From Candidatus Neomarinimicrobiota bacterium (GTDB taxonomy: Bacteria; Fidelibacterota; Marinisomatia; Marinisomatales; S15-B10), in contig DTTI01000005.1 in assembly GCA_012964825.1 (NCBI GenBank), positions 1-51,011 on the forward strand: a DNA stretch of 51,011 nucleotides, given 5' to 3'. Made by a program: the position numbers and the translations under genes. Below, piece after piece: positions 1 to 51,011 of the stretch. Position 1 is the first letter of the stretch, and each line of letters starts with the position of its first letter. The notes beneath the pieces were generated by a model. It did not search any database. It worked only from the letters and a program-made list of their open reading frames with translations, and was not told where the DNA came from.

Positions 1-73
1 AAAAGTCAAACTAAACATGTAGAAACGAGATGCATCTCTGTTTTGGACGGGAGTTCGACTCTCCCCGCCTCCA
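1..73 (+). ncRNA. ssrA: tmRNA (ssrA), 3' part, cut by window edge
   Basis: This is the 3' end of transfer-messenger RNA, which rescues stalled ribosomes. It contains the segment CTAAACATGTAGAAAC typical of the strand returning to the tRNA-like domain. A T-arm with loop TTCGACT between GGGAG and CTCCC follows, then the 3' acceptor strand CGCCTCC with discriminator A at 73. The next bases are CA, so the terminal CCA is not fully encoded. The 5' acceptor strand, tag reading frame and most pseudoknots lie outside the window. Confidence 0.85.
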
Positions 74-119
74 CAGCTTCACTATTTAATCGGATATATT
101 TCTACGCACTTAAACACCT

Positions 120-1742
120 ATGATTAAATTGTTTTCTACCACTTTTTTCTTTTTTCTTATCTTTTTTTCTGTCCTTCATTCCCAGGTTTATTATGAAGCT
201 GATCCGTTTCGTTTATTGAGTTACGAAAAAAGTTATTTTGTAAGCGGCAGTTCGCCTGCATCGCTTCTTTTCAGACCCTCTTTCCAACCCATATCTGGAA
301 CACAAAATAACAGATGGTCTCTCACAGCTCGCGCTGAGTATTTTGAAAACAGCACCGCCCCAAATCTTGAAAACAGTTCAGTAAGGTGGATCGGTAAAGG
401 GATCAGTCGGTTTAGATCGTTACGGCTGTCTTATGCTGGAGAATATCTTTCTTTTGTTATCGAGCCCTATCATTTTGACAATGAGAATCTGGATTATACT
501 GTACCGGTAAGAAAGGGGATCTATAAAAGGATGAATGACAATAGGCCCCACGAAGAATCGCCCCTCGTTTTATCAGGTGTGCGAGAATTTCAGCTTCTGT
601 TCCACTTTCGTGGGTTAGGTGTAGGTGTCTCAAATGCTAATATGTGGTGGGGGCCAGGGTTACACAGTTCGCTGCAAATGTCTACAAATGCCTCTGGGTT
701 CAGATATTTTACGTTCGGCACTGTACACGAAAAGCGATTGAAAAATATCGGTTTTGATATCAAGTACATATTTTCACCTCTTGATGACAGGAATGTGGGC
801 GAGCCGTATTTCACCGCACTTCTCGCTTCATCAACATTCTACAGCAATCCCCAATTTACTTTTGGTTTTTCCAGATCGTATCTGTCCGGCCACGGGACTA
901 TGACACCCACAGCTTGGTCTTACATTTCTCTTGAAGACGCCATGATGCTTCCCTTTGAAGGGTTGTTTTTAAGTGAAAAACAGAAAGATCCTGATGTTCC
1001 TGAAAGTGCTGTTGACCTGTGGGATGAGATACTGGTGGCTTACTTGGTCACCTCTTTTCCTTCTTCAGGCCTGAAGATATATATTGAATACGGTCGGGAC
1101 GATCACGCCTGGGACTGGGATGACTTTTCCCGCCAGCCTGACCACTCCGGCGCCAGTGTTATAGGCCTACGGAAATATGGGCTTTTTGGTAATGAAAATA
1201 TCGTTGGGGGGATGGAATACACAGGCTTGATCAAGTCAAAATTTTGGACCAAGCGTGTTCCCGGGACTTGGTATAGTAAAGAAGTGTATGACTATAACAG
1301 CTATGACGGACGCTGGTGGGGAGCCCACAGCGGACCAGATTCAGATGATTTTTACATCTACTTGGGTTATATGGGTGAAAAGTTTTCTATCATTCCAGCC
1401 TTTAATTATGAACGGCACGGCGTTATTGACAATACAGCCTTGATTCTGGAAAAGAGGCCTTACCTCGTTTATAATCCCGATACAGGCAGGTGGGTGGCCG
1501 AAATCGTGGAACAGTGGCGTGAGAGGCAGGTCAATATCTGGCCAGAGGTGAAGATGGAATTCCGGCTGGATATCAGATATCGTTTCAAGGGATTCGACTT
1601 CAATTTTTACTACGAGGATGAAGTAGTGGATAATCTTGAATTCAATTGGGGAGAGAGAAGAGGAGAAGTTTGGTGGATTGGGGTTGAGAGGACCATAGAC
1701 AGCGAGGACTTCCGGGCATTTCGAAAAAGGAAATTGCCATAG
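120..1742 (+). CDS. Wzi-like capsule assembly outer-membrane beta-barrel protein
   Basis: The 540-residue protein begins with a signal peptide (hydrophobic residues about 5-19, cleavage near HSQ). It continues with alternating aromatic and polar strands as expected for an outer-membrane barrel. The motif NMWWGPG around residues 174-180 is typical of the Wzi capsule-assembly family, whose members help hold or export surface polysaccharide. A glycosyltransferase follows directly with a 4-nt overlap (ATAG), which supports a role in surface polysaccharide. The ATG at 120 is the natural start, although no clear Shine-Dalgarno precedes it. The family call rests on the motif and overall character, and the glycan is unknown. 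Confidence 0.7.
   Translation: MIKLFSTTFFFFLIFFSVLHSQVYYEADPFRLLSYEKSYFVSGSSPASLLFRPSFQPISGTQNNRWSLTARAEYFENSTAPNLENSSVRWIGKGISRFRSLRLSYAGEYLSFVIEPYHFDNENLDYTVPVRKGIYKRMNDNRPHEESPLVLSGVREFQLLFHFRGLGVGVSNANMWWGPGLHSSLQMSTNASGFRYFTFGTVHEKRLKNIGFDIKYIFSPLDDRNVGEPYFTALLASSTFYSNPQFTFGFSRSYLSGHGTMTPTAWSYISLEDAMMLPFEGLFLSEKQKDPDVPESAVDLWDEILVAYLVTSFPSSGLKIYIEYGRDDHAWDWDDFSRQPDHSGASVIGLRKYGLFGNENIVGGMEYTGLIKSKFWTKRVPGTWYSKEVYDYNSYDGRWWGAHSGPDSDDFYIYLGYMGEKFSIIPAFNYERHGVIDNTALILEKRPYLVYNPDTGRWVAEIVEQWRERQVNIWPEVKMEFRLDIRYRFKGFDFNFYYEDEVVDNLEFNWGERRGEVWWIGVERTIDSEDFRAFRKRKLP
1728..1741 (+). promoter_or_regulatory. Ribosome binding site with probable ATA start codon
   Basis: AGGAA at 1728-1732 lies six bases before ATA at 1739, inside the last codons of the Wzi-like gene. 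No ATG, GTG or TTG exists in the glycosyltransferase frame between the in-frame stop at 1685-1687 and TTG at 1814. TTG 1814 is too late because it would remove the first beta strand of the enzyme. ATA at 1739 overlaps the upstream TAG as ATAG. Confidence 0.5.
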
Positions 1743-2644
1743 AGGTTTCTGAGGGGCCAATTCTCTCTTTTGTTATTGTTACATTTAATTCCGAAGCTGA
1801 TATTGGCGCTTGTTTGGACTCAGTTCAATCCACTAACCAAAATGGCAGATTTCAAGTAATTGTCATCGACAATGCTTCTGAGGATAAAACGGTTGAAATA
1901 GTTAATCAAAAGAAAAATGACAATACTGTTTTTTTCCAAAATGAAAATAATGAAGGTTTCACCAAAGCTGTTAATCAAGGGGTTGAAAATGCCGGTGGAG
2001 AATATATTTTCATTCTCAATCCAGATACCCAAGTGACAGAAGAATCAGTGCTAAGGCTCATCAATAAACTTTCATCAGATAATCTGATCGGTCTGGTAGC
2101 ACCCCAGCTTCGTTTCCCTAGTGGAGGCATTCAGTACTCCTGCCGGCGGTTTCCAACATTTTGGAATGTAATAACGGAAATGACTGGCTTGAGCCGGGTT
2201 TTCAGTCAAAGTAATTTGTTTAATGGCTGGAAGATGAGAGACTTTAATCATGCAACTGAACGGGATGTGGACCAACCGGCAGGAGCAGCAATTTTAGTTA
2301 GAAAAGACTTACTTCTAAAGCTAGGTGGCCTGGATGAACGATTCCCAATGTTCTTCAGTGATGTTGACCTGTGCCGGCGAATCAAAGATTTAGGCAAAAG
2401 GGTTGTTTTTTGCCCTGATGCTGTTGTCACCCACAGAGGGGGGAGCACCACTCTTGGTCGTCGTCCCGGGCTCATTGCCAGTTCCCATTTCTCCCTAATC
2501 AAATATTTCATGAAACACCATCGGCGGATTGTTGATTTTATTCCCAATCTGATGATAATATTTCTCCTTCTGGTAACTCTACCTTTTCGGATTATAGGTA
2601 ATCTCTTGTTCCCAAGAAACAGGGTTGAGAGACAAACTTTGTAG
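1739..2644 (+). CDS. Family 2 glycosyltransferase (rhamnosyltransferase-like)
   Basis: This enzyme transfers a sugar from a nucleotide donor during surface polysaccharide synthesis. In this frame the protein begins near EVSEGPILSFVIVTFNSEAD, the canonical GT-A opening strand. The donor-binding region VIVIDNASEDKT, the NPDTQV motif in the DXD position and FSDVDLCRRIK follow. A hydrophobic segment near the C-terminus (MIIFLLLVTLPFRIIGNLLF) could anchor it to the inner membrane. Starting at TTG 1814 would delete the first beta strand, so translation must begin upstream. The best candidate is ATA 1739, giving 301 residues, which is the usual family length. The gene ends just before a strong hairpin terminator. 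Confidence 0.8.
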   Translation: MEVSEGPILSFVIVTFNSEADIGACLDSVQSTNQNGRFQVIVIDNASEDKTVEIVNQKKNDNTVFFQNENNEGFTKAVNQGVENAGGEYIFILNPDTQVTEESVLRLINKLSSDNLIGLVAPQLRFPSGGIQYSCRRFPTFWNVITEMTGLSRVFSQSNLFNGWKMRDFNHATERDVDQPAGAAILVRKDLLLKLGGLDERFPMFFSDVDLCRRIKDLGKRVVFCPDAVVTHRGGSTTLGRRPGLIASSHFSLIKYFMKHHRRIVDFIPNLMIIFLLLVTLPFRIIGNLLFPRNRVERQTL

Positions 2645-2667
2645 CTTAAAACAACAATTTTGCTGAT

Positions 2668-2703
2668 AAAAAATGGCGGCTTTTCGGTCGCCATTTTTGT
2701 TTT
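2668..2703. terminator. Bidirectional hairpin terminator
   Basis: The arm AAAAATGGCG (2669-2678) pairs with CGCCATTTTT (2689-2698) across a ten-base loop. It is followed by GTTTT on the plus strand and preceded by an A-rich run that serves the minus strand. It sits between the convergent glycosyltransferase and marC-like genes, so it can end both transcripts. Confidence 0.8.
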
Positions 2704-2706
2704 ACC

Positions 2707-3354
2707 CTATTCCAGGGCGGAGATAATGATGGAACGCAATACAGGGGTGGCGCCGTCAATGATAAACTGAACAGCAATCACCATAAGCAAAATACCCATG
2801 ACCCGCTGAATGACACGCATCCAGGTTGTCCCCAGCCTGCGGGACAGTTTATCGGCACCTACCAGGATGAAGTAGGTCAGTGCCAAAACAGTAATGATGG
2901 AAGCGATGAGAATTCCGTAGTGGAGCGGGATGATTGCTTTCCCTGCCAGGACCATGGCGCCGGTGATGGCGCCGGGGCCCGTTATGAGCGGGATGCCCAC
3001 AGGTGTAATGGCGATGTCGTCAGTCTCCAGACCTTCCTGCTGCTCCTGCGGTGTAGACCGGGTACGGGAGACGATGACTTCAAGCATCCGCAGGCCCGTT
3101 CTGAAGAAGATAATGCCCCCCATGATCTTAAATGCATCAAGGGTGATACTGTAAAGCTGAAAAATGTATTTACCGAGGAATGCGAAAATGAGGAGTGTTA
3201 CAATCCCTGTCATAGCCCCTTTCCGGGCGATGACCTTCCTTTGGTGTTCATCAAACCGCTCCGTCAGAACAAGAAATACAGTGGATATACCAAGTGGGTT
3301 CACCAATGTAAAGAGCGTGGAAAAACAGAGGAGGATGTATTCCAGATAACTCAT
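2707..3354 (-). CDS. MarC-family (UPF0056) integral membrane protein
   Basis: The 215-residue protein is almost entirely hydrophobic with about six membrane segments. It starts MSYLEYILLCFSTLFTLVNP. Motifs typical of the MarC family are visible: the N-terminal LVNPLGISTVFL and the central GIPLITGPGAITGAMVLA with its conserved PLxxGPGA core. Family members sit in the inner membrane and their substrate is not established. The name comes from the E. coli mar region, but a drug-resistance role is not supported. The gene lies nine bases downstream of argS and may be read with it. Confidence 0.85.
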   Translation of the reverse strand: MSYLEYILLCFSTLFTLVNPLGISTVFLVLTERFDEHQRKVIARKGAMTGIVTLLIFAFLGKYIFQLYSITLDAFKIMGGIIFFRTGLRMLEVIVSRTRSTPQEQQEGLETDDIAITPVGIPLITGPGAITGAMVLAGKAIIPLHYGILIASIITVLALTYFILVGADKLSRRLGTTWMRVIQRVMGILLMVIAVQFIIDGATPVLRSIIISALE

Positions 3355-3362
3355 GACGCAGG

Positions 3363-5006
3363 TTACATTTTTTCAGGTTGGCTGATGCCTAGAATTTCCA
3401 GCCCGTTGGCCAGGACAGTCCTTACTGCTGAGACTAAAAAAAGACGGGCCATCGTCAGTTCTTTGTCATCAGTCACCACTCGGTGCTCACTGTAAAACTT
3501 GTGAAAGTCTGTGGCCGTCCATTGGAGGTAGCCAGCAACTGTCTGCGGCTCCAGATTTTCAAGGGCGTTCATCACTGTTTCTGGGAAATGGATGAGACTC
3601 TTTATGAGGGTCAATTCTTCGTCTTTTTTCAAAAGAGCCAAGTCCGGTTCGCCACTGCTTTTGGCATCTGTCTCTTTGGCATATTTGAGAATGTTGCAGA
3701 TTCGGGCGTGGGCGTACTGGAGATAGTAGACCGGGTTTTCATCCGATTCCTTCTCAGCCAAACCGATGTCAAAATTCAAGTGACTCTGCCTGTTTCGCAT
3801 GATAAAGAAATACCGAACCACATCGACTCCCACCATATCAATGAGTTCATCCAGGGTAACGAAAGTAGCTTTCCGTGTGGACATTTTCACTTTTTTGCCG
3901 TCGCGGAGGAGGGACACAAACTGGTGAATGAGCACCCTGATTTGGTCTGTTTCATGGCCTAACGCGCGTACAGCCGCGATGACGTCAGGGTAGGTATCCT
4001 TGTGATCGGCGCCGAAAATGTCCACAATCATATCATAACCCCGCTCCACCTTGTCCCGGTGGTAAGCCATATCGGGAAGGCGATAGGTGGGCTCACCGCT
4101 GCTTTTAATGAGAACAGTATCATCTTCTTTACCAAATTCTGTTGTTTTTAGCCAGACGGCGCCGTCTTTATCATAAACAAGACCCTTTCCCCGAAGGAGA
4201 CTAACCACTTCGTCAATACTCCCTTCGTCATAGAAGCGCCGCTCATTCACGAATGAATCAAAATGAATCCCAAGACTTTCCAAGGTTGATCTGATATCAG
4301 CGAATATCTCCTCCTCGGCGGTGTTTCTGAAGGGCGTTACTTCGGTTTCATCTTTCAGTATTTTTCCCTTCTCATCGTGAATTTTCTGAGCGATCTCACG
4401 GATATACTTCCCTTCATAACCCTCTTCTGGGAACTCTCCTTTCTCACCCAGTATCTCCAGATACCGGGCCCGCACCGACTCCCCTAATAACCGCATCTGC
4501 CGGCCGGCGTCGTTGTAGTAATACTCCCGCTCCACGCTGTAGCCGTTCCATTCCAGAATCCGCGCTACCACGTCCCCAAGAACAGCCTGCCTGCCGTGAC
4601 CGACCGTTAATGGCCCGGTTGGGTTAGCGCTGACAAACTCCACCAGCGCCCGTTGGCTCTTACCGACTCCTGATTTTCCATAGTCACCGCTCGCCGAAAC
4701 AATTTCTGTCAGTTGGTTCTGAAGGTAGTCCGTGGCGATGCGAAAATTGAGGAATCCCGGTTTAGACACCGTCACCGCTGAACAGATGTCCTCTGACAGT
4801 TTCAGTTGGCTCTGAATTGCTTCCGCCAGCTCCATGGGAGTCTTTTTAGCGGACTTGGCCAGGGACAGGGCTACGCCTGAAGAGATGTCCCCCAGTTCGG
4901 GCATCTTGCTGGGATCAAGCTTGACGGAAATGGTTTCAAGTCCAAGAGAGGAGAGGGCCCTACTAAGGCACTCATGGATGTGATGCTTCACATCAACAAT
5001 TGACAT
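3363..5006 (-). CDS. argS: Arginyl-tRNA synthetase
   Basis: ArgRS charges tRNA-Arg with arginine in the cytoplasm. The 547-residue protein has the N-terminal additional domain, then the class I signature FVSANPTGPLTVGHGRQ at residues 124-140 with the HIGH-equivalent VGHG. The second signature KMSTRK lies at 374-379. The C-terminal DALR-type anticodon-binding domain contains the conserved HFPETVMNALENLEP stretch. Length is normal for bacterial ArgRS. The ATG at 5006 fits the N-terminal domain and lies 41 nt after rsfS, so the two are probably co-transcribed. Confidence 0.97.
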   Translation of the reverse strand: MSIVDVKHHIHECLSRALSSLGLETISVKLDPSKMPELGDISSGVALSLAKSAKKTPMELAEAIQSQLKLSEDICSAVTVSKPGFLNFRIATDYLQNQLTEIVSASGDYGKSGVGKSQRALVEFVSANPTGPLTVGHGRQAVLGDVVARILEWNGYSVEREYYYNDAGRQMRLLGESVRARYLEILGEKGEFPEEGYEGKYIREIAQKIHDEKGKILKDETEVTPFRNTAEEEIFADIRSTLESLGIHFDSFVNERRFYDEGSIDEVVSLLRGKGLVYDKDGAVWLKTTEFGKEDDTVLIKSSGEPTYRLPDMAYHRDKVERGYDMIVDIFGADHKDTYPDVIAAVRALGHETDQIRVLIHQFVSLLRDGKKVKMSTRKATFVTLDELIDMVGVDVVRYFFIMRNRQSHLNFDIGLAEKESDENPVYYLQYAHARICNILKYAKETDAKSSGEPDLALLKKDEELTLIKSLIHFPETVMNALENLEPQTVAGYLQWTATDFHKFYSEHRVVTDDKELTMARLFLVSAVRTVLANGLEILGISQPEKM

Positions 5007-5047
5007 GGCGCAAGTTTAGATAATCCAGAGTTTGAACGGCAGTCTTA

Positions 5048-5437
5048 TTAGGGAGTGACGTCGTCTTCAACCACTTCCGATTTACCATCGGCCCAGAGTC
5101 GCTCCAGCGAGTAGAAATCCCTTTGATCCGGTTGAAAGATGTGAATGACGGCGTCAACATAATCCATAAGCACCCAGCTGAGGTTGTCGAGCCCCTCAAC
5201 ATGCCACGGTTTTTCTTCAGGAAGGAGGCCATCGCTGACGGCGTCGTGGATTGTCTTCACGTGGGTGTCCGAACTTCCTGAACAGATAACAAAAAAATCT
5301 GTTACCGTGGTGAGCTCTCGTACATCCAGGATGGTGATATTTTCCGCCTTTTTGCTCAGAGCAATAGATGAGACGCGGTGGGCCAGGTCGTAGGAGGCCG
5401 TCTCTGCTGAAAGTTTTGCTGTTTTGGTCTTTGTCAG
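5048..5437 (-). CDS. rsfS: Ribosome silencing factor RsfS, probable CTG start
   Basis: RsfS binds ribosomal protein L14 and blocks subunit joining when nutrients are scarce. The frame reads ETASYDLAHRVSSIALSKKA, then ITILDVRELTTVTDFFVICS, SGSSDTHVKTIHDAV and WVLMDYVDAVIHIF, which is the complete RsfS fold. Starting at the first GTG (5260) would remove about half of it. There is no ATG, GTG or TTG where the N-terminus must lie. A CTG at 5437-5435 overlaps the TGA of the preceding gene as CTGA, which gives a 129-residue protein of normal size. Translational coupling to the LytR_C gene is the likely means of initiation. Confidence 0.85.
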   Translation of the reverse strand: MTKTKTAKLSAETASYDLAHRVSSIALSKKAENITILDVRELTTVTDFFVICSGSSDTHVKTIHDAVSDGLLPEEKPWHVEGLDNLSWVLMDYVDAVIHIFQPDQRDFYSLERLWADGKSEVVEDDVTP

Positions 5438-5985
5438 GGCTGAGAGGCGAGGAATCTCTGAACGGGTGAGATGTTCAGATAGTCACTCCCGATGACGATG
5501 GTGACATCAGTGAGGAGGGAACCATCGGGATCAACAAAAACACGTATTGAATCCCGTGGGGAGATGTCCAGAAGTTTTGCCACCTGGGCTACCTTTTCAA
5601 ATTCGTCGCGGCGAAGGATCACAATGGTCTTATCATAATGAAAATTGTCGGCATCTTCTGTCCGGATGACATCCAGATGTTTATCCCGGAGATAGTCAGT
5701 GAACTGTTGCGCCAGTCCGTTAATGCCGCATCCATTCAATACCTCCACTTCAATGTCCCGGAGCAATGAATTATCGTGTGCCGCAACTGTGAGGGCGGGG
5801 GGCGCCTCCTGGCGAAAATCTTGGATAGTCATACCACCCCTCATGTGCCGGTTCACAACAGACGCCACAAACGCCACGGAGGTAATACTCAAAAGGACAA
5901 GGGCCACATTAGCCCCTGAGACTAGTGACTTTTTCTTGGAAGGCTTGGATTTACGCCGGGTTTTTCTACGACCTCTGCCGGCCAT
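5434..5985 (-). CDS. LytR_C-domain membrane-anchored protein
   Basis: The 183-residue protein has a strongly basic N-terminus (MAGRGRRKTRRKSKPSKKKS), one membrane segment at about residues 25-43, and an extracytoplasmic part. That part contains IEVEVLNGCGINGLAQQFTD, the hallmark opening of the LytR/cpsA C-terminal domain (LytR_C). The catalytic LCP domain is absent, so it is a stand-alone LytR_C protein. Its role is probably in the cell envelope but is not defined. It lies eight bases after the small envelope protein gene and overlaps rsfS by four bases. Confidence 0.75.
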   Translation of the reverse strand: MAGRGRRKTRRKSKPSKKKSLVSGANVALVLLSITSVAFVASVVNRHMRGGMTIQDFRQEAPPALTVAAHDNSLLRDIEVEVLNGCGINGLAQQFTDYLRDKHLDVIRTEDADNFHYDKTIVILRRDEFEKVAQVAKLLDISPRDSIRVFVDPDGSLLTDVTIVIGSDYLNISPVQRFLASQP

Positions 5986-5993
5986 TCAGCGGA

Positions 5994-6479
5994 TCACCTT
6001 GGCGGAAAGGCGTAAAGATTGTAGGGACTGAGACCCCACTGTCTCTGATAGCGGGGATGGTTGTCCATAGAGAGACTGAAGCGGAGATTATTGGACGCTT
6101 TGTACTCCAACTGGGCGCCGTAGAAAACCATGGGATTAACAGCGTTAACTCCTTGAGGAGTGGGCGATGAAAGAGTGGGCTGAATCAGATCAATTCTCGA
6201 GGTTAGAGACCACTTATCATTGATGAGATAATTCAGATTGTTGGTATAGGTACCGTAACTGGTGGCAAAACCACCCATGGACGCCATCCCCAACGAAAAA
6301 CTGTGATTCATGGTGAGCCGGTCAGAATTGAAGAGTGAAGAGAGTGAATTGCCCTGGCTCTGGGCCATGGTATCCTTGATTCTGGTGGTGGGGACGTTGT
6401 GCCTGTACTGAGCGTTAGCACCGGTCAACAAGAAACCGATAAAAACGAAAACGAATAATCTGTTGAATCCAGTTTGCAT
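5994..6479 (-). CDS. Small secreted or outer-membrane protein, unknown function
   Basis: I do not recognise this 161-residue protein as a named family. It has a clear signal peptide (FVFVFIGFLLTGANAQ, cleavage after ANA). The mature part is rich in Ser, Asn and Tyr with short amphipathic strands such as LNYLINDKWSLTSRIDL and LEYKASNNLRFSLSMD, which suggests a small beta-barrel or periplasmic beta protein. The start ATG at 6479 is preceded by TTAGG as a weak ribosome site. It stands between mnmA (17-nt gap) and the LytR_C gene (8-nt gap) in one minus-strand run. Confidence 0.55.
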   Translation of the reverse strand: MQTGFNRLFVFVFIGFLLTGANAQYRHNVPTTRIKDTMAQSQGNSLSSLFNSDRLTMNHSFSLGMASMGGFATSYGTYTNNLNYLINDKWSLTSRIDLIQPTLSSPTPQGVNAVNPMVFYGAQLEYKASNNLRFSLSMDNHPRYQRQWGLSPYNLYAFPPR

Positions 6480-6496
6480 CTAGCCTAACCTAATGT

Positions 6497-7624
6497 CTAT
6501 TGTGAATGATTGTCAAGTCCGTTTTGTTCCGGTGGAGATTCAGCCCCAACAATAATACCGCCGCCCAAAAGAATATTGTCAATGTAAAAAACAGCTGACT
6601 GACCTGGCGTCACAGCAAACTGAGGTGACTCAAATTTCACCGTCACGTTGCCGTCTTTTCCGTGTTCGAGGGTGCTTTCCACACCGTGGTGGTTGTAACG
6701 GATATGGGTGTGGACAACACCTGCCGGCCACTTTTCGAGTGGAATGAGCCAGTTAAGCTGTCGTACCTGGCATCCGGGGAAGTAAATCTTTTCCCGCGGC
6801 GCCACCGTAATAGTATTCGTCTTTGTGTCAATCTGTTGAACATAGTTTGGCACCGGGCCTGTGACGCCAAGCTTTCGGCGCTGACCGATGGTGTATTGTG
6901 AAATACCCCGGTGTTCTCCCACCATCTCACCATTAGGTGACACCATGGCGCCTTTCTTTTCGGCGCCCACCCGCTCAGGCACGTAGTCCTTTAGGAACTG
7001 ACGGTAGTCGGCATTGGGCAGAAAACATAACTCTTGGCTTTCGGCAATTTCCGCAGTCACAAGACCCGCTTTCCGGGCGATATTACGTACTTCTTCTTTC
7101 CTAAAATTGCCCAAGGGGAAAAGTGTTCTATGAAGAAGCTGAGAATCAATACCCCAAAGCACATAGGATTGATCTTTTTTCTCATCCACCCCTTTTTGGA
7201 TCACAGGTCCCACTCCTGCTAATTCATCGATCTGAGCGTAGTGTCCCGTAGCAATCCACTGCGCCTCGAGATCATCAGCCTGCCGGATGAGGGCACCCCA
7301 TCTAAGGTGGGTGTTACACTGGATGCACGGATTGGGCGTTCGTCCGGCAAAATATTGATCTACGAGGTAGTCCACCACGTTTTTCCGGAAGACGTCCTGA
7401 AAATCGAGAGTGTAGTGAGAAACGCCATATTTCTCACACACTAGTTTGGCGTTATTGATGGCTTCCACGGAGCAGCAGTAGGAATTGGTAGATGGGGACC
7501 CTTCTGGACTTTCCCAAAGCTTCATGGTGACGCCAATGGGTTCGTACCCTTCTTCTATAATTTTCAGCAGCGTGACGGAGCTGTCCACGCCGCCGGACAT
7601 GGCCACTAGAACGCGCCTGTTCAC
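6497..7624 (-). CDS. mnmA: tRNA-specific 2-thiouridylase MnmA
   Basis: MnmA adds sulfur to U34 of tRNA-Glu, -Gln and -Lys, using ATP and a persulfide delivered by a cysteine desulfurase. The protein begins VNRRVLVAMSGGVDSS with the PP-loop SGGVDSS at residues 10-16. The two catalytic cysteines lie in NPCIQCN (Cys100) and ESQELCFLPN (Cys200). I chose GTG 7624 because it overlaps the desulfurase stop as GTGA and has GGAGG eight bases upstream. A longer frame open to 7741 only adds residues that do not fit the family. At 375 residues the length is normal. Confidence 0.96.
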   Translation of the reverse strand: MNRRVLVAMSGGVDSSVTLLKIIEEGYEPIGVTMKLWESPEGSPSTNSYCCSVEAINNAKLVCEKYGVSHYTLDFQDVFRKNVVDYLVDQYFAGRTPNPCIQCNTHLRWGALIRQADDLEAQWIATGHYAQIDELAGVGPVIQKGVDEKKDQSYVLWGIDSQLLHRTLFPLGNFRKEEVRNIARKAGLVTAEIAESQELCFLPNADYRQFLKDYVPERVGAEKKGAMVSPNGEMVGEHRGISQYTIGQRRKLGVTGPVPNYVQQIDTKTNTITVAPREKIYFPGCQVRQLNWLIPLEKWPAGVVHTHIRYNHHGVESTLEHGKDGNVTVKFESPQFAVTPGQSAVFYIDNILLGGGIIVGAESPPEQNGLDNHSQ

Positions 7625-8748
7625 GCCATTGCCTCCACGGCTGAATTGTCGTGAACGTGAGATAGGAGTGATGCCAGGAATGCTTCCACATCGCTTTCTG
7701 TGGTAAATCTTCCAGGGGAAATCCTCAAAACACTCTGGCATTCATCATCGGACAGCCCCATGGCTTTTAGCGTTGAGGACGACTTGGTGGTCCCGGAAGA
7801 ACATGCGGAGCCGGTAGAGACGGCAAAGCCGTCCAGGTCCAGCTTCATGAGGAGGTTCTGACCGTCAACACCGGGGAAACCGATAGTCAGCACACCCGGA
7901 AGATGATGTTCTTCATGGCCGTAAATGAATGCTGAGGGAAATTCAACGGAGATCCGCTCCCTCAAACCTTCTAGGCGGGGAGTCTCATCTGAAATTTTCC
8001 CGGTGGCTATTTCCGCCGCCAATCCGAAACCGGCGATGCCCGCCACATTTTCTGTTCCCGCCCTCAGCGTCTGCTCCTGGCCGCCGCCGTAAACAAGAGG
8101 ATGGAGCTTAACCCCTTTCTGGACATAGAGAGCACCTACTCCCTTCGGTCCGTAGATCTTGTGTGCCGAGAAGCCTGCGGTGTTGGGTCCGTCAGTAATG
8201 TAATCAATCTCTATTTTACCCAGTGCCTGTACCGCATCGCTGTGGAACCTGACCCCTTTTTCGCGGCAAATTTCTCCGATCTCTTCTACTGGCTGAACAG
8301 TTCCTGTTTCATTATTTGCTGTCATAATGGTTACCAACGCCGTGTCCGGACGAATGTTATCGATCACGTCACTGAGCTCCACTCGGCCTGTGCTGTCTAC
8401 TGCTATCTCGGTGACCTCAACACCCAGCCTTGCAACAGCTCGGGCGGTATTGATGACACATGGGTGCTCTACCGCTGACAACACAATATGCTTTCCTTCT
8501 CTCTGGAAAACGTCCCACAGAACGATGTTGCTCGCTTCCGAACCGCTGCCTGTGAAAATAATCTCTGATGGTTCGGCACCTATTGCAGCGGCAACTTGCC
8601 GTCGGGCCACCTCTACTTTTGCCCGTGCGTTTTGACCCAGTCGGTGGATACTGGACGGATTGCCGTATACCTCCCGCTCCACCGAATCCATGAGGTCGGC
8701 AACACGATCATCTAGCGGTGTTGTGGCGCAATAATCAAGATAAACCAT
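7621..8748 (-). CDS. Cysteine desulfurase (NifS/IscS family)
   Basis: This PLP enzyme takes sulfur from cysteine and passes it on as a persulfide. The 375-residue sequence begins MVYLDYCATTPLD and has the PLP lysine in FSAHKIYGPKG (Lys197). VEHPCV and TANNETGT contact the cofactor, and the catalytic cysteine lies in TGSACSSG (Cys316). Direct overlap with mnmA (GTGA) indicates that its main job is sulfur supply for tRNA thiolation. Supply to iron-sulfur clusters is also possible, but no iscU-like scaffold gene is adjacent. Confidence 0.95.
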   Translation of the reverse strand: MVYLDYCATTPLDDRVADLMDSVEREVYGNPSSIHRLGQNARAKVEVARRQVAAAIGAEPSEIIFTGSGSEASNIVLWDVFQREGKHIVLSAVEHPCVINTARAVARLGVEVTEIAVDSTGRVELSDVIDNIRPDTALVTIMTANNETGTVQPVEEIGEICREKGVRFHSDAVQALGKIEIDYITDGPNTAGFSAHKIYGPKGVGALYVQKGVKLHPLVYGGGQEQTLRAGTENVAGIAGFGLAAEIATGKISDETPRLEGLRERISVEFPSAFIYGHEEHHLPGVLTIGFPGVDGQNLLMKLDLDGFAVSTGSACSSGTTKSSSTLKAMGLSDDECQSVLRISPGRFTTESDVEAFLASLLSHVHDNSAVEAMA

Positions 8749-8788
8749 AAACAGAAATTACGGGGAGAAAGGCCGAAGGGGAAAGGCT

Positions 8789-9568
8789 CTAAACGTATTC
8801 GTTGCGAATCTCCGCGTATTTCACCGTGTTCTGGAGATTTTTGTAAAAAGGCGGTTGGCGCTCTTCAAGGAGATTGATGGTGGCATTCAGATCGTAGTCA
8901 AACCGGTGTACTTTCCAGCTGAATTCGTCACCCACGGTGAGAAAACCGATGGCCCCTTTCGTAATTCCATCGAAAGGGATCCCCGTGCTGACAGGACACA
9001 GAATCTTCAGATCACCGTTTTCCTCCATGCGAGGGAGGTGGATATGCCCATGGACGAAAAGGCACATCTCAATATCCGGGTTGGCCTTTTTCACGTGATT
9101 TCGCCACGTCTTTGCCTCTTCCATGGTAGGTGGCTTGTCGTCTCTTTCGTACCAGGCATGCGTGAACTCTATGAGGGTGGAGTCGAAAACTTCTCTGTGG
9201 GAAATATGAGTTCTATTATTGATGAAATCTACCCCGGTTTCGCCGATCTGTTCAGCTGCCCATTTCTGATGTTCAACTATCCCTTTTACAATTGGATCAT
9301 CGGGACTCATTCCCTCTAGGGTGGGATTCTCCTGCGTCCACAGCTTTTCAATGATGTAACGCTCATGATTGCCGCGAACAAAAACAATATCATTCATGGG
9401 CGTTAATATATCGAGAACTTCTTTTGGAGCGGGACCGAGCGAGAAGTAATCACCGAGGTAAAGAACCTCATCTATATCCTCACGTGCGCTGATGACGGAG
9501 AGAGCTGTTTGCAGCGCCTCCAGATTACCATGCACGTCTGACACTATAGCGAATGTTTTTGAAGCCAT
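8789..9568 (-). CDS. Calcineurin-like metallophosphoesterase
   Basis: The protein has the full set of metal-binding motifs of the superfamily in order: FAIVSDVHGN, YLGDYFSLGP, VRGNHER and FVHGHIHLPR. It therefore probably hydrolyses a phosphoester with two metal ions in the cytoplasm. The substrate cannot be told, and the short YfcE/protein-phosphatase-like subgroup is the nearest in appearance. I chose ATG 9568 (MASKTFAIVSDVHGN) because it leaves a normal short lead before the first motif. An in-frame ATG at 9607 would add 13 residues. The gene is divergent from the PfkB kinase. Confidence 0.85.
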   Translation of the reverse strand: MASKTFAIVSDVHGNLEALQTALSVISAREDIDEVLYLGDYFSLGPAPKEVLDILTPMNDIVFVRGNHERYIIEKLWTQENPTLEGMSPDDPIVKGIVEHQKWAAEQIGETGVDFINNRTHISHREVFDSTLIEFTHAWYERDDKPPTMEEAKTWRNHVKKANPDIEMCLFVHGHIHLPRMEENGDLKILCPVSTGIPFDGITKGAIGFLTVGDEFSWKVHRFDYDLNATINLLEERQPPFYKNLQNTVKYAEIRNEYV

Positions 9569-9715
9569 ACCTTGGAACCTGCCAAGCGATTTCGTGGAAT
9601 ATAGCATGCATTTTATAGGAGCACAATTATCTTTTTAGACGGGAGAAAAAGCAGCTGCAAAAAGAACAATCGCTTGCGCCCCGACATAGAGAAAAGTAAA
9701 CTTTCTGCCGTCGAA

Positions 9716-10615
9716 ATGAACCCCAAACCCATAGTTGCAGTAGGTTCCATCGCTGTGGACTGGCTTGAACTGCCTGATGGCACAAAGGGAGAGACGCTGG
9801 GCGGTTCACTTACCTATTTCACTCGGTCAGCCGGCATTCTGGCACCGGTGAACGTTGTGGGCGTTGTCGGCACAGATTATCCTGATGAAGGGATGGCGCT
9901 TTTCAAAAAGTATGGTGCCAGCCTTGAAGATCTTCAAATTGAAGAAGGGGAAAGTTTCCGTTGGGGAGGAAGCTATCATGACAATTGGAAGAACCGTACT
10001 ACGCTCTACACGGAGTTGGGTGTTTTCGAGACTTTCAGCCCCAAACTGAGCGAGGCAAATAGGCAGAGTCCGCTTCTCTATTTGGGCAACATCCATCCGG
10101 CACTGCAGTTTGATGTTCTTACTCAGATGGCTTCTCATGATGCAATGACTGTTTGCGATACCATGAATCTTTGGATCAATACAACGAGAGAAGATCTTAA
10201 TAAGGTTCTCAGAGGTATTGATGTGTTATTGTTGAATGAAAGCGAGTCGGAGCTTCTCACCGAACTAAATGGAGTATCCGAAGCTGCCCATTCCATTCGA
10301 GATATGGGGCCAGAACAGATTGTTGTGAAACAGGGTGGTGCAGGGAGCACACTCATCTCATCCCAAGGTGAATTCCATGTGGATGTTTACCCCATTGGAA
10401 AGCTGGTGGATCCTACCGGTGCCGGGGATAGCTTCGCCGGCGGTTTCATGGCCGCTCTTGCCAACGGTCACTCTCTTGAGGATGGTCTTATCTGGGGAAC
10501 CGCCTCCGCCTCTTTCTGTGTGGAAGGGTTCGGCCTGGAAGGGCTCAAGAGGATGACGCCAGAGACTTTTCACGAACGGGTGGAAGTTGTTGGTAAGGAA
10601 TGTAATTTGCCTTGA
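9716..10615 (+). CDS. PfkB-family carbohydrate or nucleoside kinase
   Basis: This is a ribokinase-fold kinase that phosphorylates a sugar or nucleoside with ATP. From ATG 9716 it reads MNPKPIVAVGSIAVDWLELP, then GGSLTYFTRSAGIL in the substrate-binding region. The family signature DPTGAGDSFAGGF lies at about residues 232-244, with the catalytic Asp in GAGD. LLLNESESELL matches the family's N-x-x-E motif. A TTG 42 bases earlier is possible but adds residues without similarity. The substrate is not evident. Its separate position makes a link to the fucose block unlikely, because that pathway needs no kinase. Confidence 0.88.
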   Translation: MNPKPIVAVGSIAVDWLELPDGTKGETLGGSLTYFTRSAGILAPVNVVGVVGTDYPDEGMALFKKYGASLEDLQIEEGESFRWGGSYHDNWKNRTTLYTELGVFETFSPKLSEANRQSPLLYLGNIHPALQFDVLTQMASHDAMTVCDTMNLWINTTREDLNKVLRGIDVLLLNESESELLTELNGVSEAAHSIRDMGPEQIVVKQGGAGSTLISSQGEFHVDVYPIGKLVDPTGAGDSFAGGFMAALANGHSLEDGLIWGTASASFCVEGFGLEGLKRMTPETFHERVEVVGKECNLP

Positions 10616-10687
10616 AAGCACTCGTATAGAGAATTAAATTATTTATCTAAGGACCTGTGATATCAGTTTTTTTTGGAGGTGTCTGTA

Positions 10688-11800
10688 ATGCGCTTGAATA
10701 TGTTTATGAGGACTGTTACTCTGCTGCTTGTGGCAACACTGTTCTACGGTTGTCCCAGTGAAGAACTCACTTCAGCCAGACTTTATGTAAAAGAACAGAA
10801 TTGGGTAAAAGCGGAAGAAATGCTCGCAGCTGCCATAGAGGTGACCCCAGAAGAGCCTGAACCTTACTTCCTCATGGGTAAGGAGGTCTACGCCCGGAAC
10901 GGTGAGTGGAGCAAGATGAATGAAATGTTTAATAAAGCCATGGAACTCGGTGAAACCTATAAACTACCCGATGGTCAATCTCTTCTTGCGGCTATTGAAA
11001 CATGGCGTACTTTTTACTGGAGCCGCGAGTATAATAAAGGGGCCGACAATTTCAACCTTGCCATTAAAGCCGAAGATACCGCTGAAAAAGAAGGTTATTT
11101 TCGTTTAGCCATTGAAGGTTTTAGCACGGCAAAAGATATCAGGCCCGATGAACCTGGCAGCTACAAAAACCTTGTCTTTTGCTACATCCAGCTAAACGAC
11201 AGTAAGAAGCTGGAGTCCACACTGAATGAAGCCCTTAATGTGAACCCGGAAGACCCCGATCTTCTTTTCACTGCCGGTAAAGTATTTAAGGATGCCGGTA
11301 AAGTATTTAAGGATAATGAGGAGTTTGACAAAGCAAATGAGGAGTTTGACAAAGCAATAGATTATCTGGAGCGGGGATTAAAGATCAATTCCGGAAGTGC
11401 TATTGGTGCCCGTTATCTTGCCGATGCTTATTATGAAATGGATGACATGGATGGGGCCGTATTTGCTTATACAAAGGCTATCAGATCCGACCCCGATAAT
11501 CCTGACTTACATTTCAATCTGGGCGTTCTTTATCTTCAACTTGGCGATTTTGAGATGACCGAAGAAGAGTTTCAGCAAGTTCTCAAGATTAACCCAGATG
11601 ATACTCAAGCGGCCATTGGAATTGGCGATGCTTACCAAGGGATGGAGCGTTGGGAAGATGCTGAGTATTATTATAGCCGGGCACTCCGCTCAGACCCTGA
11701 CAACCCAACGCTACTTAGAAACCTGGGCGTGGTTATCTACAGGCAGGGGCGAATGGAAGAAGGTCAGGAGTATCTGAATAAGGCTAAGGGTGAAAGATAG
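10688..11800 (+). CDS. TPR-repeat lipoprotein
   Basis: The start ATG 10688 is set by GGAGGT at 10675-10680. The 370-residue protein opens with a lipoprotein signal (VTLLLVATLFYGC, lipidated Cys in the FYGC box). At least seven TPR units follow, for example WVKAEEMLAAAIEVTPEEPE, GAVFAYTKAIRSDPDNPDLH and DAEYYYSRALRSDPDNPTLL. TPR lipoproteins of this type act as protein-binding scaffolds in the periplasm or at the outer membrane. The middle of the protein holds two adjacent perfect 21-bp tandem duplications that lengthen one helical repeat (listed separately). The partner is unknown. Confidence 0.85.
   Translation: MRLNMFMRTVTLLLVATLFYGCPSEELTSARLYVKEQNWVKAEEMLAAAIEVTPEEPEPYFLMGKEVYARNGEWSKMNEMFNKAMELGETYKLPDGQSLLAAIETWRTFYWSREYNKGADNFNLAIKAEDTAEKEGYFRLAIEGFSTAKDIRPDEPGSYKNLVFCYIQLNDSKKLESTLNEALNVNPEDPDLLFTAGKVFKDAGKVFKDNEEFDKANEEFDKAIDYLERGLKINSGSAIGARYLADAYYEMDDMDGAVFAYTKAIRSDPDNPDLHFNLGVLYLQLGDFEMTEEEFQQVLKINPDDTQAAIGIGDAYQGMERWEDAEYYYSRALRSDPDNPTLLRNLGVVIYRQGRMEEGQEYLNKAKGER
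11273..11356 (+). repeat. Two adjacent 21-bp perfect tandem duplications in the TPR gene
   Basis: The unit at 11273-11293 is repeated exactly at 11294-11314 and encodes AGKVFKD twice. Immediately after, the unit at 11315-11335 is repeated exactly at 11336-11356 and encodes NEEFDKA twice. Both keep the frame. The lack of any base difference between copies suggests recent slippage or length variation. Confidence 0.95.
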
Positions 11801-11801
11801 T

Positions 11802-12701
11802 TTAGGCTATTGTCCTTCGTTTAGTTAGATAGTGCGTTAAAGCCAGGTCCAATGCCTGGTCTGTCTGGATCGGGACATAGTCGATATTTCGCTTCCTCAT
11901 TTCTTTTTTATAAGTAGACTGAAATTTTTCAACCACCCGTTTGTACGCCGCTCGAATCTGCCACGGTTCAGTGGTGATTTCTTCTCCTGTTTCCAGGTCT
12001 CGGAATCGAGTTCTCAGAGAAAAGTTGAGGTCTGTCTCCCGGGGATCTGTCAGATGAAAGACAATCACTTCGTGCTTGCGGTGACGAAAGTGCTTCAAAC
12101 CTGACAATACCTCCTCCGGATCGTCCAAAAGGTCTGAGATCAGGATCACGAGCCCCCTTTTTTTGATTTTATCCGCCAGCTCGTGAAGTGTGGGAGCGAT
12201 GCGCGTATCGTTGCCCGGTTTTATCTGCTCCAATCTTGCCAACACAGAGTTGAGATGGCCCTGAGTGGAGCGTGGGGGTACATGCCCCCGTGTCTTTTCA
12301 TCAAAAATCGTCAGTGAGACAGCATCCCGCTGATTGAGCATGAGATAGGTCAGTGCAGCGGTGAGGTAGCTCCCGTAATCAAGCTTGGAGACAGTCTGGC
12401 TGGAGAAGGTCATTGACTTACTGACATCCAAGAGGATGTAAGATCTCAGATTTGTCTCTTCCTCATACTGTTTGATATAGTAGCGGTCTGTCTTGCCGTA
12501 AAGTTTCCAGTCCAGATGGCGAATTTCATCACCGGGACCATAGGCACGGTGCTCTGTAAATTCAACGCTGAATCCGTGATAAGGGCTTTTGTGCAATCCA
12601 ATGAGATAGCCCTCCACAACAAGTCTTGCACGGAGCGCCATATTGTCAAGCCGCGCCACCATCTCCGGTTGGAGATATCTTCTTTTGTCTACAGTCGTCA
12701 A
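11802..12701 (-). CDS. DUF58-domain protein (vWA-like)
   Basis: The 299-residue protein carries the DUF58 signature HRAYGPGDEIRHLDWKLYGKTDRYYIKQYEEE at about residues 51-82. The region YILLDVSKSMTFSS follows with a MIDAS-like DxSxS motif of the von Willebrand A fold. Proteins of this type pair with MoxR ATPases and probably act as substrate adaptors in metal-dependent protein maturation. The moxR-like gene lies seven bases upstream. The first codon in frame is TTG 12701 with no clear Shine-Dalgarno, and an ATG 13 codons later is an alternative. No membrane-bound BatA/BatB genes follow. Confidence 0.88.
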   Translation of the reverse strand: MTTVDKRRYLQPEMVARLDNMALRARLVVEGYLIGLHKSPYHGFSVEFTEHRAYGPGDEIRHLDWKLYGKTDRYYIKQYEEETNLRSYILLDVSKSMTFSSQTVSKLDYGSYLTAALTYLMLNQRDAVSLTIFDEKTRGHVPPRSTQGHLNSVLARLEQIKPGNDTRIAPTLHELADKIKKRGLVILISDLLDDPEEVLSGLKHFRHRKHEVIVFHLTDPRETDLNFSLRTRFRDLETGEEITTEPWQIRAAYKRVVEKFQSTYKKEMRKRNIDYVPIQTDQALDLALTHYLTKRRTIA

Positions 12702-12708
12702 AGTTGAA

Positions 12709-13695
12709 TTAGGCTGACTTTTGGATCAGCTGATCTAATACCTGATCCGCATTAACACCATCGGCTTCGGCATTGAAGTTTGTAATGATGCGGTGACGGA
12801 GAACAGGTTTCGCCATGGTAATGACGTCTGAAATATCCGGTGTAGGTCGTCCATCCAAGATCGCCTTCGCCTTTGCGCCGAGAATCAGGTATTGAGATGC
12901 TCTGGGGCCCGCACCCCATTCCAGCCAGTCGCTGATGAACTGAGGGGCACCGTCTTCAGGGCGGGTTTTGGATGCGAGATCGACGGCAAACTCCACTACG
13001 TTGTCAGCAACAGGCACCCGACGTACAAGAGACTGAAAAGTGAGAATGTCATCTTTGGTTATTGTCGATTTCAGTGATTCATTAGAACCGGAAGTTGTCG
13101 ATTTGACAATCTCGATTTCATCCTCTCGAGACGGATAGGTAATGTTGAGGCTGAACATAAAACGGTCCAGTTGTGCCTCCGGGAGGGGGTATGTGCCTTC
13201 CTGTTCGATGGGGTTCTGAGTAGCCAGGACAAGAAACGGTTCATCTAAAGTGTAGGAGATACCTGCTGCCGTCACTTTGTGTTCCTGCATCGCTTCAAGA
13301 AGGGCTGCCTGCGTCTTCGGCGGCGTGCGGTTGATCTCATCAGCGAGGATTATGTTGGCGAAAAGAGGTCCTTGAAAAAACTTGAATTTCCGTTTGCCGG
13401 TGGCGTGATCTTCTTCAAGAATTTCTGTACCGGTGATATCTGAAGGCATCAGGTCAGGGGTAAACTGAATACGACTGAATTTTAGTTCGAGAATCTCTGC
13501 CACCGATTTGATGAGAAGCGTTTTCGCCAGACCTGGAACACCGATGATCAGTGCGTGTCCCTGGCAAAACAGCGTTATAAGAATATGTTCAATGATCTCG
13601 TGCTGACCGATGATCCGTTTACTGAGCTCAGCAGATATTGCATCGCGTGATTCGCGAAGTTGGTCAACCAGTTTAATATCGTCTTTTTTTACCAT
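12709..13695 (-). CDS. MoxR-family AAA ATPase
   Basis: The 328-residue protein has a Walker A motif GVPGLAKT at residues 52-59 and a Walker B/sensor region NIILADEINRTPPKTQAALL. The downstream FLVLATQNPIEQEGTYPLPE is diagnostic of MoxR ATPases. They act as chaperone-like motors for maturation of specific protein complexes, usually with a vWA partner. The DUF58 gene directly downstream is that partner. The ATG at 13695 gives the expected N-terminus. The client complex is not identifiable from this window. Confidence 0.93.
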   Translation of the reverse strand: MVKKDDIKLVDQLRESRDAISAELSKRIIGQHEIIEHILITLFCQGHALIIGVPGLAKTLLIKSVAEILELKFSRIQFTPDLMPSDITGTEILEEDHATGKRKFKFFQGPLFANIILADEINRTPPKTQAALLEAMQEHKVTAAGISYTLDEPFLVLATQNPIEQEGTYPLPEAQLDRFMFSLNITYPSREDEIEIVKSTTSGSNESLKSTITKDDILTFQSLVRRVPVADNVVEFAVDLASKTRPEDGAPQFISDWLEWGAGPRASQYLILGAKAKAILDGRPTPDISDVITMAKPVLRHRIITNFNAEADGVNADQVLDQLIQKSA

Positions 13696-13813
13696 AAAAG
13701 AGTGTCTCCCGGCGAGATATAACAGTTGATTTAGGCTCGGAAAACTTACAGCCCACCCTCTGGTGAATCAACGGAATAATGGTAAATTCTCCTCCCAACT
13801 CCATGTAGTAAAA

Positions 13814-14617
13814 ATGACAGTTTCTCTCGAAAAAATAGTTAGTCATGTTAAAGGCCGAGCTAGTGTATTACCCACAACAGCTGTTGTTCTTGGTTCTGGA
13901 TTAGGTCATATGGCGAAGAACGTCGAGGATGCAGTCAAGGTTCCCTACGGTGACATTCCCTGCTACCCCGAACCTTCAGTTGAAGGTCACTCAGGCGAGC
14001 TGATTCTTGGTCATCTAATGGGCGAAAAAGTGGTCATGGCCAGCGGCCGTTTCCATCTGTATGAAGGGTGGGACCTAGAAACTGTTACCCTTCCGATTAA
14101 GCTCTTTCATGAACTGGGAGTTAAGAACCTCATTCTCACCAATTCAGCTGGTTCCGTTCGGGAGGAAAACGGTCCTGGGACGCTTATGGCAATTACGGCT
14201 CACCTGGACTTCACATTTCGGGAAAGTACCGCCATGCCTTCAATCGTTAATGAAGACCGATACCACAATGCTGAGATGCTCCATATTGCCAGAAAATCGG
14301 CCGATAGGAACGGTATTGACCTTAGAGAGGGTGTTTACGCCTGGGCGTTGGGACCATCCTATGAAACGCCGGCTGAGATTGATTTGATAAGGAAACTGGG
14401 CGGCCATGCTGTTGGGATGTCTACCGTGCCTGAGATACGAGCTGCGAGCAAGTTGGGAATGAAGATTCTCACCATCTCATGCCTCACAAATTATGCAGCC
14501 GGTGTGGTGGAAGCACCTATTACCCATGAAGAAGTTATTGAGAGCGCAGCCGAAGCCGGTGAAAGGTTTGGTTTGCTTCTATCCTCGATTATTGAACATT
14601 TAGGAGAGAAAGAATGA
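13814..14617 (+). CDS. Purine nucleoside phosphorylase (trimeric, PNP I type)
   Basis: The enzyme splits purine nucleosides with phosphate into base and (deoxy)ribose-1-phosphate for salvage. Motifs of the trimeric family are present: VVLGSGLGHMA, VEGHSGELILG, ASGRFHLYEG, LILTNSAGSV, GPSYETPAEI and AVGMSTVPEI, followed by TNYAAG. ATG 13814 gives 267 residues and a sensible N-terminus (MTVSLEKIVSHVKGR). An in-frame GTG at 13763 would add 17 residues. The stop overlaps the next gene as ATGA, so the pair is translationally coupled. Confidence 0.93.
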   Translation: MTVSLEKIVSHVKGRASVLPTTAVVLGSGLGHMAKNVEDAVKVPYGDIPCYPEPSVEGHSGELILGHLMGEKVVMASGRFHLYEGWDLETVTLPIKLFHELGVKNLILTNSAGSVREENGPGTLMAITAHLDFTFRESTAMPSIVNEDRYHNAEMLHIARKSADRNGIDLREGVYAWALGPSYETPAEIDLIRKLGGHAVGMSTVPEIRAASKLGMKILTISCLTNYAAGVVEAPITHEEVIESAAEAGERFGLLLSSIIEHLGEKE

Positions 14618-15777
14618 ACATCACGTTGAGACCAGAAATTGAAGCTATGAGGGGAGAAATTATTGAAAACAGGAGACACCTTCATCAACATCCTGAATTG
14701 GGACTCCAGGAGCATGAGACAGCCAAATTCATCAATGAAAAGCTGAATAAATTGGGTTTGGAGGTCTCCACCGGTGTTGGCAAAACTGGCGTGGTGGCTC
14801 TATTGAAGGGTGGTGGCGGACCTTGTATCGGTCTTAGGGCGGACATGGATGCCTTACCAATACAGGAGACCGGTGATGTGGAATACAAATCGATTAATGA
14901 CGATGTCATGCATGCTTGCGGTCACGATGGTCATGTGGCCATGTTGATTGGTGCTGCGAAAGCGCTTTCGGAAAAAAAGGATCAGTTAAAGGGAACTGTA
15001 AAGTTTATCTTCCAGCCTGCGGAAGAGGGTCTCGGGGGAGCTCGATATATGATCAACGACGGCGTCCTGGAAAATCCCAAAGTTGATGAGGTGTACGGTA
15101 TTCATTTGTGGAACTATCAGTCCTTTGGGACGGTAGGGGTCCAAACTGGTCCCGTTCTAGCTGCCGCAGATGAATTCACCATCACTGTAAAGGGGAAGGG
15201 GGGGCACGGCGCCGCTCCTCATGGGACTGTGGATGCAGTGGTTGTCGCTTCATACTTGGTCACAACACTTCAGACAATTGTGAGCCGAAACACCAATCCC
15301 TTGGAATCTACAGCGCTGACTGTGGGTATGATAGAGGGTGGTTACAACTATAATATCATCGCTGATGAAGTGGTGCTGAAGGGAACAGCTCGTGCCTATA
15401 CGGAAGAGAACAGAAAAATGATATATGACCGCCTCCATGAAATTTGTTCTGGAATCGGCACCACATACGGTGCTTTGATCGAGGTCGACTATCACGACGG
15501 CTATCCCCCCACGGTAAACACCGAAGCGGAAAGCGAAAAGGTGTCGCTGGCAGCAAGGGGAGTGGTAGGCGAAAGTGTTCAACCACCCTATCTCACCATG
15601 GGTGGAGAAGATATGTCCTACTATCTACAGGAAGTACCGGGGTGTTTCTTCTTTGTCGGTTCGGCACCGGACGGACCTCGCGTTCCACACCACTGCTCAC
15701 ATTTTGATATTAACGAAGAAGCGTTGTTGGTAGGGAGCTCTATTTGGGTACAGTTGGTGGAGGACGTTCTTACTTAG
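14614..15777 (+). CDS. M20-family amidohydrolase (N-acyl amino acid hydrolase type)
   Basis: This zinc-dependent hydrolase of the M20D group probably removes an acyl group from an N-acylated amino acid or similar compound. The sequence contains RRHLHQHPELG, GLRADMDALPIQE, the metal motif MHACGHDGH (Cys102, His104) and FQPAEEGLGGARYMI with the catalytic Glu. GGEDMSYYLQEVPG lies near the C-terminus, and HCSHFDINEEAL supplies the last ligand region. Its 387 residues match the family length. The overlap with the purine phosphorylase (ATGA) points to co-expression, though a metabolic link is not obvious. Confidence 0.9.
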   Translation: MNITLRPEIEAMRGEIIENRRHLHQHPELGLQEHETAKFINEKLNKLGLEVSTGVGKTGVVALLKGGGGPCIGLRADMDALPIQETGDVEYKSINDDVMHACGHDGHVAMLIGAAKALSEKKDQLKGTVKFIFQPAEEGLGGARYMINDGVLENPKVDEVYGIHLWNYQSFGTVGVQTGPVLAAADEFTITVKGKGGHGAAPHGTVDAVVVASYLVTTLQTIVSRNTNPLESTALTVGMIEGGYNYNIIADEVVLKGTARAYTEENRKMIYDRLHEICSGIGTTYGALIEVDYHDGYPPTVNTEAESEKVSLAARGVVGESVQPPYLTMGGEDMSYYLQEVPGCFFFVGSAPDGPRVPHHCSHFDINEEALLVGSSIWVQLVEDVLT

Positions 15778-15813
15778 GCACATTATTTGGATAAAACGGT
15801 TACTGTTCCTAGC

Positions 15814-16764
15814 TCATGACCACCGCAACTTCTCCAAATCCACATTCCCACCCGTAAGGATGACACCCACCTTTTTTCCTGTCAGACCGTTCTTCTGATT
15901 AAGCACCGCTCCTACCGGTACAGCAGAGGAGGGTTCGATAATGATCTTCATTCTTTCCCACACCCTTCGCATGGCAGTAATAATCTCCTCCTCAGTGACT
16001 ATGAAAATATCGCTTACGTGCTCTATGATGATGGAAAGTGTCAATTCGCTCAACGAAGTCAGGAGGCCGTCGGCGATGGTGTCAGGATTGGTTTGTGGAA
16101 CAAACTTCCCCGATTTAAATGACTGGAAGGCGTCGTCGGCATTTTTCGGTTCGGCTGCGAAGACTGAAACCGCATTACCCATGCCAGCCACGGCGATGGC
16201 TGTACCACAGATGAGCCCACCACCACCCACAGGAGCAAGGATTGCATCCAGATCGTCTATCTCATTCATCAGTTCCAAAGCCGCCGTTCCCTGCCCGGCA
16301 ATGACGAGAGGATCATCAAATGGGTGAATCTCAACGGCTCCGGTTTTTTCAATAACGGAATCGAGGGTCGTTTCCCGCTCTTCAAGAGTCGGTTCGCAAA
16401 AGGTGATCTCAGCTCCGTACCCCATCACCGCTTTCTTTTTTATATCCGGCGCATTCTTAGGCATGACTACGTGAGCTTTTATACCTCGCATTTTTGCAGC
16501 CAAGGCCACGGCAGCAGCGTGATTACCTGAGGAGTGAGTCCCAACACCTCGTTTTGCTTCTTCATCGGATAAGGAAAAAATAGTGTTACAGGCCCCCCTG
16601 AATTTGAAGGCACCAACTTTCTGAAAATTCTCACATTTAAAATAAATATTCGAATTGGTCATTTCATTGATAGCCGCGCAAGTAAGGACAGGTGTTTTGT
16701 GGGCATAAGGTAATATCCTCTTGGCAGCAGCAAGGATATCATCCAGATTGGGTGCTTGTTTCAT
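15814..16764 (-). CDS. Serine/threonine dehydratase-like PLP enzyme (serine racemase family)
   Basis: The 316-residue fold type II PLP enzyme has the cofactor lysine in GAFKFRGA (Lys54), the substrate loop SSGNHAAAVA and the phosphate-binding glycine loop PVGGGGL at 178-184. It lacks the C-terminal ACT regulatory domain of biosynthetic IlvA, so it resembles catabolic threonine dehydratase, serine racemase or threo-3-hydroxyaspartate dehydratase. These cannot be separated by reading alone. The gene is divergent from the ABC exporter, with an inverted repeat in the gap. Confidence 0.88.
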   Translation of the reverse strand: MKQAPNLDDILAAAKRILPYAHKTPVLTCAAINEMTNSNIYFKCENFQKVGAFKFRGACNTIFSLSDEEAKRGVGTHSSGNHAAAVALAAKMRGIKAHVVMPKNAPDIKKKAVMGYGAEITFCEPTLEERETTLDSVIEKTGAVEIHPFDDPLVIAGQGTAALELMNEIDDLDAILAPVGGGGLICGTAIAVAGMGNAVSVFAAEPKNADDAFQSFKSGKFVPQTNPDTIADGLLTSLSELTLSIIIEHVSDIFIVTEEEIITAMRRVWERMKIIIEPSSAVPVGAVLNQKNGLTGKKVGVILTGGNVDLEKLRWS

Positions 16765-16802
16765 TCAGAATCCTAAGGTTAGCTTTTGTTGGTTCATTTG
16801 GG

Positions 16803-16836
16803 CTAACTGTCAAATCTCACTCAACTAAACAGTTAG
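16803..16836. promoter_or_regulatory. Inverted repeat in divergent intergenic region, possible operator
   Basis: CTAACTGT at 16803-16810 is the exact reverse complement of ACAGTTAG at 16829-16836, with an 18-base spacer. It lies between the start of the dehydratase-like gene (16764, minus) and the ABC ATPase gene (16889, plus), where both promoters must sit. The centre-to-centre distance of 26 bases is about two and a half helical turns. No regulator gene is adjacent, so the function is a guess. Confidence 0.35.
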
Positions 16837-16888
16837 ATACAAACAAAGTTTCTAATATGGTTTTTTTCTTAGTATCAATATCTATCAG

Positions 16889-17659
16889 ATGATACGGGTA
16901 AGCAATCTATCAAAAGATTTCCGCTTATCAAGAAAACAGCGTCGTGAACAAGGTCCACAGTACAAAAATGCCAAGACCATACGCGCTGTAGATAATGTAA
17001 CCTTTGAATGTAAACCGGGTCGAGTTTTCGGACTTATTGGTCCGAACGGCGCGGGAAAGACAACTATACTCCGTATCATTGCAACTATGCTGAAACCGAC
17101 GGAAGGCTCAGTTACTGTGGCCGGTTTTGACACCCTCCAAAAACCGAAAGAAGTGCGGCGGAATATTGGTTTCATGACTGCCCAGACAGCCCTTTACGAC
17201 AGACTTACCCCAACAGAAATGGTCCAGTATATCGCTGACCTTTACGGTATGGAGATGAATCATTTCGAGGAACGCAAAGATAAGATCTTTTCCATGCTGG
17301 ACATGGGAAAATTTGCCGACCGACGAATTGCCCGCCTCAGTTCTGGCATGAAGCAGAAAACATCCATCGCCCGCACCATTATTCACGACCCGGATGTGGT
17401 AGTGTTTGATGAACCCACGACCGGTCTCGATGTTATGACTGCTCGGCGAATCATAGAACTGATTCGGTCTTGCCGCGAAGAGAGTAAAACGGTCATCTTT
17501 TCTACACACCAGATGTCAGAGGTGAAACTTTTGTGTGATGATCTTGCCATTATTCATGAAGGTAGACTTTTTTTCAACGGGAGCCGGGATAAGTTTGAAG
17601 GACAAATGAAAGAAACCACTTACGAAGACGAATTTATACGTCTGGTGGGAGAAGCTTAG
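16889..17659 (+). CDS. ABC transporter ATP-binding protein (NatA-like)
   Basis: The 256-residue ATPase has Walker A GPNGAGKTT at 51-59, signature RLSSGMKQK, Walker B VVVFDEPTTGLD and the switch His in FSTHQMSE. The lead sequence before Walker A and the pairing with an ABC-2 permease carrying a large extracytoplasmic loop match the sodium-exporter NatAB type. It would energise export of an ion, drug or peptide across the inner membrane. ATG 16889 is the start, and the permease follows after one base. Confidence 0.92.
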   Translation: MIRVSNLSKDFRLSRKQRREQGPQYKNAKTIRAVDNVTFECKPGRVFGLIGPNGAGKTTILRIIATMLKPTEGSVTVAGFDTLQKPKEVRRNIGFMTAQTALYDRLTPTEMVQYIADLYGMEMNHFEERKDKIFSMLDMGKFADRRIARLSSGMKQKTSIARTIIHDPDVVVFDEPTTGLDVMTARRIIELIRSCREESKTVIFSTHQMSEVKLLCDDLAIIHEGRLFFNGSRDKFEGQMKETTYEDEFIRLVGEA

Positions 17660-17660
17660 C

Positions 17661-18851
17661 TTGGGCTGGTTCATCATCCTTGTCAAGGAGCTCACAGACA
17701 TGCTTCGGGATCGCCGTACAATTTTCATGATGGTGGTCATGCCTCTGATGGTGATTCCCCTCCTCATGACAACTGCCATAAAACTAACACAGTCACAAGT
17801 AGAAAAGGCAAAGGATAAGGAGTTGAGAGTAGCTGTCATTGGTGAGACAGCAGCGCCCGAGTTGTTTGAAAGATTATCTAAAGAGGAGAATTTCTTTCTT
17901 GTCACCATGACAAATGCAGACAGTGCCCGTGCAATGACGGCCGAACAGACGCTGGATGGCGTTGTCATCATTCCTCAGCATTTCTCTGAGTTTGTAGAAG
18001 GAGACAAGCAGGCTACGATTCGGCTTATCTTCAAGTCATCGGAGTCGCTCAATGCTGCGCGCCGTAGGATTGAAGCTATTATTGATCAGTACGACCGAGA
18101 GATTGTTAATGAAAGAATTGGTCGGTTGCAACTCGATGAGACCATTTTCGATGCAATTGCAATTGAAAGAGAGGATGTGGCATCCACTGAAGAACGATTC
18201 GCTGAAGTTGCGGGCGGATACTTACCATACATATTTATTATTTTTGGGTTTATGGGATCTATATACCCCGCATTGGATTTGGGTGTAGGGGAAAAGGAGA
18301 GAGGTACCCTTGAGACAATTCTATCTTCGCCGGCCAGCAGGTTTGATATTGTAATGGGGAAATTTATTGTGATTGTACTTTTCAGTATCTCCACGGCCCT
18401 CCTTGCCCTTTTTGGAGTATTGTTCATGGTATATCTTCTCCCAAAGACTGAAATGGATGTAGCAGGAGTGGTAATGGATATGATGGGTCCTAGATCAATA
18501 TTTCTCATCATGAGTATGGTGCTGCCTGTAGCCGCATTTTTCGCCGCTGTGAGCCTGGCTATTTCCGTCTTTGCCAAATCCTTTAAAGAGGCCCAGAGTA
18601 TGATAGCACCTCTAAACATTATCATTATCTTACCGGCAATGGTGGGTATGCTTCCCGGATTCAAGCTGGGGTTTGTTACAGCGGCCATACCTATCCTTAA
18701 TCTTTCCTTGGCAACAAAAGCTATTTTGGGCGGGAAGGCAAATCCAATACTTATTGCCGAGGTGTATCTTTCTCTCTTTTTGTTGGCTGGTGTTGCAATT
18801 TATGGATGTGTGAAATGGTTCAACCGAGAAGAGACATTGTTCAGGTCATAA
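17661..18851 (+). CDS. ABC-2 type transporter permease (NatB-like)
   Basis: The 396-residue protein has one N-terminal membrane segment (IFMMVVMPLMVIPLLMTT) and a large soluble loop of roughly 150 residues. Five to six C-terminal membrane segments follow. The motif GEKERGTLETILSSPASR before the second segment is typical of ABC-2 exporters of the NatB group (COG1668). TTG 17661 is the only sensible start, one base after the ATPase stop. The substrate is unknown. It ends 34 bases before the formylglycine-enzyme gene, but the products do not suggest a shared job. Confidence 0.88.
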   Translation: MGWFIILVKELTDMLRDRRTIFMMVVMPLMVIPLLMTTAIKLTQSQVEKAKDKELRVAVIGETAAPELFERLSKEENFFLVTMTNADSARAMTAEQTLDGVVIIPQHFSEFVEGDKQATIRLIFKSSESLNAARRRIEAIIDQYDREIVNERIGRLQLDETIFDAIAIEREDVASTEERFAEVAGGYLPYIFIIFGFMGSIYPALDLGVGEKERGTLETILSSPASRFDIVMGKFIVIVLFSISTALLALFGVLFMVYLLPKTEMDVAGVVMDMMGPRSIFLIMSMVLPVAAFFAAVSLAISVFAKSFKEAQSMIAPLNIIIILPAMVGMLPGFKLGFVTAAIPILNLSLATKAILGGKANPILIAEVYLSLFLLAGVAIYGCVKWFNREETLFRS

Positions 18852-18885
18852 TATTTTTTCAAAGTTTGATTATGGGTAGAGTGTT

Positions 18886-19944
18886 ATGAAAAATAAAAAA
18901 ACATTCTTTGGCTTTCAGATATCCAATTTTGGATCCTATATACTTCCTTTAGTTTCATTCTTCTTGTTCGGGGGTTGTAATAACGAAGTTTCTCTCAAGC
19001 TCGAATTTGGTAAAATGGCTCTTATACCGGCTGGAACTTTTGTTATGGGTGGCAACAGCAACCAGTCCGGCCCGGATGAATTCCCACGTCATAAAGTACA
19101 GGTGGACAGCTTTTATATGGATGTACATGAAGTAACAAATAGGCAGTTCAAAGGATTTGTTGAAAATACAGGCTATATCACGATTGCTGAGAGAGAAATT
19201 GATTGGGAAGATATGAAAAAAGATCTGCCAAATGGTACGCCAAAGCCATCAGACGAAATTTTTAAACCTGGATCTGTCGTTTTCAAAGCCACAAATGAGC
19301 CTGTGCCACTCAATGATGAGACGCAATGGTGGGAATGGAAAATCGGCGCCAATTGGAAACAGCCAGAAGGACCTGGCAGTAGCATAAAGGATAAGATGGA
19401 CCACCCAGTAGTACATGTGGCCTGGGATGATGCTGTGGCATATGCCCAGTGGGCCGGAAAGAGGCTTCCTACAGAAGCCGAATGGGAATGGGCCGCCTAT
19501 GGCGGATTAGACAATCCCATTTATCCATGGGGAGACACACCTGCATCTAAATCTGTATCTAAAGCCAATTTTTGGCAGGGGCAGTTCCCCTATAAGAACT
19601 CCTCTAAAGATGGTTTTTATGGCAGTGCTCCGGTCATGTCCTACATTCCAAACGGTTATGGATTGCATGATATGGCCGGCAACGTATGGGAGTGGTGCGC
19701 CGATTTGTATCATTATGAGTCCTACCTGATGGATTCAAGAAATGATGTATGTATTAATCCAACAGGACCAGAAGCATCACTTGACCCCAGAGAGCCATTT
19801 GCGACAAAACGTGTGATGCGGGGTGGTTCTTTTTTATGTAATGACAGCTACTGTAGTGGTTATCGTGTCTCCAGGCGTATGAGTTCCAGTCAGGATACAG
19901 GTCTGAACCACACTGGATTTCGGTGTGTTAAATCAGCTGGTTAA
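18886..19944 (+). CDS. Formylglycine-generating enzyme (sulfatase maturase), lipoprotein form
   Basis: FGE converts the cysteine of the sulfatase C-x-P/A-S-R motif to formylglycine with oxygen. The protein has a lipoprotein signal (LPLVSFFLFGGC, Cys31), then the SUMF1/EgtB fold with IPAGTFVMGG, VTNRQF, GKRLPTEAEWEWAA and GNVWEWCAD. The C-terminal RGGSFLCNDSYCSGYR carries both copper-binding catalytic cysteines (Cys318, Cys323) that mark true FGEs, as opposed to related ergothioneine-type enzymes. It is one base from the fucosidase gene and near three Cys-type sulfatases, its obvious clients. The signal places it outside the cytoplasm, unlike most bacterial FGEs. Confidence 0.88.
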   Translation: MKNKKTFFGFQISNFGSYILPLVSFFLFGGCNNEVSLKLEFGKMALIPAGTFVMGGNSNQSGPDEFPRHKVQVDSFYMDVHEVTNRQFKGFVENTGYITIAEREIDWEDMKKDLPNGTPKPSDEIFKPGSVVFKATNEPVPLNDETQWWEWKIGANWKQPEGPGSSIKDKMDHPVVHVAWDDAVAYAQWAGKRLPTEAEWEWAAYGGLDNPIYPWGDTPASKSVSKANFWQGQFPYKNSSKDGFYGSAPVMSYIPNGYGLHDMAGNVWEWCADLYHYESYLMDSRNDVCINPTGPEASLDPREPFATKRVMRGGSFLCNDSYCSGYRVSRRMSSSQDTGLNHTGFRCVKSAG

Positions 19945-19945
19945 T

Positions 19946-21997
19946 ATGAAGAAAGCTTACCGATCATCAATTCTTCTACTGGCTTTGACTTTACTGGTAG
20001 GGATTGCTGAAGGCAATAAGGGTTACTCGCCGGATGACGCGAGAATGACATGGTGGCGGGAAGCCCGATTCGGCATGTTCATTCACTGGGGGCTCTACTC
20101 TATTCCAGCTGGGGAATGGAAAGGCGAGACCAATCACGCCGAGTGGATCCGTACAACCGCTCAAATACCTATTGATGAATACGACAAGTTCGTTCAGGAG
20201 TTTAACCCCATAAAATTCGATGCGGACGAATGGGTTCGCATGGCTAAAGATGCTGGCATGAAATACATCGTTATTACGTCTAAGCATCATGATGGGTTTA
20301 GTCTGTTCGATTCTCGCTATACAGATTTCGACATCATGTCTACACCCTTTAAACGGGACATCATGGACGAACTCGCTAATGCCTGTCGTAAATATGGGTT
20401 AAAGATATGCTGGTACCATTCCATTATGGACTGGCATCATCCGGATTACCTTCCCCGCCGTGGTTGGGAAAGTCGTACAACAGAGGGTGCCGATTTTAGC
20501 CGATATATATCTCACATGAAAAAACAGCTTAAGGAGTTGATCCAAAATTATGGTGATATTGGGGTACTCTGGTTTGATGGTGAATGGGAGGAGACATGGA
20601 ACCACGAATACGGTCAGGATCTATACGATTATGTGCGGGATCTTCAACCCTCAATTGTTATCAACAATAGAGTTGATTCTGGCCGTTCTGGTATGCAAGG
20701 GTTAACGAAAGAGGGAAATTATGCCGGTGATTTTGGTACCCCAGAACAAGAAATTCCACCCACAGGTCTTCCTGGTATTGACTGGGAAACCTGCATGACA
20801 ATGAACGATCATTGGGGCTACAATAAGCACAACAATAACTGGAAATCCAGCAAGGATCTGATCCAAAAGTTGGCAGATATCGCTTCGAAGGGGGGCAACT
20901 TTTTACTCAATGTCGGGCCTACTGCTGAAGGTCTTTTTCCCCAATCTAGTATTAATCGTCTTGCGGCCATGGGCCAATGGATGAAAATTAACGGTGAATC
21001 GATTTATGGGACCCAGGCCAGCCCTTTCAAACATTTATCTTGGGGGCGGTGCACCCAAAAAGCAGTCAAAGGAGGAACGCGTTTGTATCTTCACGTGTTT
21101 TCCTGGCCGGAGAATGGCCGCTTGGTGATTCCCGGCATATATAATCAGCCTGGTCAGGCCTTTCTACTATCCGATCCAACCGTAGAATTGGATGCTTTCC
21201 GCAAAGAAGATGCTATTGTAATCAATGTGCCTCAAAAAGTGCCCGATCCAATCAATAGTGTTGTCGCCATAGATATTGCCGGCAAACCAGATGTGAATGA
21301 TCCGCCTATTATTTCAGCTGAACATGATATTTTTATAAATGAAATGGATATCTCTATTGTCTCACCAAGGGAGAATATTACAATTCACTATACATTAGAT
21401 GGCAGTACGCCCAGTATTAAATCCCCCATCGTTGATGGACCCATTAGTTTGACAAAAACATCACAGGTATCAGCCCGACTGTTTCGGAACGGGGAACCGG
21501 TTAGCGGAAGCACTCAGGCTAATTATACAAAAGTTGTTCCCAATCCCGGTGTGGATTTACACGGCATTACCCAAGGATTACAGTATGGTTATTATGAAGG
21601 GTCTTGGGATCAACTTCCTGATTTTAATGAGCTTGAGGTTGTAGCAACAGGTTTTATCCCTAATTTTGATATATCTCCCAGGAAGCAAAATGATTACTTT
21701 GGATTTTGGTTCGAGGGATTTGTTCTTCTGCCTGAAGATGGTATTTATTCATTTTTCACAGATTCTGATGATGGCAGTCGTCTATATATCGGTAGTGGCC
21801 TGGTTGTGGAAAATGACGGTCTTCATGGAATAAACGAGGAAACAGGATCCATTGCTTTAAGTGCAGGATATCATCCCATTCGTGTCACTTTTTTTGAGAA
21901 AACTGGCGCGAATCAACTAAAAATTTCCTATAGAGGTCCGAACATGGTGAAACAGGTGATTTCTGAGAAAGTCTTAGTTCGCGAAAAGAAAAGTTAA
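19946..21997 (+). CDS. Alpha-L-fucosidase GH29 with C-terminal PA14 domain, secreted
   Basis: This enzyme releases terminal alpha-L-fucose from glycans with retention. ATG 19946 gives a signal peptide (SSILLLALTLLVGIAEG) and 683 residues. The GH29 barrel contains ARFGMFIHWGLYSIPAGEW, ITSKHHDGFSLFDS and GVLWFDGEWE with the expected nucleophile Asp near residue 211. SKGGNFLLNVGPTAEG closes the barrel. A short beta domain with IHYTLDGSTPSI (chitobiase C-terminal type) follows, then a PA14-like domain (GFVLLPEDGIYSFFTDSDDGSRLYI) likely to bind carbohydrate. Position beside FGE, a sulfatase and fucose permease supports action on sulfated or fucosylated polymers. Confidence 0.93.
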   Translation: MKKAYRSSILLLALTLLVGIAEGNKGYSPDDARMTWWREARFGMFIHWGLYSIPAGEWKGETNHAEWIRTTAQIPIDEYDKFVQEFNPIKFDADEWVRMAKDAGMKYIVITSKHHDGFSLFDSRYTDFDIMSTPFKRDIMDELANACRKYGLKICWYHSIMDWHHPDYLPRRGWESRTTEGADFSRYISHMKKQLKELIQNYGDIGVLWFDGEWEETWNHEYGQDLYDYVRDLQPSIVINNRVDSGRSGMQGLTKEGNYAGDFGTPEQEIPPTGLPGIDWETCMTMNDHWGYNKHNNNWKSSKDLIQKLADIASKGGNFLLNVGPTAEGLFPQSSINRLAAMGQWMKINGESIYGTQASPFKHLSWGRCTQKAVKGGTRLYLHVFSWPENGRLVIPGIYNQPGQAFLLSDPTVELDAFRKEDAIVINVPQKVPDPINSVVAIDIAGKPDVNDPPIISAEHDIFINEMDISIVSPRENITIHYTLDGSTPSIKSPIVDGPISLTKTSQVSARLFRNGEPVSGSTQANYTKVVPNPGVDLHGITQGLQYGYYEGSWDQLPDFNELEVVATGFIPNFDISPRKQNDYFGFWFEGFVLLPEDGIYSFFTDSDDGSRLYIGSGLVVENDGLHGINEETGSIALSAGYHPIRVTFFEKTGANQLKISYRGPNMVKQVISEKVLVREKKS

Positions 21998-22009
21998 CTT
22001 AGGCTCCAA

Positions 22010-23980
22010 CTGAAATCCCAGTCCAGACTCACGCTTCTATTCACCGGATTTTTCTTTCTCGCATCATGCGGAAAAGTGAAGGATCGGCCTCCAAATATTG
22101 TCATTATTTTTTCCGATGATCAGGGTTATGCAGACATAGGTGTATATGGAGCACAGGGCTTTCAAACGCCCAATTTAGATCGTCTAGCCAGTGAGGGAAT
22201 TCGTTTTACGGATTTTCAGGTTTCTCAAGCTGTGTGCAGTGCCTCTCGTGCCTCACTCTTAACAGGATGTTATGCCCAAAGAGTGGGAGTTCAAGGCGCC
22301 TACAATCATACTGCCCGTGTCGGCCTGAATCCTGCGGAAGAGACTATTGCTGAAATTCTGAAATCCATAGGATATGTTACAGGGATATTTGGCAAATGGC
22401 ATTTGGGTCATCATAAGAAATTTTTACCATTGCAGCAGGGTTTTGATGAATATCTAGGCATTCCCTATTCCAACGATATGTGGCCTGTAGACTATAACGG
22501 TTCATCTGTGAGCAGTACCGATCATTTTAAAAGCTTTTACCCACAGTTACCACTTATTGAAGATAATGAAAAGATTGAGGAGATTCGCACATTAGCCGAC
22601 CAAGACCAGTTAACTACCCGTTATACGGAGCGGGCGGTTGATTTTATTAAAAGAAATAGAGATACCCCTTTCTTTCTCTATTTACCACATTCCATGCCCC
22701 ACGTTCCTCTGGGTGTTTCAGATAAATTTAGAAGTAAAAGCGAGCAGGGCATGTATGGGGATGTGATCATGGAAATCGATTGGTCATTAGGTGAAATTCT
22801 TAATGCGCTGTCAGACAATGATCTGGATGACAATACACTGGTCATTTTTACCAGTGATAATGGACCCTGGCTTAATTATGGTAATCATGCTGGGTCCGCA
22901 TTTCCGCTTCGTGAAGGTAAAGGGACTATGTGGGAGGGTGGATCAAGGGTACCATGTATTATGCGCTGGCCCGGTCGTATTCCTGCAGGTTCTGTTTCTC
23001 ATCAGCTAGCTGCGACGATTGATATTTTGCCTACAATTGCATCCATTACTGGTGCAGCTTTGCCTGCAAGACCCATAGATGGAGTGAATATTCAATCGAT
23101 TCTCGAGGGTGATACTTGTGCTACTCCCCGAAAGGAATATTATTACTATTATGGGGGTGAACTCATTGCTGTAAGGCAGGGTAAAATGAAACTCTTTTTC
23201 CCCCACTCATATCGATCTTATGAGGGTATTGAACCGGGACAGGGTGGTTACCCCGGCATTTACAAAGGTGTTTTAGGAAAATATGCAGTAGGTAAGAGCA
23301 AACTTGAATTATATGATCTTGATAATGATATGTCTGAGTTAGAAGATGTCTCGGGAATGTATCCTGACGTTGTTAAAACATTACAGGTATTGGGTCAGAA
23401 AGCGCGTGAAGAATTGGGAGATAAACTTACCGGAACAATTGGTACAGGTGTACGGCCAATAGGACGATTAGATCCTGCAAGACCTCCCTCTTTTCTGGAA
23501 GTATCTCATAAGGCTGTTAACAGACCCGTTACTATTAATAATCAATATAGCACAAAATATTCAGCTGGTGGGGATAATGGTGTTGTGAATGGTATAAGAG
23601 GAACTATTGATTTCCATGATGGTAACTGGCAGGGTTATGAAGGTGTCGATTTTGAGGCAATCATTGATCTTGGTGAAACTACTGTCATAAGTGAAATTAG
23701 TATCAGTTTTTTGCAAAATCAGTCAGCCTGGATATTTTTTCCAACTGAAGTGGAATTTGAGATTTCCACAGATGGATTTGATTACAGTTCGGTAAAACGG
23801 GTGCTGCATAAAACAGAAATCAGTCCGGGTCATGAGGTAATAGATTTTTCACATGTTTTTTCTCAAGAAAAAGCACGTTTCGTCAAGGTTAAAGCAAAAA
23901 ATGTCACGATTTGTCCAGACTGGCACCCGGGTGCTGGTGGCAAAGCATGGGTTTTTGTGGATGAAATTGTTGTAAAATAA
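22010..23980 (+). CDS. Cys-type sulfatase lipoprotein with discoidin-like C-terminal domain, probable CTG start
   Basis: The sulfatase core has IVIIFSDDQGYADIGVYG (metal site), the maturation motif CSASR at residues 76-80 and GKWHLGHHKK. FTSDNGPWLNYG completes the metal site. The region upstream of the first GTG (22076) is in frame and reads KSQSRLTLLFTGFFFLASCG, a perfect lipoprotein signal with lipobox LASC. No ATG, GTG or TTG precedes it, and the only fitting initiator is CTG 22010, with AGG six bases upstream, giving 656 residues. About 150 C-terminal residues look like an F5/8 type C (CBM32-like) domain. Substrate sulfate ester is unknown, with fucose sulfate the best guess from context. 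Confidence 0.87.
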   Translation: MKSQSRLTLLFTGFFFLASCGKVKDRPPNIVIIFSDDQGYADIGVYGAQGFQTPNLDRLASEGIRFTDFQVSQAVCSASRASLLTGCYAQRVGVQGAYNHTARVGLNPAEETIAEILKSIGYVTGIFGKWHLGHHKKFLPLQQGFDEYLGIPYSNDMWPVDYNGSSVSSTDHFKSFYPQLPLIEDNEKIEEIRTLADQDQLTTRYTERAVDFIKRNRDTPFFLYLPHSMPHVPLGVSDKFRSKSEQGMYGDVIMEIDWSLGEILNALSDNDLDDNTLVIFTSDNGPWLNYGNHAGSAFPLREGKGTMWEGGSRVPCIMRWPGRIPAGSVSHQLAATIDILPTIASITGAALPARPIDGVNIQSILEGDTCATPRKEYYYYYGGELIAVRQGKMKLFFPHSYRSYEGIEPGQGGYPGIYKGVLGKYAVGKSKLELYDLDNDMSELEDVSGMYPDVVKTLQVLGQKAREELGDKLTGTIGTGVRPIGRLDPARPPSFLEVSHKAVNRPVTINNQYSTKYSAGGDNGVVNGIRGTIDFHDGNWQGYEGVDFEAIIDLGETTVISEISISFLQNQSAWIFFPTEVEFEISTDGFDYSSVKRVLHKTEISPGHEVIDFSHVFSQEKARFVKVKAKNVTICPDWHPGAGGKAWVFVDEIVVK

Positions 23981-24027
23981 AATGAAATAGGTTGGCTGGG
24001 CTGGGAAGGGATAAACCTTAAAACAAT

Positions 24028-25341
24028 ATGAACAAGTCTTTATCTGATTCAAAGCAGGTCGTAACAAAACCGTATTTAATCCCATTTGTTCTTGTAGGAT
24101 TACTTTTCCCCCTTTGGGGATTTGCCAATGATATTACCAATCCTATGGTAGCGGCATTTAAAAACATATTGTTAGTCAGTAATTTTGAAAGTGCCTTGGT
24201 ACAATGTGCCTTCTATGGCGGATATTGTTTTATGGCAATCCCTGCCGCGATTTTCATCTGGCGATTTAATTATAAGCAGGCGATTCTAATGGGTTTGGCC
24301 CTTTATTCAATTGGATGTCTTATGTTTATACCCTCTGGAAAAATGATGGTTTTCGAGGCTTTCCTCTTCTCATATTTTGTCATGACTTGTGGCTTATCAT
24401 TTTTAGAAACGAGCGCAAACCCCTACATCCTGTCTATGGGCAATGAAGCCACTGCTACACAAAGATTGAACCTTGCCCAGGCCTTTAATCCTTTGGGATC
24501 TTTGATGGGAATGTTTATTGCCAAAGAATTTATTTTGGCTCGATTAAATTCTACTTCGGAAGCGGGGAGGTGGGAATTAGCGCAAAATGATCCCGGTTTA
24601 TTTACCCAAATTCAACAAAGTGACCTGAATGTGATTATTGGACCTTACTTGATGTTGGGGATTGTTGTCGCTTTTGTCTTTGTCATTTTCGCTATTACAA
24701 AATTGCCAGGTTCAAGAAATGAGAATGTGGACAAACTCAATCTCAGACCAACGCTGAAACGCTTATTTTCTAACAGGCTTTATTTAGAAGGGGTAGTTGC
24801 TCAGGCTTTTTACGTCGGGGCTCAAATCATGTGTTGGACATTTATAATTCATTACGGTGTGAATGAACTTGGAATGACCAAGGCAGAGGCGCAATCGTAT
24901 AACATGATTGCCATGGTCATTTTTGTCAGCAGCCGGTTTATTTGTACTTACCTTTTAAAATATATAAACCCCGGGCAATTATTAATGGGCCTGGCCTTGG
25001 GCGGCGGGGTGTTTACTTTAGGCACCATATTTATTTCTGGCATGATGGGGTTATATTCATTAGTTGCTGTTTCGGCCTGCATGTCCTTGATGTTTCCAAC
25101 CATATACGGCATCGCCCTCAAAGGATTAGGGGAGGATGCTAAAATTGGTTCTGCAGGATTAATTCTGGCCATCGGCGGCGGTTCTCTTATGCCGCCTCTG
25201 CAAGGGGCTATTATGGATATGTCATCCTTTTCCATGGGGGAATTAATGTTGTCCAGTACCCGGGTCAGCTTTTGTTTACCTGTTATTTGTTTTCTAGTTA
25301 TAGGATTTTTCGGCTGGAATACGGCCAGGAAACTACCGTAA
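24028..25341 (+). CDS. fucP: L-fucose:H+ symporter FucP
   Basis: FucP imports L-fucose with a proton across the inner membrane. The 437-residue MFS protein matches the E. coli length and has about twelve membrane segments. It carries the two key acidic residues of the family in context: GFANDITNP (Asp35, equivalent to E. coli Asp46) and FLETSANPYI (Glu127, equivalent to Glu135). FPTIYGIALKGLG is also typical. It heads the cytoplasmic half of the pathway and lies 17 bases before fucU. Confidence 0.95.
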   Translation: MNKSLSDSKQVVTKPYLIPFVLVGLLFPLWGFANDITNPMVAAFKNILLVSNFESALVQCAFYGGYCFMAIPAAIFIWRFNYKQAILMGLALYSIGCLMFIPSGKMMVFEAFLFSYFVMTCGLSFLETSANPYILSMGNEATATQRLNLAQAFNPLGSLMGMFIAKEFILARLNSTSEAGRWELAQNDPGLFTQIQQSDLNVIIGPYLMLGIVVAFVFVIFAITKLPGSRNENVDKLNLRPTLKRLFSNRLYLEGVVAQAFYVGAQIMCWTFIIHYGVNELGMTKAEAQSYNMIAMVIFVSSRFICTYLLKYINPGQLLMGLALGGGVFTLGTIFISGMMGLYSLVAVSACMSLMFPTIYGIALKGLGEDAKIGSAGLILAIGGGSLMPPLQGAIMDMSSFSMGELMLSSTRVSFCLPVICFLVIGFFGWNTARKLP

Positions 25342-25358
25342 ACTAAAACGGAAATAAT

Positions 25359-25790
25359 ATGCTAAAAGGTATATCACCATTCGTTTCACCGGATTTGCTT
25401 CACACTCTTCACCGGATGGGCCATGGGGATGAAATCGTTTTGGCTGACGCACATTTCCCGGGTGATTCATTAAATGACAATATCTTGAGGGCCGATGGCG
25501 TGAAAATTCAGGACTTATTAATGGGCATCCTACCATTGTTAGAAATTGATGATTATGTGGATGACCCAATTGTCATGATGGGAGCGGTTTCAGGTGATAC
25601 GCTGGATCCGACTGTGGAGGAAGCTTATTTAATCCCGATAAAAAAGTATGTCTCTGGAGCACCGGCCATAAAACGTATTGACCGCTTTACTTTTTATGAG
25701 CGAGCCAAAAATGCATTTGCCATTGTTGTCTCGGGAGAATTGGCGAAATACGGCAATATTATTCTCAAGAAAGGGGTAACACCGGTATAA
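25359..25790 (+). CDS. fucU: L-fucose mutarotase FucU
   Basis: FucU interconverts alpha and beta anomers of L-fucose so that imported sugar meets the anomer preference of the next enzyme. The 143-residue protein carries the RbsD/FucU signature HRMGHGDEIVLADAHFPGDS at residues 18-37 with catalytic His22. The C-terminal FYERAKNAFAIVVSGELAKYGN is also typical. Its length fits FucU rather than RbsD. It stands between fucP and the fuconate dehydratase gene with short gaps, in one transcription unit. Confidence 0.95.
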   Translation: MLKGISPFVSPDLLHTLHRMGHGDEIVLADAHFPGDSLNDNILRADGVKIQDLLMGILPLLEIDDYVDDPIVMMGAVSGDTLDPTVEEAYLIPIKKYVSGAPAIKRIDRFTFYERAKNAFAIVVSGELAKYGNIILKKGVTPV

Positions 25791-25797
25791 GGAATTT

Positions 25798-27132
25798 ATG
25801 AGCGTTACTCACATTACTGCTATAAACCCCCGAGATCTTCGCGTTCCAACCTCCGACGAATTATTGGGTTCGGATCCTTTTCATAAAAAACCAGATTATT
25901 CAGCCGTTTTAACCACCATAAAAAGTAGTTCGGGTAAGAGCGGTGTATCGGTTGTGTTTACCATTGGTGCCGGCAATGATTGGATCACTTATGGCATAAA
26001 ACAGTTAACCCCTCTGGTCCAGAGTATAACCCTCGATAGCTTTAAGGAGAATCCGGGAGAACTATATCAAACAATCCTTAATCACCACCAACTCCGGTGG
26101 CTGGGGGACGGTGTGTACAGGATGGCGATGGGTGGTGTGTTAAATGCCATGTGGGATCTATGGGCCAAGGATGAGGAGAAACCCTTATGGAAATTGCTGG
26201 TTGACTTGTCGCCTGATAAGGTGATCGATTGCATTGATTGGCGTCACTTGGAGGATGCATTATCCAAACAGGAAGCCCGGGAAATACTGGAAAAGAATCA
26301 ATCGCAGAAGACCAGTGCTGAAAAAAAACTTTTAGAGACTGGTGTTAAAGCCTATTCGACTGCCGGGTGGTTGGGGCTTTCCGATCAACAAATCCTCGAG
26401 AAAATAAATCAAATGAAAAGCGATGGTTTTGATTCTTTTAAACTCAAAATTGGCCAGGATTTAGAATTTGATAAAGCCAGATTCCAATTTATAAGAGAAG
26501 CGATTGGACCCGATTCAAACCTGATGCTGGATGCCAATCAATTCTGGGGTGTAGATGAAACTATTGCTTATATGCGTGAACTGGCTCATTTTGATATTAC
26601 CTGGATCGAAGAACCCACCAGTCGAGATGATGTATTGGGTTTTGATAAAATTTCAAAAGCGCTCAATCCACTGGGGATTCACGTCGCAGCGGGAGAACAA
26701 ATTCAATCTCCCGTCATTTTCAAGCAGATGCTCAGCAGCAGTGCAATACAATATGCACAAATTGATGCCTGTCGCATTGGAGGTGTAAACGATGTGATGG
26801 CAGTCATTCTCTTGGCAGCAAAATACAATGTGCCGGTTTGTCCACATGGCGGTGGTATTGGCTTATGTAATATGATCCGTCATTTTGCAATTTGGGACCA
26901 AATTTGTGTCGCCGGTCACTCTAACACCCAGTTAGTCGAATATATTGATTTTTTACAGGAAGATGTTTTTGAAAATCCGGTTGAAATATCTAACGGTGCC
27001 TATGTATTACCATCAAACCCGGGCTGGGGTTTAGAAATGGATCATGAATTCATTGAGAATCATATTTATCCAAATGGATCGGTCTGGAAAGACAGGCAGG
27101 AAAACAGTGGTGTCACATTTTTGGCAAACTAA
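25798..27132 (+). CDS. L-fuconate dehydratase (enolase superfamily)
   Basis: The enzyme dehydrates L-fuconate to 2-keto-3-deoxy-L-fuconate. In 444 residues it shows the mandelate-racemase subgroup layout: SFKLKIG with catalytic Lys217, metal ligands in LMLDANQFW (Asp245), ITWIEEP (Glu271) and AAGEQIQ (Glu300), and the general base in VCPHGGGIGL (His350). These positions agree closely with those I recall for the Xanthomonas enzyme. The start ATG 25798 has AAGGA five bases upstream. With FucP, FucU and fuconolactonase nearby the assignment is strong. Confidence 0.94.
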   Translation: MSVTHITAINPRDLRVPTSDELLGSDPFHKKPDYSAVLTTIKSSSGKSGVSVVFTIGAGNDWITYGIKQLTPLVQSITLDSFKENPGELYQTILNHHQLRWLGDGVYRMAMGGVLNAMWDLWAKDEEKPLWKLLVDLSPDKVIDCIDWRHLEDALSKQEAREILEKNQSQKTSAEKKLLETGVKAYSTAGWLGLSDQQILEKINQMKSDGFDSFKLKIGQDLEFDKARFQFIREAIGPDSNLMLDANQFWGVDETIAYMRELAHFDITWIEEPTSRDDVLGFDKISKALNPLGIHVAAGEQIQSPVIFKQMLSSSAIQYAQIDACRIGGVNDVMAVILLAAKYNVPVCPHGGGIGLCNMIRHFAIWDQICVAGHSNTQLVEYIDFLQEDVFENPVEISNGAYVLPSNPGWGLEMDHEFIENHIYPNGSVWKDRQENSGVTFLAN

Positions 27133-27138
27133 TGATTG

Positions 27139-27153
27139 AAGGGGATTTCATTG
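27139..27153 (+). promoter_or_regulatory. Ribosome binding site setting a TTG start
   Basis: AAGGGG at 27139-27144 lies six bases before TTG 27151, which gives the normal SDR N-terminus RQFDLSGKHAVITGG. A TTG at 27136 in the same frame has no such site. Confidence 0.6.
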
Positions 27154-27930
27154 CGTCAATTTGATCTTTCAGGAAAACACGCGGTAATTACCGGTGGAAA
27201 CAGCGGTATTGGAAACAGTATTGCAAGGACCTTAGCCGAAAATGGTGCCTGTGTTCATATTTTGGATCTGGTAGAAGAGCAAGGGAAATCGGTCATCCAA
27301 GCACTTGAAGCAGAAAAGTACAAAGCAACTTTTCATATCTGCGATGTAAGTAAACAGAAAAATGTAATGACAGTGTTTCAGATTATCGCCAAAGATCACC
27401 CAATTGATATCCTGGTGAATAATGCGGGTATTGCCAATATCGGCAATGCGGAGAATACTTCAGAAAAAGACTTTGACCAAGTTTACGCTGTGAATGTGAA
27501 AGGTATTTATAATTGTTTGCATGCCTGTATACCCATCATGAAATCAAATGGCGGTGGTGTAATCCTCAATCTGGCATCGATTGCGGCTTCGGTGGGGCTT
27601 CCTGACCGCTTTGCTTATTCCATGAGTAAGGGTGCTGTGGTGAGCATGACATTATCGGTGGCAAAGGATTATCTTTCCGATAATATCCGATGCAATAGTA
27701 TTTCACCGGCGAGAATTCATACCCCTTTTGTTGATGGGTTCTTGAAAAAGAATTATCCAGGAAAAGAGGAAGAAATGTTTAAAAAGCTAGAAAAAACTCA
27801 GCCCATCGGCCGAATGGGTCGACCGGAAGAAGTTGCCAGCCTCGCACTTTTTCTTTGTTCAAACGAAGCAGCTTTCATTACAGGCGTTGATTATCCTATT
27901 GATGGTGGATCTATTAACCTAAATACATAA
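27151..27930 (+). CDS. SDR dehydrogenase, probable 2-keto-3-deoxy-L-fuconate 4-dehydrogenase
   Basis: This is a classical short-chain dehydrogenase of 259 residues. It has the cofactor motif TGGNSGIG, NNAG, the catalytic Ser in NLASIAAS and YSMSK (Tyr/Lys). The C-terminal GVDYPIDGG ends the fold. Being next to fuconate dehydratase, it most likely oxidises the 2-keto-3-deoxy product to the 2,4-diketo acid. The second SDR of the operon could instead do this step, because family membership alone does not fix the substrate. TTG 27151 is preferred as the start. Confidence 0.8.
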   Translation: MRQFDLSGKHAVITGGNSGIGNSIARTLAENGACVHILDLVEEQGKSVIQALEAEKYKATFHICDVSKQKNVMTVFQIIAKDHPIDILVNNAGIANIGNAENTSEKDFDQVYAVNVKGIYNCLHACIPIMKSNGGGVILNLASIAASVGLPDRFAYSMSKGAVVSMTLSVAKDYLSDNIRCNSISPARIHTPFVDGFLKKNYPGKEEEMFKKLEKTQPIGRMGRPEEVASLALFLCSNEAAFITGVDYPIDGGSINLNT

Positions 27931-27972
27931 TGAAATTGATAAGATTTGGCGATGCAGGCAGAAGTATACCTC

Positions 27973-28803
27973 ATGAAAATTGATTCCCATCAGCATTTTT
28001 GGCACTATGACCCTGTTCAATATGATTGGATTGATGGACGTATGGCGCGACTAAAGAATGATTTTCTTCCACCGCAATTAGGACGCTTACTGAAAAACAA
28101 CGCGTTTGATGGATGTGTTGCTGTCCAGGCGCGACAAACAGAAGAAGAAACAACATTCTTGTTAAATCTGGCCGATCAGTTTGATTTTATTAAAGGTGTG
28201 GTCGGGTGGGTAGATTTGTGTAACTCGAATGTGAAAGAAACGTTGGCCCATTTTTCCCAATCAAAAAAACTGTGCGGGATCCGACATGTCATCCAGGATG
28301 AGCAGGATGACCATTTCATGCTCAGAGATGATTTTCAGCAGGGAATAAGTACATTGGCAGCCTTTGATCTGGCTTTCGATATTTTGATTTATCCCAACCA
28401 CCTTGAGCCAGCATGGAAACTAGTGCACGATTTCCCAAACCAGCGTTTTGTCATTGACCATATTTCGAAACCATTCATCAAGGAAAGAAAGATTGATTCT
28501 TGGCTAGCTGATATACAACGAATGGCCGAATTACCCAATGTATGTTGCAAAGTTTCAGGCATGGTCACTGAAGCCTCATGGGATAGTTGGCATCCCTCTG
28601 ATTTTACGCCTTATCTGGATGTGGTGTTTGAAAGTTTCGGTGTCGATAGGATTATGGTAGGCTCTGATTGGCCAGTTTGTCTCTTAGCCGGTAGTTATAA
28701 TGAGGTAATAGGGATTGTAACTAATTATATTTCTAGTCTTAAGCCGGATGCTAAACAAGAAATTTTGGGTTTGAATGCCCGTGATTTCTATAAATTGAAA
28801 TGA
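27973..28803 (+). CDS. L-fuconolactonase (amidohydrolase, COG3618)
   Basis: It hydrolyses L-fucono-lactone to L-fuconate. The 276-residue protein opens MKIDSHQHFWHYDPVQYDWI, with the HxH metal pair near the start. It contains GIRHVIQDEQDDHFMLRDDF, FVIDHISKP, CCKVSGM and VGSDWPVC, a set characteristic of this amidohydrolase subgroup. ATG 27973 removes nine implausible lead residues of a longer frame that begins at TTG 27946. Its place between the two SDR genes fits the order of oxidation, lactone opening, dehydration and second oxidation. Confidence 0.92.
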   Translation: MKIDSHQHFWHYDPVQYDWIDGRMARLKNDFLPPQLGRLLKNNAFDGCVAVQARQTEEETTFLLNLADQFDFIKGVVGWVDLCNSNVKETLAHFSQSKKLCGIRHVIQDEQDDHFMLRDDFQQGISTLAAFDLAFDILIYPNHLEPAWKLVHDFPNQRFVIDHISKPFIKERKIDSWLADIQRMAELPNVCCKVSGMVTEASWDSWHPSDFTPYLDVVFESFGVDRIMVGSDWPVCLLAGSYNEVIGIVTNYISSLKPDAKQEILGLNARDFYKLK

Positions 28804-28804
28804 G

Positions 28805-28816
28805 AGGAATTCCATA
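28805..28816 (+). promoter_or_regulatory. Ribosome binding site with probable ATA start codon
   Basis: AGGAA at 28805-28809 is followed by TTCC and ATA at 28814. No ATG, GTG or TTG exists in this frame from the stop at 28796-28798 up to GTG 28892, which would cut off the nucleotide-binding motif. The local sequence AGGAATTCCATAGA closely resembles the site at 1728-1742 before the first glycosyltransferase. Confidence 0.5.
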
Positions 28817-29608
28817 GATCTAAAAATAGAAAATAAAATCATTATCATTACCGGCGGGGCCAAAGGTATTGGTGAAGCAATTACCCGCTGTGTGGCTGCC
28901 GAAGGAGGTATCTCGGTTATTATCGGACGATCCAAAAAAACGGGAGAAAACCTACAAAAAGAATTGAATAATGAGGGTCATGAAGCTTTGGCGTTATTTT
29001 ACGAGCTGGGGCCGGCTGAAAATTGTGAAGCTGCCGTCTCCCAGGTGGTGGATAAATATGGACAAATTGATGCTTTAGTTAATAATGCTGGGGTCAACGA
29101 TGGGGTTGGTTTAGAAAATGGTAACCCCGAAAAATTCCTGGGTTCCATGGGAAATAATCTCTTTCACTATTATTATATGGCCCATTATTGCCTTCCGGCA
29201 CTCAAAAAATCTCAGGGAAGCATTCTTAATGTGAGTTCCAAAACGGCTGTTACCGGCCAAGGGAATACGGCTGGGTATGCCGCTTCTAAAGGCGCCCATT
29301 TAGCATTGACCAGGGAATGGGCAGTCGAACTATTAAAATATAATATCCGCGTAAATGCAATCGTCCCAGCAGAAGTGATGACCCCGCTTTATAAAAAATG
29401 GTTAGATACATTTGATGATCCTGACACAAAGCGAAGGGAGATTGAAAAAAATATTCCCCTGGGTAACCGAATGACAACCGCAGAAGAAATTGCGGATATG
29501 GCCGTATTCCTGATTTCTGAACGTGCTTCACACATCACGGGTCAGCATATTTTTGTCGATGGCGGATATGTTCATTTGGATCGTTCTCTTTCTGTATTAG
29601 GGGGATAA
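28814..29608 (+). CDS. SDR dehydrogenase, probable L-fucose 1-dehydrogenase
   Basis: This short-chain dehydrogenase would oxidise L-fucose to the lactone, the first step of the pathway. The cofactor motif TGGAKGIG lies upstream of the first GTG (28892), so the gene must begin earlier. ATA 28814 with AGGAA upstream gives 264 residues starting DLKIENKIIIITGG. NNAGVND, NVSSKTAV, YAASKGAHLALTREWA and GQHIFVDGGYVH complete the fold. The function is inferred from the pathway, since some fucose dehydrogenase must feed the lactonase. The two SDRs could be exchanged in role. Confidence 0.75.
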   Translation: MDLKIENKIIIITGGAKGIGEAITRCVAAEGGISVIIGRSKKTGENLQKELNNEGHEALALFYELGPAENCEAAVSQVVDKYGQIDALVNNAGVNDGVGLENGNPEKFLGSMGNNLFHYYYMAHYCLPALKKSQGSILNVSSKTAVTGQGNTAGYAASKGAHLALTREWAVELLKYNIRVNAIVPAEVMTPLYKKWLDTFDDPDTKRREIEKNIPLGNRMTTAEEIADMAVFLISERASHITGQHIFVDGGYVHLDRSLSVLGG

Positions 29609-29884
29609 GATGCGGAAAATGGGACGATTTTGATTAAGGCAGAACAAATGGGTCAGTGAGTACGATCTTTTATTGCCGAATATTAATGATCTTCTTGGAT
29701 CACCAATCTATCTTTTCAGATATGCACGGAGCATTTAATAAATAGATTAAAATCGGACGCCCTAGTACACTTTTATCTCGGTCACCGAAAACACAGGTAT
29801 TGAATAAGTCTTGATCATGGGCACCCAGGTTGTCAGATCACACTCTGTTTTATTGATTGACACGTAAAAGAATAAAATAATAGC
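29609..29884 (+). other. Intergenic region between fucose pathway and sulfatase pair
   Basis: These 276 bases contain no convincing gene, RNA or terminator hairpin. A TTGACA at 29857-29862 is too close to the next ATG (29885) to be a normal -35 element. This gap is the longest within the whole plus-strand block, so it probably separates two transcription units. Confidence 0.4.
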
Positions 29885-31450
29885 ATGAAATTCATATTTA
29901 ACAGAATTGTAGTTACCTCCATTGGCTTATGTTTATTGTCCTGTAGTAAAGAGTTAACTCCCCCGAATATCATTTTCATTATGAGTGATGATCATTCCGA
30001 AAGAGCTATAAGTGCCTATGGAAGCAAGTTGATTGAGACACCTCACATAGATCGTATTGCAAAGGAAGGGATCCGCTTTAATAACAGTTTTGTAACAAAT
30101 TCTATTTGTGCTCCAAGCCGAGCTGTTTTGCTTACGGGAAAATACAGTCACCTGAATGGTGTCTTAGATAACAATCAAGTGTTTGATGGCTCTCAGGCAA
30201 CCTTTCCCAAGTATTTACGGTCAGCCGGGTACGAAACTTCCATGATTGGTAAGTGGCATCTTAAGAGCGAACCTACCGGATTTGACCATTGGAAGATCCT
30301 CAAGGGTCAGGGTGAATATTATAATCCATTGATAATAGATGAATCGGGTGAAAAAAACATTACCGGGTATGTAACGAATGTAATAACTGATCTTGCAATA
30401 GAAACATTGGAAAACAGGGATACCAGCAAACCTTTTGCCATGCTCATGCATCACAAGGCTCCTCACCGAAACTGGATGCCAGATCTCAAGTACTTGGGTT
30501 TTTTCAAAGGCAGAATATTCCCTCTTCCAGATACGTTTTATGATGATTATTCAACCCGATCCATCGCTGCTGAAAAGTCGGATATGAGAATTGATGACAT
30601 GTTTCTGACATGGGATATGAAATTGAACCCTGAAGACATTGAGCGGGAAACAGGCAGTGGCGGCAGTGGTCAGATATCTGGAATGATACGGGACTCCTAC
30701 CGCGAGTGGATGAACGCTGAACAGCAGATTGTGTGGGAAGCGTATTATGATTCAATCAGTGCCGATTTTCGCAAATCAGATTTGTCAGGGAAAGCACTGT
30801 TGGAATGGAAGTATCAACGATACATGGAAGACTATCTCGGTGTTATCCTGTCCGTGGATGAGAGTGTTGGAAGAATCCTGGATTATTTAGACGAAAAGGG
30901 TTTGACAAAAAATACAGTTGTCATCTATACTTCTGACCAAGGTTTTTATCTTGGGGAACATGGTTGGTTTGACAAGAGATTCATGTATGAGGAGTCGCTC
31001 AGTATGCCTTTGTTAATGCGATATCCAAAGGAAATCAAACCGGGGCAGGTTTCCAATGATATTGTCCTCAATCTTGATTTTGCACCTACTTTTCTTGATT
31101 ACGCTGGCGCTCAAATACCCAACGAAATGCAAGGTGAATCTCTTAGAGCATTGGCTCGGAGTGGACAGCCTGAAAATTGGCGAAAAGCGATGTATTACCA
31201 CTATTATGAGTATCCTCATGGCTGGCATTTTGTGAAGAGGCACTATGGTGTTAGGACAGACCAATACAAGCTCATTCACTTTTATGAGGATATTGACGAA
31301 TGGGAATTCTACGATTTAAAAGTGGACCCCAACGAGATTAATAATATTTTTGGTAACCCTGCTTATGCTGAAATCATCGAAAACTCCAGACAGCAACTTC
31401 TGGAACTCCGGCAAGAAGTTGGGGATACCAATTCAGTTATGACAAAATAG
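29885..31450 (+). CDS. Cys-type sulfatase lipoprotein
   Basis: The 521-residue enzyme removes a sulfate ester, probably from a glycan. It has a lipoprotein signal (TSIGLCLLSC, Cys20) and the metal site IIFIMSDDHSE. The maturation motif CAPSR lies at 75-79 in the longer context CAPSRAVLLTGK, with GKWHL and IYTSDQGFYLGEHGWFDKR downstream. The last motif and the DDH form resemble the iduronate-sulfatase/N-acetylglucosamine-6-sulfatase-like subgroup. The exact sugar cannot be read. It needs an FGE, which is encoded 10 kb upstream in the same direction. Confidence 0.9.
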   Translation: MKFIFNRIVVTSIGLCLLSCSKELTPPNIIFIMSDDHSERAISAYGSKLIETPHIDRIAKEGIRFNNSFVTNSICAPSRAVLLTGKYSHLNGVLDNNQVFDGSQATFPKYLRSAGYETSMIGKWHLKSEPTGFDHWKILKGQGEYYNPLIIDESGEKNITGYVTNVITDLAIETLENRDTSKPFAMLMHHKAPHRNWMPDLKYLGFFKGRIFPLPDTFYDDYSTRSIAAEKSDMRIDDMFLTWDMKLNPEDIERETGSGGSGQISGMIRDSYREWMNAEQQIVWEAYYDSISADFRKSDLSGKALLEWKYQRYMEDYLGVILSVDESVGRILDYLDEKGLTKNTVVIYTSDQGFYLGEHGWFDKRFMYEESLSMPLLMRYPKEIKPGQVSNDIVLNLDFAPTFLDYAGAQIPNEMQGESLRALARSGQPENWRKAMYYHYYEYPHGWHFVKRHYGVRTDQYKLIHFYEDIDEWEFYDLKVDPNEINNIFGNPAYAEIIENSRQQLLELRQEVGDTNSVMTK

Positions 31451-31452
31451 AA

Positions 31453-32991
31453 ATGAGCCTCAACCGGAAATCCTTCAGCTTTCTCCCTTTTCTGATCCTA
31501 ACCACACTTTGTCTTTCCTCTTGTGACAAGCACGAAATTCGGCCCAACATCATTTATATTCTTGCCGATGACTTGGGTTATGGAGAATTAGGTGCGTATG
31601 GACAAGAAATAATTGAAACGCCTCATATTGATGCCTTGGCAAAAACTGGGATGCGTTTTACACAGCATTATTCTGGTTCTCCAGTTTGTGCACCCTCCAG
31701 ATCGGTGCTTATGACCGGCCAGCACACTGGACATACCCATATACGTGGAAATGATGAGTGGAAGGACAGAGGTGAGGTTTGGGACTACGCCGCCATGTTT
31801 GAAAACCCTTTTTTGGAAGGGCAACGACCCCTACTGGATAGTATAATGACCGTTGCGGAAATACTTAAGGAAGCGGGGTATCGAACGGGAAGCGTAGGGA
31901 AATGGGGTTTGGGCGCCCCAACCACAGAGGGTGTACCCAACAAACAGGGTTTTGACTTCTTTTATGGGTACAACTGTCAGCGTCAGGCACACACGTACTA
32001 TCCCATGCATCTATGGAGGAATGAGGAAAGGGATCTGTTAAACAATAAAATGGTGCCACCTCATTCTAACCTCTCAGAGGGAGTTGATCCCAATAACCCT
32101 GCCAGCTATGACGACTTTACACTAAATGATTATGCACCGGAACTGATGCATAAAGAAGCGCTCAAATTTATGGATACAAATAAAGATCACCCCTTCTTTC
32201 TTTATTATGCTTCAACTATTCCACATCTTCCACTCCAAGCACCTCAACGATGGGTAGACTATTATCAGAAAAAATTGGGTCAGGAAGAACCTTTTACGGG
32301 TGAAAGTTATTTTCCGAATTTGACTCCACGAGCTACCTATGCAGCCATGATTTCTTATCTGGATGAACAGGTAGGAGATATTGTAGTTCAACTGAAGGAC
32401 CTGGGTATATATGACAATACTTTAATTATTTTTACCAGTGACAACGGTCCCACTTATACCGGAGGTGCGGACACACCATTTTTTGATAGTGCCAAGCCTT
32501 TCAAGACAGAACGGGGTTGGGCTAAAGGGTTTTTGCACGAAGGCGGGATTCGAGTTCCTATGATCGCCAGTTGGCCAGGCCGCATCACCCCTGGAACCAC
32601 CTCAAACCACCTATCTGCCTTTTATGATGTAATGCCCACTTTGTGTGAGGTAGTTGGCCAGCCCATACCCGGCCAATCTGATGGCATCAGCTTTTTACCT
32701 GCATTGCTGAACAAGCCTCAGGCGGAGGAACATGAATATCTTTATTGGGAGTTTCCTGAGTATAATGGGCAGCAGGCGGTCCGTATGGGAAAATGGAAAG
32801 GAATGCGAAAGAATATTTTTGACGGTAACCTGGAAATTGAACTGTATGATTTAGAAACTGATATTCAGGAACAGTTCAACATAGCAGCCAGGCATCACGA
32901 TGTTGTTGAAAAGATTGAAACAATCATGAAGCGGGAGCATGTTCCATCCACTTTGGATCGCTTCAAGATTTCTCAACTAGGGGATAAATAG
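31453..32991 (+). CDS. Cys-type sulfatase lipoprotein (arylsulfatase A-like)
   Basis: The 512-residue sulfatase starts two bases after the previous one. It has a lipoprotein signal (LILTTLCLSSC, Cys24), IIYILADDLGYGELGAYG and the maturation motif CAPSR at 79-83. GKWGLG replaces the more usual GKWHLG. FTSDNGP supplies the last metal ligands. The replacement of His by Gly after GKW is worth noting, because that His normally contacts the sulfate. The overall form is arylsulfatase A-like. Tight spacing with the preceding sulfatase suggests that both act on one substrate. Confidence 0.9.
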   Translation: MSLNRKSFSFLPFLILTTLCLSSCDKHEIRPNIIYILADDLGYGELGAYGQEIIETPHIDALAKTGMRFTQHYSGSPVCAPSRSVLMTGQHTGHTHIRGNDEWKDRGEVWDYAAMFENPFLEGQRPLLDSIMTVAEILKEAGYRTGSVGKWGLGAPTTEGVPNKQGFDFFYGYNCQRQAHTYYPMHLWRNEERDLLNNKMVPPHSNLSEGVDPNNPASYDDFTLNDYAPELMHKEALKFMDTNKDHPFFLYYASTIPHLPLQAPQRWVDYYQKKLGQEEPFTGESYFPNLTPRATYAAMISYLDEQVGDIVVQLKDLGIYDNTLIIFTSDNGPTYTGGADTPFFDSAKPFKTERGWAKGFLHEGGIRVPMIASWPGRITPGTTSNHLSAFYDVMPTLCEVVGQPIPGQSDGISFLPALLNKPQAEEHEYLYWEFPEYNGQQAVRMGKWKGMRKNIFDGNLEIELYDLETDIQEQFNIAARHHDVVEKIETIMKREHVPSTLDRFKISQLGDK

Positions 32992-33049
32992 TGAATTCCT
33001 TCCGTAGATTAAGAATTACGTTTTTGATTACTTCCAATAGTTAATACGA

Positions 33050-34792
33050 ATGAGAATCAGAAAACTTCCCCTTTTGATTTTGACGATTGTGTTTGTCGGA
33101 ACGACGTTCTCATGTGAGAAAGACAGTCGCTACGCTGACTTGATTCTTCTAAACGGTAATGTCTACACTTTTTCTTGGCCCGATCCTGACAGGGATGGTA
33201 ATCCCGCCCGCAGGGCTCCATTCGAAAACGGTCGTTGGTATGCGGACGCTGAAGCTGTTGCAATAAAGGGTGGCGACATTCTATTTGTCGGGTCAGCTGA
33301 CCAGTTGAAAAGATTCACGGGTGTGAACACACGTTTGATTGACCTCCAAGGTGCTACAGTACTTCCTGGCCTTGTTGATTCTCACACCCATGTAGCTGGA
33401 CTGGGGGCTCGTCTAACACGAGTTGACTTATTTGGTGTTGAGACGGAAGAGGAAGCTATCCGTTTAGTCGCTGAACGGGCGGCTGAAACACCAGCCGGTG
33501 AATGGATCATTGGTTGGGGATGGAATGAAGGTGCCTGGGCTTCGAACTATCCTACCTTGGAACTGCTATCCAAGGAAATTCCAAACCATCCTGTAATCCT
33601 AAAGAGTTTGCACGGTTTTGCCATTTGGGGAAATCAACTGGCATTCGAAAAGTCAGGGATCACCTCTGAGACTGAACCACCTGTCGGAGGGATAATTTTG
33701 AAGGATGAGCAGGGAAATCCTTCAGGTGTTGTTCTCAATCGGGCCACGGCTCTACTCAATAATGCTGTTCCCCCGCCTACCATTCAACAGACAAGGGATT
33801 TGTTGAAGGAAGGATTACAGGAAATGGCCCGTTCAGGATTTGTGATGGTTCACGAAGCTGGCTGCGGTACGGATCAGATGACCGCAATGGAAGAAATGGA
33901 AAGAGACGGTGATCTTTTAGTACGGGTTTACGCCATGCTCTCGGCCAGAGATGAAGCTCTAATGCGACACTGGATTGACCGAGGTCCTGATAAGGATTTG
34001 GATGGAATGCTAATGACCCGTTCGGTAAAAGGTTATTACGACGGAGCTCTCGGATCCCGAGGGGCTCGCCTTTTAGAAGATTATTCTGATAAGCCCGGAC
34101 ATAGGGGTGTAAGTGGAGAGGGATATGGGTTTGATGAATCTATTGTGGAAGAGGCTATGAAGGTTGGATTTCAGGTTGGGGTTCATGCGATTGGGGATGC
34201 GGGTATCAGAGAAACACTTGATTTTTTCCAGTCTGTTTTTAGTGAGTCACCAAAAAGCCTCCGCGGTCGCCACCGCATAGAACACGCACAGATCATCCAT
34301 CCAGATGATTTCGAAAGATTCGCCGATATGAACATCATCGCCTCTATGCAACCTCCCCATGCTGTAGAGGATAAACTTTGGGCAGAAGACCGTCTTGGGC
34401 CCGACAGAATTAAAGGTGGTTATGCCTGGAGAACACTTCGGAAAGTAGGTGTCAGGCTCGTTTTTGACTCCGATCTGACCGGATCAGATCATGACATTTT
34501 CTACGGACTGCATGCAGCCATGACCCGTCGCGATAAGTTTATCCAACCACCAGCTGGATGGTATCCCGATCAGAATATGTCCCCCGAAGAAGCCTTGCGG
34601 GGCTATACGGTGTGGGCAGCCTACGCTGCTTTTCTGGATAATGTAACGGGTACTCTCGAAAAGGGGAAGTGGGCTGATATCACAGTACTGAACATTGATC
34701 CTCTGAATGTGGGATTAACTGAACCGGCTAAGCTATTTGATGGGGACGTTCTGATGACCATTGTGAACGGGGCTGTGATTTACGAAAAATAA
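33050..34792 (+). CDS. YtcJ-like amidohydrolase, lipoprotein
   Basis: The 580-residue protein belongs to the amidohydrolase-3 group. It has the entry domain ADLILLNGNVYTF, metal motif LPGLVDSHTHVAG, VHEAGCGTD, GVHAIGDAG, HRIEHAQI and the terminal GKWADITVLNIDP. A lipoprotein signal (LILTIVFVGTTFSC) puts it outside the cytoplasm, where it may hydrolyse an amide or ester bond. It follows the sulfatase pair by 58 bases and could remove an N- or O-acyl group from the same glycan, but this is speculative. The substrate range of the group is wide. Confidence 0.85.
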   Translation: MRIRKLPLLILTIVFVGTTFSCEKDSRYADLILLNGNVYTFSWPDPDRDGNPARRAPFENGRWYADAEAVAIKGGDILFVGSADQLKRFTGVNTRLIDLQGATVLPGLVDSHTHVAGLGARLTRVDLFGVETEEEAIRLVAERAAETPAGEWIIGWGWNEGAWASNYPTLELLSKEIPNHPVILKSLHGFAIWGNQLAFEKSGITSETEPPVGGIILKDEQGNPSGVVLNRATALLNNAVPPPTIQQTRDLLKEGLQEMARSGFVMVHEAGCGTDQMTAMEEMERDGDLLVRVYAMLSARDEALMRHWIDRGPDKDLDGMLMTRSVKGYYDGALGSRGARLLEDYSDKPGHRGVSGEGYGFDESIVEEAMKVGFQVGVHAIGDAGIRETLDFFQSVFSESPKSLRGRHRIEHAQIIHPDDFERFADMNIIASMQPPHAVEDKLWAEDRLGPDRIKGGYAWRTLRKVGVRLVFDSDLTGSDHDIFYGLHAAMTRRDKFIQPPAGWYPDQNMSPEEALRGYTVWAAYAAFLDNVTGTLEKGKWADITVLNIDPLNVGLTEPAKLFDGDVLMTIVNGAVIYEK

Positions 34793-34811
34793 AATCCAGT
34801 TACACCACAAC

Positions 34812-35813
34812 TTAAGTCCACGGTGTGCAATGGAAAAATTTCTCCTTGGGAACATATCTTTCCATTAGGGAGCAGCATATTTCAGTCATCTTTTCTTCTA
34901 GTGTCCGCTTGTAACTGACCATTCCGTTAGAGGGTGAAAGCGGCCCCGCCAATAGGCGGTCATCAGAATAGAGCTGTGAAATGCGGGCGAACATTGCTTT
35001 CGGGAAGCGCATAGGCCCCAAAGAGACGGAATGAATGGCTTTTGAGGGCACCGATTGGAAGATGTCAGCCACAAGTTTTTCATAGCTCTTTTCAAAGCCA
35101 TCATGGTAAATGAGAGGATCTAGCCTCAGTCCTAGATTCCATCCCAACTCAGCCAGTTTTGCCATGGCCTTGATGCGGCTCTCTACAGGCGGGACGCCAT
35201 GCTCCACTCTTTTTGCGATTACTGCAGGCGTAAAACTAAATGCTATGACGCAATTTTCGAACGGCTCGAATTCCACCAGTTCTTTAATTCTTACACTTTT
35301 TGTCCTCAGTTCCAAAAGTGCGCGAGGCCGTTCTCTGAAAAAAGGTAGGAATACTTTAACGAAGCCGGTCACCGATTCCATGGCGAGAGAGTCACAGTCA
35401 TAGCCCGAAAAAAAGGTGGCTTTTTGATCATCCGGCAAACTGCTTAGAGTTGTATCAATAGCTTCCTGAAAAACTTCATAGTTCACGAACAAGGTATAAT
35501 GTGCCGATCGGTACATTCCCTGAAGGAAACAGTAGCGACAGTCGTAAAGGCAGTTGAGCATGTGAGAGAAATAGAAATTCTGTTCGTCTCCAATACCGAA
35601 CCCTTCCGGAGCCGGCAGCACATGGCCATTGAATTTTTCAGCCAGGATGAGAGCTGGTAGCTGTTTCTGGATTCGAAAATTTTGACTCCGGGGATTAAAT
35701 ACTTCGCCGTATCGTTCACACGAAATCAACCGGGCCCGGGGGAATAAATCGAGGATCTCAACTGTCCGAGGATGAGTGCGGACCGCTTCTTCCAGGTAGA
35801 TGGTATCAATCAC
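34812..35813 (-). CDS. Radical SAM protein of the spore photoproduct lyase family
   Basis: The 333-residue protein carries the cluster motif CLYDCRYC (Cys88, Cys92, Cys95), the CxxxCxxC spacing of radical SAM enzymes, preceded by FYFSHMLN. Cys140 in SGYDC lies where the Bacillus spore photoproduct lyase has its hydrogen-donor Cys141, as I recall that sequence. Spore photoproduct lyase repairs a UV thymine dimer in spores. This organism shows no sign of sporulation, so the substrate may be another DNA lesion or something different. GTG 35813 overlaps the upstream stop as GTGA. Confidence 0.82.
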   Translation of the reverse strand: MIDTIYLEEAVRTHPRTVEILDLFPRARLISCERYGEVFNPRSQNFRIQKQLPALILAEKFNGHVLPAPEGFGIGDEQNFYFSHMLNCLYDCRYCFLQGMYRSAHYTLFVNYEVFQEAIDTTLSSLPDDQKATFFSGYDCDSLAMESVTGFVKVFLPFFRERPRALLELRTKSVRIKELVEFEPFENCVIAFSFTPAVIAKRVEHGVPPVESRIKAMAKLAELGWNLGLRLDPLIYHDGFEKSYEKLVADIFQSVPSKAIHSVSLGPMRFPKAMFARISQLYSDDRLLAGPLSPSNGMVSYKRTLEEKMTEICCSLMERYVPKEKFFHCTPWT

Positions 35814-36637
35814 AGGGTTTCTGCGTTAACCTGTAGAATGTCGAGTTTATGGGAGAGTAAAGCCACCACTTCTCTTGAGTTGTGGCAAGAATTAACAGCC
35901 GTTTCGAAACCACTTTCATGACCGTTAAGTGCAGACCACCGTTGCAGTAAATTCCTCAACTGATGGGTCTGTGTTGCCGTGAAATCCCACTTTTTAAGAA
36001 ATGATTCCATTTCAGGATGAGGTGCTTTAAGCTGACCTTGATCGCGAGATAATTGCATCAATTGAGATGAGATATTCTCTATCTTGTCAAGGCACCCTGC
36101 CAATAGTTCAGGGACGGTATTGTAGTTTAACCTAGGACTTATTTCATTGTCTGATATCACTTTCAGGCAGTGAATCAGCTCATGGGATGTATAGTGCGAG
36201 GCTGCTTCATAGAAACCAGCCGCTTCCATTTCGATGATTTCATCATGGGGATAGTTGTGAGATTCACTTTTCAATGTCCTGACTTCTGATGAGTTGCACG
36301 GTAGATCAAAAATTATGGGTGGGTACCACGTTCGTCCGCTGCTGTCGTCTGTGATCTTATGTGCAGCTAATAAGGTGCCTATGGGTAGAGACTTGTGACC
36401 CCCAACACCCACATTGAGCCAAGCGGTGCTCGCGTTGGTTGATGAAACTTCCGCTAAATGTGCACAAGCCTGTTCCGATGAATCCTTTCCTACACCGGAG
36501 ATAACAAGCCAGCGCTCTTTCTTAGTGTTTCGGAATGTTTTAAAAGGAGAATGCTTGAAAGGTGAAAGATGGAACCTCTCAATGATTGGTTGCGCCTCAC
36601 CGGGCAGCGCCACCACCGTGTTGATCCTACCGTTCAA
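35810..36637 (-). CDS. Nucleoside-phosphorylase-like protein with extra C-terminal region
   Basis: The first 175 or so residues resemble the MTA/SAH nucleosidase and PNP superfamily: TVVALPGEAQPI at the start, WLVISGVGKDSSEQA, AWLNVGVGG, the nucleoside-site motif IEMEAAGFYEAA and LKVISDNE. The last 100 residues are charged and helical and do not match that fold. The protein may cleave a glycosidic bond of a nucleoside or nucleotide, or only bind one. It begins at TTG 36637 overlapping the glycosyltransferase stop as TTGA, and ends overlapping the radical SAM gene. The three are one translational unit. Confidence 0.65.
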   Translation of the reverse strand: MNGRINTVVALPGEAQPIIERFHLSPFKHSPFKTFRNTKKERWLVISGVGKDSSEQACAHLAEVSSTNASTAWLNVGVGGHKSLPIGTLLAAHKITDDSSGRTWYPPIIFDLPCNSSEVRTLKSESHNYPHDEIIEMEAAGFYEAASHYTSHELIHCLKVISDNEISPRLNYNTVPELLAGCLDKIENISSQLMQLSRDQGQLKAPHPEMESFLKKWDFTATQTHQLRNLLQRWSALNGHESGFETAVNSCHNSREVVALLSHKLDILQVNAETL

Positions 36638-37464
36638 CCGAGAATGGCTTCCATTCTTTGTTCACACTTTTCAGCTTCCGCCGTCCGCCCACGTTTTCGA
36701 GCACCGTTGGAGAAAATTTTTGTCTTTTCTTGCAACATTTGTTTGGCATCATTGAGATTCTCATCACTCAGATTGCCAGACAGGATGATATTTTCCAGAG
36801 CCTGAATACGGAACCGGTCCATTCCCCAATATTTTTCCGACAGCTGATTCTGGTGACCGCCATGCTTTACAACCAGTTTTTCAGAGATATAGAGCACCGG
36901 ATAACTTGAGGTGACGCGAAGCCACAGATCATAATCTTCACAGGCAGGGAGAGATTCTTCAAAAAGTCCCACATTATCAAAAACAGATCTGTGAATCATA
37001 GCACTTGAAGGTGAAATGCAGCAGATAGGTAGGGCCTTTTTAAACATCCAGCCGCCGGACTTGGAATGCTTTTTCAAGGGGTTCACCCGCTTACCATTTC
37101 TAATCCAAATTTCATCACTGTGGCAGATTTTCATGGCTGGTGCCAAATTCAAAACCTCCATTTGTCGAGCCAGTTTTTCGGGAAGCCATTCGTCATCGGA
37201 ATCAAGAAATGCTAACCATTCACATGATGTGGCAGTTATGCCGGCATTCCTGGCAGCACTGACACCGAGGTTATCTTGTTTCAAATATTTGATCTCGGGA
37301 TAGTTCTTTTTTATAAGCTTTTCTGTACCATCAGTGGAACCGTCATCCACGATAATCACAGAATGAGGGGGAAGGGTCTGGCTGAGAATAGAATCGACAG
37401 CCCTAGGAAGAAGGTGTGCGCGATTAAAGGTTGGGATAATTGCGGAGATCCGGGGGGAACTCAC
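36634..37464 (-). CDS. Family 2 glycosyltransferase
   Basis: This 276-residue GT-A enzyme opens ISAIIPTFNRAHLLPRAVDS and has VIIVDDGSTDGTE, the acceptor/donor region NAGITATSCEWLAFLDSDDEW with its DXD-like DSDD, and CEDYDLWLR. It would transfer a sugar to a lipid or polysaccharide acceptor at the cytoplasmic face. No membrane segment is visible. It sits just after glyS (three-base gap) and overlaps the phosphorylase-like gene, an unusual neighbourhood for a polysaccharide gene. Confidence 0.9.
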   Translation of the reverse strand: MSSPRISAIIPTFNRAHLLPRAVDSILSQTLPPHSVIIVDDGSTDGTEKLIKKNYPEIKYLKQDNLGVSAARNAGITATSCEWLAFLDSDDEWLPEKLARQMEVLNLAPAMKICHSDEIWIRNGKRVNPLKKHSKSGGWMFKKALPICCISPSSAMIHRSVFDNVGLFEESLPACEDYDLWLRVTSSYPVLYISEKLVVKHGGHQNQLSEKYWGMDRFRIQALENIILSGNLSDENLNDAKQMLQEKTKIFSNGARKRGRTAEAEKCEQRMEAILG

Positions 37465-37467
37465 GTT

Positions 37468-38775
37468 TCAGCAAAGCTTGTCGCGGAAGTAGGACGAAAG
37501 CTGATCTATGGACACTCTCTCCTGAGCCATGGAATCCCGCTCTCTTACAGTGACCGTCTGATCACTCAGCGTATCTGAATCCACGGTTACGCCGTAAGGA
37601 GTACCTGCTTCGTCTTGTCTTCTATAGCGGCGGCCAATGGATCCGCCGGCGTCAAAAAATGCAGCAAAATCTCCTTTGAGATCATCCATAATCTTTTCAG
37701 CTATTTCCGGCATGCCGTCCCTATTTACCAGAGGGAAAACAGCCAAAGTGATTGGTGCCACTTTTGGGTTAAGCTTAAGGACCACCCGTTGCTCGTTCTT
37801 TACTTTTTCTTCGTGGTATGCATCAACAAGGATCGTAAGCACTGTTCTGTCTACGCCTGCGGACGTTTCCACCACCGCCGGTGTAATATGTTCATTGGTT
37901 TTGGAGTCGAACCACGTCAGCTTTTTTCCACTGTGCTGCGTATGCTGATCCAGATCATAACTGCCGCGATCGGCAATGCCCTCAAGTTCAGACCAGCCAA
38001 ATGGGAACTCATACTCCACGTCAAAACAGGCAGCGGCATAATGGGCTAATTCATTATCCTCATGAGAACGAAGCTTCAATTTTTCTTCAGTGATACCGAG
38101 ACTTTTGTACCAATCCAGCCGTGCATTACTCCAGTATTCCAGCCATTCTGATGTATCGCCCGGTTTTACAAAAAATTCCATCTCCATCTGTTCAAACTCT
38201 CTTGAGCGAAACAGGAAATTGCCGGTGGTTATCTCGTTTCGAAAAGATTTTCCGATCTGGGCAATGCCAAAGGGGAGTTTTGCTCGTGAAGTTGTAACAG
38301 CATTGGCGAAGTTGACGAAAATACCCTGGGCTGTTTCTGGTCTGAGATAAATGACTGATGAACTGTCTTCCGAAGGGCCGTAATGTGTCTTTAGCATGAG
38401 GTTGAATTGTCTTGCGTCAGTCCATTCCTTTATGCCGCAGTTGGGGCAATTTTTCTCCAGGTCGATGTGATCCGCACGAAATCGGGCTTTGCAGTTCTTG
38501 CAATCCACCATTGGATCGTGGAATTCGCTCACGTGACCCGATGCCTCCCACACTTTCGAGTTCATGAAGATAGCGGCGTCCATACCCACCACATCTGTTC
38601 GGGAGGTTACCACATCCCGCCACCACAGTTGCTTAACGTTATTTTTTAGTTCAACACCGAGAGGTCCGTAATCGTAGGTTGCCTCCAATCCACCGTAGAT
38701 ATCGGAGCTCTGGAAGATGAACCCCCGCCGTTTGCAGAGAGAAACAAGCTTATCCATGGTTTTTGAATCAGTCAT
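37468..38775 (-). CDS. glyS: Glycyl-tRNA synthetase (dimeric, eukaryote/archaea-like type)
   Basis: The enzyme charges tRNA-Gly. It is the single-chain alpha2 class II form of 435 residues. It begins with the LCKRRGFIFQSSDIYGGLEATYD region, has YLRPETAQGIFVNF (class II motif 2 zone), FRNEITTGNFLFRSREFEQMEMEFF and GIADRGSYDLDQH. The C-terminal anticodon-binding domain is APITLAVFPLVN onward. The cysteines near residues 90-115 (CKNCKARF, CPNCG) suggest a zinc-binding insertion. ATG 38775 is the start. Confidence 0.95.
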   Translation of the reverse strand: MTDSKTMDKLVSLCKRRGFIFQSSDIYGGLEATYDYGPLGVELKNNVKQLWWRDVVTSRTDVVGMDAAIFMNSKVWEASGHVSEFHDPMVDCKNCKARFRADHIDLEKNCPNCGIKEWTDARQFNLMLKTHYGPSEDSSSVIYLRPETAQGIFVNFANAVTTSRAKLPFGIAQIGKSFRNEITTGNFLFRSREFEQMEMEFFVKPGDTSEWLEYWSNARLDWYKSLGITEEKLKLRSHEDNELAHYAAACFDVEYEFPFGWSELEGIADRGSYDLDQHTQHSGKKLTWFDSKTNEHITPAVVETSAGVDRTVLTILVDAYHEEKVKNEQRVVLKLNPKVAPITLAVFPLVNRDGMPEIAEKIMDDLKGDFAAFFDAGGSIGRRYRRQDEAGTPYGVTVDSDTLSDQTVTVRERDSMAQERVSIDQLSSYFRDKLC

Positions 38776-38831
38776 ATCTGATCAGTTGGGGAATAGGAGA
38801 GACGGAAAATTGAATTGGATATCAGGCTGGA

Positions 38832-39278
38832 TTACTCCATTTCCTTTAACTCTTTTTCGATGAGATCATCGTAAGGGATTTTTTCTTCCTTAAAGGGGAT
38901 AGCCTTTTGAGGTTTCGCACGCAATTTCAGATAATTCACAAGTACAAGCGTGCCGAGACCAAGGACTATCACCGGTGCGAGCCAAACCATGAGATTGAAA
39001 CCGCGGGCCACAGGGATGGCCAGGATTCGCTCACCATAGATGCCGACGAAGTGGTCTACAATTTCTTCTTTGGTTTTATCCTGAGACACAAGTTCGCGAA
39101 TCTTTTCTTCCATGCCCGGATTGCCGTGGTCGGCTACGGTACCGCTCCAGCAACAGGGTGCCATTAAGGTTCCTTCAAGCTCCGAGATGAGGGTTTCTTT
39201 TCCGACGTCTGTTTGCCCCAGTACAGTACTGGCCAGAAAGGTGGTGAAGAGGATGTTATACTTCAGCTTCTTCAACAA
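38832..39278 (-). CDS. CcmH/CycL-like cytochrome c maturation protein
   Basis: The 148-residue protein has an N-terminal signal segment, a soluble helical part with APCCWSGT, EEKIRELVSQDKTKEEIVDHFVGIYGERILAIP, and one C-terminal membrane helix at about 97-116. The helix pattern and YGERI match CcmH proteins, which reduce apocytochrome c before haem attachment. The usual CxxC is replaced by adjacent cysteines (Cys42-Cys43). The start is TTG 39278 with GAGG six bases upstream, inside the 3' end of topA (23-base overlap). No other ccm gene is nearby. Confidence 0.75.
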   Translation of the reverse strand: MLKKLKYNILFTTFLASTVLGQTDVGKETLISELEGTLMAPCCWSGTVADHGNPGMEEKIRELVSQDKTKEEIVDHFVGIYGERILAIPVARGFNLMVWLAPVIVLGLGTLVLVNYLKLRAKPQKAIPFKEEKIPYDDLIEKELKEME

Positions 39279-41487
39279 ATTCTGCCTCGGTTTTGCATTC
39301 CGGACATAGAAAAAATTTGCCTTTGGTTTTATTTACCCTTTCTTCAATGTAGTGGTTGTCACAAACTTCACAGGGTTGGAGAATTGGTTTGTACCACGAG
39401 GCATGATCACAATCCGGATAACGGCTACAACCGAAAAAGACTTTACCTTTTCTGCTGGACTTTTCAACCATTTCTCCTTCGCAATTGTCTCGGGGACAAG
39501 CAATTCCAGTGGTGATGGATTCAGTATGGCGGCAATCCGGATACTTTTCACAACCAATATAACGGCCGAACCTGCCTCGTTTTACCTGAAGTGTACCACC
39601 GCACTTTGGACACGGTTTTTCAATGGTTTCCGGTTCCGCATCATCATGGAGTGATTTTGCATTGCGACACTCAGGAAAGCCTGAGCAGGCGACGAATTTT
39701 TCACCGCGTCGATTCCATTTGATTACCATGGGACTCCCGCATTTCTCACAGGACTCTTCTGTTTTTTCCATGAGGGAATTTTTTATTTCTTTCCGCCGCT
39801 CCTCTACCAATTCCATGGCAGAGTGGAACGGTTTGTAGAAATCGTGCAAAACTTCGATATAATCCTGATCGCCTGATTCAATTTCGTCAAGTTCCTCTTC
39901 CATCCGCGCCGTGAAACCAGCATTGAAAATGTCAGGCAGATTTTCGATGAGTACTTTGTTTACTGTAAGCCCTGCCTCGGTGGGGAGCAGTTTTTGCCTA
40001 TCTTTGGTGACATACTGCCGTTTGTACAGTCTTGACAGGGTTTCAGCAAATGTACTCGGTCGACCGATTCCCTGTTTGTCCAACTCTTTAATAAGAGAAC
40101 TTTCAGTATAATAGGGAGGCGGTTTTGTAAAGCGCTGTTCCGGGAGGAACTGCTTTCTCTCAAGTTCCTCATTTTCGGAAATGACAGAAGGAAGGAGGGG
40201 ATTTTCCTTCTTCTCCAGTGCCGGGTAGGCTTTTCGAAAACCGTCAAACTTCACCACCGATCCGCTGACTCTGAATTGTGCTTCACCAGCTTTGATTTCA
40301 ATTGTTGTTTGATCCAGAATTGACGGATTCATTTGACACGCGATGAAGCGGCGCCAGATCAAATTGTATAGTTTGAATTCATCGTCTTCAAGATGTCCCT
40401 TCAACATCTCAGGTGTCATTTCGGGATCGGTTGGGCGGATCGCTTCATGAGCATCCTGAACATTCTTTTTTTGTTGACCGTACATAGTTGGCTTTTCAGG
40501 CAGATACTGATCACCGTACTGCGAAGAAATGAATTGCCGAGCCCCGTTCAAGGCAGTAGGCGCAAGACGTGTTGAATCAGTTCTCATATAAGTGATGAGC
40601 CCGGTTTGCTCGCCTTTGCCAAGTTCCACTCCTTCATAAAGGCGCTGGGCCAGGCGCATGGTTCTAGCAGGTGAAAATTTCAATCGTGTTGCGGCATCTT
40701 GTTGGATGGTGCTGGTAATAAAAGGGGCATACGGCTTTCGGCGCACCTCTTTTTTCTTGATGGAATCGATAGTAAATGATTCATTTTCTAATTTCGAAAT
40801 AATTTCATTGATCGCTGACTCGTTTTTCAGCTCAATCTCTTCACCGCCCACTTTATGGAAGCGGGCCGTGAATGTTTCACCACCTTTTGTCATCAATTCG
40901 ACTTCTAGAATCCAGTACTCTTCCGGTTTAAATTTGACAATTTCTTCGTGCCTCTCGCACACAAGGCGGAGTGCCACCGACTGGACGCGGCCGGCGCTAA
41001 GACCGCTGTAAAGTACCTTCCAGAGGAATTCAGAAACCTTGAACCCCACAATCCTATCAATAATCCTGCGGGCCTGTTGAGCGTTTACCAGATTGTGGTT
41101 TACTTCTCTGGGGTTATCCATGCCGGTACGGATGCCATCAGCTGTAATCTCGTTGAACAGGACGCGGCGAATCTTTCCCGATTCACCATTCAGTTCAGAT
41201 GCCACATGCCAGGCAATGGCTTCGCCTTCCCGATCCGGATCTGTTGCTATATAGATAGCGGGTGCACCGGATGCTGACTTTTTTAACTTTTTGACGATAT
41301 CTTTTTTCTCGGACAAAATTTCATATTCAACCGCAAAGTTGTTGGCGATATCTACGCCAAGGTTCTTTTTGGGCAGATCTTTCACGTGGCCGTTGCATGC
41401 TAGAACGCGGTATTCACCGCCCAGATACCTTTCAATGGTTCTAGCTTTTGATGGAGACTCAACTATTATGAGGGGTGTTTTAGACAT
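39256..41487 (-). CDS. topA: DNA topoisomerase I
   Basis: TopA relaxes negative supercoils by transient single-strand cleavage. The 743-residue protein has the Toprim domain at the N-terminus (LIIVESPSKARTIERYL, ATDPDREGEA) and the catalytic tyrosine in GLITYMRTDSTRLA (Tyr300). Four C-terminal zinc ribbons follow, beginning CEKCGSPM, CPKCGGTL, CPRDNCEG and CEVCDNHY. The last ribbon ends CPEC close to the stop. Length and order are normal. The C-terminus overlaps the CcmH-like gene by 23 bases. Confidence 0.97.
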   Translation of the reverse strand: MSKTPLIIVESPSKARTIERYLGGEYRVLACNGHVKDLPKKNLGVDIANNFAVEYEILSEKKDIVKKLKKSASGAPAIYIATDPDREGEAIAWHVASELNGESGKIRRVLFNEITADGIRTGMDNPREVNHNLVNAQQARRIIDRIVGFKVSEFLWKVLYSGLSAGRVQSVALRLVCERHEEIVKFKPEEYWILEVELMTKGGETFTARFHKVGGEEIELKNESAINEIISKLENESFTIDSIKKKEVRRKPYAPFITSTIQQDAATRLKFSPARTMRLAQRLYEGVELGKGEQTGLITYMRTDSTRLAPTALNGARQFISSQYGDQYLPEKPTMYGQQKKNVQDAHEAIRPTDPEMTPEMLKGHLEDDEFKLYNLIWRRFIACQMNPSILDQTTIEIKAGEAQFRVSGSVVKFDGFRKAYPALEKKENPLLPSVISENEELERKQFLPEQRFTKPPPYYTESSLIKELDKQGIGRPSTFAETLSRLYKRQYVTKDRQKLLPTEAGLTVNKVLIENLPDIFNAGFTARMEEELDEIESGDQDYIEVLHDFYKPFHSAMELVEERRKEIKNSLMEKTEESCEKCGSPMVIKWNRRGEKFVACSGFPECRNAKSLHDDAEPETIEKPCPKCGGTLQVKRGRFGRYIGCEKYPDCRHTESITTGIACPRDNCEGEMVEKSSRKGKVFFGCSRYPDCDHASWYKPILQPCEVCDNHYIEERVNKTKGKFFLCPECKTEAEFVEEAEV

Positions 41488-41580
41488 AATGGTTCCTTTA
41501 CGCGCGAAAAATTACGATGGATGGGAGCAAAGTCAACACCGATTATCAGGTGAAGAAGATATTCTGCGAAAATTGAAACG

Positions 41581-42837
41581 TTAAAGAGATTTGAGGTGTG
41601 AAACGAGATTACTCATGGAGACGTCGGTTTGCTCTCCTGTAGCGAGGTCTTTTACCTTGGCAGAATTGTCAGCTATCTCCTCGTCCCCAACGATAACGGC
41701 GTGTGTTGCGGCCAGCCGGTTCGCTTCTCTCATCTGTGCCTTAACGCTGCGCCGCAATGTATCGGAAAAAGTTGGAATACCGCTCTGTCTCAACTCGTTA
41801 GCCAGGCGAAACAGGCTGCCCACCGCGCTCTCACTTGCGGTGACAAAGTATACCATCATTTTTTCCGTCGCCTGGGCCTGTTTTTCACTAAGAGCCAGCA
41901 TGATGCGCTCAATGCCGGCCGCAAAACCGACAGCAGGTGTTGGTTTTCCGCCCAGTTGTTCTATGAGTTCATCGTAGCGGCCGCCACCGCAAAGCGCTTT
42001 CTGGGCACCCACATCGGGACTGGTAATTTCGAATGTTGTTCTAGAGTAATAGTCGAGTCCCCGAACAAGCTTGTTGTCACATTCGTGGGCAATGCCCAGT
42101 TCGGTGAGAAATCCTTGAACTTTCTCAAAATGATAAAGATCCTCTGAATCGAGGCAGTTGAGGATGTCCGGTGCATCCGAAAGAAGGGCAACTTCTTTTT
42201 CATCTTTCGTGTCAAGAATGCGGAGAGGGTTTGTCTCCACCCGTTTCTGGCTGATCTCCGAAAGCTCGCTCTTAAGGGGAGTGAGAAAATTGACAAGCTC
42301 GGAACGGTACCGTTCTCTCGACTTAGATGAGCCCACTGTGTTAATGAGTACTGTGAGATTGGCGACACCAAGCTTATTAAGAATGGCGCAGACCAGTGAG
42401 ATCACTTCAGCATCCTGTTCCGGATGGGGAGAGCCGATGGCTTCTGCTCCAAACTGACTGAACTGTCTCAATCGCCCAGCCTGTGGCCTTTCCTGCCGAA
42501 AGAGTGTGTCCATGTAGTAAAGTTTAGTTAGGGCCCCTTCTCGATCCATATTGTGCTGAATGTAGGCTCTCATGGTTGGTGCGGTCAACTCGGGACGCAA
42601 GGTCAGGCTTGTATCACTCTGATCGGTAAATGTATACATCTGTTTGGATACGATGTCGCTCTCTTCGCCCACACTCCTGGAAAAAAGTTCTGTCTTTTCA
42701 AAAACGGGCGTCCGGATCTCACCATAGCCCCACTGGTGCATGGTTTCATTGACAACATCTTCAAATTCACGCCACCGTGCCGTATCGGCCGGTAGCAGAT
42801 CCTTGGTTCCCTTAACGGTTTGGAAAGACCTGCCCAT
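41581..42837 (-). CDS. hisS: Histidyl-tRNA synthetase
   Basis: HisRS charges tRNA-His. The 418-residue class II enzyme shows VKGTKDLLPAD at the start, LTLRPELTAPTMRAYIQHN (motif 2 approach), FRQERPQAGRLRQFSQFG with the HisRS-specific arginines, LVRGLDYYSRTTFEI and CGGGRYDELIEQLGG. The C-terminal anticodon domain is also present. ATG 42837 shares one base with the stop of the preceding gene (TGATG), so the two are coupled. Confidence 0.97.
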   Translation of the reverse strand: MGRSFQTVKGTKDLLPADTARWREFEDVVNETMHQWGYGEIRTPVFEKTELFSRSVGEESDIVSKQMYTFTDQSDTSLTLRPELTAPTMRAYIQHNMDREGALTKLYYMDTLFRQERPQAGRLRQFSQFGAEAIGSPHPEQDAEVISLVCAILNKLGVANLTVLINTVGSSKSRERYRSELVNFLTPLKSELSEISQKRVETNPLRILDTKDEKEVALLSDAPDILNCLDSEDLYHFEKVQGFLTELGIAHECDNKLVRGLDYYSRTTFEITSPDVGAQKALCGGGRYDELIEQLGGKPTPAVGFAAGIERIMLALSEKQAQATEKMMVYFVTASESAVGSLFRLANELRQSGIPTFSDTLRRSVKAQMREANRLAATHAVIVGDEEIADNSAKVKDLATGEQTDVSMSNLVSHLKSL

Positions 42838-43163
42838 CAGTTGTCAGTTACTATATTTTCGACGATCAATGTTGCTCTTTCAGCATCTCCCTCAGGAACG
42901 AAAAGAACTGCCTTGCCGCCGGCTGTTTCCCAAGCCTTGATCCCGTAAGCGGTCGATAGAAAATCGCCCTTAATAAAACTGGGGATATCTTGCTCCTCCA
43001 GAGCCACTTTTGCCATTTCAGCTGGAATATAGCCTGCATATTCCTTTACTGGACTCCAAGCAACATTCTCAAGTTTCTGCGGTTTCTCCATAAGGAATAC
43101 TCTGCAGTCCTTGCAAAATGAGACATCAGCGGTGAATTCAGATTGACATTCAGGGCAGAACAT
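42837..43163 (-). CDS. Zinc-ribbon DUF2007-like protein
   Basis: The 108-residue protein has an N-terminal four-cysteine ribbon (MFCPECQ and SFCKDCR). A DUF2007-like domain follows: GYIPAEMAKVALEEQDIPSFIKGDFLSTAYG, then GGKAVLFVPEGDAERATLIVE. The domain is thought to bind a small ligand or act in signalling, but its function is not settled. It is coupled to hisS by a one-base stop/start overlap, which may only reflect shared transcription. Confidence 0.72.
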   Translation of the reverse strand: MFCPECQSEFTADVSFCKDCRVFLMEKPQKLENVAWSPVKEYAGYIPAEMAKVALEEQDIPSFIKGDFLSTAYGIKAWETAGGKAVLFVPEGDAERATLIVENIVTDN

Positions 43164-43208
43164 ATTACTTCACATTATCACTTTTCTCAGATTCACCGGT
43201 ACCTAAGT

Positions 43209-43829
43209 TTAAAAGATATGAGATAATCCCAAACGAATTTCGAGACCGCGAATGGATCTTGCAAAAGGGTCAGGAAGAGAGGTCAAGCGGATGGAGGAAG
43301 AGAGAAATTGATAGTTGAGATAACAACTCCAGAAAGTTGGCCGTTTTTCAGAGATCAATGATTCAATGCCCACGGCAATGTTACCACTGATTTTGTTTAA
43401 ACCTTTATATTTCAGTACACGACCGGTGTCGTTTCCAACAATTCTACCATCAATCGCCATAGGTCCTGCGCCCACAGCCACAGCCAAGAGGCCCTTGGAG
43501 AAGAAAAAGAAATCGTTTTTTATCCAGAGAAAACCACTGTTGCTATAGGAAAAATTGTCAACCGGTTCTCTTTTCACGGTTGTGGCAGTGTTACGTGATA
43601 CCTTTTCCCCGAAATATTGATTGTGAAATCTTCGGTGACTGAGGTCCAGCACAACTGAAAGTTGAGGTCTTACAGGTTGAGAAATGGAGAGACCTATACC
43701 AAAAGGATTGCTGAATTGATGATGGTTTGTCCAACCGGTACTGGAATAAATACTGAGTTGAAAACAGTCAGCTACATCGGGTATGACTACTGTTAAAGGG
43801 AGGAGAAGTGTGATTAAGCGTGCTTTCAA
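43209..43829 (-). CDS. Probable outer-membrane beta-barrel protein, unknown function
   Basis: I do not recognise a named family. The 206-residue protein has a signal peptide (MKARLITLLLPLTVVIPDVADC). Alternating strands follow, such as FGIGLSISQPVRPQLSVVLDL, GNIAVGIESLI and SCYLNYQFLSSS. It ends RGLEIRLGLSHIF, where the terminal aromatic residue fits the BAM recognition signal. The first codon is TTG 43829 with no strong ribosome site. It follows the LptD gene by 63 bases and may be co-transcribed. Confidence 0.6.
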   Translation of the reverse strand: MKARLITLLLPLTVVIPDVADCFQLSIYSSTGWTNHHQFSNPFGIGLSISQPVRPQLSVVLDLSHRRFHNQYFGEKVSRNTATTVKREPVDNFSYSNSGFLWIKNDFFFFSKGLLAVAVGAGPMAIDGRIVGNDTGRVLKYKGLNKISGNIAVGIESLISEKRPTFWSCYLNYQFLSSSIRLTSLPDPFARSIRGLEIRLGLSHIF

Positions 43830-43892
43830 ATCCGTACCGGCTAGAGTCTGCCCTCAGAAATTTGTCCTTTGCTTGAGGGAAAACCAACTGTT

Positions 43893-46800
43893 TTAAGGGA
43901 TTCCAGGTCCGCTCCAGCGACCACCTCTTGATTCGAATTTCAAATCTCGAAGCGTTGGTGATTTTACATTCACCCTGAGATAAAATCCCTGTCCGAAACC
44001 TGATGGTGTCCAGGTAAAGTTCATCTCCCAGCAATGGAGATCGCGGTAGACATTCACATCATGGCTAACCAAATCTCTTTCCAAAAGATCAAACCGGGCA
44101 TTGTACTGTATCCGCCACCCTTTGGAGATTTTTAAAGTAAGGTTCGAATTCATCCAGAAAGTATCCTTTGGATTGAGAGGATTCATCCTGTTGGCGGCAT
44201 AACGTAGAGAAAGATTAAGATCCCACAGGTTCCCAGGATTGCGGGCTTGACTTCTGTTGCCCGGCCGAGCGATACCGCCACCCATAAGATCCGCAAAGGC
44301 AGAGGTATCATTCTCTGTGGTATCTGTTTCCGTAGGAGAGTCACTCCACCCCAGCCGCTTACCAGAGATTTTAAAGCCTGTGGCAGCGTTCATATTGGTC
44401 ATTCGGGGTGCGGGAAGGCCCCAGCTGTTGGTTTTGATTTCATTAATTCGTACTGATTGGCCGTCAATTGTATTGGTGTCATAGAAATCGTGACTCATTG
44501 AAAAATCGAGGTTCAGTTTCTTAAGCCAGCCAGCCCGAAAAGTGGAGCGAAGCTTCGACAGTTTGAACTCATCAGCTGCAAAGTTGTAGCTTGTATTCAT
44601 GTTCCAGGTGAGCAAGTTGTCGATTTTTCTTTCACTTTCACCATCTTTCAGTTTTGCCTGAAAAAGATTTCTAACGGAAATGTTCATATTTCTCTGTTCG
44701 CCCGTTGGGGTGGTGCCTATCTGAGTGCCTTTGAAAGGATCGAAATTGTAAATATTACCATCATTATCTTCAAGTTTTTTCAGATAACCGAAAGTATCAT
44801 CACTAAAGTTGGGGCGATAAGAAAAACCGACCGATGGTGTAATGGTGTGGCGAAGGGTTTTCAATGAGCCGACCTTTACAGGTAAAATACCGTAAAGTTT
44901 GGTATTGGTGCTCACTGATAGAGTACCTGTGCGGCGGGCTTTGAATCCACTCACCTGACGCGCATCAATGGCATTACCCAAACTGTCAGCTCCGGTGGCA
45001 TCAAAATATTTTGTAATCCATTCTTCTCGAAATGATAGGCTGGGCCGGACAGCGATGTACTTTAGCAACCGTGATGAACCTGAAAGAGAAATGTTGTGGA
45101 CCCAACTATTATCATATTCCGATTGACTGTCTCCCCAGCCGAAGGTTGAATCATCCAGCGCTTCTGATTTATAGAATCCCTGACCACGGTTTTTCAGGGT
45201 ACTGCCGTAGGAGAGGTAAACACCGGAGCCAGATGCCCCGAACAACTGGGTCTGTCCTTTTCTGAAATTCAAGATAGGAAAAACTGTAGTACTTTCTACA
45301 AGGCGGCGACCGGCGCCTGTGGGATTTTCATAATATATAGATGTTGGATCCATTTTGCTCTTTACCATGAGATTTCTGGTCTCCGAAAGGTTTGCCGACA
45401 TGCTGGCATTCAATTTTTGCCATCGTTTAGAGTAGGTAGCGTTGGAAACAGCGTTCTGATTAAGGCGGGTATCCCGATTTATGCCCAATTTTTGGTTAAA
45501 TTGACTGTCAGAATAATACCGCCCGTTAACATTTAGGGTTTGGTTTCCCCGGAGCATTTGGGCGTGACTCCAAGAGCCGGACCACCTCACAGCACCCGGA
45601 TTTGAAAAAAATTCGGCAATGTCACCTGTTGCAACTGTTCTGTTGTAACGAAAGCTGAAACTTCCACTGTACTTGTATCTTCGGAAGTATCGGTTAGAAT
45701 TGTGAAATACAATCCCCTCTTTGTCATAAAAATCCAGGGTGAACTGGCTGTTGAGGAATTCGTTTGCCGCCCAGAAAAAGCCTAACCCTCTCAGATACCG
45801 CCCTTGCGCCGTGTTCTGGCCATAGGACGGCATGATCCATCCTGAATGACGCTTGCCGCTCTGGTCGGGGAAGACGGCGAACGGCAGCCCAAACAGTGGA
45901 ATGCCGCCAAGGTAGAGAATGATGGGTCTGGCAATGATGAGATCATTCATGATCATTTTCATCCGGCGACTTCCGAAATGGAAATGAGGATCATCGATGA
46001 GATCACAAGTCGTATAAATACCCCTGTCAACAAGCAAGATTGATTCTGTTCGATTACGGATTTCATCGCCTCTGTAGTAACCGTCTTCCATCTTGGTTGT
46101 GCCGTGCTGAACCTTTCCTCGGCCATTTGAAAGATTGTAAGTGAGGGAATCACCCCTCATGGGCTCGCGACCTTTTTCAGTGAATATTGGCCGTTCTTCA
46201 GGATCAGAATTAACGGCTCCCGGTGGTGCTGCCGCAGCTTTCATGAGATTTTCTTTCCAAATAACATTCACATAACCCGATCGGAGCTCGGTATCCATAT
46301 AGTCAATTTTAACATCTTTGCGGAGCCATGTTTGCTGATCGGGGATACTGTAATGAATGGTATCCGCTTGGTAAAGGATGGCATTCTCAATTTTTTCCGC
46401 CGAGGAGTCCGGATGGTACTCACCTCTTGCACCACCGGCAACATGAATGGAGTTAACATCTCTTTTTTCAGTGGAGTCGGCTTCGAACAAAAGTGTGATT
46501 GTGTCGCCGCTGGCAATATTCTTTCCCTGATAAACTGAATCCTCGAAAAGATGATACAAAGTGGTGGCCATACCTTGTAGACGGACTGAGTCCAAAAGCC
46601 CTTCATTTAGAAAAGCTTCCAAACTTTGGCCTGTCATATCATCGAGGAATTCAGAAAGTATTGACTCATTATCTTCAGTCCCGTTGGTTTTTCCTTTCCG
46701 TTTATAAACAATGTGGGCTTTGCCGGGAATTGTTAGTTTTGCCAGTTTATCTTCCTCATAGCGAAGATGAATTTCTTCTCCGCTGATTTGCTGTCCCTCC

Positions 46801-47402
46801 TGTACAACGATAGGGTTATCCAATAGTTTGGATATGTCAGAAAGTGCATCGTAAATGGTGAGCCCACATGTTGCCGTTCTTTCCTCCTCTCGGATGATCA
46901 CATCCTCTTCGGCTCTGTAGCTTGCGACGTCATTTGTTTCTTTCACATAAGTAAATTTTCCGGCGGTGATGGTTTGACCTTTTTGCACAAACACAACGTC
47001 ACCCTCCGCAATACCGCTGTCAGCCTCTGAAAAGTAAGTGAGCAGTCTGCTTTTGAGTTTGTATTCTCTGTCTTGCAAATGAACTGATCCATAAGCGGTG
47101 ACAATATCGTCATTTGAGTTTGTTCTGATTGAATCAGCCGTCAATATTTGTTCGTTCTTTACCATTTGAACATTCCCGGCGAAAGAGCCGATACCATCAC
47201 GGTTTCGGTAATAAGCCTTATCACAGGAGATAACGGCCTCCCCTTTTTGGAATTTCACATTGCCGCGCAGGTGCTGAACAGGCTCGCCTTGAGCGTCTGT
47301 CACGTTCTCCAGAACATCGGCTTGAATAAGTCGCAGCCGTTCACTTGACTGAGCAGTGATGACAGATATAGTGAGGCCCGTTAGGATCAGTCTGACATTC
47401 AT
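43893..47402 (-). CDS. lptD: LptD-like LPS-assembly outer-membrane protein
   Basis: LptD with LptE inserts lipopolysaccharide into the outer leaflet of the outer membrane. The 1169-residue protein has a signal peptide and an N-terminal OstA/LptA-like jellyroll made of repeated strands (VQHLRGNVKFQKGEAVISCD, GIGSFAGNVQMVKNEQILTA, DDIVTAYGSVHLQDREYKLK). A large C-terminal barrel contains PIILYLGGIPLFGLPFAVFP and SGWIMPSYGQ, typical of the LptD plug/barrel junction. It is longer than the E. coli protein (784 residues), as is common outside Proteobacteria. Its presence implies an LPS-containing outer membrane. Confidence 0.88.
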   Translation of the reverse strand: MNVRLILTGLTISVITAQSSERLRLIQADVLENVTDAQGEPVQHLRGNVKFQKGEAVISCDKAYYRNRDGIGSFAGNVQMVKNEQILTADSIRTNSNDDIVTAYGSVHLQDREYKLKSRLLTYFSEADSGIAEGDVVFVQKGQTITAGKFTYVKETNDVASYRAEEDVIIREEERTATCGLTIYDALSDISKLLDNPIVVQEGQQISGEEIHLRYEEDKLAKLTIPGKAHIVYKRKGKTNGTEDNESILSEFLDDMTGQSLEAFLNEGLLDSVRLQGMATTLYHLFEDSVYQGKNIASGDTITLLFEADSTEKRDVNSIHVAGGARGEYHPDSSAEKIENAILYQADTIHYSIPDQQTWLRKDVKIDYMDTELRSGYVNVIWKENLMKAAAAPPGAVNSDPEERPIFTEKGREPMRGDSLTYNLSNGRGKVQHGTTKMEDGYYRGDEIRNRTESILLVDRGIYTTCDLIDDPHFHFGSRRMKMIMNDLIIARPIILYLGGIPLFGLPFAVFPDQSGKRHSGWIMPSYGQNTAQGRYLRGLGFFWAANEFLNSQFTLDFYDKEGIVFHNSNRYFRRYKYSGSFSFRYNRTVATGDIAEFFSNPGAVRWSGSWSHAQMLRGNQTLNVNGRYYSDSQFNQKLGINRDTRLNQNAVSNATYSKRWQKLNASMSANLSETRNLMVKSKMDPTSIYYENPTGAGRRLVESTTVFPILNFRKGQTQLFGASGSGVYLSYGSTLKNRGQGFYKSEALDDSTFGWGDSQSEYDNSWVHNISLSGSSRLLKYIAVRPSLSFREEWITKYFDATGADSLGNAIDARQVSGFKARRTGTLSVSTNTKLYGILPVKVGSLKTLRHTITPSVGFSYRPNFSDDTFGYLKKLEDNDGNIYNFDPFKGTQIGTTPTGEQRNMNISVRNLFQAKLKDGESERKIDNLLTWNMNTSYNFAADEFKLSKLRSTFRAGWLKKLNLDFSMSHDFYDTNTIDGQSVRINEIKTNSWGLPAPRMTNMNAATGFKISGKRLGWSDSPTETDTTENDTSAFADLMGGGIARPGNRSQARNPGNLWDLNLSLRYAANRMNPLNPKDTFWMNSNLTLKISKGWRIQYNARFDLLERDLVSHDVNVYRDLHCWEMNFTWTPSGFGQGFYLRVNVKSPTLRDLKFESRGGRWSGPGIP

Positions 47403-47418
47403 GTGGGTTGGATTTTAA

Positions 47419-48717
47419 TCAGCTCCGGCGCTCCGGCCAGAGATCCTTGAGGCGTTTGGAGATAAATTCTTCGTAACCCTGATTTGTTGGCTTATAGAAT
47501 GGGGTTTGTGCCATTTCTTCAGGAAAGTAGTTCACATCTGTAAAATGGTCGGGATGATTGTGCGGGTAGGTGTAATCCTTGCCATAATCAAAAGATTTCA
47601 TGAGTGGTGTAGGTGCGTTCCTTAAATGAAGTGGCACCGAAGAGGTTCCTTCTTCCTTTACTTTATTTATGGCCTGGGTGACAGCTACGTAGCTGGCATT
47701 TGATTTGGGAGCAGAGGCGAGATAAATGGTGACTTGGGCAAGGATTAATGCAGCTTCGGGCATGCCAATAACGTGAACAGCCTGAAAACCTGAGGTAGCA
47801 ATACCGAGAGCTTGAGGATCGGCATTTCCAATATCTTCTGAAGCAAGGATGATAAGGCGCCGAGCAACGAACTCAGGCATTTCGCCCCCCTCCAGCATGA
47901 TCGCCAGCCAATAGACGGCGGCGTCCGGATCGCTTCCTCTCACAGACTTTATAAATGCGGAAATGGTGTCGTAATGGTAGTCACCAGCCTTGTCATAAAT
48001 CTGGCTCTTTGACTGAAGTGCTTCGGACAACAATTTTTTGTCAACAACCACTGTTTTTCCATCTTGGTTACTCATGGTTACAGCCGCTTCCAGTGTGTTG
48101 AGCATCTTTCTGGCATCTCCTCCAGAGGCGAGTACGAGTTTTTCTTGTGTACCGTCTTTGAAAGAGATGTTGTGTTTCATGAGGACCACATCGATGTTTA
48201 TTGCATTTAACAGAATTGATTTAAGTACATTTTTCTCCAGGCTTTTTAGTTTCAGAACACGGCACCTGGAAAGCAAAGGCGAAATGACCTCAAAGGACGG
48301 GTTTTCTGTAGTCGCTCCGATGAGGGTCAGGGTCCCGTCTTCCACGGAATGGAGAAGCGCATCCTGTTGTGCTTTATTGAAACGGTGGATCTCATCAATA
48401 AACAACACGGTAGGAGTATTCAATGTCAGGTTAGTTTTCGCTGTTTCGATGATCTTTCTTAGGTCCTTTACGCCGGATGACACAGCCGAGATCTGGAAGA
48501 AGTCTCCCTCCAAACTTTTAGCAAGGATCTTTGCAAGTGTTGTCTTTCCAGTACCCGGTGGCCCCCAGAGAACGCAGCTGAACAGTTTTCCCGACGCAAT
48601 GGATTGCTGTAAAAGGGTACCTTCGCCTGTGAGGTCGTCCTGACCTAGAAAATCTTGCAAATAGGCCGGTCGGACACGCTCAGCCAGTGGGGGCATTAAT
48701 TGTCTGTTCTTGCTCAT
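47419..48717 (-). CDS. rarA: Replication-associated recombination protein RarA (MgsA)
   Basis: RarA is an AAA+ ATPase that acts at stalled replication forks. In 432 residues it has AERVRPAYLQDFLGQDDLTG, Walker A WGPPGTGKTT at 51-60, Walker B LFIDEIHRFNKAQQDALL, sensor 1 LIGATTENPSFEV and SRCRVLKL. The C-terminal tetramerisation region has SVRGSDPDAAVYWLAIMLEGGE. All are hallmarks of the family. It lies 17 bases upstream of lptD in the same run. Confidence 0.96.
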   Translation of the reverse strand: MSKNRQLMPPLAERVRPAYLQDFLGQDDLTGEGTLLQQSIASGKLFSCVLWGPPGTGKTTLAKILAKSLEGDFFQISAVSSGVKDLRKIIETAKTNLTLNTPTVLFIDEIHRFNKAQQDALLHSVEDGTLTLIGATTENPSFEVISPLLSRCRVLKLKSLEKNVLKSILLNAINIDVVLMKHNISFKDGTQEKLVLASGGDARKMLNTLEAAVTMSNQDGKTVVVDKKLLSEALQSKSQIYDKAGDYHYDTISAFIKSVRGSDPDAAVYWLAIMLEGGEMPEFVARRLIILASEDIGNADPQALGIATSGFQAVHVIGMPEAALILAQVTIYLASAPKSNASYVAVTQAINKVKEEGTSSVPLHLRNAPTPLMKSFDYGKDYTYPHNHPDHFTDVNYFPEEMAQTPFYKPTNQGYEEFISKRLKDLWPERRS

Positions 48718-48824
48718 GACAAATTAATTTAGATCGAAGGTTGTCCAAAACCAACCGTACTAAATAGAGAGTGCAAAAAAGGAGGAAAAACTGTACACTT
48801 GCCAATCTTGATGGGAACTGAAGG

Positions 48825-49253
48825 ATGAAAATAGCAACAAAGACGATTCTTTTTTCTGTTATTTGCCTCACGGCATGCAGTGAAAAAGCGGGAGAACTCA
48901 TGGAAACAGAATCTGGATTGAAGTATTTAGATCTTAAAGCAGGAGACGGTACTTCACCACAGGCCGGTCAGCGGGTATCCGTTCATTACTCTGGATGGCT
49001 TTATGATGAGAATCAGCCTGACAACAAAGGGAAGGAATTTGACAGTTCGCGGAAAAAGGGGAGACCCTACGGCTTTGTTATCGGTGTAGGTTCGGTCATT
49101 GACGGTTGGGATGAAGGTGTTCTATCCATGCGCGTGGGAGGCCAAAGGAAGTTAATTATACCTTCACATCTAGGTTATGGTGAGGGAGGGATGGGTCCGA
49201 TTCCCCCCAATGCCACGCTTGTTTTCGAGGTAGAACTGCTTGACATTTACTAA
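48825..49253 (+). CDS. FKBP-type peptidyl-prolyl isomerase, lipoprotein
   Basis: The 142-residue protein speeds proline isomerisation during folding of exported proteins. It has a lipoprotein signal (LFSVICLTAC, Cys18) and one FKBP domain: AGQRVSVHYSGWLYD, FDSSRKKGRPYGFVIGVG, VIDGWDEGVLSMRVGGQRKL and IPPNATLVFEVELLDI. It is divergent from rarA. The location would be periplasmic, attached to a membrane. Confidence 0.93.
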   Translation: MKIATKTILFSVICLTACSEKAGELMETESGLKYLDLKAGDGTSPQAGQRVSVHYSGWLYDENQPDNKGKEFDSSRKKGRPYGFVIGVGSVIDGWDEGVLSMRVGGQRKLIIPSHLGYGEGGMGPIPPNATLVFEVELLDIY

Positions 49254-49389
49254 ATGCTAAGTTTCTTTTCCGAATGCGATTTTCGCATTATTGGCTGTTT
49301 CAATCTGAGAGGGGACACACAGGCAATATGCTGAGTGGAACGGTGATTCTGTTTATGCTGATCAAAGACTTAATTTGAAACTTGGCAAC

Positions 49390-50065
49390 ATGAACGAGCA
49401 AGCACCCTATGACAGTTTCTATTCCAGGCTAACGCAGGCATCAGTTTGGTTTTATACAAATATTTTGCGCTTCGGGAAGTACGAAGATGAAAGTATAGTT
49501 AATTTTGTGGATGCTAAAGAAAATAGTAATGTACTGGATTATGGATGTAACACAGGTCGCCATGCTAGGCTGGTAAAGCAGAAATATGATTGTAACGTGA
49601 TTGGTGGGGATATCCACCACGCCGCAGTGTCAGCTACCAATAAAAATGGCATTCCGGCAGAAATTATTAACTCAGAGGTTTTCGACAGGTATAAGTCCTT
49701 TTTTGACGTCATAATACTATCACATGTTTTGGAGCATGTGGACATTCCCAGTGATTTCTTGAAAGGTATTCATGGACTATTGAAAGAAGGAGGTTCATTT
49801 GTGACGGCCGTACCTCAGGAGAGGATAAGGGGTGATATTAATCCCCTGCAAACCGCATACTTTTTTTCTCAAGTTGAAGTTTGAGAATCCACACAAACAC
49901 AAATTCTCCAAAGAACAATTATTCTCTTTGTTAAGAAAAGCTGGTTTCGAACCTCAACAGCACATTTTTGCCAATTTTGTTCCACCTTTTTTAACTGAGA
50001 GTAGAAGATACCTTTTATCCAGAAGTCTCATAGTAAAATCCATTAATAATGGAGGGGGTAATTGA
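49390..50065 (+). pseudogene. Class I SAM methyltransferase, frameshifted
   Basis: From ATG 49390 the frame reads NEQAPYDSFYSRLTQ, the SAM-binding VLDYGCNTGRHARLV, VIILSHVLEHVDIP and VPQERIRGD, then breaks at TGA 49882. The homologous continuation LKLKFENPHKHKFSKEQL lies one frame over and runs to 50065. The shift falls in a run of seven T at 49861-49867, where six would restore one open frame. It could be a pseudogene, a sequencing error or slippage. The downstream paralog has the matching segment intact (RFKFENVHKVKYS), which shows what is missing. Substrate unknown. Confidence 0.8.
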
Positions 50066-50086
50066 TTTTACATTCAGATTACGCCG

Positions 50087-50785
50087 TTGATTCCTATTTT
50101 GAATAATAATTCTATCTACAATCTCGCCTATCAGTATATCATCGGCGCCAAGACGGTCCTTGGTAGAAATATTCTCAACTACAAAAAACGTGAAATTGAT
50201 TATATCATTAATTATATCAATGAACGGGGCAACAGTGGTCTCATTCTCGATCTCGGATGCAGCACTGGCCAATTTACTCGCGCCTTGGCCACAAAGTTTG
50301 GCTACAGTCATGTTCAAGGGGCCGATGTTTCTCTTAGTTCGATCCATCGATGCCGGAAGCGTGATCCTGATTTGACCTTTCATTACATCGCAAATGAGTT
50401 CTACCATGAGAACAGGGGAAAATATCAGTATGTACTGCTATCACACGTTATCGAACATATGCATAATCCCAAGGCGTTTCTGAGAGAATTGAAGGGACTA
50501 TTCAGAGGAGACGGTTCATTAATCATCTGTATCCCTCAAGAGAGAATCAGGGGAGATTCTGCATTGCCGGAAAATCTTTATAACCTTGTTCGCTTTAAGT
50601 TTGAGAATGTTCACAAAGTGAAGTATTCCTTGGACTCCATCACACTTCTCCTCTCCGAAGTTGGTTTTTTATTTCGGAAGAGCAAGTACATTCATGCTTT
50701 CAGACCAGGGAAAGACCAGAAGAGTTTTGCAAACCACAGTCTGGTGGTTTTCTGCGAACTTGCTCAATCCAAAAAAGTAAATTAA
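50087..50785 (+). CDS. Class I SAM methyltransferase (paralog of the preceding gene)
   Basis: The frame from TTG 50087 gives 232 residues. It has motif I LILDLGCSTGQFTRAL, VQGADVS, VLLSHVIEHMHNPKAFLRELK, IPQERIRGD and RFKFENVHKVKYS, and resembles the frameshifted neighbour throughout. The start is doubtful. GGAGG at 50051-50055 better serves TTG 50062, which overlaps the previous stop as TTGA. That frame reads LHSDYAVDSYFE before hitting TAA at 50104. A one-base shift there would join it to this gene and restore an N-terminus like that of the paralog. Confidence 0.8.
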   Translation: MIPILNNNSIYNLAYQYIIGAKTVLGRNILNYKKREIDYIINYINERGNSGLILDLGCSTGQFTRALATKFGYSHVQGADVSLSSIHRCRKRDPDLTFHYIANEFYHENRGKYQYVLLSHVIEHMHNPKAFLRELKGLFRGDGSLIICIPQERIRGDSALPENLYNLVRFKFENVHKVKYSLDSITLLLSEVGFLFRKSKYIHAFRPGKDQKSFANHSLVVFCELAQSKKVN

Positions 50786-50937
50786 TTTTCCTAGACATCT
50801 GGATCTTTGCTATAAGGGAGGAGGTGTCAGACTAATCTGGAGAATCGCTTGTCAGATTTCGGAAAATTCACTCCACCTAGAAAAAGTGCAACAAGACCGG
50901 ATAAAAGAGCAAATGCCAAAACAGAAGGGTGGGATTG

Positions 50938-51010
<73 letters not shown>

Positions 51011-51011
51011 A

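Follow-up and report, generated by a model that had tools for sequence, protein, structure and literature searches.

We analysed a stretch of 51,011 nucleotides (hereafter the window), contig C5 in the draft genome of a Candidatus Neomarinimicrobiota bacterium (G000; 2.21 Mb, 84 contigs, 97.6% complete). It carries an L-fucose operon at 24028-29608 with sulfatases on both sides. Reading on the forward strand, the operon encodes an L-fucose:H+ symporter, FucP (24028..25341; TIGR00885, 521 bits, cut-off 280), an L-fucose mutarotase (25359..25790; NF011949, 193 bits, cut-off 141), an enolase-superfamily sugar-acid dehydratase (25798..27132; PF13378) that is by context the L-fuconate dehydratase, and a first short-chain dehydrogenase (SDR) given with a TTG start in the ORF list (27136..27930; PF13561/PF00106). 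These are followed by an L-fucono-1,5-lactonase-like amidohydrolase (27946..28803; PF04909; 271 bits against NF052480, under its cut-off of 400), the immediate operon partner of the last gene. This last gene (28814..29608, +) encodes a second SDR, an L-fucose dehydrogenase of 264 amino acids with an inferred ATA start at 28814-28816 and a TAA stop. The product of 28814-29608 scored 406.4 bits against the NCBIfam L-fucose dehydrogenase profile NF052481 (cut-off 300), with query residues 1-259 aligned to profile positions 1-257 of 257, making it a full-length member of that family, and it matched PDB entry 4gkb from residue 1 (1.6e-91). Residue 1 of both NF052481 and 4gkb pairs with the ATA codon.

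The reading frame of the dehydrogenase is bounded on its upstream side by an in-frame TGA (28796-28798), and from there to GTG 28892 neither the sequence nor the ORF list offers an ATG, GTG or TTG in frame. That GTG, the first canonical start, is already within the Rossmann fold, and a protein begun at it would lack the nucleotide-binding motif TGGAKGIG. At the codon aligned to ATA 28814-28816, homologues from other genomes carry ATG in 79 of 80 cases and ATT in the other (mostly Bacteroidota; 57-68% identity), and a 75% identical ortholog in genome G052 reads AAGGGAAATCTC-ATG-GAC; no ortholog was found within the genus. From 28800 onward the sequence is ATGAGAGGAATTCCATAGATCTAAAAATAG, with AGGAA at 28805-28809 and a Shine-Dalgarno-like AGAGGA (28803..28808, +) placed 5 nt before the ATA, in a genome whose Shine-Dalgarno motifs are moderately enriched at spacings of about 5-7. 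A second in-frame ATA at 28826 was rejected, as it is poorly spaced from the Shine-Dalgarno and drops four residues present in homologues. Since homologues place ATG here, residue 1 of both references falls on this codon, AGAGGA is well spaced and ATA 28826 is a poor candidate, ATA 28814-28816 is on this evidence the start position of the L-fucose dehydrogenase gene, and we infer that ribosomes initiate there; the original prediction had argued that this gene needs ATA as its start, and with no canonical alternative and 79 of 80 homologues starting at ATG we reach the same position. RNA structure at the ATA 28814 site gave no signal (z 0.27). In a Sphingobacteriales MAG (L209:5200, +), the L-fucose dehydrogenase gene carries ATT at this start position.

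A similar context had been pointed out at 1728-1743 of the window, and the likeness is real (AGGAAATTGCCATAGA is present there). The gene concerned is a family-2 glycosyltransferase (1739..2644, +; PF00535 from residue 10) and not an SDR; its inferred start is ATA 1739-1741, which is preceded by AGGA at 1728-1731 and overlapped by the stop of the upstream ORF (TAG 1740-1742). The next ATG, GTG or TTG in its frame, TTG 1814, is inside the GT2 domain, leaving no canonical alternative, and the closest ortholog among those listed (G006, 52%) has its ATG roughly one codon further upstream than the alignment would place it. It had further been suggested that AUA is perhaps used in a fixed context, which the data do not support. 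The string AGGAA-N2-6-CCATAGA occurs at exactly two sites on both strands of 1.79 Mb, both in the window, and because about one occurrence is expected from base count the shared string is weak evidence alone. At the two further ATA sites described below (GAGGTCAGAACC-ATA-GGA and GGGGGCAAC-ATA-GCC) AGGAA..CCATAGA is absent, and one ATA ortholog has a C right after the ATA. A blind scan of codons behind Shine-Dalgarno motifs in genes lacking a start found ATA twice (1.27 expected) and no near-cognate codon enriched, the scan being too noisy; the case for ATA starts therefore rests on homology.

Two more genes have ATA in the start position. An AP-superfamily lipoprotein gene (C84:90885-92243) starts at GTCAGAACC-ATA-GGA in this genome, at GTCAAAACC-ATA-CGA in the sister species G001 and at GTCAGAACC-ATG-CGA in G002, while its orthologs elsewhere in the family are without a well-placed canonical start (likeliest start ATC in G007; ATT or GTC in G003). 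A signal-peptide gene (C75:11813) reads GGGGGCAAC-ATA-GCC in G000, G001 and G002, three genomes of one genus. In a published reconstruction of ancestral AUG starts, one of 61,358 had switched to AUU and two to CUG (PMC5622118), and with such switches so rare it is unusual for sister species to alternate between ATA and ATG. The earlier view that these starts are not an isolated error and that AUA serves for initiation in this organism is thus strengthened by the lipoprotein ATA in two species, its ATG counterpart and the C75:11813 ATA in three, and the organism probably does initiate translation at AUA.

The same comparisons bear on whether the true codon at 28814 is ATG and the A a consensus error or minor allele. 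The assembly behind the window is indeed a draft in 84 contigs, and a murG-like ORF on C58 (11195-11806, -) opens in the middle of the protein directly behind a stop, a sign of a frameshift, of occasional indel or other assembly errors, or of broken genes. Against this, ATA is found in the separate assemblies G000 and G001 with diverged flanks, the C75:11813 ATA recurs in three species, and an AUC start of rsmI (below) is seen in seven genomes. Sequencing error fails for the ATA class because the same start type appears in separate assemblies, and we regard such an artefact at 28814 as improbable; low-level use of unusual start codons looks real rather than a sequencing mistake. We give an even smaller chance to a recent loss of the start that has left a decaying pseudogene making little protein. 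A change from ATG to ATA is a typical inactivating one and the missing same-genus ortholog would suit decay, but the frame is intact over 264 codons, the NF052481 score is far over its cut-off, the surrounding fucose operon is otherwise well populated, the Shine-Dalgarno spacing is good, and similar codons are kept in several genes over genus and family distances.

The fucose site also contains a mini-ORF of five sense codons, ATG AGA GGA ATT CCA TAG (28800..28817, +), which, as the original prediction had it, ends on the ATAG. Its ATG at 28800 overlaps the lactonase stop TGA 28801-28803 (as ATGA) and its TAG at 28815-28817 overlaps the ATA start (as ATAG), so translational coupling through it is possible. 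Ribosomes that began at ATG 28800 might terminate at TAG 28815-28817 and reinitiate on the overlapping ATA, or might shift into the frame of the SDR, an unlikely route that would add to AUA initiation rather than exclude it. In its favor are the two overlaps at 28800-28817 and the ATAG overlaps at the glycosyltransferase (1739) and, by sequence reading, at C75:11813; opposing it, the mini-ORF is absent from the G052 ortholog (L009: TTAAGGGAAATCTCATGGAC) and so gains no support from it, it holds no slippery heptamer for a frameshift, and the lipoprotein gene C84:90885-92243 has no such overlap. Counted genome-wide, 4-nt overlaps show only a mild excess of ATA (27, vs 14 for CTA, 15 for GTA and 17 for TTA), and among the ATA overlaps only the glycosyltransferase at 1739 stood out. 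A genome-wide reinitiation class of ATAG/ATAA overlaps was accordingly dropped, the excess being mild and a canonical start mostly nearby. Known stop-start overlaps with coupling (ATGA, TAATG) resemble the ATAG overlap at three ATA sites here, although they use canonical starts whereas ATAG requires an AUA start. Coupling may help AUA initiation at the dehydrogenase gene, yet the evidence does not demand it.

The earlier claim had singled out AUA, but AUC (rsmI, infC and a lolD-like gene), AUU (ispE) and CUG (tsaB) appear to be used as well. The likeliest starts of infC (AUC), ispE (AUU) and the lolD-like gene (AUC) come from profile alignments and spacing. For tsaB, CTG is found in G000, G001, G002, G003 and G007 and ATG or GTG in other genera; a TTG a few codons downstream is possible in G000-G002 and not in G003 or G007. 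Several of the near-cognate starts listed have a single genome and spacing as their basis, a GUC start of lpxA is indicated by Shine-Dalgarno spacing only, and the starts of an M20 peptidase (C84) and a methyltransferase (C77) are ambiguous. Other candidates were rejected: valS, guaB-like, FtsK-like and further genes have an ATG, GTG or TTG at a plausible start just downstream, and several reciprocal-hit candidates are likely antisense or non-coding frames or have a canonical start close by.

Hand inspection of 227 ortholog pairs between G000 and G003 (covering 81% of G000, 1.79 Mb, and 0.4 Mb of G003) gave two near-cognate genes for G000 and three for G003. About 1% of genes (roughly ten in the genome) thus appear to start at near-cognate codons, a figure that stands for these 227 pairs with hand curation of a few cases and is not a census. 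In a Bacteroidota control, 1 of 409 genes was without a canonical start, an L-fucose dehydrogenase with ATT; the control genes, each with at least 3 homologues, came from the homologous loci examined, and the comparison is rough, with small numbers and a screen not identical to that of G000 and G003. Standard gene finders accept ATG, GTG and TTG only, and near-cognate genes would therefore be truncated or lost in annotation; the dehydrogenase would be left without its nucleotide-binding motif.

We consider it likely that ATA 28814 is a real start that was formerly ATG, is reached through its Shine-Dalgarno and belongs to one of about ten near-cognate genes in a habit common to the family. A G-to-A change would have turned the ancestral ATG into ATA 28814-28816, to which AGAGGA, 5 nt upstream, would bring ribosomes, probably with help from those finishing the lactonase gene just upstream. 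The initiator tRNA (CAU) would read AUA with a third-position C-A mismatch, and synthesis of the dehydrogenase would be reduced but sufficient; both the efficiency of initiation at ATA 28814 and the lactonase coupling are what we infer here. The dehydrogenase would then be one of roughly ten genes starting at AUA, AUU, AUC or CUG in a family-wide habit.

An unusual IF3 had been raised as something to check; the one gene found has a normal family match and no unusual feature was noticed. One tRNA-Met (L055) bears the initiator hallmarks (CAU anticodon, three G-C pairs and a position 1-72 mismatch), and no special cause for near-cognate starts is visible in IF3 or the initiator tRNA. AUA initiation is known in Staphylococcus aureus infC, ccpN and citZ, and AUA of ccpN and citZ gives about 10-30% of AUG in reporters (PMC13009471), levels at which ordinary near-cognate initiation suffices. 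The S. aureus genes (infC, ccpN and citZ with AUA, cvfC1 with AUU; PMC13009471) resemble those described here in using AUA or AUU in ordinary genes with an upstream Shine-Dalgarno, and both groups are in part conserved between relatives. They differ in that the four S. aureus cases are experimentally shown whereas ours are known from sequence alone, in that the S. aureus sites have extended Shine-Dalgarno motifs whereas that of the fucose site has six bases in a genome of moderate Shine-Dalgarno use, and in that AUC and CUG starts are also used here, unlike in the S. aureus set.

In the family of this bacterium (f1), rsmI (G000:C12:4677 region) is without a canonical start in all 8 genomes in which it was found, the start codon being AUC in 7 and another AUH codon in the other. 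Outside the order, each of the 68 genomes sampled has an ATG, GTG or TTG start; inside the order most families have a canonical rsmI start, and the gene is also without one in the few genomes seen of families f3 and f4. The rsmI product methylates C1402, a P-site nucleotide of 16S rRNA implicated in start-codon selection. In E. coli this methylation is reported to hold back initiation at non-AUG codons (PMC7694415). Relaxed start-codon choice (about 1% AUA, AUU, AUC and CUG) together with the AUC of rsmI might form a second, IF3-like fidelity feedback loop, an idea we hold only tentatively and with some doubt; if true, low methylation would lead to better rsmI translation. A possible precedent is the autoregulation of infC (IF3) via a non-AUG start: infC of this genome likeliest starts at AUC, and rsmI may be wired alike, its weak start being kept among relatives. 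A loop of this kind on rsmI is possible and a reasonable hypothesis, whereas no feedback is expected for L-fucose dehydrogenase, because the enzyme has no initiation role. A literature search of open-licence papers found none on rsmI start-codon autoregulation; the conserved AUC provides a directly testable hypothesis on the balance of start-codon fidelity.

Separately, in-frame TGA codons were seen in two genes. A Bcp-type peroxiredoxin (G000:C84, ORF after the stop near 28401, +; ortholog in G003:C12) has a TGA (TPG-TGA-TIEA) at the expected catalytic Cys position in two genomes, where it is a probable selenocysteine, and a nucleotidase-like gene (G000:C76:13171-14172, -) has one in DPCG-TGA-KRNPTGG that is possibly selenocysteine. 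No tRNA-Sec was listed in the scanned 81% of the G000 genome. A SelB-like GTPase of 638 amino acids (AGHIDHGKTTLVKALTG; G000:C58, ORF at 36696, +) fits selenocysteine use.
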